Shown here: positions 1-48,524 of the stretch, in pieces
Numbering within the stretch: position 1 is the first letter of the stretch
Layout: every line of letters begins with the position of its first letter
Assembly: GCA_903860195.1 (NCBI GenBank)
Contig: CAIOPO010000040.1
Span: forward strand, 1 to 48,524
Length of the DNA: 48,524 nucleotides
Direction: 5' to 3'
Source of the DNA: an uncultured Opitutia bacterium
GTDB lineage: Bacteria > Verrucomicrobiota > Verrucomicrobiia > Opitutales > UBA953
Position numbers and translations under genes: made by a program
Notes under the pieces: model-generated
Database searches by the model: none
Seen by the model: only the letters and a program-made list of their open reading frames with translations
What the model was told of the DNA's origin: nothing

Positions 1-1235
1 GGGGCCGGAGCGGCGGACGGGGCGGCCGCGGCCGCGGGCGCGCGGCGGGGGGAGAGCACGTCGGAGGGCAGGTCCTTGGCGAGGATCGTCTCCCCTTTGG
101 CGAGCACGTTGGCGCGCTGGACGACGTTCTCGAGCTCGCGCACGTTGCCCGGCCAGTCGTAGGCCAGCATCGCTTCGAGCGCCTCGGCGGAGAGGCGCTT
201 CGGGCGGGATTTGCGCGCGGCGGCCTGGCGCTGGAGCATGTAGTCGACGAGCAGGGGCACGTCGGCCTTGCGCTCCCGGAGGGCGGGCAGGCGGATGCGG
301 AAGACGTTCAGCCGGTAATAGAGGTCCTCACGGAACTGGCGTCCCGCGACCATCGTCTCGAGGTCCTTGTTGGTCGCGGCCACCACGCGCACGCTCACCT
401 TCAGCGTCGCCGTGCCGCCCACGCGCTGGATCTCGCCTTCCTGGATGGCGCGGAGGACCTTGGTCTGGGTGGGCAGGGACATGTCGCCGATCTCATCGAG
501 GAAGATCGTGCCGCCGTCGCAGAGTTCGAACTTGCCGGGCTTCTGGCCGGCCGCGCCGGTGAAGGCCCCCTTCTCGTGTCCGAAGAGCTCGGACTCGATG
601 AGGTTTTCCGGAATCGCCGCGCAGTTCACCGCGATGAACGGCCCCTTGGAGCGGAGGGAATGCTGGTGGATGCAGCGCGCGACGAGCTCCTTGCCCGTGC
701 CGCTTTCGCCCGTGATCAGGACGGTGGCGTCGGAAGCGGCCACCTGGCCGATCGACTTGAGGACCTCCTGCATCGGCTCGGAGCTGCCGATGATGCCCTC
801 CTTGTAGTCGGCGGGATTGACCAGCGCGCGTGACTGCTTGCCGGCGTTGACCAGGTCGCGCCGCGCCGACATCGCCTTCTCGACCAAGGCGACGAGCTTG
901 GCCTGGTCGAAGGGCTTCATGACGTAGTCGAAGGCGCCGAACTTCATCGCCTCGATCGCGGTCTGGGTGGTGCCATAGGCGGTCATGAGGATGACCATGG
1001 CCTGCGGCTGCGCTCCGCGGAGCATCTGGAGGGTCTCGATGCCGGTCATCCCGCCCATGCGGTTGTCGAGCAGGATGACGTCCGGCTGCTCGCGCTTGGC
1101 GAGACCGACGCCAGATTCGCCGCTGTCGGCCTCGATGACATTGTGACCGAGTCCTGCCAGGGCACGCCGGAGAGAATACCGCAGGTCCTTGTCGTCATCG
1201 ATGACGAGCACTTTGCTAGAGCTGGTCGCACTCAT
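1..1235 (-). CDS. sigma-54-dependent NtrC-family response regulator (3' end outside window)
   Basis: Phosphorylation-controlled activator of sigma-54 RNA polymerase. The receiver domain (residues 8-120) has the acidic cluster IDDD (12-15), phospho-acceptor D57 in LLDN, T85 in MTAYG and K107 in MKPF. The AAA+ domain follows a short linker and has Walker A GESGTGKE, the sigma-54 contact loop GAFTGA, Walker B IFLDEIGD and the [10 protein letters not shown] segment. The visible part ends in an Ala/Pro-rich linker; the Fis-type DNA-binding helix-turn-helix expected after it lies beyond the window. The start at 1235 puts the receiver beta-strand a few residues in, and no upstream in-frame start is seen. 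No Shine-Dalgarno is visible, and a sigma-54-like promoter lies so close that the mRNA would be almost leaderless. No sensor kinase is in view. The family is certain; the nitrogen role is inferred from the operator shared with glnN. Confidence 0.95.
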
Positions 1236-1248
1236 TTGACCAAAAGTA

Positions 1249-1264
1249 GGCAGGAGGTGTGCCA
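1249..1264 (-). promoter_or_regulatory. putative sigma-54 (-24/-12) promoter of the response regulator gene
   Basis: On the minus strand the sequence reads TGGCACACCTCCTGCC, matching the sigma-54 consensus TGGCAC-N5-TTGCW with GG at 1263-1262, GC at 1251-1250 and the required N10 between them. The predicted transcript start is near 1238, about three bases before the ATG at 1235, so the message would be nearly leaderless. The -12 half is imperfect (CTGCC). Support comes from the palindrome centred 62 bp upstream of the GG, the same distance as at glnN. Confidence 0.55.
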
Positions 1265-1273
1265 TTCGTTGTT

Positions 1274-1289
1274 GGGCACTATTTTTGCC
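1274..1289 (+). promoter_or_regulatory. weaker sigma-54-like element facing the SanA-like gene
   Basis: The plus strand reads GGGCACTATTTTTGCC, with GG (1275-1276), N10, GC (1287-1288), close to the sigma-54 consensus but lacking its first T. A start near 1300 would leave a leader of about 90 bases before 1393. The palindrome at 1317-1332 would then lie downstream of the start, unlike the arrangement at the other two promoters, so this may be a chance match. A TATAAC hexamer at 1344-1349 is an alternative sigma-70 -10 element without a good -35. Confidence 0.25.
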
Positions 1290-1316
1290 TAAATGGGCCC
1301 AATAGCAAACAAGGCG

Positions 1317-1332
1317 TGCCTATTTTTAGGCA
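1317..1332. promoter_or_regulatory. palindromic operator/enhancer site, copy 1
   Basis: TGCCTATTTTTAGGCA is an inverted repeat with 6-bp arms and a 4-bp spacer. Read on the minus strand, toward the response regulator gene, it is TGCCTAAAAATAGGCA, identical base for base to the site upstream of glnN. Its centre (1324.5) is 62 bp upstream of the GG of the minus-strand sigma-54 element. A further TGCCTA half-site lies at 1286-1291. The form and position fit an enhancer for a sigma-54 activator. Confidence 0.7.
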
Positions 1333-1392
1333 AAATGGGGGCATATAACCTCGGATTGCGGGGGTCCCCCATTAAGACGATGGTTTTGGGGT

Positions 1393-2016
1393 ATGGCCCG
1401 CTTCTTACGTCGGACAATCGTCGGGGCGGCTTTGGCCGTCCTGTCATTCGGCGCCTTGAGCAATCTCTGGATCTGGTCGGCTGCCTGGGGGAGGATGGAG
1501 GGTGAAGTGCCTGCGGGATCGGTCATCGTCCTGCTCGGGACCAACGAATTCTTCCCGGACGGTGTCACGCCCACCGCGACCTACCGGCAGAGGATCACCA
1601 CCGCCTTGGCCGCCGCCGGAACTGGGCGCGCTTCTTTGGTGATCGCTTCGGGCACTGAAGAGCAGGCGGAAGTCATGGCCGCGACCTTGAAACGGGAAGG
1701 TTGCCGGACGCCCATCGAGCTCGACCCCTACGGATGGCGGACGCTCGACAGCGTCCTGCGCGCCAAGGCGCAGCATCCCGGCCGGCCGCTGGTGTTCGTC
1801 TCGCAGGGATGGCACTGCGCCCGGGCCCTCTGGTGGGCTGACCGGCTCGGCGTGAGCGCCTCGGCCGTTCCGGCCGCCTACGGCGACGGCCTTGACGCCC
1901 ATCGCTCGGCTGCGCGCGACCTGCTGGCCAAGCCCAAGGCGGTGATGGACTGGGTCGTCGGGCTCGGACCCAGTTCTCCCATGCCCGTCGACGCCGGCAA
2001 CCGGCGAGCCCCCTGA
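1393..2016 (+). CDS. SanA/ElyC/YdcF-like DUF218 membrane protein
   Basis: 207 aa. An N-terminal hydrophobic segment (about residues 8-30) after an RR-containing head suggests a signal anchor, with the rest in the periplasm. The DUF218 fold is indicated by VIVLLGT, the IASGTEEQAEVMA stretch and the segment VSQGWHCARALWWADRLG, which matches the 'S-x-x-x-H-x-x-R-A' signature of SanA-type proteins. Family members are linked to envelope integrity or polysaccharide handling, but the reaction is not firmly known. The gene is divergent from the response regulator and converges on dprA with one base between the stops. It starts at the ATG after a GGGG stretch. Regulation by the palindrome at 1317-1332 is possible. 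Confidence 0.75.
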   Translation: MARFLRRTIVGAALAVLSFGALSNLWIWSAAWGRMEGEVPAGSVIVLLGTNEFFPDGVTPTATYRQRITTALAAAGTGRASLVIASGTEEQAEVMAATLKREGCRTPIELDPYGWRTLDSVLRAKAQHPGRPLVFVSQGWHCARALWWADRLGVSASAVPAAYGDGLDAHRSAARDLLAKPKAVMDWVVGLGPSSPMPVDAGNRRAP

Positions 2017-2017
2017 C

Positions 2018-3103
2018 TCAGGCCCGTTCGTGTCGGCCGTCCGGCCGACGTCGGAGCACGCCGCGTATCTCCAGCAGCGTGAGCATGACCGCGGCTTCGG
2101 GCGTGGGGCAGCGCGCCGCTTCCGCGAGCGTGTCCGCGTCGTGAGCCGTCCCGCCGCCGAAATGACGCAACCAGCGCGCGTGCTCGGGCGGGTCCTCCGG
2201 CAGCGTGAGCTCCGGTTGCACGCCCCGTTCGCCCAGTTCCTCCAGCACCTGCTCGGCTGACGACACCAGCACCGCTCCGTCGCGGATCAGCGCGTGGCAC
2301 CCCCGGCTGCTCGGACTGTCGGCCCGTCCCGGCGCCGCGCACACCGTGCGTCCGAGGTCGGCCGCGAAGCGGGCCGTGATCATGCTGCCGCCGTCCACGT
2401 CGGTCTCGACCACCACCACCGCGCGCACGAGTCCCGCGACGATGCGGTTGCGTTGCGGGAAGCTCTGGCGGTCCGCGGGACGTCCGAGGGGGAATTCGGA
2501 GAGTACGCAGCCCGTCTCCGCCAGCCGTCGGCGCAACGGGGCGGCTTCAGGCGGATAGGTGAGGTCCAGGCCGTGGCCCAGCACGGCGGCCGTGCGCCCG
2601 CCCGCCTCGAGCGCGCCCTCATGGGCCGCCGCGTCCACTCCGCGCGCGAGGCCGCTCACCACCCACCAACCGGCCTTCGCCAGGTCCCGTGCGAAGCCGC
2701 GGGCGAGCGCCGCCCCGTAGGGCGTGCAGCGCCTAGAGCCGATCACCGCGACCGACCGTGCGTCCGGCAGGACCGCGCCTTCGGCGTAGAGGACCAGCGG
2801 CGGATCCCAGAGGCGGGACAGTTCCGCCGGCCAGTCGGCGTCGTCCGGCGAGGCGATGCGGAAGCCCTTCGCCGCCGCCTGCTCCATTTCCCCGCGCCAG
2901 TCGAAGTCCCTTGCGGCGATCGAGCGGGCCGCCGCGGCCGAGACCCCCCGCACCTGTCGCAGTCGTCCTGGCTCCGCCGCAAGCGCGCGCGAGAGGTCGG
3001 GGCCGAAGGCTTCGAGCAGCCGGCGCACGGTGACCGGGCCCACGCCGGACAGGCCGTTCAGCAGCACGCGGCGGGCGAGCGGGTCGGTCGGGATCGGCGG
3101 CAT
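2018..3103 (-). CDS. dprA: DNA-processing protein DprA (Smf)
   Basis: 361 aa. Protects incoming single-stranded DNA during natural transformation and loads RecA on it. A helix-hairpin-helix-like region occupies residues 15-65 (LSGVGPVTVRRLL, VRGVSAAAARSIAA). The Rossmann-like core follows from about residue 115, with VAVIGSRRCTPYG, VVSGLARGVDAAAHEGAL, the SFPQRNRIVAGL loop and VVVETDVDGGSMITA. A C-terminal winged-helix-like region carries EAAVMLTLLEIRGVLRR. This is the last gene of the long minus-strand run, 13 bp after nnrD. No other competence gene is in the window. Confidence 0.95.
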   Translation of the reverse strand: MPPIPTDPLARRVLLNGLSGVGPVTVRRLLEAFGPDLSRALAAEPGRLRQVRGVSAAAARSIAARDFDWRGEMEQAAAKGFRIASPDDADWPAELSRLWDPPLVLYAEGAVLPDARSVAVIGSRRCTPYGAALARGFARDLAKAGWWVVSGLARGVDAAAHEGALEAGGRTAAVLGHGLDLTYPPEAAPLRRRLAETGCVLSEFPLGRPADRQSFPQRNRIVAGLVRAVVVVETDVDGGSMITARFAADLGRTVCAAPGRADSPSSRGCHALIRDGAVLVSSAEQVLEELGERGVQPELTLPEDPPEHARWLRHFGGGTAHDADTLAEAARCPTPEAAVMLTLLEIRGVLRRRPDGRHERA

Positions 3104-3116
3104 GCCGCCTTCGACT

Positions 3117-4622
3117 TCAGCGGAGCGCGGACCGCAAGGCGGGGGAAAGCCCAGACAGGAGCTCGGTGGTTCTCACCGCCTCCTCACCTCTGTTCCTGCT
3201 CAGTGTTTCCGCCGCGAGCGCGTGCCAGACCACTGCCGCCTCCACGGCCTCGAAATGTCCCAGCCCCAGCGCGCGTCTCCGCGCCAGCAGTGACACGACC
3301 ATGCCCGCGAGCAGGTCGCCCGAGCCCCCGCGGGCGAGGACCGGACCTCCGAAGGGCACGAACGAGGTGCGCACGCCGTCGGTCACCGCGGTGAGAGGCC
3401 CCTTGAGGACGATGACGGCGCCCAGCCGGGCGGCCCAGCGGCGTCCCGTCTGCGCCGACATGCGCGTCCCGGTGAGCCGGAGGAATTCGCCGGCATGGGG
3501 CAGGAGCGTGAGCGTGCTCCATGAGCGCAGGGCGCGCACCAGCTCCGGACGCAGCGCGTCGGCGTCGAGCACGAGGTCGCCGCGGTAGGCGGAGAGCGCC
3601 CTCCGCAGCGTCGTCAGCGCGGAGGACGTCATGCCCGATCCCGCGAGCACGGCGTCCTTGTCCGCGCAGAGCCGGGCGAGCGCCGGGGCCTCGGCCGCGG
3701 CGACGGCGCCTTGCCGCGCGGTGCGGAATGAACGCCACATCGCTTCCGGCGTGCCGGCGGCGGCCGCCGCCCGGACCGATTCCGGGACGGCCGCCGTCAC
3801 CAGCGCGGCGCCGGACTGGACGGCGGCGCGGACGTTCATGATGGCCGCGCCCGGCATGCCGTCGGAGCCGCCGATGATGCACGCGCGACCGTGGTGACGC
3901 TTGTCGGAGCCCGCGGCGCGCGGACGGCCGAGCGGACGCAGCACGCCGGGCAGCGCGGCGTTCTCCTCCGTCTCGGCCAGCGGCAGGCCGATGTCCGCGA
4001 CGCGGACCCTGCCGGCCGCGCGGGCGCCGCCGGGCGTGAGCAGGGGGCGCTTGAGGCAGCCGATCGAGACCGTCAGGTCGGCCTTGAACGCGGCGGCGGC
4101 GCCGCCCGCGTCGCCCAGACCGCTCGGCAGGTCGACCGACACCCTCACCGGCGCCGCGCCTTCCGCCCAACGCAGGACGCGACGGTGCCGTGCGGAAAGC
4201 GGCGGCCGGAAGCCCTGACCGAAGAGTCCGTCGATGACCAGGTCGTGTTCCGTCCCGCCGGCCCGCGTCGCCTCCGCCGCGCCGAGCGTGACGACCTTCA
4301 CTCCGGCTTTCCTTTGCCGCCAGGCCCGGCGCGCCGTCCTTTCGTGCGGTTCGCCGTCCACGAGCAGCCGGACCACGCGGCCGCCGCGCGGCGCCAGCAG
4401 CAGCGCCGTCAGGAAGGCGTCTGCCCCGTTGCGGCCCTTGCCGGCGATCACGAGCGTGCTGCGCGGCGCCGAAGGCAGCAGCGCGCGCGCATGGGCGGCC
4501 GTCGCGCGCGCGGCCGCGTTCATCAGCCGCCAGGCCAGTCGGCCGTCGTCGCCGAGGTGAACCGCCTCCGCCGCCGCGGCTTCGGCGCAGGAGAGCACGG
4601 GCAGCCGGCGGCGCGGGTCCAT
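3117..4622 (-). CDS. nnrD: bifunctional NAD(P)HX epimerase/dehydratase (YjeF/NnrD)
   Basis: 501 aa. Repairs hydrated NADH and NADPH: the N-terminal YjeF_N domain (about 1-215) interconverts R and S epimers and the C-terminal ribokinase-like domain (about 225-500) dehydrates NAD(P)HX using ADP or ATP. In the C-terminal domain HHGRACIIGGS, VLDADAL, LKGPLTAVTDG and GGSGDLLAGM are well conserved. The N-terminal motif, normally GxGNNGGDG, is degraded to GKGRNGADA, while DGLFGQGFRPPL remains. Epimerase activity may therefore be altered. It sits one base after acpS, a common pairing in bacteria, and 13 bp before dprA. Confidence 0.93.
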   Translation of the reverse strand: MDPRRRLPVLSCAEAAAAEAVHLGDDGRLAWRLMNAAARATAAHARALLPSAPRSTLVIAGKGRNGADAFLTALLLAPRGGRVVRLLVDGEPHERTARRAWRQRKAGVKVVTLGAAEATRAGGTEHDLVIDGLFGQGFRPPLSARHRRVLRWAEGAAPVRVSVDLPSGLGDAGGAAAAFKADLTVSIGCLKRPLLTPGGARAAGRVRVADIGLPLAETEENAALPGVLRPLGRPRAAGSDKRHHGRACIIGGSDGMPGAAIMNVRAAVQSGAALVTAAVPESVRAAAAAGTPEAMWRSFRTARQGAVAAAEAPALARLCADKDAVLAGSGMTSSALTTLRRALSAYRGDLVLDADALRPELVRALRSWSTLTLLPHAGEFLRLTGTRMSAQTGRRWAARLGAVIVLKGPLTAVTDGVRTSFVPFGGPVLARGGSGDLLAGMVVSLLARRRALGLGHFEAVEAAVVWHALAAETLSRNRGEEAVRTTELLSGLSPALRSALR

Positions 4623-4623
4623 C

Positions 4624-5019
4624 TCAGCGGACGAGCACCGCGAAGGCCTCGGCCAGTTCGTCCGTGTGGGTGAGCGAGATCAGCACGCGCGTGGCGCCCT
4701 TGCGCGCCAGCAGCGCCTGCGCCGGTCCGTCGAGCCGCGGAGCCGGCGCGCCCGCCTCGTCGGTGAGCACGCTCACGCCCTTGAGCGAGAGTTCGGCGCC
4801 GAAGCCCGTGCCGAGGGCCTTGCTCACCGCCTCCTTGGCGGCGAAGCGGGCGGCGAGCGAAGGGTAGGGGTCCGGTTTCGCCAGGCAGAGCGCCTGCTCC
4901 TCCTGGGTGAAGACCTTGTCCAGGAACGCGGCGCCATGCCGCCGGTGCGCCTCACGGATCCGCGAGATTTCGGTCAGGTCGACGCCCACGCCCACCACGT
5001 TGCCGCCCTCGAGCCTCAT
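4624..5019 (-). CDS. acpS: holo-[acyl-carrier-protein] synthase AcpS
   Basis: 131 aa. Transfers 4'-phosphopantetheine from CoA to acyl carrier protein, activating fatty-acid synthesis. The N-terminal GVGVDLTEISRI supplies the metal-binding Asp, and RFAAKEAVSKALG supplies the conserved Glu and Lys; FTQEEQALC lies between. The start at 5019 overlaps the pdxJ stop by ATGA, which indicates translational coupling. A longer reading exists upstream in this frame but lies inside pdxJ and is not conserved-looking, so I rejected it. The pdxJ-acpS order is widespread in bacteria. Confidence 0.95.
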   Translation of the reverse strand: MRLEGGNVVGVGVDLTEISRIREAHRRHGAAFLDKVFTQEEQALCLAKPDPYPSLAARFAAKEAVSKALGTGFGAELSLKGVSVLTDEAGAPAPRLDGPAQALLARKGATRVLISLTHTDELAEAFAVLVR

Positions 5020-5777
5020 CGCCGGCGGAGGAGGGCCTTCATCTCGCCCACCGCCTGACGCGCCCCCGTCAGGAGCGAGCGGGAGACGATCGCGTGGCCG
5101 ATGTTGAGCTCGTGCAGGTGCGGCAGGGTCATGACGGCGCGGACATTGCCGTAGTTGATGCCGTGGCCGGCGTTGACGACGAGTCCGAGCCCGTGGGCCA
5201 GCGCGCAGGCTTGCCGCAGGCGTTCCAGTTCGGCCTCCGCGGCCGGCGTGCCCCACGCTTCCGCGAACGCGCCCGTGTGCAGCTCGATCACCGGGGCGCC
5301 GGAGGCGCGGGCGGCCTCGACCTGGGCGGCGTCGGGTCCGATGAAGAGCGACACTTCGACGCCGGCCTCGGCGAGCGCGGCGACCGTGTCGGCGATGCGC
5401 GCGGGCTGGCCCGCCACGTCGAGCCCTCCCTCGGTGGTGACTTCCTCGCGTGATTCCGGCACCAGACAGGCCGCGGCCGGCCGCAGGGCCCGGGCGAACG
5501 CGACCATCGCGGGCGCGCAGGCCATCTCGAAGTTGAGCCGCACGCCCGCGAGCGCGGCGATCTCCCGCACGTCCTCCTCCTGGATGTGACGACGGTCCTC
5601 GCGCAGGTGCACCGTGATGCCGTCCGCGCCGGCGGCGAGCGACTCGCGGGCGAAGGCGGCGGGCGAAGGCTCCGCGTGCGCGGACGCGTGGCGCCCGCGG
5701 TAACGCGCCTGACGCAGCGTGGCGGCGTGGTCGACGTTCACGCCGAGAAGGACGTCACTTTGCGGGCGGGCCGTCAT
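5016..5777 (-). CDS. pdxJ: pyridoxine 5'-phosphate synthase PdxJ
   Basis: 253 aa TIM barrel. Condenses 3-amino-2-oxopropyl phosphate with 1-deoxyxylulose 5-phosphate to pyridoxine 5'-phosphate, the closing step of the DXP-dependent vitamin B6 pathway. Family hallmarks appear in order: GVNVDHAATLRQAR near the N-terminus, TVHLREDRRHI, NFEMA, VPESREEVTTEGGLD, SLFIGPD, IELHTG, NAGHGINYGN and ELNIGHAIVSRSL. Length is typical. It lies 51 bp downstream of uvrA and overlaps acpS by 4 bp, so the two are co-translated. Confidence 0.97.
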   Translation of the reverse strand: MTARPQSDVLLGVNVDHAATLRQARYRGRHASAHAEPSPAAFARESLAAGADGITVHLREDRRHIQEEDVREIAALAGVRLNFEMACAPAMVAFARALRPAAACLVPESREEVTTEGGLDVAGQPARIADTVAALAEAGVEVSLFIGPDAAQVEAARASGAPVIELHTGAFAEAWGTPAAEAELERLRQACALAHGLGLVVNAGHGINYGNVRAVMTLPHLHELNIGHAIVSRSLLTGARQAVGEMKALLRRR

Positions 5778-5828
5778 CGGAGGCCCGACACCCTGTGCGG
5801 GCGCGGCGCCGGGGTCAAAAGCGAATCC

Positions 5829-8800
5829 TCAAGTCCGGCCTCCGCGGCCGCCGCGCGTGAGCGCGGACTTCAGGGCGGGAGCCGTGGGCGAGCCCTTCAG
5901 GGCCGCGAGCGATTCCGGGTCGCCCGCATGGAGGAGCCGCCCGCCGCCCGCGCCCCCTTCCGGGCCGATCTCCACGGCCCAGTCCGCCTCGGCGATCACG
6001 TCGGGATGATGCTCGATGACCACGACCGTATGGCCTTGGTCCACCAGCGCGTGCAGCAGCTCGATGAGCCGGCGGCAGTCGGACTGGTGCAGCCCGATGG
6101 TCGGCTCCTCGAGCACGTAGAGGCAGGGCTTCACTTCGCCGCGGGCCCGTTCACGGAACGTCGGCAGCCCCAGGGCCAGCTCGCTCACCAGCTTGAGCCG
6201 CTGCGCTTCGCCGCCGGAGAGCGTCGGACTGCTCTGGCCGAGCGTGAGGTAGCCGAGGCCCGTGCGGACCATCAGGCCGCACAGGTCCTTGAGCTTCGCG
6301 TCAAAGGAGAGGAACTCCGCGGCCTCCTCGAAGGTCATCGCCAGGATGTCGGCCGCCGACTTGCCGTTCCAACGCACGGAGCGCGCGGCCGGACCGAAAC
6401 GGGCCCCGCCGCACTCTTCGCACGGCACGTAGGTGTCCGGCAGGAAGCTCATCTCCAGCCGCACGCGGCCCGCGCCGGCGCACGCCTCGCAGCGTCCGCC
6501 CGCGGTGTTGAAGGAGAAGAAGCCGGGACCGTGTCCGCGGACTCCCGATTCAGGGAGCGCCGCGAGCCGGGCCCGCACCAGGTCCCAGACGCCGACGTAG
6601 GTCGCGGGCGTCGAACGCGGCGTCTTGCCGATCGGCTCCTGGTCGACGACCACCACCTGGCGGAAGCCCGCGAGTCCGTCCAGGGCCGTGAACGCCGGCC
6701 CGCCCCCCTGGGACACCGTGCGCAAGGCCTCGCGTCCGGTGACGGCTCCTTTGCGTGAGGCGGCCGCGAGGCGCGCCGCGGGCGCGAGGAGGTCGCAGAC
6801 CAGCGTGCTCTTGCCGGCGCCGGACACGCCGCAGACCACCGTCAGCCGGCCGGTCGGGATGCGCAGGTCGAAACCGCGGAGGTTGCGCAGCGCGGCCCCT
6901 TCGAGCCGGATCCATCCCGCCGGCCCGCCCGGGCCCTTCACGGGACGGCGGGCGCCGCGGAGCGGATGCGGGATGGATTCGCGCAGGAAGCGTCCCGTCA
7001 CCGAGGCCGGGTCGCGTTCGAGCGCCGCGGCGGTGCCGGCGGCGACCACGCGTCCGCCGTGGACGCCGGCTCCCGGACCCATGTCGACGACCCGGTCCGC
7101 CGCGCGCATCGTGTCCTCGTCATGTTCGACCACGAGCACCGTGTTGCCACGGTCGCGCAGTCCGCGCAGCGAGGCGATCAGGCGGTCGTTGTCGCGGGGG
7201 TGGAGCCCGATGCTGGGCTCGTCGAGGACGTACAGGGCGCCGGAGAGCGTCGAGCCGAGCTGGGAGGCGAGACGGATGCGTTGCGCCTCGCCGCCCGAGA
7301 GCGTGTCGGCCCCGCGGTCGAGCGCGAGGTAGCCGAGCCCGACCGACCCCAGGAAGCTGAGGCGGGACTCGATTTCGGGCAGCAGCGCGGCGGCCACGGC
7401 CCGGCCGCGCGGGTCGAGGCGGAGTCCGCGCAGGAAGCCCAGGGCTTCGTCCGGCTGCAGCCGCAGCAGGTCGGGCAGCGAGAGCGCGCGACCCTTGGGT
7501 CCGTTGAGGAGCACCGAGCGCCCGACCGGCCCGAGCCGCCTGCCCTCGCAGGCGGGGCAGGGCCTTTCGCCGACGCGGTCCGCGATGGCGTCCTCATGGA
7601 GCGTCTCGTTCTCGTCGGAGGCGAACTTCTCCACCTCCAGCCCGTGTCCCCGGCACTCGGGACACCAGCCGCGCGGCGAGTTCCAGGAGAGATGCTTCGG
7701 GTCCACCTCGGGGTAGGACTCGCCCGTCGCCGGGTCGCAGCGCGAGGTCGAAAGGAAGGCGGCCTGCGCGCCGCGCGCGTCCAGCAGCACCGCGGAGCCG
7801 CGGCCCATCGCCAGGGCTTCCCGCACCAGCGCGCGCACGGCCTTCTCGCCGTGCTCCTCCGCGCCGTCGGGCCGCGCCGTGCGCAGCCCCGGGCGGATCT
7901 CGCCGATCACCGCGTCGACGTCGTGCTCCGCGTAGCGGTCGAGCCCTTCGAACCCGCGCGTGTCGACGAGCCGCCCGTCGCAGCGCAGGCGCGTCAGCCC
8001 CCGGCCCTCGGCCCATTCGGCCAGGGGACGATGGTGGCCCTTGCGCGCGCGCACCAGCGGCGCGGCGACCAGCAGCGACCCCTTGCGCAGCTTCTTCGCG
8101 CGGGCGATGGCCGCGCGCGCCACCGCGTCGGCGGTGAGCTCCTCGAGCGGCTCGCCCGTCACGGGCGAGTGCAGCGTGCCGGCCCGGGCGAACAGCACCC
8201 GCAGGTACTGCGCGACCTCCGTGACCGTGGCCACCGTCGACTTGGCCGAGCCGCGGGTCACGCGCTGCTCGATGGCGACCGTCGGGGGCAGGCCCGTCAG
8301 GGAGTCGATGTCGGGTTTCGGCAGCTGCTCGACGAACTGCCGAGCGTAGGCGGACACGCACTCCAGGAAGCGCCGCTGGCCTTCTGAGAAGAGTATGTCG
8401 AAGGCCAGCGAGGATTTCCCCGAGCCGGAGACGCCGGTCATCACCGTCAGCGAGCCGTGCGGCAACTCGAGGTCGACGCCCTTCAGGTTGTGTTCGCGCG
8501 CGCCGCGGAGCGTCACCGCGCGCGGCGGCCGGCGCGCGGGGGCGGCCTCGGCGGTGAAGCCTTCTTCACCCCCGGCCAGGAACCTTCCCGTGGGCGTGCC
8601 GGCCCGGGCGACCTCCTCGGGCCTGCCTTCGGCGACCAGCCGACCGCCGCCCGGACCGGCTTCGGGACCCAGTTCGAGCAGCCAGTCGCAGGCCCGGAGC
8701 ACGTCCAGGTGGTGCTCGACCACCAGCAGCGAATGGCCGGCGTCGACCAGCCGGCGCATCAGTCCGATCAGGCGCGCGACGTCCTCGCGGTGGAGTCCGG

Positions 8801-11348
8801 TGGTGGGTTCGTCGAGCAGCAGCAGCGCGCCGCCGCGTCCCGTCTCCACCTTGGAGAGGTAGCGCACCAGCTTGAGCCGTTGCGCCTCTCCGCCGGAGAG
8901 CGTGGTGAGCGGCTGTCCCATCGCGAGGTAGCCGAGCCCCACCTCCTCCAGGCAGGCGAGCTGGGCGGTGGCGGGCGTGCGGTCGCCGAGGAACGCGCGC
9001 GCCTCGGACACCGTCATGCGGAGCAGGTCCCCGACGCTGCGTCCCTCGTACCGGAAGGCGAGCACCTCGTCGCGGAAGCGCCGGCCCTGGCAGGACGGGC
9101 AGGGCAGGGCGACGTCCGAGACGAACTGCATCTCGACCGTCTCCCAGCCCGCGCCGCCGCAGCGTTCGCACCGACCCTCGCCGGAGTTGAAGGAGAAGTG
9201 CGACGGCGTGAGCCCGGCCGCGGCCGCCTCCGGCGAACCTCCGAGGAGATTGCGCACCGCGTCCCAGGCGCCCACGTAGAGGGCGGGGTTGGAGCGCGGC
9301 GTGCGCACCGCCGGCGACTGGTCGACGAGCGCGACCTCCGAGGGCTCGCGGTCGAACTTGACCCAGCGGCGTCCTCCGCGCTCGTCGCCCGATTCCGGAT
9401 CCCGCCCGCCGATCACCTGGTGAAGCAGCGTGGACTTGCCGGAGCCGGAGACTCCGCAGAGTCCGACCAGGCGTCCGAGCGGAACCGAGGCGGTGAAGCC
9501 CCGCAGATTGTTCGCCTCGGCTCCCTCCACGCGCAGCCGCGGCGTCGAGTCGTCGACCGTGCGTGCCGCGCGTTCCTCCGCCCGGCGTCGCCCGGAAAGC
9601 CAGGCCCCCGTCACGGAGGCGGCGGACTTGACCACGCCCGAGGGCGGGCCCTCGTAGACCAGCCGGCCGCCTTCGGCGCCGGGTCGCGGGCCGATCTCCA
9701 CCAGCCAGTCCGCCGCGCGCATCACTGACTCGTCGTGCTCCACCACCACGACCGTGTTCCCCTGCGCCACCAGTCCGCGGAGGATGTCCGTCATGCGCGC
9801 GAGGTCGCGCGCGTGCATCCCCACGCTGGGCTCATCGAGCACGAAGACCGTGTCCGCGAGGCTGGCGCCGAGGCATGACGTGAGGTTCACCCGCTGCACT
9901 TCGCCGCCCGAGAGCGTCCGTGAGAGCCGGTCGAGGGTGAGGTAGCCCAGTCCGACGGCCTCGAGGTAGCCGAGACGGGTGAGGATTGCGACCAGGGCGT
10001 GCACCGCGGGATGCGCCGAGTCGTCGACGCGTTCGGGCGCGAGGAGGGCGCGGAGTTCCGTGACCGGGAGCGCGTAGAGTTCGGGCAGCGTGCGTCCCCG
10101 CCAGCGCCACCACAGCGAGTCCTCGCGGAAGCGGCGTCCACGGCAAGAGGGGCATTCCTCATAGGCCCGCCAGCGCGAGAGGAACACCCGGACGTGCATC
10201 TTGTAAGTGGTGCCTTCGAGCCAGCGGAAGAAGCCCCGGATGCCGTACCATTTGGACTCCCACTGCCCCGGGGCGTAGCCGGGCTCGCCGTCCTCGATGA
10301 ACTTGCGGTGCGCCTTGGAGAGCCGGCGCCAGGGCACGTCCATCGGAATCCCCGCCTTGCGGCAGGCGCGCGCGAGGTCCTTCTGGCTCTCTCCGTAGAC
10401 CGTGCCCTGGAAGGGCGCGACGGCGCCTTCGGCCAGGGTCAGTTCGGCGTTCGGGACGATCTTGGCCCAGTCCAGTCCGATGACCCTGCCGAACCCCCGG
10501 CAGGCGGGGCAGGCTCCGACCGGCGAGTTGAAGGAGAAGAGCGCCGGCGTCGCCGGACGGAAACGCCGGCCGTCGACCGGTGACTCGAGCGCGTCGCTGT
10601 AGCGGGCCAGTTCGTTCCCCGCATCGTCCAGCAGCCGCATGCGGCCGCCGCCGAGCCGGAAGGCGGCCAGCGCCGCCTCATGGAAGCGGGCGGACTGGTC
10701 GGCGGTCGCCTCGACCCGGTCCTGCGCGACCACCATCTCTTCCCCGTCGGCCCGGTCTTCGCCGAGCCGGATGCGCCGGCCGCCGCAGAAGGCCCGCGTG
10801 AAGCCGGCCTTGACGAACTCATCGGTGACCGCGCCCCATTCCAGTCCTTCGGGCCGGGTGACCGCGAAGCCCAGCGTGAGGGCCCGTCCGCCGAAGCGGC
10901 CCAGCGCGTCCTTCCAGGCCGCATCCGGCCCCTGCGGGGTGATGGCGAGTCCGGAAGCCGGATCGATCAGTCCGGCCCGGTGGGCGAACCACACCTTGAA
11001 CCAGTCGCACAGCTCCGTCATCGTCCCGACCGTCGAACGGGACGTGCGCACCGAGTTGCCTTGGCGGATCGCGACGGAAGGGCGGACGTTCTCGGCCGCA
11101 TCGAGGTCGGGAGCCGGCAGCAGTTCCAGGAACTGGCGCACGTAGGGGCTGAACGTCTCCACGTAGCGCCGCTGTCCTTCCGCGTGCAGCGTATCGAAGA
11201 CCAATGACGACTTCCCGGCGCCGCTGAGTCCCGTGACGACCGTCAGCCGGCCGACCGGAATGTCGATGTCGAAGCCCTTGAGGTTGTTCTGCCTGACCCC
11301 CCTGAGTCGGATGGCCTCTGGTCGCTCGGCTGGCATCGGACCCTCCAA
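5829..11348 (-). CDS. uvrA: tandem-duplicated excinuclease ABC subunit A (four ATPase modules)
   Basis: 1839 aa, about twice the usual 940. UvrA finds bulky DNA lesions and loads UvrB in nucleotide-excision repair. Two complete UvrA units are fused. Walker A motifs lie at about 40-48 (GLSGAGKSS), 632-640 (GVSGSGKST), 972-980 (GVSGSGKSS) and 1507-1515 (GVSGAGKST); LSGGE signatures lie near 480, 818, 1350 and 1711. Zinc-finger CxxC pairs occur in every quarter (for example CPAC/CPSC, CERC/CPSC, CPEC/CPAC, CEAC/CEEC). Walker B reads LDEP in modules 1-3 but LEEP (about 1746-1749) in module 4. Double UvrA is known in Chlamydia (about 1786 aa). The fused protein probably replaces the normal homodimer with an intramolecular pair. 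The alternative start at 11336 would remove four residues. Confidence 0.95.
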   Translation of the reverse strand: MEGPMPAERPEAIRLRGVRQNNLKGFDIDIPVGRLTVVTGLSGAGKSSLVFDTLHAEGQRRYVETFSPYVRQFLELLPAPDLDAAENVRPSVAIRQGNSVRTSRSTVGTMTELCDWFKVWFAHRAGLIDPASGLAITPQGPDAAWKDALGRFGGRALTLGFAVTRPEGLEWGAVTDEFVKAGFTRAFCGGRRIRLGEDRADGEEMVVAQDRVEATADQSARFHEAALAAFRLGGGRMRLLDDAGNELARYSDALESPVDGRRFRPATPALFSFNSPVGACPACRGFGRVIGLDWAKIVPNAELTLAEGAVAPFQGTVYGESQKDLARACRKAGIPMDVPWRRLSKAHRKFIEDGEPGYAPGQWESKWYGIRGFFRWLEGTTYKMHVRVFLSRWRAYEECPSCRGRRFREDSLWWRWRGRTLPELYALPVTELRALLAPERVDDSAHPAVHALVAILTRLGYLEAVGLGYLTLDRLSRTLSGGEVQRVNLTSCLGASLADTVFVLDEPSVGMHARDLARMTDILRGLVAQGNTVVVVEHDESVMRAADWLVEIGPRPGAEGGRLVYEGPPSGVVKSAASVTGAWLSGRRRAEERAARTVDDSTPRLRVEGAEANNLRGFTASVPLGRLVGLCGVSGSGKSTLLHQVIGGRDPESGDERGGRRWVKFDREPSEVALVDQSPAVRTPRSNPALYVGAWDAVRNLLGGSPEAAAAGLTPSHFSFNSGEGRCERCGGAGWETVEMQFVSDVALPCPSCQGRRFRDEVLAFRYEGRSVGDLLRMTVSEARAFLGDRTPATAQLACLEEVGLGYLAMGQPLTTLSGGEAQRLKLVRYLSKVETGRGGALLLLDEPTTGLHREDVARLIGLMRRLVDAGHSLLVVEHHLDVLRACDWLLELGPEAGPGGGRLVAEGRPEEVARAGTPTGRFLAGGEEGFTAEAAPARRPPRAVTLRGAREHNLKGVDLELPHGSLTVMTGVSGSGKSSLAFDILFSEGQRRFLECVSAYARQFVEQLPKPDIDSLTGLPPTVAIEQRVTRGSAKSTVATVTEVAQYLRVLFARAGTLHSPVTGEPLEELTADAVARAAIARAKKLRKGSLLVAAPLVRARKGHHRPLAEWAEGRGLTRLRCDGRLVDTRGFEGLDRYAEHDVDAVIGEIRPGLRTARPDGAEEHGEKAVRALVREALAMGRGSAVLLDARGAQAAFLSTSRCDPATGESYPEVDPKHLSWNSPRGWCPECRGHGLEVEKFASDENETLHEDAIADRVGERPCPACEGRRLGPVGRSVLLNGPKGRALSLPDLLRLQPDEALGFLRGLRLDPRGRAVAAALLPEIESRLSFLGSVGLGYLALDRGADTLSGGEAQRIRLASQLGSTLSGALYVLDEPSIGLHPRDNDRLIASLRGLRDRGNTVLVVEHDEDTMRAADRVVDMGPGAGVHGGRVVAAGTAAALERDPASVTGRFLRESIPHPLRGARRPVKGPGGPAGWIRLEGAALRNLRGFDLRIPTGRLTVVCGVSGAGKSTLVCDLLAPAARLAAASRKGAVTGREALRTVSQGGGPAFTALDGLAGFRQVVVVDQEPIGKTPRSTPATYVGVWDLVRARLAALPESGVRGHGPGFFSFNTAGGRCEACAGAGRVRLEMSFLPDTYVPCEECGGARFGPAARSVRWNGKSAADILAMTFEEAAEFLSFDAKLKDLCGLMVRTGLGYLTLGQSSPTLSGGEAQRLKLVSELALGLPTFRERARGEVKPCLYVLEEPTIGLHQSDCRRLIELLHALVDQGHTVVVIEHHPDVIAEADWAVEIGPEGGAGGGRLLHAGDPESLAALKGSPTAPALKSALTRGGRGGRT

Positions 11349-11380
11349 CGGACTCGCTTCGGCCCGATTGGCAAATCACT

Positions 11381-11962
11381 TCACCTCAGCCGGCATCGCA
11401 CCACTCCGTGAGGCGTGACGACCGCCCGCACCCGCACGTCGTGGTCTTCGGACGGAACCAGGCCGGTCAGCTGGAAGACGTGGGCGTGGCCGAGCAGGAA
11501 AGTCTTCCTCGGCAGGCCGCGGAGCAGCCGGTCGTAGAAGCCGGCGCCCCGCCCCAGCCTTCTCCCCTTGCGGTCGAAGGCCAGCCCCGGGACCAGGATG
11601 AAGTCCGCCTCCGCCGCTTCGGCCGGCGGCGCGGCGTCGTCCGGTTCCCTGATGCCGAGTCCCGATGTCCGCAGGCCGTCGAGCGAGCTCACCCGGCGCA
11701 CCGACGCCGAGCGGTCCGGGGCCATCCTCGGCAGCAGCAGCGTCCGTCCTTGGGCGAGCGCGAGACGCAGCAGACCGTCGGTGACGGGTTCCGATCCGAA
11801 GGACGCGTAGAGGCAGACCGTGCGGGACTGCTTCCATTCCGGAAGCCCGGCGACCAGTCCGGCGGCGGCTTCGCCGGCCGCCTCCAGTTCCTTGCGGGTG
11901 AGGACTGAGGCGCGGGCGGCCATCTCCTCGCGCATCCTTTCCTTGTCCCGGCGCGTCTCCAT
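11381..11962 (-). CDS. 5-formyltetrahydrofolate cyclo-ligase family protein
   Basis: 193 aa. Expected to convert 5-formyl-THF to 5,10-methenyl-THF using ATP, salvaging a storage folate (MTHFS, YgfA/FAU family). Seen: an N-terminal helix rich in basic and acidic residues, VCLYASFGSEPVTDGL, LLLPRMAPD, and the C-terminal nucleotide-binding signature DFILVPGLAFD followed by GRGAGFYDRLL (the family usually has GRGGGFYDR), then VPSEDHDVRV near the end. It is 4 bp after ctaB and 32 bp before uvrA in the minus-strand gene run. Confidence 0.92.
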   Translation of the reverse strand: METRRDKERMREEMAARASVLTRKELEAAGEAAAGLVAGLPEWKQSRTVCLYASFGSEPVTDGLLRLALAQGRTLLLPRMAPDRSASVRRVSSLDGLRTSGLGIREPDDAAPPAEAAEADFILVPGLAFDRKGRRLGRGAGFYDRLLRGLPRKTFLLGHAHVFQLTGLVPSEDHDVRVRAVVTPHGVVRCRLR

Positions 11963-11966
11963 GGAT

Positions 11967-12854
11967 TCAGAACAGCCGGCAGAGCGTCAGCGTGAGCAGC
12001 ACCGCGGGCAGGTACAGGATGGAGGCGATGAAGTAAGGCTTGGCGGCCTCCTCCCGGCGGTCATCGCGCATGAAGTCCGCCGTCAGCTTCAGGAACCACA
12101 GCCCGGCCGCAGTGGACACCCACCAGTAGGGGCTGCTCCAGAAGGGGGAGAACTCCGTCCCGATGAGGCCGGCGGTGGCGAGCATCGGCACCGTGAAGAC
12201 GCCCGCCCAGCGGGCGGCGGACCGTCCCGCGGGGTCTTCGACCGTGGCCATCCGGAAGCCGCCGCGCGCGTAGTCCTCCCGCCAGAGCATGGCGAGCGCC
12301 ATGAAGTGCGGCACCTGCCAGAAGAACAGCAGCGCGAACAGCATCCACCCCATCGCGTCGATCCGGCCTCCGAGCTTGGCGGCCGTACCGATGAGAGGCG
12401 GAAGGGCGCCCGGCAGCGAGCCGACCAGCGTGCACCAGGAAGTGCGTGACTTCAGCGGCGTGTAGAGCAGCAGGTAGGAGAAGGCCGTGGCGGCCGTCAG
12501 CATCCCCGCGAGGGCGTCGGCTCCGAACCAGACCAGTGCGATGCCGGCGGCCAGCAGCGTCAGTCCGAAGGCCAGGGCGGCGACGGGCGGCACCGTGCCG
12601 GCGGGAATCGGCCGGCCGCGCGTGCGTTCCATGCGGGCGTCCGCGCCGCGGTCCATCCACATGTTCAGCGCTCCGCAGGCGCCGGCCGCGAGGGCGGTGC
12701 CCAGCGCGAGCGAGACCAGCGTGCGGGCGTCCGCCGGGGCCTCGGGGGCGCTGCAGAAATAGCCGGCCAGCGCGGTCAGGGCGGAAAGCGCCGACAGCCG
12801 GGGCTTGGTCAGCTCCCAGTAGGCGGCGGGCGTGCTACCGGCGCGTTCGCTCAT
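11967..12854 (-). CDS. ctaB: protohaem IX farnesyltransferase (haem O synthase) CtaB
   Basis: 295 aa integral membrane prenyltransferase of the UbiA superfamily, adding a farnesyl group to haem B to make haem O for terminal oxidases. The chain opens with YWELTKPRLSALSALTALAG, the usual TKPR start, followed by NMWMDRGADARMERTRGRP, the N-x3-D-x3-D diphosphate/metal motif, and the YTPLKSRTSWCTLVGSLPGALPPLIG stretch in two parts. WQVPHFMALAMLWREDY is also typical. I placed the start at 12854 because an upstream extension of about 129 residues lies across ctaA and is low-complexity Arg/Ala. Adjacent to ctaA, so the pair supplies haem A. Confidence 0.95.
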   Translation of the reverse strand: MSERAGSTPAAYWELTKPRLSALSALTALAGYFCSAPEAPADARTLVSLALGTALAAGACGALNMWMDRGADARMERTRGRPIPAGTVPPVAALAFGLTLLAAGIALVWFGADALAGMLTAATAFSYLLLYTPLKSRTSWCTLVGSLPGALPPLIGTAAKLGGRIDAMGWMLFALLFFWQVPHFMALAMLWREDYARGGFRMATVEDPAGRSAARWAGVFTVPMLATAGLIGTEFSPFWSSPYWWVSTAAGLWFLKLTADFMRDDRREEAAKPYFIASILYLPAVLLTLTLCRLF

Positions 12855-12901
12855 CTTCCCTGTGCTGGAGTCTTTGGCGCCGCTCTCCAAGGCAAAACGC
12901 C

Positions 12902-13840
12902 TCAGGCGTCGCGCAGCCTGCCTTCGCGCCGGTGAGCGAGCAGCGCGGAGGCGGCGAGCGTGGAGAGCAGGGCGGCGGCGGTCACCACGTGGACCGTGCG
13001 CACATGCGGATTGTTGGGGAGCCTCAGTCCGAGCACTCCGAGCGTGATCTGGAGCGTCAGCAGGGCGGCGACCGCCGCGGCGAGCCCCTTGCGGCCCTCC
13101 TTGGCCAGCAGCCAGGCAAGGCGGAGCGTCAGCGCGCCGGCGAGGAGGGCGCCCGACCGGTGGAGCAGGTTGAACCACCATGCGGAACCCTCGCCGGCCG
13201 CGGGGATGAATAGTCCCGTCACCGTCGGCTCGACCACCCACATCGTGCTGCGGTTCTGCCGCATCAGCGCTCCGGCGACGATGACCGCCAGCGTCGCCGC
13301 GAAGGCGAGACGGGAGGCGGAGCGGAGGCCCGGCGAGGCCGATTCCGCGGAGCGCCAGAGGGCGAGATGCGAGGTGGCGAGCCCTGCGAGCAGGGCGATG
13401 GTGAGCTGTGCGTTCACCCCGTGCGCGACCGCGAAGGCGACGGCCTTGAAGTTGCCTTCGCCGCCGACGTTGAGCTGGTCGAGCAGGACGCGCAGGCCTC
13501 CGAGCAGTCCCTGCGCCACCACGAGACCCAGCACGACGAAGGCAGCGAGCCGGACCGTGCGCCGCGTCTCGCGGACGGCGTGCGCCCAGGCGATGGCGAC
13601 GCAGAGCAGGCCCAGTCCCGCGGCGGCCAGCCGGTGCGAGTGCTCGGCGAACTTGTCGAGCTCCGTGAGCCAGCCGGGAGGATTGACCGAGCCATTGGAG
13701 AGCGGCCAGTCGAGGAAGGCCATGCCCGCGTGGATGCTCGTCGTGAAGCCTCCCGCCTGCAGTACTAAGGCGGCCCAGGCGAGGGCGCCGAAGCAGAGCC
13801 AGCGCAGCAGCGCGTCGCCCTTGGGCTCGGCCTGATTCAC
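12902..13840 (-). CDS. ctaA: haem A synthase CtaA (COX15 family)
   Basis: 312 aa, about eight membrane helices. Oxidises the C8 methyl of haem O to formyl, giving haem A for cytochrome aa3-type oxidase. Conserved haem-binding histidines appear in EHSHRLAA (about 66-69), VAHGVNAQL, LLHRSGALLAG and RTVHVVTAAAL. GGFTTSIHAGMAFLDWPLSNG near the N-terminus (split across helix 1 and a loop) is family-like. It overlaps sufE by ATGA at 13837-13840 and precedes ctaB by 47 bp. The oxidase subunits themselves are not in the window. Confidence 0.94.
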   Translation of the reverse strand: MNQAEPKGDALLRWLCFGALAWAALVLQAGGFTTSIHAGMAFLDWPLSNGSVNPPGWLTELDKFAEHSHRLAAAGLGLLCVAIAWAHAVRETRRTVRLAAFVVLGLVVAQGLLGGLRVLLDQLNVGGEGNFKAVAFAVAHGVNAQLTIALLAGLATSHLALWRSAESASPGLRSASRLAFAATLAVIVAGALMRQNRSTMWVVEPTVTGLFIPAAGEGSAWWFNLLHRSGALLAGALTLRLAWLLAKEGRKGLAAAVAALLTLQITLGVLGLRLPNNPHVRTVHVVTAAALLSTLAASALLAHRREGRLRDA

Positions 13841-14259
13841 GGCTTCACCTCCTCCGTGGCCCGGCCGAAGGCGCGGATCCTCCCGACCAGGTTGGAGAGC
13901 CCGTTGCGCCGGTTCGGGGAGAGGTGCTGGGTGATGCCGGCCTTGGAGAGGAAGTCCGCGTCAGTGGCGGCGACTTCGGCCGGCGTCGCGCCGTCGTAGA
14001 GTTCGCACACCAGCGAGGCCACGCCCTTGGTGATGAGGGAGTCCGCGTCGCATCGGAAGCGGCAGACGCCGCCTTCGAGCGACGGCACCAGCCAGAGGTT
14101 GGACGTGCACCCTTCGATGAGGAACTGGTCCAGCCGGAGGTCGGCCGGGAGCCCGGGCGCACCCTTCGCGCGGTCGATCACGTACTGGAAGCGCTCGTGA
14201 TGGTCGGCGAAGGGCTCGAGTTCGGCGAGCAGCGCGGCGCGTCGCGAGGCGAGGTCCAT
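13837..14259 (-). CDS. sufE: SufE-family cysteine desulfurase partner
   Basis: 140 aa. Accepts persulfide sulfur from a SufS/CsdA-type desulfurase for Fe-S cluster assembly. The acceptor cysteine is C51 in the motif EGCTSNLWLV; FQYVIDRAKG precedes it and GLSNLVGRIRAFG closes the family-like C-terminus. No desulfurase gene is adjacent. It lies 3 bp after the TPR protein gene and overlaps ctaA by 4 bp, so it belongs to the same transcript. Either SufE or its paralogue CsdE is possible. Confidence 0.93.
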   Translation of the reverse strand: MDLASRRAALLAELEPFADHHERFQYVIDRAKGAPGLPADLRLDQFLIEGCTSNLWLVPSLEGGVCRFRCDADSLITKGVASLVCELYDGATPAEVAATDADFLSKAGITQHLSPNRRNGLSNLVGRIRAFGRATEEVKP

Positions 14260-14262
14260 CGT

Positions 14263-16059
14263 TCAGCGTCCGGCGAGCGCTTCCTGGTCCAGGTTGGGCC
14301 GCGTGAGCGGCCCGATCTCCTTCTCGAGCCGACGGCGGCGTTCGTCGGGAAGCTTCGCCTCCGTCCGGATCCATCCGAGCACTTCCTGCCAGACCAAGGG
14401 GGAGGGCCGGCGCATCTTCAGCAGCTCATCGACGTCGTCGGCGAGCGGGCGGCGGTCGCCGTAGCCTTCGGTCAGTCCGGCGAGGATGCGGGCGCCGATG
14501 AGGTCGGCCCGCAGCTGGGAGTAGCGGGGGTGGGCGCGCACGCCGGCCTCCAGCACCCGCACCGCCGCCTCGGCGGCGCGCACCGTGCGCAGATGGCGGC
14601 CCACCGAGCGGTAGGCTTCGGGACCGAGATTGGGGGCCTTGAGGAATTCCTGCAGGTAGCGGTCGCCGACGTCGCGGTCGCGCTTGGCGGAGAGGTCGTC
14701 CTTCTTCGGACGGCCGTGGTGCGCGATGCCCAGCAGCGCCTGCACCAGCGGCTCGTTGGTCTTGAAGAACGCGCGGTCGGCCGCGGTGACCTGGCGGTGC
14801 TGGGTGATCACCTCGTCGTAGCCCTTGGCGTTGATGAGCGCCTCGAGGTGGAGCGCGGCGAACGTCGCCTTTTCGAAGCCCCTGGCGGCGGACTGGTTGG
14901 CGACCGTCAAGGTCAGTCCGTCGTAGCCGCGTTCCGCGGCGAAGTTGGCGAGCGCGATCATGGCGGGCGCGCTGTCGGCGAATTTCTCCAGCACCATGCG
15001 CAGCTCCTTCTCATATTCCTCACGCAGCCCGATCCGGTCGAGCGCGTGGAGGCGCTGGAGCCTGGGGAAGGGCGCCTTGGGTTCGGCGGAGATCCGTTCG
15101 TCGGCGATCGTGAGGGCCACCTTGGGCTGTCCGAGCAGCAGGTGGAACCGTCCGAGCTGGGCGAGGATCGCGTCCTTGGCGGCACCCTTGAAGTCGCTGG
15201 TGCGTCCTTCCAGGAGCGTGACCGCCTCGCGCGTGCGGCCGCCGTCGAAGAGTGACCGGGCCTTGAGCAGAAGGCCGCCGGCCTGCCGGTCCAGCGAGGC
15301 GCCGTCGATGGTGGCGACCGCTTCCGGATATTGGCCTGTCCAATAGAGGGAGGTGGCCACCCCTGTGGCGGCCGCTTCCCGCACCGGTGGCGTGAGCGTC
15401 TTGCCGGACTGCAGCAGCTTGAGGCCTTGGCTGATCACTTCCGCATCCCGCTCGCGCAGTTGAAGGAACTGGAAGTACCGTTCGATATAGTCCTTGGCCA
15501 GCGGGTCATCGATGGAAAGAAATTCCAGCCCGTGCTGGAGCGTCTGTATGGCGTCATCAGTACGCCCAAGATTAGAATGTAAGATATTGGAGTAGAATAA
15601 CTTAGCCTTAGCATTCGAAGGCTGGCATCGCACGGCGATCTGGGCCAGATTGAGGACATCGGCCAGCCCCATGTTCCTGGCCTGTCCTTCCATGGCCTGC
15701 TTGAGGAAGTGATGGGAGACCAGGCCGAGGTGTTCCGCCTTGATAGACTCACAATTCTTGGGGTTTTCCTCGATTTTCGTCAGTGCCATCCGGGTCATTT
15801 GCTGCAGCCCGGCGTCCAAGATCAGGTCCGTGAAAAGGTAGGTACGGCGCGCATAGCTGACGATTTCAGCGTTACCTTTGCCGACCGGGAGTCCGGCGAG
15901 CAGGATGACCTCGGCGTCGGATTCCTCCGCCCCAGGGGTTTTATCGGACTTTTCTGCGGCTTTTGGGCTGGCGGAGCCCTTCTCGGGGGCTTGCGCCACA
16001 GCCGGGCTGACTTGTCCTAGCAGAGCCAGAACCAGACCTAGACAGGACCATTTCAGCAT
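14263..16059 (-). CDS. secreted tetratricopeptide-repeat-like protein of unknown function
   Basis: 598 aa. The start at 16059 gives a clean signal peptide (LKWSCLGLVLALLGQVSPAVA then QAPEKG); a longer frame upstream has no such feature. Helical repeat features run through the protein, for example AKAKLFYSNILHSNLGRTDD, RFHLLLGQPKVALTIADE and RSVGRHLRTVRAAEAAVRVL, resembling TPR/Sel1-type scaffolds. No enzymatic motif is seen. It is the first gene of the ten-gene minus-strand run and divergent from the ribosomal superoperon. The first third (about 15440-16050) has lower GC and more AT-ending codons, including TTA leucines, than the rest. Function is not recognised. Confidence 0.8.
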   Translation of the reverse strand: MLKWSCLGLVLALLGQVSPAVAQAPEKGSASPKAAEKSDKTPGAEESDAEVILLAGLPVGKGNAEIVSYARRTYLFTDLILDAGLQQMTRMALTKIEENPKNCESIKAEHLGLVSHHFLKQAMEGQARNMGLADVLNLAQIAVRCQPSNAKAKLFYSNILHSNLGRTDDAIQTLQHGLEFLSIDDPLAKDYIERYFQFLQLRERDAEVISQGLKLLQSGKTLTPPVREAAATGVATSLYWTGQYPEAVATIDGASLDRQAGGLLLKARSLFDGGRTREAVTLLEGRTSDFKGAAKDAILAQLGRFHLLLGQPKVALTIADERISAEPKAPFPRLQRLHALDRIGLREEYEKELRMVLEKFADSAPAMIALANFAAERGYDGLTLTVANQSAARGFEKATFAALHLEALINAKGYDEVITQHRQVTAADRAFFKTNEPLVQALLGIAHHGRPKKDDLSAKRDRDVGDRYLQEFLKAPNLGPEAYRSVGRHLRTVRAAEAAVRVLEAGVRAHPRYSQLRADLIGARILAGLTEGYGDRRPLADDVDELLKMRRPSPLVWQEVLGWIRTEAKLPDERRRRLEKEIGPLTRPNLDQEALAGR

Positions 16060-16226
16060 GGGGCGCACATCTTGTGAGCCTGACCAGCATTGTCCCGCTA
16101 AAAATGGAGGGGTCGGTCGGTGGCGGCACCCCGAGTAAAGAAACCTTAAAAACCCCAAGATTCCTCTTGCATGAGGGACTCTCGTTTGTATGCCCAAACG
16201 CTCTTTTCCCTATTTAACCGAGGCCC
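16060..16226. promoter_or_regulatory. divergent promoter region between the TPR gene and rpsL
   Basis: This 167-bp gap is more AT-rich than its surroundings and must hold promoters for both directions. Toward rpsL, TATTTA at 16211-16216 is a candidate -10 with TTGTAT at 16186-16191 as a poor -35 (19-bp spacer). Transcription would then start about four bases before the rpsL ATG. No convincing minus-strand promoter is distinguishable. Confidence 0.35.
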
Positions 16227-16610
16227 ATGCCCACCATCAACCAGCTCGTGCGCAACCCGCGCATCAAGCCGAAGACCAAGTCGAAGTCTCCGGCCCTCAA
16301 CAATTCTCCGTTCCGCCGCGGGGTCTGCGTGCAGGTGATGATCCGCACTCCCAAGAAGCCCAACTCCGCCCAGCGCAAGGTCGCCAAGGTGCGCCTGACC
16401 AACGGCCAGGAGGTCATTTCCTACATCCCTGACGAAGGCCACAAGCTCCAGGAGCACTCCGTGGTCCTCGTCCGTGGCGGCCGCGTGAAGGACCTTCCCG
16501 GCGTCCGTTACCACATCGTCCGCGGGCCCCTCGACTGCTCCGGCGTCGAGAAGCGCCGCCGCTCCCGCTCCAAGTACGGCGTGAAGCGTCCGAAGGAGAA
16601 GAAGGCCTGA
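16227..16610 (+). CDS. rpsL: 30S ribosomal protein S12
   Basis: 127 aa (E. coli 124). Sits at the decoding centre and monitors codon-anticodon pairing. [19 protein letters not shown] carries the streptomycin-site lysine in the wild-type form, and [14 protein letters not shown] carries the second conserved lysine and the Asp often methylthiolated. [14 protein letters not shown] closes the basic tail. First gene of the superoperon, with no Shine-Dalgarno; rpsG follows after 27 bp. Confidence 0.98.
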
Positions 16611-16637
16611 ACCCCCGTCCCCAGAATCTGAACAGCC

Positions 16638-17111
16638 ATGTCCCGTCGCCGCAAAGCAGCCAAGCGCGTCCATCTCCCTGACGCCCGTTACGGCAGCCCC
16701 CTCGTCAGCCAGCTCATCAACATCGTGATGAAGTCCGGCAAGAAGTCCGTCGCCCAGGCCATCGTCTACGGCGCGATCGAGAAGGTCAGCGAGAAGCTCA
16801 TGAAGGGCAACCCCGTGGAGCTCCTCCTCGGCGCCCTAGAGAACTGCCGTCCCAAGCTTGAAGTGAAGAGCCGCCGCGTGGGCGGAGCCACCTACCAGGT
16901 GCCCGTCGAGGTCAGCCATGAGCGCCAGAACAGCATCGCGCTGCGCTGGGTCGTGGCCGCCGCCGCCGGCCGCAAGGGCGCGCCCATGGCCGAGGCCCTC
17001 GCCGCCGAGGTCGTCGACGCCTACAACAACACCGGCAATGTCGTGAAGAAGCGCGAGGAGACCCACAAGATGGCGCAGGCCAACCGCGCCTTCGCCCACC
17101 TCCGCTGGTAA
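16638..17111 (+). CDS. rpsG: 30S ribosomal protein S7
   Basis: 157 aa. Primary binder of the 3' domain of 16S rRNA, initiating assembly of the 30S head. The N-terminal SRRRKAAKRVHLPDARYGS, the helix MKSGKKSVAQAIVYGA, KSRRVGGATYQVPVEV and the ETHKMAQANRAFAHLRW end are canonical. No Shine-Dalgarno is seen before the ATG. It lies between rpsL and fusA, the str-operon order. Confidence 0.98.
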   Translation: MSRRRKAAKRVHLPDARYGSPLVSQLINIVMKSGKKSVAQAIVYGAIEKVSEKLMKGNPVELLLGALENCRPKLEVKSRRVGGATYQVPVEVSHERQNSIALRWVVAAAAGRKGAPMAEALAAEVVDAYNNTGNVVKKREETHKMAQANRAFAHLRW

Positions 17112-17147
17112 TCGGAGTCCGTCCAGGCAAGCCACGAGGTCCAGACC

Positions 17148-19298
<2,151 letters not shown>

Positions 19299-19310
19299 CC
19301 CGCCTTCCCG

Positions 19311-19622
19311 ATGGCCCGCATCCCCAAAATCCGCATCAAGCTCAAGGGCTTCGACTATCGCATGATCGATCAGTCGGCCAATGAGATCGTCGACACCGCC
19401 AAGCGCACCGGCGCCCAGGTCTCCGGACCCGTGCCGCTGCCGGTCGTGATCCAGCGCCTCACCGTCAACCGCTCGCCCCACGTCGACAAGAAGTCGATGG
19501 ACCAGTTCGAGATCCGCACCCACAAGCGCCTCATCGAGATCCGTGAGCCCAATGCGCAGACCGTCGACGAGCTCAAGAAGCTGAACATGCCTTCCGGCGT
19601 CGACATCAGCATCACCGTCTAA
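19311..19622 (+). CDS. rpsJ: 30S ribosomal protein S10 (NusE)
   Basis: 103 aa, the same length as E. coli S10. Part of the 30S head and, as NusE, an antitermination factor that links ribosome and RNA polymerase. [20 protein letters not shown] at the start, [19 protein letters not shown] (the extended loop) and [14 protein letters not shown] at the end are typical. The ATG is preceded by TTCCCG rather than a Shine-Dalgarno, a leader shared with rpmC, rpsQ and rplR. Confidence 0.98.
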
Positions 19623-19760
19623 CCCTCCACCCCCCTCCCAACTCCAACCCAACGCAGGCCTCGCGCCCGGCACAGGACCAAGTTTCCGCAAGGAATACCA
19701 AAGCCTAAAGCAGGTCAGCGATGACCAAACGGCCCTCACCGGCCACCTGCCTCTTAGAAA
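19623..19760 (+). promoter_or_regulatory. structured leader between rpsJ and rplC
   Basis: At 138 bp this is the longest gap inside the superoperon. GGTCA-GCGA-TGACC (19713-19726) is a perfect hairpin with a GNRA-type loop. GCAGGT (19710-19715) can instead pair with ACCTGC (19745-19750), enclosing a GGCC/GGCC pair (19731-19734, 19741-19744). The two folds share GGT and exclude each other. This could be an autogenous control site or hold an internal promoter; no clear -35/-10 is seen. Confidence 0.4.
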
Positions 19761-20393
19761 ATGAAGCACCAGCTACTCGGAAAGAAAATCGGCATGACCC
19801 AGGTCTACGACGGGGACAACGTCCTCGTGCCCGTGACCGTCATCCAGGCGGGCCCCTGCCCCGTGACCCAGGTCAAGACGCAGGAGAAGGACGGCTACCA
19901 CGCCGTCCAGATCGCCTTCGGCCCGCAGAAGGAGAGCCGCCTCTCCGACGGCGAGATGGGCCACCTCCGCAAGGCCGGAGTCGCCGCCCACAGCCACCTC
20001 CACGAGATCCGCCAGCCCGCCGCCGTCGAGGCGAAGGTCGGCGACGTCATCACCGTCGAGAAGTTCTCCCCCGGCCAGCTCGTGGACGTCATCGGCACCG
20101 TCAAGGGCCGCGGCTTCCAGGGCGTCATGAAGCGCCACAACATGGCCGGCCAGCCCGACTCCCACGGTCACATGATGCACCGCCGATCGGGCTCGATCGG
20201 CATGCGTCAGACCCCGGGCCACGTCTTCAAGGGCAAGCGCATGCCCGGTCACATGGGCGACGTGCGCCGCACCGCCCAGAACCTCCGCGTCGTGCAGGTC
20301 CTCGCCGAGAAGAACCTGCTCCTCGTCAAGGGCAGCTTCCCCGGCGCCAACGGCGAGGTCGTCGTCGTCCGTCCCGCCAAGAAGGCCAAGTGA
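19761..20393 (+). CDS. rplC: 50S ribosomal protein L3
   Basis: 210 aa (E. coli 209). Binds 23S rRNA and sends a loop to the peptidyl-transferase centre. The start is LLGKKIGMTQVYDGD; the central loop SIGMRQTPGHVFKGKRMPGH contains the conserved Gln near the catalytic centre. RVVQVLAEKNLLLVKG near the end is typical. The ATG follows AAAA with no Shine-Dalgarno. A structured leader precedes it. Confidence 0.98.
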   Translation: MKHQLLGKKIGMTQVYDGDNVLVPVTVIQAGPCPVTQVKTQEKDGYHAVQIAFGPQKESRLSDGEMGHLRKAGVAAHSHLHEIRQPAAVEAKVGDVITVEKFSPGQLVDVIGTVKGRGFQGVMKRHNMAGQPDSHGHMMHRRSGSIGMRQTPGHVFKGKRMPGHMGDVRRTAQNLRVVQVLAEKNLLLVKGSFPGANGEVVVVRPAKKAK

Positions 20394-20416
20394 ACCGCCC
20401 AGACCCTTACAGACAA

Positions 20417-21043
20417 ATGAAGCTCAAAGTCTACAAGCCCGACGGCTCCGCCTTCACTGAGAAGGAGTTCGACATCCCCTCCTTCGAAGGAAGCAAGGGC
20501 GTCGCCCTCCTGAAGCAGGTCGTCGTCTCCTACCAGGCCAACAAGCGCCAGGGCACCTCCAAGACCAAGGACTACGGCGAAGTCGCCGGCTCCGGTAAGA
20601 AGATCCTTCCCCAGAAGGGTTCCGGCGGCTCCCGTCACGGCGACAAGCGCGCTCCCCAGCTTTACAAGGGCGGCGTCGTGTTCGGCCCTCGCCCGCGCGA
20701 CTGGTCCAAGACCGTCACCGCCAAGGCCCGTCGCATCGCCCTCGCCCGCGCCCTCTTCGAACTCGCCAAGGACGGCGGACTCTCGGTCATCGAGAAGTTC
20801 GAGGTCGCCCAGCCCAAGACCCGCCTCTTCGCCAAGGTCCTGAGCAACGTCAGCCCCGAAGGCCGCCGCCTCCTCGTCGTCGACAGCGCCTGGTCCGAGC
20901 CCGTGCTCCGCGCCAGCCGCAACGTCGGCCGCGCCGTCTTCTCCAACTCCTCCAACCTCAACGCCCTCGACCTCGTGCGCACGCCCCGCGTGCTGATCTC
21001 CGAGTCCGGACTCCAGAAGGTCCTCGAGCGCGCCAAGAACTGA
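20417..21043 (+). CDS. rplD: 50S ribosomal protein L4
   Basis: 208 aa (E. coli 201). Lines the peptide exit tunnel; in E. coli it also represses the S10 operon. I chose the ATG at 20417 because the frame stays open upstream only through rplC and the leader. The tunnel loop reads KILPQKGSGGSRHGDKRAPQ then YKGGVVFGPRPRDW, somewhat different from the E. coli GTGRARSG form. VRTPRVLISESGLQKVLE closes it. Confidence 0.97.
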   Translation: MKLKVYKPDGSAFTEKEFDIPSFEGSKGVALLKQVVVSYQANKRQGTSKTKDYGEVAGSGKKILPQKGSGGSRHGDKRAPQLYKGGVVFGPRPRDWSKTVTAKARRIALARALFELAKDGGLSVIEKFEVAQPKTRLFAKVLSNVSPEGRRLLVVDSAWSEPVLRASRNVGRAVFSNSSNLNALDLVRTPRVLISESGLQKVLERAKN

Positions 21044-21054
21044 GACGCACCCCC

Positions 21055-21342
21055 ATGAAGCCCGCTTCCGAAATCATCAGCCGTCCGGTGCTCACCGAGA
21101 AGGCCTCCGGCCTCGCCGAGGCCAACAAGTACGTCTTCGAGGTGCTCCCCGGCGCCGACCGTCGCCAGATCAAGGCCGCCGTCGAGGCCGCCTTCAAGGT
21201 GACCGTCGAGAAGGTCAACGTCCTCGTCCGCAAGGGCAAGGTCCGCCGCAGCCGCCTGGGCGGAGGCGCCATCTACACCGAGACGCCCTCCCGTCGCGCC
21301 ATCGTCACCCTCAAGAAGGGCGACGTCATCTCCCTCGCCTGA
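21055..21342 (+). CDS. rplW: 50S ribosomal protein L23
   Basis: 95 aa. Located at the tunnel exit, where it docks trigger factor and SRP. IISRPVLTEKASGLAEANKY and FEVLPGADRRQIKAAVEAAF are the usual opening, with VTVEKVNVLVRKGKVRR following. Its loop is short compared with E. coli L23 (100 aa). It is 11 bp after rplD and 20 bp before rplB. Confidence 0.97.
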   Translation: MKPASEIISRPVLTEKASGLAEANKYVFEVLPGADRRQIKAAVEAAFKVTVEKVNVLVRKGKVRRSRLGGGAIYTETPSRRAIVTLKKGDVISLA

Positions 21343-21362
21343 TCCAGCCGGACCACACTCCC

Positions 21363-22223
21363 ATGCCTCTCATCACCCATCGTCCCGTCACTCCCGGCCA
21401 GCGCTTCCTGGTCCGCGTGAAGACCGAGGGCCTCCACGAAGGCCGCCCTGAGCGTTCCCTCACGGAGAGCAACCATCGCGCCCGCGGCCGCAACTGCTAC
21501 GGACGCATCACCTCCCGTCGCCGCGGCGGAGGCCACAAGAAGCTGTACCGTCGCGTCGACTTCCGCCGCGACCGCATCGACGAGGTCGCGACCGTGACCC
21601 GCCTCGAGTACGATCCCAACCGGACCTCGCACCTCGCCCTCATCGAGTACGCCGACAAGTCCATCGCCTACATCCTCGCTCCCGACGGCCTCAAGGTCGG
21701 CGACAAGGTCGTCAGCACCAACACCGCCCAGGAGCAGCTCACCCCGGGACTCTCCCTCCCCCTGCGCCTCATCCCGCCCGCGACCTTCATCCACTGCATC
21801 GAGATGGAGCCCGGCAAGGGCGGCCAGCTCGCCCGCAGCGCCGGCGGCTTCGCCCAGCTCCTGGGCATCGAGGCCGACCGCGCCATCCTCCGCATGCCTT
21901 CCGGCGAGCAGCGTTACCTCAACGCCGACTGCCGCGCCACCGTCGGAGTCGTCGGCAACGTCGACCACCACAACGCCAGCCTCGGCAAGGCCGGTCGCAA
22001 CCGCTGGAAGGGCCTCCGTCCCCGCCAGCGCGGCATGACCATGAACCCCGTCGACCACCCCAACGGCGGCGGCGGCGGCAAGAAGAAGGGCGGCGGCGGA
22101 CGCCAGCAGCTCAAGTCCCCGTGGGGCCAGCTCGCGAAGGGCTTCCCGACGCGCATCAAGGCCAAGCCCTCCAACAACCAGATCATCGTCCGCCGCAACG
22201 GCCGGAAGGTGAAGCAGGTCTAA
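21363..22223 (+). CDS. rplB: 50S ribosomal protein L2
   Basis: 286 aa (E. coli 273). Needed for subunit association and peptidyl-transferase assembly. RNCYGRITSRRRGGGHKKLY lies near the N-terminus, and GMTMNPVDHPNGGGGGK contains the conserved His-Pro near the active site. The extra length is a Gly/Lys-rich insert after that motif (about residues 232-246). Confidence 0.98.
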   Translation: MPLITHRPVTPGQRFLVRVKTEGLHEGRPERSLTESNHRARGRNCYGRITSRRRGGGHKKLYRRVDFRRDRIDEVATVTRLEYDPNRTSHLALIEYADKSIAYILAPDGLKVGDKVVSTNTAQEQLTPGLSLPLRLIPPATFIHCIEMEPGKGGQLARSAGGFAQLLGIEADRAILRMPSGEQRYLNADCRATVGVVGNVDHHNASLGKAGRNRWKGLRPRQRGMTMNPVDHPNGGGGGKKKGGGGRQQLKSPWGQLAKGFPTRIKAKPSNNQIIVRRNGRKVKQV

Positions 22224-22244
22224 CCCTTCCAGCCTCCCAGCAAC

Positions 22245-22523
22245 ATGGCACGCTCCCGCAAGAAAGGATTCTTCGTCGACGCCCACCTGCTCGACAAGGT
22301 CCAGGCCGCCCAGAAGGCGAACAGCCGCAAGCCGATCAAGACCTGGTCCCGCCGCTCCACCGTGACCCCTGACTTCATCGGGGTGAACCTCGAGGTGCAC
22401 AACGGCAAGGCCTTCGTCCCCGTCTACGTCACCGAGAACATGGTCGGTCACAAGCTGGGCGAGTTCTCGCCCACCCGGACCTTCCGCCAGCACACCCAGC
22501 CCTCCCGCAAGGAGGCCCAGTGA
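22245..22523 (+). CDS. rpsS: 30S ribosomal protein S19
   Basis: 92 aa (typical). Forms a complex with S13 in the 30S head near the A-site t[43 protein letters not shown] and [16 protein letters not shown] are canonical. Its stop codon overlaps the GTG of the next, non-ribosomal gene, and a GGAGG sits in its last codons. Confidence 0.98.
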
Positions 22524-22867
22524 TCCCCGTGCGCTCCGTCCTCGCCACCGCCTGCCTCCTCGCCGCCGCCTCCGCGTCCGGCGCGGAGACGCGCGTCCTG
22601 GCGCCGGCGGAGTCCGACGGCCGCGCCCTCGTCACCGCCGTCCTCGGCGGCCGTTCCACCGACCTGCTCGTCCTCGACGGCGGCTATGAGCGCGGGCTCC
22701 GCCCCGGCGCCGTCTGCACCGTGTCCCGTGCGGGCTCTCCGTTGGGGTCGGTCATCGTCGCCGAATCGGCCCGTTCCCGTTCGGTCGCCCTCGTCCTTGA
22801 GCTCGCCGCCGGCGCTTCCGTCGCCGCGGGAGACTCCGTTTCCGTCCGCGCCAATCCGCGCCTCTGA
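22520..22867 (+). CDS. small secreted protein of unknown function inside the S10 operon
   Basis: 115 aa. GTG start at 22520 overlaps the rpsS stop (GTGA) and has a GGAGG four bases upstream, the clearest Shine-Dalgarno in this part of the operon. A second GTG at 22529 is possible. The N-terminus is a signal peptide ([19 protein letters not shown]) with likely cleavage near residue 22. The mature part of about 90 residues is beta-rich, with [20 protein letters not shown] and [12 protein letters not shown], resembling small barrel domains such as the C-terminal part of FlgT-like proteins, but I cannot assign a family. GC and codon use match the neighbours. A periplasmic protein between rpsS and rplV is unusual. 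Confidence 0.75.
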
Positions 22868-22896
22868 GCAACCCTCACCCCCCTTTCACACCAGTC

Positions 22897-23235
22897 ATGG
22901 AAGTCCACGCCACCACCCGTTTCGCCCGCATGTCGCCCCAGAAGGTGCGCGAAGTCGCGCGCCAGATCCAGGGCCTGCCCGCCGAGGAGGCCGTGCAGCT
23001 CCTGCGCTTCATCCCGCGCAAGTCCGCCCGCATCCTGGGCAAGACCCTCGCGAGCGCCATCGCCAACGCCGAGAACAACCACAACCTCTCGAGCAGCGAG
23101 CTCGTGGTCGTCTCCGCCACCGTCAACCAGGGGCCCGTCATCAAGCGTTCGATGCCGGCCGCCCGCGGTTCGGCGCACCCCATCCACAAGTCCCTGAGCC
23201 ACGTGCGCGTGGCCCTCGGATCCGCCACCAAGTGA
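22897..23235 (+). CDS. rplV: 50S ribosomal protein L22
   Basis: 112 aa (E. coli 110). Binds all six 23S domains and lines the exit tunnel. RFARMSPQKVREVARQIQG opens it and RILGKTLASAIANAENNHN follows. The tunnel hairpin reads GPVIKRSMPAARGSAHPIHK. It is 29 bp after the inserted secreted-protein gene and 19 bp before rpsC. Confidence 0.98.
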   Translation: MEVHATTRFARMSPQKVREVARQIQGLPAEEAVQLLRFIPRKSARILGKTLASAIANAENNHNLSSSELVVVSATVNQGPVIKRSMPAARGSAHPIHKSLSHVRVALGSATK

Positions 23236-23254
23236 CCCTCCGCCACCTTTCCAC

Positions 23255-23896
<642 letters not shown>

Positions 23897-23934
23897 ACCA
23901 CGCCGTCCGCCAACCCTGACCCGAGACCCTCACC

Positions 23935-24363
23935 ATGGCCAACCTCCAGCCCAGCCGCACCAAGTGGCGCAAGCACCGCAAGGGCAAGATCCGCGGCAAC
24001 GCCACGGCCTGCAACACCCTCGCTTTCGGCGATTTCGGCATCCAGTCCCTGGACCGCGCCCGCATCCCCGCCAACCAGATCGAGGCCGCGCGCATCGCGA
24101 TCTCCCGTTCCCTCAAGCGCAAGGGCAAGATGTGGATGCGCATCTTCCCCCACACCCCGGTGACCAAGAAGCCGGCCGAAGTCCGCATGGGTTCCGGCAA
24201 GGGAAGCGTCGAGTTCTACGTCTCCGTCATCAAGCCCGGCACCATGCTCTTCGAGGTGGCCGGCGTCCCCCTCAGCGTCGCCCGCGAGGCCATGCGCCTG
24301 GCCGACACCAAGCTCCAGGTGCGCTGCCGCTTCGTGGCCCGCGAGGAGCTCGAAAAGTATTGA
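23935..24363 (+). CDS. rplP: 50S ribosomal protein L16
   Basis: 142 aa (E. coli 136). Organises the A-site region of the 50S. Near the N-terminus RTKWRKHRKGKIRGNATACN, then LDRARIPANQIEAARIAISR and MRIFPHTPVTKKPAEVRMGS, which includes the conserved RMGxGKG. No Shine-Dalgarno is seen. It precedes rpmC by 41 bp. Confidence 0.98.
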   Translation: MANLQPSRTKWRKHRKGKIRGNATACNTLAFGDFGIQSLDRARIPANQIEAARIAISRSLKRKGKMWMRIFPHTPVTKKPAEVRMGSGKGSVEFYVSVIKPGTMLFEVAGVPLSVAREAMRLADTKLQVRCRFVAREELEKY

Positions 24364-24404
24364 TGAACGCCGCGCCCGCCGCCCATAACTGACCCCTTTT
24401 CCCG

Positions 24405-24623
24405 ATGTCCAACTACCGGAAAGACAAGCCCTCCGCCGCCTCGGCCCTCCGCCCCCTGGCGGCCGCCGAACTCCAGAAGCGCGTGCGCGAGGCCCGCGAG
24501 GAGCTCCTCAGCCTCCGCCTCAAGAAGGCCACCGGCGCGGTCGAGAACCCCGCCCGTTTCCGCGCCCTCCGCCGCGAGGTCGCCCGCTGCCTGACCGTCC
24601 TCGGCCAGGCCAACAAGAAGTGA
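24405..24623 (+). CDS. rpmC: 50S ribosomal protein L29
   Basis: 72 aa (E. coli 63), with about nine extra N-terminal residues. Lies near the tunnel exit next to L23. AAELQKRVREAREELLSLRL and ENPARFRALRREVARCLTVL are the characteristic two-helix hairpin. The ATG follows TTTTCCCG with no Shine-Dalgarno. Confidence 0.96.
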   Translation: MSNYRKDKPSAASALRPLAAAELQKRVREAREELLSLRLKKATGAVENPARFRALRREVARCLTVLGQANKK

Positions 24624-24640
24624 ACCCCACCCGTTTCCCG

Positions 24641-24925
24641 ATGTCCGAGACCCGCTCCAACCGCAAGACCCTCCAGGGGGTCGTCGCCTCACGCTCCGGC
24701 GACAAGACCGTCAAGGTCGCCTACCAGTACACCGTGCCGCACCCCGTGTACGGCAAGGAGGTCAAGCGCCGCACCGTGCTGCACGCCCACGACGAGAAGA
24801 ACGAGTGCAAGGCCGGCGACCGCGTCGAGATCATGGAGACGCGTCCGCTCTCCAAGCTGAAGCGCTGGCGCGTCATCCGCGTCGTCGAGGCCGCCAAGAT
24901 CGCCGCCCAGTCGGTCGACGAATGA
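24641..24925 (+). CDS. rpsQ: 30S ribosomal protein S17
   Basis: 94 aa (E. coli 84). Primary 16S binder of OB fold. TLQGVVASRSGDKTVKVAYQ and HPVYGKEVKRRTVLHAHDE are typical, followed by RPLSKLKRWRVIRVVE. I placed the start at 24641 after the recurrent GTTTCCCG leader; an in-frame GTG at 24620 overlaps the rpmC stop but would add seven unneeded residues. Confidence 0.95.
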   Translation: MSETRSNRKTLQGVVASRSGDKTVKVAYQYTVPHPVYGKEVKRRTVLHAHDEKNECKAGDRVEIMETRPLSKLKRWRVIRVVEAAKIAAQSVDE

Positions 24926-24949
24926 TCACGCCCTGAGGAGAACACCGTC

Positions 24950-25315
24950 ATGATCCAGATGCTTTCACGGCTCGAAGTGGCCGACAACACCGGGGCCCGC
25001 AAGGTGCGGATGATCCGCCGCCTCGGACAGATGACCGACACCGCCGGCATCGGCGACGTCATCATCTGCTCCGTCAAGGACTCCACCCCTGACGCCCAGG
25101 TCAAGAAGGGCTCCGTCTGCCGCGCGGTCATCGTGCGCACCGTGGCCCCGATCCGCCGCAGCGACGGCAGCTACCTCCGCTTCGACACCAACGCCGTCGT
25201 CATCCTCGACGACAACGGCAACCCCAAGGGCACCCGCATCTTCGGGCCCGTCGCGCGCGAGCTGCGCGGCAAGAACTTCATGAAGATCATCTCCCTCGCT
25301 CCCGAGGTCCTCTGA
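24950..25315 (+). CDS. rplN: 50S ribosomal protein L14
   Basis: 121 aa (typical). Forms an intersubunit bridge and binds the silencing factor Rsf[21 protein letters not shown] is the usual opening, with [20 protein letters not shown] and the [20 protein letters not shown] end. Unlike most genes here it has a GAGGAG Shine-Dalgarno-like stretch upstream. rplX follows after 2 bp. Confidence 0.98.
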
Positions 25316-25317
25316 AC

Positions 25318-25581
25318 ATGGCCAAGACCGACATCAAGAAGGGCGACGAGATCGTCGTCATCGCCGGCGCCTCCAAGGGCCGCCGTGGCAAGGTATCCAG
25401 CTACGACCGCGGCGCCGAGCGCGTCGTCGTCGAGGGCCTGAACCTCGTCAAGCGCCACCTCCGCCGCACCCAGGACGGGCAGGGCGGCATCACCGAGCGC
25501 GAGGCCCCCATCCACCGTTCCAACGTCATGCTCGCGTCCCTCTGGGACGCCCGCCGCGCCAAGAAGCCGGCGCGCAAGTGA
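25318..25581 (+). CDS. rplX: 50S ribosomal protein L24
   Basis: 87 aa, shorter than the E. coli protein (104). An assembly initiator with a KOW motif: KKGDEIVVIAGASKGRRGKV at residues 7-26. LNLVKRHLRRTQDGQGGITE and REAPIHRSNVML follow. It begins two bases after the rplN stop and ends 32 bp before rplE. Confidence 0.97.
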   Translation: MAKTDIKKGDEIVVIAGASKGRRGKVSSYDRGAERVVVEGLNLVKRHLRRTQDGQGGITEREAPIHRSNVMLASLWDARRAKKPARK

Positions 25582-25613
25582 GACCGACGAAACCACCCGA
25601 GAGAACTTCCCAG

Positions 25614-26204
25614 ATGTCACAGAACGTCCCCTACCTCAAGAAGCACTACCTCGAGAAGGTCGTCCCCGAGCTCCGCAAGAGCCGCGGCTACAAGAACGTG
25701 CACGAAGTGCCCGGCCTCAAGAAGATCGTCCTCAACTCCGCCTTCAAGGCCGAGGCCGACAAGGGCCACATGGCCGAGGTCGTCAAGGAGCTGACCAAGC
25801 TCTCCGGCCAGAAGCCCGTGATCACCAAGGCCGCCAAGTCGGTCGCGAACTTCAAGGTCCGCCAGGGCATGCCCCTCGGCTGCATGGTGACCCTCCGCGG
25901 CGCCCGCATGTGGGAGTTCCTCCTCCGCCTCACCGCGGTGGCGCTCCCCATGATCCGCGACTTCCGCGGCACCTCGAACCGTCTCGACGGACGCGGCAAC
26001 TACTCCCTCGGCATCGCCGACCACACCATCTTCCCGGAGACCCAGGCCGACGGGTCCCAGCGCTCCAACATCGGACTCGACGTGGTCATCGTGACCTCCG
26101 CCAAGACCGACGACGAGGGCCGCGAGCTGCTCCGTCTGCTCGGCATGCCCTTCCGTCGTTCCACCGCCGCGGCCGCCACGGCCGAGGCCGCCGCCAAGGC
26201 CTGA
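25614..26204 (+). CDS. rplE: 50S ribosomal protein L5
   Basis: 196 aa (E. coli 179). Binds 5S rRNA. Start at 25614, giving [20 protein letters not shown]; an in-frame upstream start overlaps rplX and adds only unconserved residues. [33 protein letters not shown] and [20 protein letters not shown] are canonical. The C-terminus has about 15 extra Ala/Glu-rich residues. Confidence 0.97.
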
Positions 26205-26226
26205 GCCCCCGACCCTTACCACCAGC

Positions 26227-26532
26227 ATGGCCAAGAAGTCCGTCATCCAGCGCGCCCTCAAGCGTGACCGTCTCGTCAAGAAGCACGCCGCCAAGCGCGC
26301 CGAACTGAAGAAGATCCTCTCCGACCCCAACGTGTCGGAGGAGGCCTTCTACGACGCCCAGCGCCGCCTCGCCAAGCTGCCGCGCAACTCCTCGCGCGTC
26401 CGCCACAAGAACCGCTGCTCCATCTCCGGCCGCCCCCGCGCGTTCATCCGCAAGTTCGGCCTCTCCCGCATCACCTTCCGCGAGCTCGCGCTCGGCGGCC
26501 AGATCCCCGGAGTCACCAAGGCCTCCTGGTAA
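26227..26532 (+). CDS. rpsN: 30S ribosomal protein S14, zinc-free long form
   Basis: 101 aa, the long form without the CxxC zinc pairs. [20 protein letters not shown] and [20 protein letters not shown] then [19 protein letters not shown] are as in the E. coli type. Binds the 30S head near the A site. Located between rplE and rpsH as in the spc operon. Confidence 0.97.
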
Positions 26533-26550
26533 CCCCCATCCTAGCAAGAC

Positions 26551-26949
26551 ATGTCCGCCTCAACCGACACCATCGGGGATTTCCTCACCACCCTCCGCAA
26601 CGCCTCCCAGGCCTCCAAGCCGTCCGTGACCGTCCAGTGGTCGCGCATCCGTGAGGGCGTCGCCGGGATCCTCAAGCAGTCCGGCTTCATCGCCGACTTC
26701 CGCAAGGCCGAGCGCGACGGGCTGCCCGTCCTGGAGCTCACCCTCAAGTACGTGGCCGGCGTGCCCGCGATCACCAGCATCGAGCGCGTCTCCAAGCCCG
26801 GCCGCCGCGTCTACGCCGGCTACTCCGCCGTGCCCAAGGTCATCGGCGGCATGGGCATCTCCATCCTCACCACCTCCCGCGGCGTCATGACCGACGCCGA
26901 GGCCCGCCAGAAGAAGGTGGGCGGCGAGCTCCTCGCCAAGGTCTGGTAA
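26551..26949 (+). CDS. rpsH: 30S ribosomal protein S8
   Basis: 132 aa (E. coli 130). Central-domain 16S binder; in E. coli it represses the spc operon. TIGDFLTTLRNASQASKPSV, ISILTTSRGVMTDAEARQKK and VGGELLAKVW are the standard start and end. The ATG is preceded by AGCAAGAC without a strong Shine-Dalgarno. Confidence 0.97.
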   Translation: MSASTDTIGDFLTTLRNASQASKPSVTVQWSRIREGVAGILKQSGFIADFRKAERDGLPVLELTLKYVAGVPAITSIERVSKPGRRVYAGYSAVPKVIGGMGISILTTSRGVMTDAEARQKKVGGELLAKVW

Positions 26950-26975
26950 CCCACCCGCGAAAAGCAACGCATCCC

Positions 26976-27512
26976 ATGAGCCGCATCGGCAAGCAGCCCG
27001 TCACCATCCTCAAAGGCGTCAAGGTCTCCGTGGCCGGCAACGTCGTCCACGTCGAGGGTCCCAAGGGCAAGCTCAGCAAGCCCTTCCCGTCCCAGGTCGG
27101 CGTCGTCGTCAACGGCGACGCGGTCAACGTCTCCGACCTCACCCCGGACAAGTCCGCGGGCGCCCTTCACGGCACCATCCGCGCCATCATCCGCAACATG
27201 GTCGAAGGCGTCGCCACCGGCTACTCCAAGACCCTCCTCATCGAGGGCGTCGGCTTCAAGGCCGCGCTCAAGGGCAAGGTCCTGGACCTCGCCCTCGGCT
27301 ACTCCCATCCCATCCAGTACACCATCCCTGAAGGCGTGAAGGTCGAGGTCACCGACGGCACCAAGCTCGTGATCTCCGGCCCCGACCGCCACATGGTCGG
27401 ACAGGTCGCCTCCTCGATCAAGCTCTACAAGCCCGTCGAGCCCTACAAGGGCAAGGGAGTCAGGGTCGAGGGCGAGTACGTCCGCCGCAAGGAGGGCAAG
27501 AAGACGGCCTGA
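26976..27512 (+). CDS. rplF: 50S ribosomal protein L6
   Basis: 178 aa (E. coli 177). Two similar RNA-binding folds near the sarcin-ricin loop. SRIGKQPVTILKGVKVSVAG and VEGPKGKLSKPFPS open it. The C-terminal half carries TKLVISGPDRHMVGQVASSI and the PYKGKGVRVEGEYVRRKEGK end. Confidence 0.98.
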   Translation: MSRIGKQPVTILKGVKVSVAGNVVHVEGPKGKLSKPFPSQVGVVVNGDAVNVSDLTPDKSAGALHGTIRAIIRNMVEGVATGYSKTLLIEGVGFKAALKGKVLDLALGYSHPIQYTIPEGVKVEVTDGTKLVISGPDRHMVGQVASSIKLYKPVEPYKGKGVRVEGEYVRRKEGKKTA

Positions 27513-27531
27513 GCGCCGCGCCACATTCCCG

Positions 27532-27894
27532 ATGAAACTGCAGAAGAAGAACCTCCTGGCCCAGAAGCGCCGCTGGCGCATCCGCAAGGCCGTCCGCGGC
27601 ACCGCCGAGCGTCCCCGCCTCGCGCTGAAGCTGACGCACCTGCACCTCTACGCCCAGGCCATCGACGACGACCGCGGCGTGACCGTGGCCTCGCTCTCCA
27701 CCACTTCCAAGGACCTTCGCGCGAAGAAGATCCGCCCGAACGTCGCCGGCGCCGCCTCCTTCGGCGAGGCCTTCGGCGCCAAGGCCAAGGCCGCCGGCAT
27801 CACGGCGGTCGTGTTCGACCGCGCCGGCCGCCGCTACCACGGCGCCGTCAAGTCCTTCGCCGACGCCGCCCGCAAGGCCGGACTGAACTTCTGA
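27532..27894 (+). CDS. rplR: 50S ribosomal protein L18
   Basis: 120 aa (E. coli 117). Binds 5S rRNA with L5 and L25. [20 protein letters not shown] is the basic N-terminal segment and [20 protein letters not shown] the conserved end. The ATG follows CATTCCCG. rpsE starts 7 bp later. Confidence 0.97.
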
Positions 27895-27901
27895 GAACTT
27901 C

Positions 27902-28501
27902 ATGAGCGAAGCCACCCCCAACGCCGCTCCGGCGGCCCCCGCCTCCTCCGACCGCCCCTCCGGCGACCGTCGCGGCCCTCGTCGCAGCGGACCCGGCGGC
28001 CCTGGCGGACCCCGCGGCCCCCGTCGCGACAACCGCGACGCCACCCCTTCCGAGTACAACGACAAGGTCGTCCACATCAACCGCTGCTCCAAGGTCGTGA
28101 AGGGCGGACGCCGCTTCAACTTCGCCGCCCTCGTGGTGGCCGGTGACGGCAAGGGACGCGTCGGCGTCGGCTACGGCAAGGCCAAGGAAGTGCCCGACGC
28201 GATCCGCAAGGGCACCGACCGCGCCCATCGCGCCCTCGTCCGCGTCAATCTCCGCGGCAACACCATTCCCCATGAAGTCGTCGGCCACGCCGACGGCGGC
28301 GTCGTGATGCTCCGTCCGGCCGCTCCCGGCACCGGGCTCATCGCGGGCGGCGGCGTCCGCGCCGTGCTCGAAGTGGCCGGCTACAAGGACGTCCTCTCCA
28401 AGTCCATGGGCTCGAACAACCCCCAGGCCGTCGTCAAGGCGACCCTGGACGGCCTGTCCAAGCTCCGCACCCTCGAACAGATCAAGAACCTCCGCTCCTG
28501 A
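27902..28501 (+). CDS. rpsE: 30S ribosomal protein S5 with Arg/Gly-rich N-terminal extension
   Basis: 199 aa against 167 in E. coli. The first 50 or so residues are an Ala/Pro then Arg/Gly/Pro-rich, probably disordered extension including [20 protein letters not shown]. The S5 fold begins at about residue 55 with [39 protein letters not shown] and [19 protein letters not shown] follow. S5 lies at the mRNA entry site. rpmD (L30), usually next, is missing; rplO follows after 14 bp. Confidence 0.97.
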
Positions 28502-28515
28502 GCGGAACCCAAGCC

Positions 28516-28974
28516 ATGAAGCTCCACTCCCTGCCCGCCATCAAGGGCTCCACTCACCGCCACAAGGTCCTCGGCCGCGGCCGCGGCTCCGGCCACGGCA
28601 AGACCTCCGGTCGCGGACACAAGGGCATGAAGGCCCGTTCCGGCGGCGGTCATCGCCCCGGCTTCGAAGGCGGCCAGATGCCGCTCTACCGCCGTCTTCC
28701 GCACCGCGGATTCCGCAACGTCAACCGCGTCGAGTTCGCGGTCGTCAACGTGCGCGACTTCCAGGAGCTCGAAGGCAAGTCGTTCGGTCCGGCCGAGCTC
28801 GCCGCCGCGGGCGTCATCCGCGCCGACGGGCGTCCTCTCAAGGTGCTCGCCGCCGGTGAGCTGACCCGCGCCGTCACCGTCTCCGCCCACGGCTTCTCCG
28901 CTTCCGCCAAGGCCAAGATCGAGGCCGCCGGCGGCAAGGCCGTGGTCCTCGGCGGTCAGGCCGAGGCCAAGTGA
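28516..28974 (+). CDS. rplO: 50S ribosomal protein L15
   Basis: 152 aa (E. coli 144). GRGRGSGHGKTSGRGHKGMK is the glycine-rich RNA-binding N-terminal part, followed by RPGFEGGQMPLYRRLPHRGF. The C-terminal globular part has LTRAVTVSAHGFSASAKAKI. Late assembly protein of the 50S. Next to secY (15 bp), as in the spc operon. Confidence 0.97.
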   Translation: MKLHSLPAIKGSTHRHKVLGRGRGSGHGKTSGRGHKGMKARSGGGHRPGFEGGQMPLYRRLPHRGFRNVNRVEFAVVNVRDFQELEGKSFGPAELAAAGVIRADGRPLKVLAAGELTRAVTVSAHGFSASAKAKIEAAGGKAVVLGGQAEAK

Positions 28975-28989
28975 TCTGACGGAGCCCCG

Positions 28990-30516
28990 ATGCTCTCGGC
29001 CTTCGCCAACTGCTGGAGGATTCCCGAGCTCCGGGCCCGCCTGATCGCGACCGTGGCCCTGGTGTTCGTCGCCCGCATCGGCGCGAACATCCCGCTCCCC
29101 GGCATCGACCCGAAGGACATCCTCGAGTACTACGCCTCCATGGCCGACAAGGCCACCGGCGGCGTCGTGGCGATGTACAACATGTTCACGGGCGGCGCGC
29201 TCCTGAAAGGGGCGATCTTCTCCCTGGGCATCATGCCTTACATCAGCGCGTCGATCATCATGCAGCTGATGTCGGCCGTCGTGCCCTCGATCGCGCGCCT
29301 GCAGCAGGAGGGCGAGGTCGGCCGCCAGAAGGTCGCGCAGTATTCCCGTTACCTCACCATCCTGATCGCGGTCATCCAGTCGGCCCTCCTCCTCGGCGCC
29401 TTCTGCAATCCGCAGCAGGTCGGCCAGGCCCTCGGCCTCGGCGACTTCCGCGGCACCATCGTCGTGATGGAGAGCAAGACCCTCTTCGTCTGCCTCGGCG
29501 TCTGCCTCCTCACCTCGGGCGCGATCGTCATGCTCTGGCTGGGCGAGCAGATCACCCAGCGCGGCATCGGCAACGGCACCTCCCTGCTGATCACCGTCGG
29601 CATCCTCGCCGACATCCCGGGCGCCATCACCTCCTTCGCGAGCCTCGCCTTCGGCGGCAAGGTCGGCGCGGCCGCCGCGGCCTCCAACGGCTGGGAGAAG
29701 GCCGTCGGCATGGTGCTGCTGTTCGTCGTCGTGACCGCCGCCATGGTCGCCATCAACCAGGCGGTCCGCAAGATCCCGATCCAGTACGCGCAGCGCATGG
29801 TGGGCCGCAAGATGTACGGCGCCCAGACCAACTACCTGCCGCTCAAGGTGAACTACGCGGGCGTGATGCCGGTCATCTTCGCCGGCGCCATCATGAGCTT
29901 CCCGCCGATGCTGCTGAACCCCCTGAGCACGCTCTCCCCGACCCTGGATTTCCTGCACGGCTGGGCCGACCTCTTCAGCCGCAGCAACGCCTTCTACTAC
30001 ACCGTCTACTCCGTGCTCATCTTCGGATTCAGCTACTTCTGGATCTCGATCATGTTCCGTCCGGTGCAGATCGCCGACGACCTCAAGAAGAACAACGGCT
30101 ACATCCTCGGCGTGCGTCCCGGCGAGCACACGGCGCAGTTCCTCGACTTCGTGATGACGCGGCTGACGCTGGCCGGCTCGCTCTTCCTCCTCGTCATCGC
30201 CCTGATGCCCGACTTCTTCATCGTCAACCTCGGCTTCCCGATGCGTCTGGCGACCTTCCTCGGCGGCACCGGCGGCCTCATCACGGTCGGCGTGATGCTG
30301 GACACCATGCGCCAGGTGGAGACTTACCTGCTGCAGCGCAACTACGAGGGCTTCCTCAAGAAGGGACGCATCGGCGGAGTGCCCGTGCCGGCGCCCGGCG
30401 TCCGCCCCGAAGGCGAAGCCTCCGTCCTGGGCACGCTCGAGAAGGTGTGCCTGCTGCTGTTCATCCTGGGCGCCGTGGCCTGGGGCCTGAACCACTGGGG
30501 GCCTTTCGCCCGCTGA
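28990..30516 (+). CDS. secY: preprotein translocase subunit SecY
   Basis: 508 aa, longer than E. coli SecY (443), with ten predicted membrane helices forming the Sec channel. ARIGANIPLPGIDP marks helix 1 and the plug region. SLGIMPYISASIIMQLMSAV is the helix 2 lateral gate; GIGNGTSLLITVGILADIP and YWISI-type helix 9 sequence follow. The R-rich cytosolic loops are KIPIQYAQRMVGRKMYG and the VRPGEHTAQFLDFVMTR loop. A GGAG lies upstream. adk, which commonly follows secY, is absent; map comes next after 13 bp. Confidence 0.98.
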   Translation: MLSAFANCWRIPELRARLIATVALVFVARIGANIPLPGIDPKDILEYYASMADKATGGVVAMYNMFTGGALLKGAIFSLGIMPYISASIIMQLMSAVVPSIARLQQEGEVGRQKVAQYSRYLTILIAVIQSALLLGAFCNPQQVGQALGLGDFRGTIVVMESKTLFVCLGVCLLTSGAIVMLWLGEQITQRGIGNGTSLLITVGILADIPGAITSFASLAFGGKVGAAAAASNGWEKAVGMVLLFVVVTAAMVAINQAVRKIPIQYAQRMVGRKMYGAQTNYLPLKVNYAGVMPVIFAGAIMSFPPMLLNPLSTLSPTLDFLHGWADLFSRSNAFYYTVYSVLIFGFSYFWISIMFRPVQIADDLKKNNGYILGVRPGEHTAQFLDFVMTRLTLAGSLFLLVIALMPDFFIVNLGFPMRLATFLGGTGGLITVGVMLDTMRQVETYLLQRNYEGFLKKGRIGGVPVPAPGVRPEGEASVLGTLEKVCLLLFILGAVAWGLNHWGPFAR

Positions 30517-30529
30517 GTCTCGGAAGGGG

Positions 30530-31291
30530 ATGATCGACCTGAAGTCGGCCGAGGAGCTGGGTCGCATGCGCGCCGCTTGCGCCGCCGCGGCCCGCGTGCT
30601 GCGCGACCTGTCTGCGTTGGTCGTGCCCGGAGTGACCACCGCCGGACTCGATCAGGCGGCCAAGGGGCTGATGCTCAGGCACGGCTGTGAGAGCGCCTGC
30701 CACGGTTACGTGGTGAACCGGCTCACCTACCCGGGGCACATCTGCGTCTCCGTCAACGACGAGGTCGTGCACGGCATCGGATCGCCCGCCCGGATCATCC
30801 GGGAAGGCGACCTGGTCTCGCTCGACGTCGTGGTGCGGCGGGAGGGCTTCATCGGGGACAACGCCCGGACCGTCATGGTCGGCGAGGTCGACCCCGAGCA
30901 CCGCCGGCTTTGCGTGGACACCGAGAAGGCCCTCATGGCGGGCATCGGGGCCGTCCGGCCCGGCGGCAGGGTGGGGGACATTTCCGCTGCCATCCAGGCC
31001 GCCCTCACCCCGGGGGGGTATGGCATCGTCCGCGACTTCGTCGGCCATGGGGTGGGCCGGAAAATGCATGAAGAACCTCAGATTCCCAACTTTGGGAAGG
31101 CGGGGACTGGACCTAAGTTATTGTCAGGAATGGCTTTGGCAATTGAGCCGATGGTCAATCTTGGCACCCACAAGATCGTCATGGCTTCGGACGGTTGGAC
31201 CGCCCGGACCGCCGATGGCAGGCCTTCCGCCCACTTTGAGCACACTGTTCTGGTGACCGACGACGGCGCCGAGATTTTAACCCTCCCTTGA
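30530..31291 (+). CDS. map: methionine aminopeptidase, type I
   Basis: 253 aa. Removes the initiator methionine from new proteins. Metal ligands are visible: Asp in VSLDVVVRREG, Asp in GDNARTV, His in VGHGVGRKMHE, Glu in LAIEPMVN and Glu in AHFEHTVLV. A GGAAGGGG Shine-Dalgarno precedes the ATG. The last 230 bp are less GC-rich with several non-C/G-ending codons (TTA, CTT), unlike the strongly biased genes around it. map next to secY is common in many phyla. Confidence 0.97.
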   Translation: MIDLKSAEELGRMRAACAAAARVLRDLSALVVPGVTTAGLDQAAKGLMLRHGCESACHGYVVNRLTYPGHICVSVNDEVVHGIGSPARIIREGDLVSLDVVVRREGFIGDNARTVMVGEVDPEHRRLCVDTEKALMAGIGAVRPGGRVGDISAAIQAALTPGGYGIVRDFVGHGVGRKMHEEPQIPNFGKAGTGPKLLSGMALAIEPMVNLGTHKIVMASDGWTARTADGRPSAHFEHTVLVTDDGAEILTLP

Positions 31292-31369
31292 CCCTATTTT
31301 TTGCTTTCAAATCCCGCCAGAACCTTCACGTTTCGACCCCTTTCCCACCTTCCCAACAGCCCGTAGACC
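31292..31369 (+). promoter_or_regulatory. AT-richer gap before rpsM, lacking infA and rpmJ
   Basis: In many bacteria infA and rpmJ lie here; no reading frame for either is present in these 78 bp. TTGACC at 31288-31293 resembles a -35, but no good -10 lies 16-18 bases downstream. An internal promoter for the rpsM-rplQ segment is possible. Confidence 0.25.
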
Positions 31370-31753
31370 ATGCCTCGAATCCTCGGCGTAGACATTCCCA
31401 ACAACAAGAAAGTGGAGATTTCTCTCCGCTACATCTACGGCATCGGCCCCCGCCGCGCCACGGAGATCTGCGAGGCGCTCGGCTTCGACCCCTCCATGCG
31501 GGCCCAGAACCTCTCCGAGGAGCAGCTCAACAAGATCGTCGAGTACATCGTGCGCATGGGTTACATGTGCGAGGGCGACCTCCGTCGTGAAATCGGCCAG
31601 AATCTGAAGCGTCTCCAGGCCATCAAGTGCTACCGCGGCCTCCGCCACTTCCGCGGACTGCCCGTCCGCGGCCAGCGCACCCGTACCAACGCCCGCACCC
31701 GCAAGGGCAAGCGCAAGACCGTCGGCGTCGCCGCCCCGGCCGCCGCCAAGTAA
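31370..31753 (+). CDS. rpsM: 30S ribosomal protein S13
   Basis: 127 aa (E. coli 118). Contacts the P-site tRNA and bridges to the 50[21 protein letters not shown] and [17 protein letters not shown] (helix-hairpin-helix) open it. [20 protein letters not shown] is the conserved basic tail, followed by a short Ala-rich end. Confidence 0.98.
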
Positions 31754-31773
31754 TCCCCTTCATCTTTCGATAA

Positions 31774-32325
31774 ATGAGCGAAGAAGCCCCCAAGACTCCC
31801 AAGGCCCGCAAGCCGAAGACCGAGGCCGCCGCCGCGCCCGCCCCGGCTCCCGCCGAGGCCGTGCCCGCCGCCGCGGCTCCCGCCGAGGCCGGCGCAGAAC
31901 GCAAGGAGATCACCGCCAAGGAGCTCCTCGGTGAGGAGGTCGGCGAAATCAAGATCCGCCGCGCCAAGGGTTCGAAGAACATCTCCACCGGCGTCTGCCA
32001 CATCCTCGCCACCTTCAACAACACCAAGGTCACCATCACCGACGCCAACGGCAACGTGATCTCCTGGGGCAGCGCCGGCCGCCACCAGTTCCGCGGTTCC
32101 CGCAAGTCCACCGCCTACGCCGCGCAGGTCGTCTGCCAGGAGGCGGCCAAGCAGGCCATGGCCCACGGACTCAAGGACGTCTCCGTCCGCGTCAAGGGCC
32201 CCGGCATGGGCCGTGACAGCGCCATCCGCGCGCTCCAGGTGCTCGGCCTCAACGTCACCTCGATCGTCGACGCCACCCCCATTCCTCACAACGGCTGCCG
32301 CCCGCCCAAGCGTCGCCGCGTCTGA
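31774..32325 (+). CDS. rpsK: 30S ribosomal protein S11 with long N-terminal extension
   Basis: 183 aa, whereas bacterial S11 is usually about 129. The first 55 or so residues are Ala/Pro/Glu/Lys-rich and probably disordered ([20 protein letters not shown]), with a helical-looking [13 protein letters not shown] before the core. The S11 core starts near residue 62 with [20 protein letters not shown] and ends [15 protein letters not shown]11 lies in the platform by the mRNA exit. The start follows TTCGATAA; an internal ATG that would restore the short form is not present at the right place. Confidence 0.96.
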
Positions 32326-32420
32326 GGAAGCTCCCCTTTCCGCATCACCGTCCGGCCATGGCAAACCGGGCGGGAACTCCCAATCCGCCAACCAAAGAAC
32401 CCTCATCATAAAAAGCAGCC

Positions 32421-33029
32421 ATGTCGCGCTACACCGGACCCACCACGAAGCTCAACCGTCGCTTCGGACAGAACATCTTCACGACCTCCAAGGGCGAGGA
32501 ACGCCGCCCTTATCCTCCCGGCATCCACGGGAAGACCACGCGCCGCAAGGTCTCCGAATACGGCGTCGGCCTCAATGAGAAGCAGAAGCTTCGCATGATG
32601 TACGGCCTCACCGAGAAGCAGTTCCGCCTCTCCTTCGAGCGTGCCAAGCGCATGGGCGGCGTCGCCGGCGACAATTTCCTCCGCATCCTCGAGACCCGCC
32701 TCGACAACGTCGTCTACCGCCTCGGCTTCGCCAATTCCCGCTCCGCCGCCCGTCAGCTCGTCTCCCACGGCCACATCCGCGTCGACGGACACAAGGTCGA
32801 CGTCCCCAGTTTCGCCGTCCGTCCCGGAGCCAAGATCGAAGTGCGCGACCGCACCTCCTCCAAGCAGCTCGCCACCCGCGCCGTCGAGGAGGGACAGGGC
32901 CGCACCCCGCCCGCCTGGCTCGTCGTGCTTCCCGAGCAGCTCAGCGGACAGGCCGTCCGCGAGCCCGCCAAGGAGGAGCTCCCCGCCGACGTCAACGTCC
33001 AGATCATCGTCGAGTTCTACAGCCGCTGA
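32421..33029 (+). CDS. rpsD: 30S ribosomal protein S4
   Basis: 202 aa (E. coli 206), zinc-free form. Primary 16S binder and, in E. coli, alpha-operon repressor. SRYTGPTTKLNRRFGQNIFT, YPPGIHGKTTRRKVSEYG and the S4 domain RLDNVVYRLGFANSRSAARQ then VSHGHIRVDGHKVDVPSF are seen. A 95-bp gap (32326-32420) before it has no recognisable gene or obvious promoter. Confidence 0.98.
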   Translation: MSRYTGPTTKLNRRFGQNIFTTSKGEERRPYPPGIHGKTTRRKVSEYGVGLNEKQKLRMMYGLTEKQFRLSFERAKRMGGVAGDNFLRILETRLDNVVYRLGFANSRSAARQLVSHGHIRVDGHKVDVPSFAVRPGAKIEVRDRTSSKQLATRAVEEGQGRTPPAWLVVLPEQLSGQAVREPAKEELPADVNVQIIVEFYSR

Positions 33030-33060
33030 TCCAGACCAACCCCTCAACCGGACACACGCC

Positions 33061-34077
33061 ATGCCCAAGCGCCTCGGACAGTTCCAGAAACCCAAGACCC
33101 TCTCCAAGGACAAGTCCTCGGAGACCTCCACCTACGCCCGTTACGTGGCCGAGCCTTTCGAGACCGGCTTCGGACACACCATCGGCAACTCCCTCCGCCG
33201 CATCCTCCTGAGCTCCATCGAGGGCGCCGCCATCTCCTCGGTCACCATCGAGGGCGTGCAGCACGAGTTCCAGCCCATCGAGGGCGTGGTCGAGGACGTC
33301 ACGGAGATCGTCCTCAACCTCAAGAAGGTGCTCATCCGCACCGAGGCCTCCAAGCGCGAGCCGTTCAAGGGCGTCATCGACGTCAACAAGAGCGGCGTCG
33401 TGAAGGCCTCCGACATCAAGTTCGAGACCAAGGGTTCCACCGTCTCCCTCGTCAATCCCGACCAGGTCATCTGCACCCTCGACAAGAAGCGCCGCTTCTT
33501 CGCCGACCTCGAGGTCACCGTCGGCCGCAGCTGGGCCTCCGCCGAGGAGAACAAGAAGGCCGAGCAGACCATCGGCACCATCCCGGTCGACTCCCTCTTC
33601 TCTCCCGTCACCCTCGTGAAGTACTCCGTCGAGAGCAGCCGTTCCGGCGACAAGACGGACTACGACAAGCTCGTCCTCGAGGTCAGCACGGACGGCCGCA
33701 TCACCCCCGACGAGGCCCTCAAGGAGGCCTCCGCCATCATGCGCCACCACCTCGACGTGTTCGACAAGGTCTCCACCGAGACCGTCGAGTTCGAGAGCGG
33801 CCAGGCCGCCGTCAGCGAGGAGCAGAACCGCCTCCGCAAGCTCCTCAACATGTCGGTCAATGAGATCGAGCTCTCGGTCCGCGCCGCCAACTGCCTCAAC
33901 AACGCCAACATCAACACCGTCGGCGAACTGGCGATGAAGACCGAGCAGGAGATGCTCAAGTACCGCAACTTCGGCAAGAAGTCGCTCAACGAGATCAAGC
34001 AGAAGCTCGAGCAGCTCGGCCTTTCCCTCGGCCAGAAGATCAACGAGAGCATGCTCGACAAGGGCGTGAACTCCTGA
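33061..34077 (+). CDS. rpoA: RNA polymerase alpha subunit
   Basis: 338 aa (E. coli 329). Dimer that nucleates polymerase assembly. The N-terminal domain has FETGFGHTIGNSLRRILLSS and SVTIEGVQHEFQPIEGVVED; the C-terminal domain has LSVRAANCLNNANINTVGEL and YRNFGKKSLNEIKQKLEQLG, the UP-element and activator-contact surface. The start at 33061 is the conserved one; the longer open frame through rpsD is a high-GC artefact. Located in the standard alpha-operon order before rplQ. Confidence 0.98.
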   Translation: MPKRLGQFQKPKTLSKDKSSETSTYARYVAEPFETGFGHTIGNSLRRILLSSIEGAAISSVTIEGVQHEFQPIEGVVEDVTEIVLNLKKVLIRTEASKREPFKGVIDVNKSGVVKASDIKFETKGSTVSLVNPDQVICTLDKKRRFFADLEVTVGRSWASAEENKKAEQTIGTIPVDSLFSPVTLVKYSVESSRSGDKTDYDKLVLEVSTDGRITPDEALKEASAIMRHHLDVFDKVSTETVEFESGQAAVSEEQNRLRKLLNMSVNEIELSVRAANCLNNANINTVGELAMKTEQEMLKYRNFGKKSLNEIKQKLEQLGLSLGQKINESMLDKGVNS

Positions 34078-34096
34078 ACCCGGAAATCCGCGACCC

Positions 34097-34567
34097 ATGC
34101 GTCACCGCTCCCATCGCCACGTGCTCGGCGTCAAGACCGCCCACCGCCGGTCCCTGATCGCCAGCCTCGCCTCCGCGCTGTTCATCAACGCGCGCATCAC
34201 CACGACCCTCTCCCGCGCCCGCGCCCTGCGCCCGTTCGCCGAGAAGGTCATCACCCTCGCCAAGAAGGCGGCCCAGTCCTCCGACAAGGCGGTCAAGCTG
34301 CACTACTACCGCCTGGCCCTCTCCCGCGTGCGCAACGAGGAGGCCTGCCGTCTGCTCTTCAAGGAGGAGCGCGTCGGCCAGTTCCTGTCCCGCAACGGAG
34401 GCTACACCCGCATCTACAAGATCGGCGCCCGCAAGGGCGACGCCGCCGAGACCGCGCTCATCGAGCTGGTCGGCAAGGACGACAAGGCCCCCGCCATGAC
34501 CCCCAAGGCCAAGGCCGCCCGCAAGCCCAAGGCCGAGAAGGCCGAGGCCGCTCCGGCGCAGGCCTGA
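34097..34567 (+). CDS. rplQ: 50S ribosomal protein L17 with C-terminal tail
   Basis: 156 aa (E. coli 127). Located near the exit tunnel. MRHRSHRHVLGVKTAHRRSL, LIASLASALFINARITTTLS and SRNGGYTRIYKIGARKGDAA are canonical. A Lys/Ala-rich tail of about 30 residues, including TPKAKAARKPKAEKAEAAPA, follows. Last gene of the superoperon, closed by the terminator at 34594. Confidence 0.98.
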   Translation: MRHRSHRHVLGVKTAHRRSLIASLASALFINARITTTLSRARALRPFAEKVITLAKKAAQSSDKAVKLHYYRLALSRVRNEEACRLLFKEERVGQFLSRNGGYTRIYKIGARKGDAAETALIELVGKDDKAPAMTPKAKAARKPKAEKAEAAPAQA

Positions 34568-34593
34568 TCCCGCCCGCCCAGGCCGTCCACCGA

Positions 34594-34629
34594 GACGCGT
34601 CCGCCGGCAGGCGGCGCGTCTTGTCTTTT
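34594..34629 (+). terminator. Rho-independent terminator of the ribosomal superoperon
   Basis: GACGCG (34594-34599), a bulged T, CCGCC, the loop GGCA, then GGCGG CGCGTC (34610-34620) make an 11-bp stem, followed by TTGTCTTTT. It starts 27 bp after the rplQ stop. It may not be complete, since the next gene begins only 11 bp downstream. Confidence 0.8.
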
Positions 34630-34640
34630 CAGCGAACCCC

Positions 34641-34877
34641 ATGCTCCAGCCCGTCGACCTTGACGCCTTCCTGGCCTTCCTGGCCGGGCTGGCCGCGCTG
34701 GTCATCATCGGGCTGCAGGCCTGGTATGACCGGCGGGACGCGCTGCTGGCCGACCACCGGCGGCTGAACTCCGCCTTCTCCTGCGCGCGCTGCGGCACGA
34801 CCTACGTGCGCCCCCGGCGCCGCGAGGAGGCCGCCTGCCCCCGCTGCGGCTGGAACAATGTTCGCCTCAGGTTCTGA
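34641..34877 (+). CDS. small membrane-anchored zinc-ribbon protein
   Basis: 78 aa. One hydrophobic helix (about residues 9-26, [19 protein letters not shown]) is followed by a basic segment and a zinc ribbon, CARC ... CPRC with 17 residues between the pairs. The orientation suggests a cytoplasmic ribbon. I do not recognise a family; such ribbons often bind nucleic acid or protein. It lies immediately after the superoperon terminator and ends 22 bp before guaA, so it may be co-transcribed with guaA. Confidence 0.7.
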
Positions 34878-34899
34878 AACTCCCACACTGACCGTCCCC

Positions 34900-36459
34900 A
34901 TGGCAGCCCCCCAGTCCATCGCCATCCTCGATTTCGGCTCGCAGCTCACCAAGGTGATCGCCCGGCGCGTGCGCGAGTGCAACGTCCACTCCCGCATCTA
35001 CCCGTTCAACGTCTCCCCGGAGCAGCTGCGGGCGGACGGCGTGGTCGGCGTGATCCTTTCGGGCGGCCCCGACAGCGTGAAGGCCAAGGGCTCGCCCCAT
35101 CCTCACCCCGGAGTCTTTGAAATGGGCCTGCCCGTGCTCGGCATCTGCTACGGCGTGCAGCTCATGGGCCAGATGCTGGGCGGCAACGTGGCCAGCAGCT
35201 CGCACCGCGAGTACGGCCACGGGACGCTTTCCTTCGGCAAGGGCTCGCTGCTCCTCCAGGGGCTGAAGTCGCCCCTGCGCGTCTGGAATTCCCACGGCGA
35301 CAAGGTCACGCGCCTGCCCCGCGGATTCAAGGCGGTCGCCCGCACCGAGAATTCGGAGTGCGCCGTGATCGAGGATCCCCGCCGCCGCTTCTTCGGCATC
35401 CAGTTCCACCCCGAGGTCGCCCATTCCGAGCGCGGCATCGACATCCTCCGCAACTTTCTCTTCCGCATCTGCCGCTGCCGGGCTGACTGGGTCATGGAGG
35501 ACTACCTGGAGACGGCCGTCCGCGAAATCCGCGAGAAGGTGGGCCGCTCACAGGTCATCCTGGGCCTCTCGGGCGGAGTCGACTCCTCCGTCGCCGCCGC
35601 GCTCATCCAGCGCGCCATCGGCCGCCAGCTCACCTGCGTGTTCGTCGACAACGGCCTGCTGCGTCTCAATGAGCGCGCCCAGGTCGAGAGGATGTTCCGC
35701 GGCAAGTTCAAGGTCGACCTGCGCGTGGTCGACGCGTCCGAGGTCTTCCTGCGCAAGCTCCGCGGGGTCACCGATCCGGAGCGCAAGCGCAAGATCATCG
35801 GCCACGAGTTCATCAAGGTCTTCGAGCGCTCCGTCGCGGAGGTCCAGCGCCGCAAGAAGGGGAAGGTCGAGTTCCTCGCGCAGGGCACGCTCTATCCCGA
35901 CGTCATCGAGTCGCTCTCGCCCCACGGCGGCCCCGCCGTGACCATCAAGAGCCACCACAACGTGGGCGGCCTGCCCAAGCGCATGAAGCTCCGCCTGCTC
36001 GAGCCGCTCCGCGAGCTCTTCAAGGACGAGGTGAGGGCGCTCGGCGAGGCCCTGGGCCTGCCGCGCGAGATGGTCTGGCGCCACCCCTTCCCCGGCCCCG
36101 GACTCGCCGTCAGGGTCTGCGGCGACATCACCCGCGAACGGCTCGACGTCCTCCGTCAGGCGGACGACATCTTCATCCGCGAGCTGCGCGACTCCGGTCA
36201 GTATGACAAGGTCTGGCAGGCCTTCGCCGTCTTCCTGCCGGTCCGCAGCGTGGGCGTGATGGGCGACGGACGGACCTACGACAACGTCTGCGCCCTCCGG
36301 GCGGTCACCTCCTCCGACGCGATGACGGCCGACTGGGCCCGCCTGCCTTACGAGGTGCTCCAGCGCGCCTCCACGAAGATCATCAACCAGGTCAAGGGCA
36401 TCAACCGGGTCGTCTACGACGTCTCCTCGAAGCCGCCGGCCACCATCGAATGGGAATGA
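34900..36459 (+). CDS. guaA: GMP synthase (glutamine-hydrolysing)
   Basis: 519 aa. Converts XMP to GMP with ATP and glutamine. The N-terminal class I amidotransferase has the catalytic Cys at about residue 83 in [10 protein letters not shown] and the His-Glu pair in [11 protein letters not shown]. The ATP-pyrophosphatase P-loop is [16 protein letters not shown], with [12 protein letters not shown] following. C-terminal dimerisation residues include [12 protein letters not shown] and the [20 protein letters not shown] end. I chose the ATG at 34900; an in-frame ATG at 34858 overlaps the upstream gene and adds 14 unconserved residues. Confidence 0.98.
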
Positions 36460-36509
36460 GAGCGATGGCCCGTTGACACCCTGCGTCACGGCCGCAACCT
36501 CCCTCCCGT

Positions 36510-38030
36510 TTGTCCGACAAGGCCTTCCAAGTCATCGCCCGCCGCTGGCGGCCCCGCCGCTTCGAGGAGCTGGTCGGTCAGGACCACATCGTCCGTACCC
36601 TGCGCAACGCGCTGGACGGCGGCCGTCTGCCGCACGCCTGGCTCTTCGTCGGTCCCCGCGGCACGGGCAAGACGACCACGGCCCGCATCCTCGCCAAGGC
36701 CCTCAACTGCGCGGGCGGGCCCAAGTCGGAGTTCAAGGCCGACGATCCCGTGGCCCTCGCCATCGAGCAGGGGAGCTGCCTTGACGTGGTGGAGATCGAC
36801 GCGGCCTCCAACCGTTCGCTGGAGGACGCCAAGCGCATCCGTGAGGAGTGCCAGTTCGCCCCCACGGGATGCCCCTTCAAGGTCTTCATCATCGACGAGG
36901 CCCACCAGCTCACCAAGGACGCGTTCAACGCGCTGCTGAAGACCCTCGAGGAGCCGCCGCCCTGGGTGAAGTTCATCCTCGCGACCACCGAGGCGGACAA
37001 GGTGCTGCCCACCATCACCTCGCGCTGCCAGCGTCTGGAGTTCCACCCGATCGACGAGGACGTGATCGCCGACCAGCTGGAACGCATCGTGAAGGCCGAC
37101 GGGGTCTCCGCCGACCGGCCCGCGCTCCGCGCCATCGCCCGTCTCGCCGCCGGCGGGATGCGCGACTCTCAGTCGATCCTCGACCAGGTGATCTCCTTCG
37201 CCGGACGCAAGGTCACCGAGGCCGACGTGCTCTCGATCTACGGCCTCGCCTCGGCCGGACAGGTGGAGCAGCTCGCCAAGGCCCTCGCCACGGCGGACGG
37301 TCCCGCCACGCTCGCCCTCTGCGACGTCTTCCATCAGGAGGGCAGGGACCTCATCCGCGTGCTCTCCGACCTGCAGTCGCGCGTGCGTGACGCCACGCTC
37401 GACTCGGTGCGCAAGGGCGGTTCCTCGCCGTTGCTCGGTGGCGCGCTCTCCACCGAACAGCTCGTCAGGCTGCTCGAATGCCTCCAGCAGGGAGAGCAGG
37501 GCATCCGCCACGGACTTTCGCCCCGGGCCAACTTCGAGGTGACGATGCTGCAGGCCATCGAACGAACGCGGGCCAGGCCGATCGACGCCCTCATCAAGGA
37601 CATCGCCGCCGCCGCAGCCGGACTCCCCAGGGAGCCCGGCCAAAAAAAAATAGGGACGACGCCGCCCGCACCGCCGACGCAACCGGCGGGCCCGCCGCCG
37701 GCGACGGCGACGGAGTCGGTCGCGGCCGAGCCTGAACGCGCCCCCGCTGAACCGGACGAGGCCGTCTCCGTTCCACCGCTCGACGTCGCCGCCGCGGAGG
37801 AGGAAGCCGATCAGGCCGGACGCCGCGACGACTTCGTCTTCCCTGATCTCGGCGCCGAAGTGCGCGCCGTCGCCGACCAGGGCCGCGCCGCCTTCCCGGG
37901 CGACAAGGACTTCCAGGCGGCGGTCGAATCGCTGCCCCCGGGGCTGCGTGAAAAACTGAAGGAGACCCTGGGCGCCGAGTTCACGGCCCTGCGTCCCGTT
38001 CCGGCAGGACGCCTCCGGCGCCCTACCTGA
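36510..38030 (+). CDS. dnaX: DNA polymerase III subunit gamma/tau
   Basis: 506 aa for the full (tau) form. Motor of the clamp loader. TTG start at 36510; an in-frame stop at 36474 limits other choices. Walker A is GPRGTGKTTTARILAKAL (about 49-66), Walker B VFIIDEAHQLTKDAFNALLK, SRC-type arginine finger TSRCQRLEFHP. The four-cysteine zinc module usual between Walker A and EIDAASN is missing; only two isolated Cys remain. Domain III ends near residue 375. A nine-A run then follows (37642-37650), predicted to yield a short gamma form. The remaining 126 residues are Pro/Ala-rich linker plus a small C-terminal domain. A perfect TTGACA lies at 36473-36478 but its -10 is poor. Confidence 0.96.
   Translation: MSDKAFQVIARRWRPRRFEELVGQDHIVRTLRNALDGGRLPHAWLFVGPRGTGKTTTARILAKALNCAGGPKSEFKADDPVALAIEQGSCLDVVEIDAASNRSLEDAKRIREECQFAPTGCPFKVFIIDEAHQLTKDAFNALLKTLEEPPPWVKFILATTEADKVLPTITSRCQRLEFHPIDEDVIADQLERIVKADGVSADRPALRAIARLAAGGMRDSQSILDQVISFAGRKVTEADVLSIYGLASAGQVEQLAKALATADGPATLALCDVFHQEGRDLIRVLSDLQSRVRDATLDSVRKGGSSPLLGGALSTEQLVRLLECLQQGEQGIRHGLSPRANFEVTMLQAIERTRARPIDALIKDIAAAAAGLPREPGQKKIGTTPPAPPTQPAGPPPATATESVAAEPERAPAEPDEAVSVPPLDVAAAEEEADQAGRRDDFVFPDLGAEVRAVADQGRAAFPGDKDFQAAVESLPPGLREKLKETLGAEFTALRPVPAGRLRRPT
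37629..37653 (+). promoter_or_regulatory. programmed frameshift / transcriptional slippage site in dnaX
   Basis: AGGGAG (37629-37634) is followed seven bases later by nine consecutive A (37642-37650) and then TAG. In frame the codons are CAA AAA AAA ATA. A shift to +1 (loss of one A) reads TAG at once, giving a protein of about 380 aa; a shift to -1 adds 28 residues and stops at TGA 37733-37735. The AGGGAG element is the same hexamer used in E. coli dnaX, and downstream sequence is GC-rich with inverted repeats. Confidence 0.75.
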
Positions 38031-38032
38031 GC

Positions 38033-38494
38033 ATGCCCGTGCCGGTGGAGATCGGGATCATCTCGGACACGCACGGGCTGCTCCGGCCCGAAGCCGTGCT
38101 CGCGCTGGAGGGTTGCGCCGAAGTGCTGCATGCGGGCGACGTCTGTTCGGAACGGATCGTCGGGGAGCTGGCCGAACTGGTCGCCCCCTGTCATGCCGTG
38201 CGCGGCAACTGTGACGCGGATCCGGGGCTGCCGGGCTTCGTGCTGCGGGCGCTCGGCGGCTCGCGGGTGCTGGTGCACCACGGGCATCAGCCCTTCGACG
38301 AGGAAGCGCTGGCGCCTGATGTCGTGATCACGGGCCACACGCACGTGCCGTTGATCGAGAGCCGGGGCGGCGTGCTCCGGATCAATCCCGGGAGCGCCGG
38401 CCCGCGCCGCTTCCGTCTGCCGGTCAGCGTCGCCCGCCTCACGCTGGGAGAAGGCCCGCCCCGCGCGCGCATCATCGAACTCGACGTCGCATGA
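38033..38494 (+). CDS. YfcE/MJ0936-family metallophosphoesterase
   Basis: 153 aa, a compact calcineurin-like phosphoesterase. Metal ligands are in order: IISDTHG (Asp, His), HAGDV (Asp), RGNCD (Asn), HHGHQ (His) and TGHTHVP (two His). Members hydrolyse phosphodiesters; the substrate here is not known. It starts 2 bp after dnaX and overlaps hrpB by four bases (ATGA), so the three are probably co-transcribed. Confidence 0.92.
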   Translation: MPVPVEIGIISDTHGLLRPEAVLALEGCAEVLHAGDVCSERIVGELAELVAPCHAVRGNCDADPGLPGFVLRALGGSRVLVHHGHQPFDEEALAPDVVITGHTHVPLIESRGGVLRINPGSAGPRRFRLPVSVARLTLGEGPPRARIIELDVA

Positions 38495-41022
38495 GCCGCC
38501 CGCTGCCGATCGACGATCTGCGCCCGGCCCTGGCCGAGGCCTGCGGACGCACGCGCCGCATCGTCCTGCGCGCGCCGACGGGCTCGGGCAAGTCCACGCG
38601 GATCCCCCAGATGCTCATCGACCTGGGCCTGGTCCGGGGGCAGGTGCTCGTCCTCCAGCCGCGGCGGATAGCCGCACGGATGCTCGCCGCCCGCATCGCG
38701 CACGAACGGGGCTCGCGGCTGGGCGGGGAGGTGGGCTATCAGGTCCGCTTCGACCGGGCCGAGTCCGCTGAGACCCGCATCAAGTTCATCACGGAGGCGC
38801 TGCTGCTGCGGCAGGTGGCCGCCGATCCTTCGCTACGCGGCGTCGGCGCCATCGTGTTCGACGAGTTCCACGAGCGCAACCTCCATTCGGACGTCGGGCT
38901 CGCGCTCGCCCGCAGGATCCAGGAGTCCGGCCGCCCGGACCTGCTCATCGTCGTCATGTCCGCCACGCTCGACACCGAGGGCGTGGCGCGCTGGCTCGAG
39001 GGGGCCGCCACGCTCGCCGCCGACGGACGGACGTTCCCCGTCGAGGTGGAGCATCTGCACGTGCCGCGGGACTCGCGCCGACCGGTCTGGGAGCTCGCCG
39101 CGGAACAGGTCGGACGCGTGCTCCGGGAGGAGCCGGAGGGCGACGTCCTCGTGTTCATGCCCGGGTCCTACGAGATCATGCGCACGATCGGGGCCGTGCG
39201 CGCTTTGTCCGAATCGGGAGGCGTCGAAGTGCTTCCGCTCCACGGCGAGCTGCCTCCGGACGAGCAGGACAGGGCGGTGCAGCCCGGGCCCGGACGCAAG
39301 GTCATCGTCGCGACGAACGTCGCCGAGACTTCGCTCACCATCCCCGGCGTCCGTGCCGTGGTCGACTCCGGCCTGGCCCGGGTGGCGCGTTTCGACGCCC
39401 AGCGCGGGATCGGCACGCTCCTGGTCGAGCCGGTCTCCCGCGCCTCGGCGGAACAGCGCGCGGGCCGCGCGGGCCGCACCGGGCCGGGACGATGCGTGCG
39501 GCTCTGGTCGCGCACCGACCACGAATCACGTCCCCTTCGGGAGACGCCGGAGGTGGCCCGGGTCGACCTTGCCGAGACGGCGTTGCTGCTGCTTGCCTCC
39601 GGATGGGGCGACCCCGAGGCGTTCCCCTGGTATGAAAAGCCCGAGGCCGCCGCCCTGCGACGCGCCCTCGCCCTGCTTCACGACCTCGGCGCCCTGGACG
39701 CCTCCGGCGCGGTCACTCCGGTAGGCCGGCGCATGGCGGCCTTCCCCGCTCATCCGCGCTACGCCCGGATGCTGCTGGCCGCAGGCGAGCAGGGCTGCGT
39801 GGCGGAGGTCGCCCGCATCGCGGGGCTCGCCCAGGGCCGCGACATCCTTTTCCGGAAAGTGGACGGCCGCACCGAGGAGGCCCGCGACGCCGTCTTCCAG
39901 GAAGAGGGGTCGGACTTCTTCGCACGACTGGCGCTGCTGCGCCGGGCCGCCGAACTCCGCTTCGACCCGGACGCCTGCGAGCGGCTCGGGGTCCACGGAC
40001 TTTCCGCCCGTCAGGCGGACCAGGCCGCCCGCCAGTTCCTTCGCATCGCCGAGGGGCAGCGTCTGCCCGTGAACGAGGCGCCGGCGTCCTCCGAATCCGT
40101 ACGGCGGTGCCTTCTGCTCGGCTTCTCCGACCGGCTCGCCGTCAGGCTCGACGCCGGCACCTTGCGCTGCGCCGTGGTGCACGGCCGCAAGGGAGAACTC
40201 CGTCGCGAGTCTTCGGTCAGGTCCGCCCGGCTCATCGTCGCCGCGGAGATCGACGAGATCCAGGCGCGCGGGGAGGTCACCACCTTCCTCTCCCTCTGCA
40301 CCGCCGTGGAGGAGGCCTGGCTCAAGGAGCTGTGGCCCGATGAATTCTCCGAATCGGCCTCCGTCCGCTTTGACGCCACGCAGCGCCGGGTGGTCACGCG
40401 CACCGAACGCAGGTTCCGTGACCTGGTGCTGGAGCATGCCGAGCGCGACGCCGGGCCTTCCGACGAGGCGAGCCGCCTGCTGGCGGAGGAGGTGCTCGCC
40501 GGAAGGCTTGTCCTGGAGAGATGGGACGAGCAGGTCGACGCCTGGATCCGGCGCGTGAACTTCCTCGCCCGCCACTGTCCCGAGCTCTCCGTGCATCCCT
40601 TCGACGAGTCCGCCCGCCGCATGGTGGTCGAGGAGGTCTGCGCCGGGGCCGTCTCCGCCCGCGACTTGCGGGATCGTCCGGTCCTGCCGGTCGTGCGCGG
40701 TTGGATCACCCATGAGCAGGCCATGGCGCTCGAATCCTTCTGCCCGGAGAAGATCGTCCTCCCCAGGAAGAAGCATCCTGCGCGCATCGAATACACTTCT
40801 GACGGCGAGGCCGTCATCGAGGCCACCGTGCAGGAGCTGTATGACGTCCCGGGTTCGCGTCTGAGGGTCTGCCAGGGCCGCGTGCCGGTCGTCGTCTGCG
40901 TGCAGTCGCCGGCGCGCCGCACGCAGCAGCGCACCACCGACCTCGACGCGTTCTGGAAGGGGTCCTACGAGGCGGTGAAAAAGGAGCTCAAGGGCCGCTA
41001 CCCGCGGCATGAATGGCGATGA
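38491..41022 (+). CDS. hrpB: ATP-dependent helicase HrpB
   Basis: 843 aa DEAH-type (here DEFH) RNA helicase. Walker A lies at about residues 30-38 (APTGSGKST), motif II is VFDEFHERNLHSD, motif III MSATLDT. In the C-terminal half are VATNVAETSLTIPGVRAVVD and SAEQRAGRAGRTGPGRCVRL (motif VI), then the HrpB-specific end with PARIEYTSDGEAVIEATVQE. Bacterial HrpB function is not well understood. The ATG overlaps the preceding gene. Confidence 0.95.
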   Translation: MSRPLPIDDLRPALAEACGRTRRIVLRAPTGSGKSTRIPQMLIDLGLVRGQVLVLQPRRIAARMLAARIAHERGSRLGGEVGYQVRFDRAESAETRIKFITEALLLRQVAADPSLRGVGAIVFDEFHERNLHSDVGLALARRIQESGRPDLLIVVMSATLDTEGVARWLEGAATLAADGRTFPVEVEHLHVPRDSRRPVWELAAEQVGRVLREEPEGDVLVFMPGSYEIMRTIGAVRALSESGGVEVLPLHGELPPDEQDRAVQPGPGRKVIVATNVAETSLTIPGVRAVVDSGLARVARFDAQRGIGTLLVEPVSRASAEQRAGRAGRTGPGRCVRLWSRTDHESRPLRETPEVARVDLAETALLLLASGWGDPEAFPWYEKPEAAALRRALALLHDLGALDASGAVTPVGRRMAAFPAHPRYARMLLAAGEQGCVAEVARIAGLAQGRDILFRKVDGRTEEARDAVFQEEGSDFFARLALLRRAAELRFDPDACERLGVHGLSARQADQAARQFLRIAEGQRLPVNEAPASSESVRRCLLLGFSDRLAVRLDAGTLRCAVVHGRKGELRRESSVRSARLIVAAEIDEIQARGEVTTFLSLCTAVEEAWLKELWPDEFSESASVRFDATQRRVVTRTERRFRDLVLEHAERDAGPSDEASRLLAEEVLAGRLVLERWDEQVDAWIRRVNFLARHCPELSVHPFDESARRMVVEEVCAGAVSARDLRDRPVLPVVRGWITHEQAMALESFCPEKIVLPRKKHPARIEYTSDGEAVIEATVQELYDVPGSRLRVCQGRVPVVVCVQSPARRTQQRTTDLDAFWKGSYEAVKKELKGRYPRHEWR

Positions 41023-41690
41023 GTTCCGGCCTCTGGAGCGAAGTGCCGCTGCACGTCATCGACTTCGAGGGCGGGCCCCGCACCGGCGTCGTCGAGCACG
41101 GCGTGGTCACGCTGCTGGGCGGGGAGGTGCTGGCCGCCTCGACCGGCTTGCACGCTCCCGGCGCCCCCGTGCCGTCGGTCGACACCCAGTGCCACGGGCT
41201 TTCGGACCGTGATCTCGCGGGCGAAGCCCCTTTCTCCGCCGAGTGGGACCGGTGGGTCGCGCTCAGGCGGTCCGGGCTCTTCGCGGCGCACAACGCCTCG
41301 GTCGAGGCCGGACTGCTGCGTTCCACCTGGGCCCGTCCGCCGGCGTCCCCGGCCTTCGTCGCTCCGGAAGCGGTGGCCGAATGGGGCCCTTGGATCGACA
41401 CCTGCCGCCTCGCCCGTCTCTGGATGCCGACCTTGGGCGACTACCGTCTGGCCTCCCTGGTCTCCGTGCTCCGTCTCGGCCACCGACTCGACCAGCTTGC
41501 GGCGGTCCATTGTCCGCCGGCACGCCGCCGTCACCACTGCGCGCTGTACGACGCCCTCGCGGCGGCCCTCGTCCTGCGCGCGCTCTGCGCCATCGAAGGC
41601 CGTTCGGCCTCGACCCTCGCCCAGCTCGTCCGGGACGGTCTTCCGGCCGCCTCGGCGGGCGAGATGCACCAGGGAGAGCTCGACCTGTAG
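41019..41690 (+). CDS. DEDDh 3'-5' exonuclease (RNase T / DnaQ-epsilon-like)
   Basis: About 223 aa. Exonuclease motifs are in order: VIDFEGGP (Exo I, Asp/Glu), AHNASVEAGLLRS (Exo II, Asn/Glu in place of Asp), WIDTCRLARLW and HHCALYDALAAALVL (Exo III, His and Asp). Some residues differ from classical DnaQ (AHNASVE where AHNAxFD is usual). The ATG at 41019 overlaps the hrpB stop (ATGA); an alternative ATG is at 41013. Substrate, RNA or DNA, cannot be told from the sequence. Confidence 0.85.
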   Translation: MSSGLWSEVPLHVIDFEGGPRTGVVEHGVVTLLGGEVLAASTGLHAPGAPVPSVDTQCHGLSDRDLAGEAPFSAEWDRWVALRRSGLFAAHNASVEAGLLRSTWARPPASPAFVAPEAVAEWGPWIDTCRLARLWMPTLGDYRLASLVSVLRLGHRLDQLAAVHCPPARRRHHCALYDALAAALVLRALCAIEGRSASTLAQLVRDGLPAASAGEMHQGELDL

Positions 41691-41697
41691 TTTTCCC

Positions 41698-41727
41698 TTC
41701 ACTCCTGCTGGGGCGCGGAACTAGATA
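41698..41727 (+). promoter_or_regulatory. possible mdh promoter
   Basis: TTCACT (41698-41703), an 18-bp spacer and TAGATA (41722-41727) form a plausible sigma-70 promoter. The predicted start near 41734 lies only about three bases before the mdh ATG. This is weak evidence on its own. Confidence 0.3.
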
Positions 41728-41736
41728 GCCCCTCTC

Positions 41737-42738
41737 ATGGCCTCCAAGACTCCCATCCGCGTGGCGGTGACCGGCGCCGCCGGCAACATCGGTTACGCCG
41801 CCATCTTCCGCCTCGCGTCCGGCGCCGTGTTCGGACCCGACCAGCCCGTCGCGTTGAACCTCATCGAGGTCGGACCCGGTCTCAACGCGCTCACCGGCGT
41901 GGTCATGGAGCTGCAGGACTGCGCCTTCCCCCTGCTCACCGACGTCGTCGCCACCGGCGACCTCGACGTCGGCTTCAAGGACGCCGACTGGTGCCTGCTC
42001 ATCGGCGCGGTGCCACGCAAGGACGGCATGGAACGCAAGGACCTCCTCGGCATCAACGGCAAGATCTTCGTCGGACAGGGCCAGGCCATCGCGCGCAGCG
42101 CCCGTCGGACCGCCAAGGTCCTCGTGGTGGGCAATCCCTGCAACACCAACTGCCTCATCGCTCTCCGCTCAGCGTCGGGACTGCCGGCGGAGAATTTCTT
42201 CGCGATGACCCGGCTCGACGAGAACCGCGCCAAGTCGCAGCTCGCCGCCAAGGCCGGCGTGCACTGTTCGGCCGTCCGCAATGTCGCGATCTGGGGCAAC
42301 CACTCCTCCACCCAGTATCCTGACTTCACCAACGCCACCGTCGCCGGCCGCCCCGCGACCCAGGCGATCACCGACCATGCCTGGCTGAAGGAGACCTTCG
42401 TCGCCGACGTCCAGAAGCGCGGCGCCGCGGTGATCAAGGCCCGCGGAGCGTCCTCCGCGGCCTCCGCCGCCAACGCCGCGCTGGACACCTTGCGCAGCCT
42501 GCATTTCCCCACCCCGGCCGGCGAGTGGCACTCCGTCGCGGTCCTTTCGAAGGGCGATTACGGCATCACTCCGGGCATCGTCTTCGGCTATCCTCTCCGC
42601 ACCAAGGCCGACGGCTCCTGGGAGATCGTGCAAGGGCTGCCCCTCGACGCCTTCTCCAAGGAGAAGATCGCGATCACCGAGAAGGAGCTGCTTGAGGAGC
42701 GCGCCACGGCCTCCGAGGCCCTCGGCGTGAACCTCTGA
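41737..42738 (+). CDS. mdh: malate dehydrogenase, NAD-dependent
   Basis: 333 aa. Oxidises malate to oxaloacetate in the citric-acid cycle. The nucleotide loop is [19 protein letters not shown], the mobile-loop and substrate arginines lie in [13 protein letters not shown], and [13 protein letters not shown] plus the catalytic His in [11 protein letters not shown] are characteristic of the cytosolic-type (type 2) malate dehydrogenases. It ends six bases before the converging DUF362 gene. Confidence 0.97.
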
Positions 42739-42744
42739 AGGTCC

Positions 42745-43752
42745 TCAGGGCGCCGGTAGCCGTACCAGGGTGATGTCCGAGGGCTTGCAGCTGCCCAGTC
42801 GGATCTCCCCTGAATTGGCCGCCGCGAAGACGGGCGGCTCAGGATGGATGGGGTCCACGTTCCCCGCCCGACGGCCGGCGTTGATCTTCTGCAGCCCGAT
42901 GAAGTCGATGATGACCGGATTGGCGCTCGCCAGCAGGATCTTCTCCGAGCGCACCCAGCCCGCGTCATAGGTCGGACCTCCGAGCACCTGGTAGCGTTCG
43001 AGCGAGAGGATCGTCAGCGCGTTGCCTTTGGCCAGGCCGGGGATGGCGCAGACCTCGACCGCCACCTTCGAGGCGTTGAAGGGATTCTCCATGAAGCGGT
43101 CGGCATTGGCCATGTTGCCGAGCGAGGCGGAGGCGATCGCTCCGTGCACGCCGAGCGCCTTGCTGTCACTGAGGACCGGCAGGTTCACCCAGAAGTCCAC
43201 TTCGTCGAAGAGCGTCTTGGGCAGCACGCTCACGCGGGCGTCCCCCCAGGCCACGGGCGCCGAGCCGGGCCTCGGCAGCACCTGGTTCTCGTAGCGCAGC
43301 CGTTCGTCGCCCGCCCAGGCGGGCGCGAGCTTCTCCCAGGCCACGACGGGAGATCCTTCGAAGTCCTGCGCCCCGTCCGCCACCGTCGGGAGGAAGCCCG
43401 CCTGACGCAGGGAGAGGTCGCGCGCGTCGCAGATGATGAGCCCTTCCCGACGGAAGCCCCGTCGGACCAGCGCGGCGGAGACGGCGCGCACCAGCGGCTT
43501 GGGCGTGGACAGTCCCACGCCCGACTCCGAGCTCACCTTCAGCCCGCAGCGTGCGGCCGTGGCCGGCGAAAGCCGGCGGCCCGTGCGCTTTTCAAACTCG
43601 TCGAGCGAGCGCTCGATGGCGGCCCCGTATTCTCCGTCCGAGAACCCGGCTAGCCGCTGTTCGATGAGCAGCGACTTGGGGTCGGTGGTCGCCGCCGCCA
43701 GGGGCAAGGCGGTCATTGCCAGCAGCAGCCGGAATAAGTCCATGCCGTCCAT
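42745..43752 (-). CDS. exported DUF362-domain protein
   Basis: About 335 aa with the start at 43752 (MDGMDLFRL) or 43743; these give a signal peptide LFRLLLAMTALPLAAA. The longer frame upstream is Arg-rich, runs into the divergent transporter gene and was rejected. The DUF362 signature is clear: LKVSSESGVGLSTPKPLVRA and LIICDARDLSLRQAGF. DUF362 proteins bind metal or Fe-S in some cases; no cysteine cluster is seen here. VVAWEKLAP, LPVLSDSKALGVHGAIASAS and YQVLGGPTYDAG are further conserved-looking parts. Function is unknown. Confidence 0.8.
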   Translation of the reverse strand: MDGMDLFRLLLAMTALPLAAATTDPKSLLIEQRLAGFSDGEYGAAIERSLDEFEKRTGRRLSPATAARCGLKVSSESGVGLSTPKPLVRAVSAALVRRGFRREGLIICDARDLSLRQAGFLPTVADGAQDFEGSPVVAWEKLAPAWAGDERLRYENQVLPRPGSAPVAWGDARVSVLPKTLFDEVDFWVNLPVLSDSKALGVHGAIASASLGNMANADRFMENPFNASKVAVEVCAIPGLAKGNALTILSLERYQVLGGPTYDAGWVRSEKILLASANPVIIDFIGLQKINAGRRAGNVDPIHPEPPVFAAANSGEIRLGSCKPSDITLVRLPAP

Positions 43753-43825
43753 TCTCCCGCGCGCCGCCCCGCGGGCAAGCCGCTGTTTTGTTTGCACGCG
43801 GGTCCGGCGAGCCCATCGTGGGCGC

Positions 43826-45145
43826 ATGTCCGCAGCCCCGCGCCGCACCCTCGGCCTCATCTTCCTGACGGTGTTCATGGACATCGTGGGCTTCAGCGTG
43901 ATCATCCCGCTCTTCCCGCATCTCCTTGACCATTACGTCCGTACGGAAGGGGAGGCGGGGACCATCATCGGGTGGCTTTCGGCGACGGCGGAGGCCATGG
44001 GCGGCGACACCGTCTTCAAGAAGACGGTGCTGTTCGGCGGCCTGCTGAGCGCCCTCTACTCGTTGCTGCAGTTCGTCTTCTCCCCGATCTGGGGGTCCTT
44101 GTCGGACCGTGTCGGCCGGCGGCGGGTCCTGACTTTCACCCTGGCCGGCGGCGCGCTGTCCTATGCGCTCTGGATCTTTGCCGCGCAGTTCTGGGTCGTC
44201 GTCCTCACCCGCCTCATCTGCGGACTTCTCGCCGGCAACATCGCCGTCGCCAGCGCGGCCGCCGCCGACGTCACGGAGGAGAAGGACCGGACCAAGGGCA
44301 TGGCGGTCGTGGGCGTGGCCATCGGACTGGGCTTCGTCTTCGGGCCGGTGATCGGCGCCGTCGGTTCGCATCTTCAGCTTCCGCACGGCGCGCCTGACGG
44401 CCCCTTCGGCCTCAATCCCTTCTCGGTCCCGGCCATCATCTCGGCCTGCCTGGCCACGCTCAACTTCCTCCTGGTGCTTTTCCTTCTGCCGGAGACCCTG
44501 CCGGTGGACCGTCGGTCGTCCGAGGTCCGTCCGTCGGTGCTCGATCTCGTGAAGGTCAGGTCCGCTTCGGTCCGTCGGGCCTCCTGGGCCAATCTCGTCT
44601 ACCAGGTGGCCTTCACCGGGATGGAGAACACGATCGTGTTCCTCACCTTCGCGCTCTTCGCCTACAGTCCCCGCGACAACGCCGGACTCTTCCTGTTCAA
44701 CGGCGCCTGCATGATCGTCGCCCAGGGCCTTTCCCGGCGGCTCGTCGCGCGTCTGGGTCAGCGCAAGGTGCTCATGGCCGCGATGGCGGCCGCCGGCGCC
44801 GCCTTCGCCCTCATTGCCGGCATCCCTCATGTCATCGCCAAGCCCGGTGACGGCTCCGAGCCGCTCTTTTTCGCCGGCCTCGGGCTCATCTCCTTCGCCA
44901 CGGGCCTGATCCTGCCCAGCATGTCGGCGCTCGTGTCGCTTTATTCGGATCCCAGCGAACAGGGCCGCAATCTCGGCATCCTCCGTTCCGCCGGGGCCTT
45001 GGCGAGGGTGGTCGGCCCGGTGATCGCCGCGTTGGCCTACTTCCATTACGGCACGCACCTCTGGGTCTACCTGGGCGGCGCGTTGCTCATGCTTCCGGCC
45101 TTGCTCCTCGTGCGTTCGCTGCCCGAGCCCGCCGCCGGCGGCTGA
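43826..45145 (+). CDS. MFS transporter, TetA-like
   Basis: 439 aa with about twelve membrane helices. The start at 43826 begins the first helix TLGLIFLTVFMDIVGFSVII. The loop 2-3 MFS motif is WGSLSDRVGRRRVL. IGLGFVFGPVIGAVGS (motif C, found in drug-export MFS) lies in helix 5. A loop of charged residues RRSSEVRPSVLDLVKVRSAS separates the halves. Substrate unknown; a drug or metabolite exporter is likely. It converges on hemY with no bases between the stop codons. Confidence 0.88.
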   Translation: MSAAPRRTLGLIFLTVFMDIVGFSVIIPLFPHLLDHYVRTEGEAGTIIGWLSATAEAMGGDTVFKKTVLFGGLLSALYSLLQFVFSPIWGSLSDRVGRRRVLTFTLAGGALSYALWIFAAQFWVVVLTRLICGLLAGNIAVASAAAADVTEEKDRTKGMAVVGVAIGLGFVFGPVIGAVGSHLQLPHGAPDGPFGLNPFSVPAIISACLATLNFLLVLFLLPETLPVDRRSSEVRPSVLDLVKVRSASVRRASWANLVYQVAFTGMENTIVFLTFALFAYSPRDNAGLFLFNGACMIVAQGLSRRLVARLGQRKVLMAAMAAAGAAFALIAGIPHVIAKPGDGSEPLFFAGLGLISFATGLILPSMSALVSLYSDPSEQGRNLGILRSAGALARVVGPVIAALAYFHYGTHLWVYLGGALLMLPALLLVRSLPEPAAGG

Positions 45146-46498
45146 TCAGCGTGCGCCGGCGAGGCGCCGGCCCAAGGCCTCGCCTCCCCGCATCGCCTGC
45201 ATCAGCGAGATGCCGCCGCGGAAGGCGCCGTGGAAGCGCAGGGACGGCTCCTCGCTTTCCAACGCGTCCAGGCACGCTTCACGACGGCGCTGGTCATGGT
45301 CATACTGGGGAATAGCCTGCTCCCAGCGCTGGATCCATTCTCGTTCGGGCTTCCCGGAGACCCCCAGCGTCTCCGCGAGCTCGCGGTCCACGACGCCTTT
45401 GATCTCCGCGTCGTCCCTCCGTGCCACTGCGGGCTGCCTGGAGCCGCCCAGGAAGCAGCAGAGCAGGACTTTTCCCTCCGGTGCGCGTCCCGGCAGCGCG
45501 CTGGAAGGGAAAAGGCAGCCGAGCACGCGCCGGCCTTCCTCGCCCGGGGTGAGGTAGCCGAAGCCGTCAAGGGGATGCGCCACGGCCGGCCGGTCATAGC
45601 CACGCGCGACCACCGTGACCGGCGGCGCCTCGCATCTTGTCCAAGGCGCAAGCTTTCCGAGGAGCGACTCGTCGAACGGACCTTCCTTCCATTTCCACGG
45701 CGGAATCGTGATGACGACCTTGTCGCAGCGGACTTCCTCCTCCGCGCCGTCGGCATTCCTGATCAGCCGTGCGGTCCATCCCTGTCCGTCGCGCCGCAGC
45801 TTCGCGGCCTTCCATCCCGTACGGATCTCCCCCGTGCGCGCGACCACGGCGGCCATCGCGTCGGCCAGCTGCTGCATCCCTTTTCGGAAGCCGACGATCC
45901 TGCGCCGGTTCTTCCCCCGCCTCATCAGGCCCAGGATCACTGAGCCGTGTTCGGCTTCCAGCCGGTGGACTGAGGGGAAGCAGGCGGACATGTCCAGCCG
46001 GTCAGGGTCTCCCGCATGCACTCCGGAGACGACCGGGTCCATCAGCCGGGCGGCGGCTTCGGCGCCGAAGCGTCGTCGCGCGAACGCCGCCACCGTCTCG
46101 CCCGCGTGGCCCCCGCGTCGGATGAACGGTTCGGCGAGCAGACGGAGCCGGCCCAAGGGGCTCAGCAGACCCGAGGTCAGGATCGAGAGAGGGCTGGGCC
46201 TGAGTCCGTGCAGCCTGCCCCGTGACAGGATGAAACGTTTGGCGGATTCGCTTCGTGCCTCCAGGATTTCATCTCCGAGCCCGTAGCCATGGAGCAGGGC
46301 GAGGTCGGATTCGTCCTCCAGCTGCAAAGTGTTGGGGCCGGTCTCCACGGTCCATCCGTCTTCCCTCACCGTCCGGATTGACCCTCCTGTCCTGTCCGCC
46401 GGGTCCACGACGAGGCTTTGGCGGCCGGCGGCAGAAAGGGCGGCGCCCACGGCGAGGCCCGCCGGGCCTGCGCCCAGGATCATGACGTCGACCTTCAT
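45146..46498 (-). CDS. hemY: protoporphyrinogen oxidase, FAD-dependent (HemY type)
   Basis: 450 aa. Oxidises protoporphyrinogen IX (or coproporphyrinogen III in some groups) in haem synthesis. The FAD loop is ILGAGPAGLAVGAALSA, followed by VDPADRTGGSIRT and WTVETGPNTLQ. VSGVHAGDPDRLDMSACFP and GFRKGMQQLADAM are characteristic, as is the C-terminal GAFRGGISLMQAMRGGEAL. Bidirectional with the DUF481 gene (65-bp gap) and convergent with the transporter. No other haem-synthesis gene is close apart from ctaA/ctaB. Confidence 0.92.
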   Translation of the reverse strand: MKVDVMILGAGPAGLAVGAALSAAGRQSLVVDPADRTGGSIRTVREDGWTVETGPNTLQLEDESDLALLHGYGLGDEILEARSESAKRFILSRGRLHGLRPSPLSILTSGLLSPLGRLRLLAEPFIRRGGHAGETVAAFARRRFGAEAAARLMDPVVSGVHAGDPDRLDMSACFPSVHRLEAEHGSVILGLMRRGKNRRRIVGFRKGMQQLADAMAAVVARTGEIRTGWKAAKLRRDGQGWTARLIRNADGAEEEVRCDKVVITIPPWKWKEGPFDESLLGKLAPWTRCEAPPVTVVARGYDRPAVAHPLDGFGYLTPGEEGRRVLGCLFPSSALPGRAPEGKVLLCCFLGGSRQPAVARRDDAEIKGVVDRELAETLGVSGKPEREWIQRWEQAIPQYDHDQRRREACLDALESEEPSLRFHGAFRGGISLMQAMRGGEALGRRLAGAR

Positions 46499-46563
46499 CC
46501 ATGAGGAGATAACCCCCGAAACTACCTATGGCAATCTAACGCGGAATCGCCAAATCTGCCTCC

Positions 46564-47574
46564 ATGCGGCCCGCCATCGCCTTGCTGCTGTTTCCGGCCC
46601 TGCTGGCCGCAGACACCGCCACGCTGAAGGACGGCACCTTCCTGCGCGGTCGCATCGAGCGGATCGTGGACGGCAGGCTGGAGATGAAGGTGCCTCTGCT
46701 CGGAGACGCGGTCCATCGCATCCCGCTTGATTCCGTCGAGTCTTTCGCGGTCGACGACGAGGTGCGGCTGAGCGACGGCGGGCCTGTCCGCCGCGGGCGC
46801 GTCTCGGCCGTGGGCGGACGGGCGGTGGCTTCCGGCTCGTCCGAGTCCGTCCCGCTCGACGCGCGCACCGAGCTCTGGCGGGACGCGGTGACCCGGCCCC
46901 ATGAAGTTCTGCCCGTGCGCAAGTGGACCGCCCAGGCGGACCTTGATGTTTCCGGCCGCTCCGGGGCGACGACCGGCAGCGGGTTCTCCGCGGGCTTCAT
47001 GGCGCGCGGGGAGTCCGCCGAGGACGTCATCACGGCCGGCGTGCGCACGATACGCACGACCGCGGGGACCCAGATCGCCGCGGACGACCTTCACGCCCAG
47101 CTGTCTTACGAGACCAATCCCGCCGAGGTGGCCTTCTGGTATCTGCGTACCGACACCGGGTATGACCACGCCCGTCAGGTCGATTTCCTCACCGTCAACA
47201 CCTTCGGTCTCGGCTTCCGGGTGTTCCAGGATCCTCTGGGCAAACTGGACCTGAGGACCGGCGTGGGTCACCGCTACGAGACATACATGTCGGAACTCCA
47301 GCCCACCTTGTCCGCTCCCTCCGCCGATCTCGGCCTGCTGTTCGTCCGCGATTTCGGCTGGGTCGAATGGAACACGCAGATTGCGGCCGTTCCGTCCCTT
47401 GAAAGTTGGAATGACTACTATGTCAGGCACGAGACGTCTTTGGGTGTCTTACGAGGCCAGGGCCCCCTTTCTGTGCGCCTCGGAGTGACCCACGATTTGC
47501 GCGGCAATCCCGTCCCCCCGCAGGTCAGGTTGGGCACCGCCTATTTCATGCGATTGGTGTATGCTTGGAAATAG
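46564..47574 (+). CDS. DUF481 outer-membrane protein
   Basis: 336 aa. Signal peptide MRPAIALLLFPALLAADTA. An N-terminal beta-rich region (LKDGTFLRGRIERIVDGRLE) precedes the DUF481 barrel, which has VSGRSGATTGSGFSAGF, LSYETNPAEVAFWYLRTDT and GLGFRVFQDPLGKLDLRTGV. The last residues AYFMRLVYAWK have the alternating pattern of an outer-membrane strand. Family members are porin-like or salt-induced outer-membrane proteins of unknown function. Its stop codon overlaps a half-site of the regulatory palindrome upstream of glnN. Confidence 0.85.
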   Translation: MRPAIALLLFPALLAADTATLKDGTFLRGRIERIVDGRLEMKVPLLGDAVHRIPLDSVESFAVDDEVRLSDGGPVRRGRVSAVGGRAVASGSSESVPLDARTELWRDAVTRPHEVLPVRKWTAQADLDVSGRSGATTGSGFSAGFMARGESAEDVITAGVRTIRTTAGTQIAADDLHAQLSYETNPAEVAFWYLRTDTGYDHARQVDFLTVNTFGLGFRVFQDPLGKLDLRTGVGHRYETYMSELQPTLSAPSADLGLLFVRDFGWVEWNTQIAAVPSLESWNDYYVRHETSLGVLRGQGPLSVRLGVTHDLRGNPVPPQVRLGTAYFMRLVYAWK

Positions 47575-47577
47575 GCA
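47562..47577. promoter_or_regulatory. degenerate second copy of the palindrome
   Basis: TGCTTGGAAATAGGCA matches the 16-bp site with a perfect right arm (TAGGCA) and four of six bases in the left. It begins 25 bp before the main site, overlapping the DUF481 stop codon. It may be a second, weaker activator site. Confidence 0.35.
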
Positions 47578-47581
47578 GGTC

Positions 47582-47607
47582 ATTTGTGCCTAAAAATAGG
47601 CACAAAT
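47582..47607. promoter_or_regulatory. palindromic operator/enhancer site, copy 2 (upstream of glnN)
   Basis: A perfect inverted repeat with 11-bp arms (ATTTGTGCCTA and TAGGCACAAAT) around AAAA. The core TGCCTAAAAATAGGCA (47587-47602) is identical in glnN-forward orientation to the site at 1332-1317 read toward the response regulator gene. The core centre (47594.5) lies 62 bp upstream of the GG of the sigma-54 element. It could fold as an RNA hairpin, but no U-run follows. Confidence 0.75.
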
Positions 47608-47654
47608 GTTTAAAAAAGACCAAGTTGTTTATGAGTAACTCTCGGTGGACTGCG

Positions 47655-47670
47655 TGGCATAGGCGGTGCT
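47655..47670 (+). promoter_or_regulatory. putative sigma-54 promoter of glnN
   Basis: TGGCATAGGCGGTGCT matches TGGCAC-N5-TTGCW with two mismatches. GG (47656-47657), N10, GC (47668-47669) has the invariant spacing. The predicted transcript starts near 47681, 17 bases before the ATG. With the palindrome upstream this makes a standard activator-dependent arrangement. Confidence 0.6.
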
Positions 47671-47697
47671 TTTCTCATTTTCCCAGAGTTTCCATCC

Positions 47698-48524
47698 ATG
47701 AGCACCAATCCCGCCCGCAGCGACGCCATCAAGGCCATCGCCTCACAGCCCCGCCTCCAGGGTTCGTTCGACTTCCGCAATGAGAAGATCGACCTGATCT
47801 ACGGGCAGAACGTCTTCTCCCTCGACAAGATGGAGAAGCGTCTGCCGAAGGACGTCTTCAAGTCCCTCAAGTCCAGCATCGAGTCCGGCTCCAAGCTCGA
47901 TCACGCCGTCGCCGACGTCGTGGCCGCCGCGATCAAGGACTGGGCTCTCGAGCGCGGAGCCACGCACTACGCCCACGTGTTCTACCCGCTGACCGGCACC
48001 ACGGCCGAGAAGCACGACACCTTCTTCGAGCCGAACGGCACCGGCACCCTGGCGCAGTTCTCCGGCAAGGCGCTGATCCAGGCCGAACCTGACGCCTCCT
48101 CCTTCCCCAACGGCGGCCTGCGTTCCACTTTCGAGGCCCGCGGATACACCGCCTGGGACGTCACCTCCCCGGCTTACATCTTCGACACCGAGAACGGTTC
48201 CACCCTCTGCATCCCGACCGCCTTCGTGTCGTGGAAGGGCGAGGCCCTCGACAAGAAGACTCCGTTGCTCCGCTCCATGGCCGCGGTCAACAAGGCCGCC
48301 GCCCGCGTCCTCGCGCTGTTCGGCAAGAAGCACGGCTTCATCTCCGCCTCGTGCGGTCCTGAGCAGGAGTACTTCCTGATCGACTCGCGCCTCTACCATC
48401 TCCGCCCCGACCTCTACACCTGCGGCCGCTCCCTCTTCGGCGCCAAGCCCGCCAAGGGCCAGGAGTTCGAGGACCAGTACTTCGGCACCATCCCGGACCG
48501 CGTGCTCGCCTGCATGATGGAGAC
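47698..48524 (+). CDS. glnN: glutamine synthetase type III (GlnN), 3' end outside window
   Basis: The first 275 residues of a protein that is normally about 700. Makes glutamine from glutamate and ammonia with ATP. Type III features in order: [20 protein letters not shown] with its first residues [23 protein letters not shown], the [14 protein letters not shown] segment, and [13 protein letters not shown], which contains the active-site Glu residues. The ATG at 47698 is preceded by only a weak AGAG. The gene has a sigma-54-like promoter and the palindrome shared with the response regulator gene. It is a dodecamer in known members. The family is certain from the N-terminal region even though the C-terminal part is missing. 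Confidence 0.96.

Follow-up and report, generated by a model that had tools for sequence, protein, structure and literature searches.

A conserved palindrome upstream of sigma-54 promoters as the predicted enhancer of an NtrC-like nitrogen regulator in freshwater Opitutales

Sigma-54 promoters depend on an enhancer-bound activator. For the nitrogen regulator NtrC, the gene of the cognate kinase, NtrB, is usually adjacent. Cyanobacterial glnN, the gene of type III glutamine synthetase (GSIII), is under global nitrogen control by NtcA, a CRP-family activator that works with sigma-70. The operator of enterobacterial NtrC is TGCACC(A/T)4TGGTGCA (PMC4987338, Table 1). Within the Verrucomicrobia, Methylacidiphilum fumariolicum SolV carries ntrB, NtrC-family genes, glnB, glnK and glnD (PMC5623727, Table 3); in the part of that source covered here, no binding site or regulon is described for these nitrogen genes. 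For the Opitutales, no nitrogen circuit of the kind presented below was found in the open-access literature, subscription papers being outside that coverage, in agreement with a first-pass annotation of this DNA, which knew of no such description for the lineage.

The window (the whole stretch of 48,524 nucleotides that was analysed; 69% G+C) belongs to a draft genome of 2,096,651 bases in 209 contigs, 85% complete. It carries a glnN gene and a response-regulator gene, each preceded by the same palindrome. The regulon that we delineate from it resembles that of enterobacterial NtrC (GlnG) in its sigma-54 promoters, in palindromic enhancers whose ends are TGC and GCA around a W4 centre, and in its predicted targets, which are glutamine synthetase, glnK-amtB and the regulator gene; P-II and GlnD, which act upstream in the enterobacterial system, are matched here by gene presence only. 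It differs in several respects. The site is TGYYTA-W4-TARRCA, with changed inner half-site bases and a length of 16 rather than 17 bp; GSIII (glnN), not glnA, is the target; the regulator gene has neither glnA nor a recognised kinase gene beside it; and two promoters carry an extra copy that overlaps the -12 element. SolV shares the phylum, but uses glnA (PMC5623727, as far as that source is covered here). The cyanobacterial system also has the GSIII gene as a target, whereas sigma-54 elements and an AAA+ activator are found here.

The 16-mer TGCCTAAAAATAGGCA is present twice in the window, once upstream of glnN (47587-47602, +) and once upstream of the regulator gene (1332-1317, -), as the first-pass annotation had noticed. 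That annotation also placed both copies 62 bp from the GG of a GG-N10-GC element. The spacing is indeed equal at the two genes, but the distance from the palindrome centre to the first G is 61.5 bp. The less specific pattern TGCCTA-N4-TAGGCA has two matches in the entire draft genome, both in the window, and its reversed control has none; base composition predicts about 0.05 places for this pattern and about 3e-5 for the exact 16-mer. The palindrome is thus not scattered at random over the genome, and the glnN/regulator pair exceeds chance.

The glnN gene (47698-48524, +) is cut by the contig end and encodes the N-terminal part of GSIII, as identified by its GSIII N-terminal domain (Pfam GSIII_N, E 2.7e-74). 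Its sigma-54 -24/-12 element TGGCATAGGCGGTGC is located at 47655-47669 (+). The copy of TGCCTAAAAATAGGCA serves as the distal predicted enhancer site, and a weaker proximal copy, TGTTTAAAAAAGACCA (47607-47622, +; 13/16), lies 20 bp from it, with its centre 41.5 bp upstream of the GG. A further sequence, TGCTTGGAAATAGGCA at 47562-47577, was considered as a third site. It overlaps the last codons of the preceding gene, which encodes a DUF481 protein, and is absent where a different gene stands upstream of glnN, and for these reasons it is left out of the site count.

The regulator gene (3-1235, -; ATG at 1235) runs off the other end of the contig. Its product, P0001, comprises a receiver domain and a sigma-54 AAA+ domain, as judged by domain matches, and the GAFTGA loop is intact, as previously annotated, in this incomplete reading frame. 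The helix-turn-helix falls past the end of the contig and is supplied by an orthologue on L119, which is 96% identical over the shared part and contains Response_reg, Sigma54_activat and HTH_8 domains (Pfam), that is, a receiver, a sigma-54 AAA+ domain and a Fis-type helix-turn-helix. The -24/-12 element TGGCACACCTCCTGC is positioned at 1250-1264 (-) and the predicted enhancer site TGCCTAAAAATAGGCA at 1317-1332 (-), centred 61.5 bp upstream of the GG. The protein had been called NtrC-type. The resemblance holds, since NtrC (NCBIfam TIGR01818) is the best among the curated families listed, but the score of 492.8 bits is below the cut-off of 558.6 and does not confer membership. Among the reading frames translated beside the regulator in L117 and L119, none was recognised as a kinase gene. 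Because the score is below the cut-off, the operator differs and no adjacent kinase is recognised, we name the regulator NtrC-like rather than NtrC, and read the regulon as that of an NtrC-like sigma-54 activator with an altered operator half-site.

We compared the window with the sequences upstream of glnN (47 additional genes) and of the regulator gene (48 additional genes) in congeneric genomes. The genus consists of freshwater Opitutales genomes, with Opitutia bacterium UBA953, UBA957 and UBA7397 and Opitutae bacterium BS6 and BS10 as named members. Sites are scored out of 16 against the genus consensus TGYYTA-W4-TARRCA, and distances are given from the site centre to the GG of the sigma-54 element. 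Such an element lies upstream of every congeneric glnN and regulator gene compared (48/48 for glnN), and the sigma-54 promoters tested fit a TGGCAC-N5-TTGC-like -24/-12 sequence with GG-N10-GC. A match of at least 14/16 is present in 48/48 glnN regions, the window included, and in 48/48 regulator regions long enough to test. Dinucleotide shuffles reach this level in 1.2% (glnN) and 2.2% (regulator) of cases, although the regions are related and the trials are not independent. In the congeners glnN has two sites 19-20 bp apart: the distal one at 61.5 bp, with one genome at 71.5 bp, and the proximal one, of 12-16/16, at 41.5-42.5 bp. The regulator site is at 61.5-63.5 bp, and at 52.5 bp in three genomes. 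The site is therefore kept in place before the orthologues of both genes. Genus-wide, TGYYTAWWWWTARRCA is found at 108 places in 55 congeneric genomes, compared with 4 for the reversed control.

These observations bear on whether the palindrome is a protein-binding site at all. At glnN in the window it extends to 12+4+12 perfect bases, as might be expected of a hairpin, a terminator or a repeat element. The extension is lost in relatives, whereas the 16-mer core and its position before sigma-54 elements are retained; moreover, there are only two copies in the genome and a T run is absent. Such an origin, or a chance pair, is hardly credible, and the genome count and the genus footprint rule out chance, repeat and terminator.

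The distances point to the kind of protein that would bind. Across promoters they are about 41, 52, 62, 73, 84 and 104 bp, in steps close to whole helical turns, which fits an activator that has to engage the polymerase from a single side. An unrelated regulator (Lrp- or NtcA-like, for example), with sigma-54 elements nearby by coincidence, would explain why several genus sites, at ilvB, sucB and nuoJ, have no such element in range. It would not explain a distance to the -24 element that is constant to the single base across dozens of orthologues and changes by roughly whole helical turns between promoters, nor does it provide the enhancer-bound activator that sigma-54 promoters require. We regard it as very unlikely.

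A sigma-54 activator encoded elsewhere might instead bind the palindrome, the adjacent regulator being merely one of its targets. The receiver-AAA+-Fis plan is common to many sigma-54 activators, and the regulator scores below the NtrC cut-off, both of which leave room for another protein. Against this, the site is present at the regulator's own promoter in 48/48 orthologues, as expected for an autoregulated factor, each congeneric genome encodes only one close homologue of the regulator, and in another genus of the family (g2) the regulator and P-II are jointly absent: six g2 genomes yield no regulator at E<=1e-140 and no P-II at E<=1e-35. A different activator thus appears improbable. From the sequence comparisons, the palindrome is very probably the upstream enhancer of the NtrC-like activator encoded in the window, which would control nitrogen assimilation and itself. 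The regulator and glnN share a contig in twelve genomes, at a distance of about 46-55 kb, indicating that their linkage is conserved in many congeners.

The targets of the NtrC-like activator would not be limited to these two genes. Among the TGYYTAWWWWTARRCA places listed besides glnN and the regulator are P-II and amtB genes, where the site is followed by a sigma-54 element. At P-II in the genus the site is exactly 40.5 bp from the GG in 27/27 testable loci and is the top-scoring candidate in 25. At the first of two ammonium transporter genes, amtB-A, it is at 83.5-87.5 bp, mostly 84.5 bp, with an additional weaker match at about 103.5 bp; at the other, amtB-B, which also has a sigma-54 promoter, the matches are weaker and lie at 40.5 and 73.5 bp. 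In the source genome sigma-54 elements are present at P-II and at both amt genes, while the sites are weak (TGCACAATAATAGCCA, 13/16, at P-II; 11-12/16 at the amt genes). The first-pass annotation had proposed a small nitrogen regulon. The nitrogen role is supported, but the regulon exceeds two genes, because P-II and two amt genes share the palindrome with a sigma-54 promoter. P-II and GlnD genes are present in the source genome and in nearly all congeners (GlnD in 53/55 genomes), and the P-II protein retains the RGSEY motif, which contains the tyrosine uridylylated in the enterobacterial protein.

Other sites in the genus are of a different kind. Five congeners have an exact TGYYTA-W4-TARRCA about 130-210 bp before ilvB, the acetolactate synthase gene, adjoining runs of CCCCTA/AGGGGT hexamers and with no sigma-54 element. 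Exact intergenic sites also lie upstream of sucB (2-oxoglutarate dehydrogenase E2) at three loci and of a NuoJ-like gene at three. The sucB and nuoJ sites, hairpin-like intergenic sequences with no sigma-54 element in range, were dropped from the regulon; they may be hairpins or sites with another mode of use. In two genomes an exact site and a perfect TGGCACGGGGTCTGC precede the gene of a small predicted membrane protein (beginning MGSSTPSLFPML), divergent from a mutM-like gene.

An additional copy is found at the core promoter of the regulator. The imperfect sequence TGCCTACTTTTGGTCA (1237-1252, -) overlaps the -12 element and stops no more than 1 nt short of the ATG. The stretch that starts at the -12 is almost invariant, CTGCCTACTTTTACTCA, among 49 regulator promoters, whereas glnN promoters are variable there. 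At amtB-A, TGCTTAATAAAAAGCA, with up to 15/16 matches, occupies the same place. The distance from the -12 C to the ATG is 12-15 nt in the 49 regulator promoters. In the regulator gene (window 1235-1250), amtB-A and amtB-B taken together, the ATG follows the -12 element after only about 11-17 nt, and the mRNAs of these genes should therefore be leaderless or nearly so. The copy is not a mere result of a very short leader, as amtB-B, whose leader is also very short, has just 6-9/16 matches at the -12 place. The overlapping copies suggest that the regulator limits itself and amtB-A through a putative operator over the -12 and start region. That a single NtrC-like activator both activates from upstream and, when abundant, blocks polymerase entry at the -12 copy of its own gene and of amtB-A, upstream of a nearly leaderless mRNA, is a tentative reading, on balance somewhat doubtful.

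In sister-genus genomes the glnN sites are kept at 61.5-62.5 bp, and in sister genus g5 one regulator gene likely has a self-promoter site; apart from this likely case, the self-promoter arrangement was not found in the few readable regulator orthologues outside the genus. Matches of 13-16/16 also precede glnN in termite-gut Puniceicoccales; their distances vary, and they are suggestive only. Homologues of the regulator are common in other families of the order; there, P-II lies mostly downstream of amtB in an operon with no sigma-54 element, and most P-II promoters lack the palindrome and sigma-54 arrangement. A strict joint pattern (palindrome, 20-50 bp gap, sigma-54 element; the two sites of the window, with a gap of 52, are outside this range) is present in 14/20 sampled congeners and in 0/253 other genomes of the order, with a control of 0.

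The following sequence of events would account for the regulon. Under nitrogen shortage, P-II, modified by GlnD, would release a putative histidine kinase, which in turn would phosphorylate the receiver domain of the regulator. The activated regulator would oligomerise on the TGYYTA-W4-TARRCA sites, which precede the -24/-12 element by 40-104 bp, and contact sigma-54-RNA polymerase from a fixed helical face. In this way glnN, P-II, the two ammonium transporter genes and the regulator's own gene would be switched on. At high levels, the regulator might block its own promoter and that of amtB-A at the copy that overlaps the -12 and start region.

The predicted DNA site, distance rules and target list provide a testable nitrogen-response network for widespread uncultured lake bacteria. 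The occurrence of one arrangement before genes for ammonium uptake, nitrogen sensing, glutamine synthesis and the regulator itself shows how these organisms probably respond to nitrogen shortage. Compared with the enterobacterial NtrC operator, the half-site is changed but the spacer and the outer TGC/GCA are retained, and the genus therefore offers a natural series for the joint change of an enhancer-binding protein and its sites. The copies that overlap the -12 element offer a simple hypothesis of how limitation may be built into such a network.
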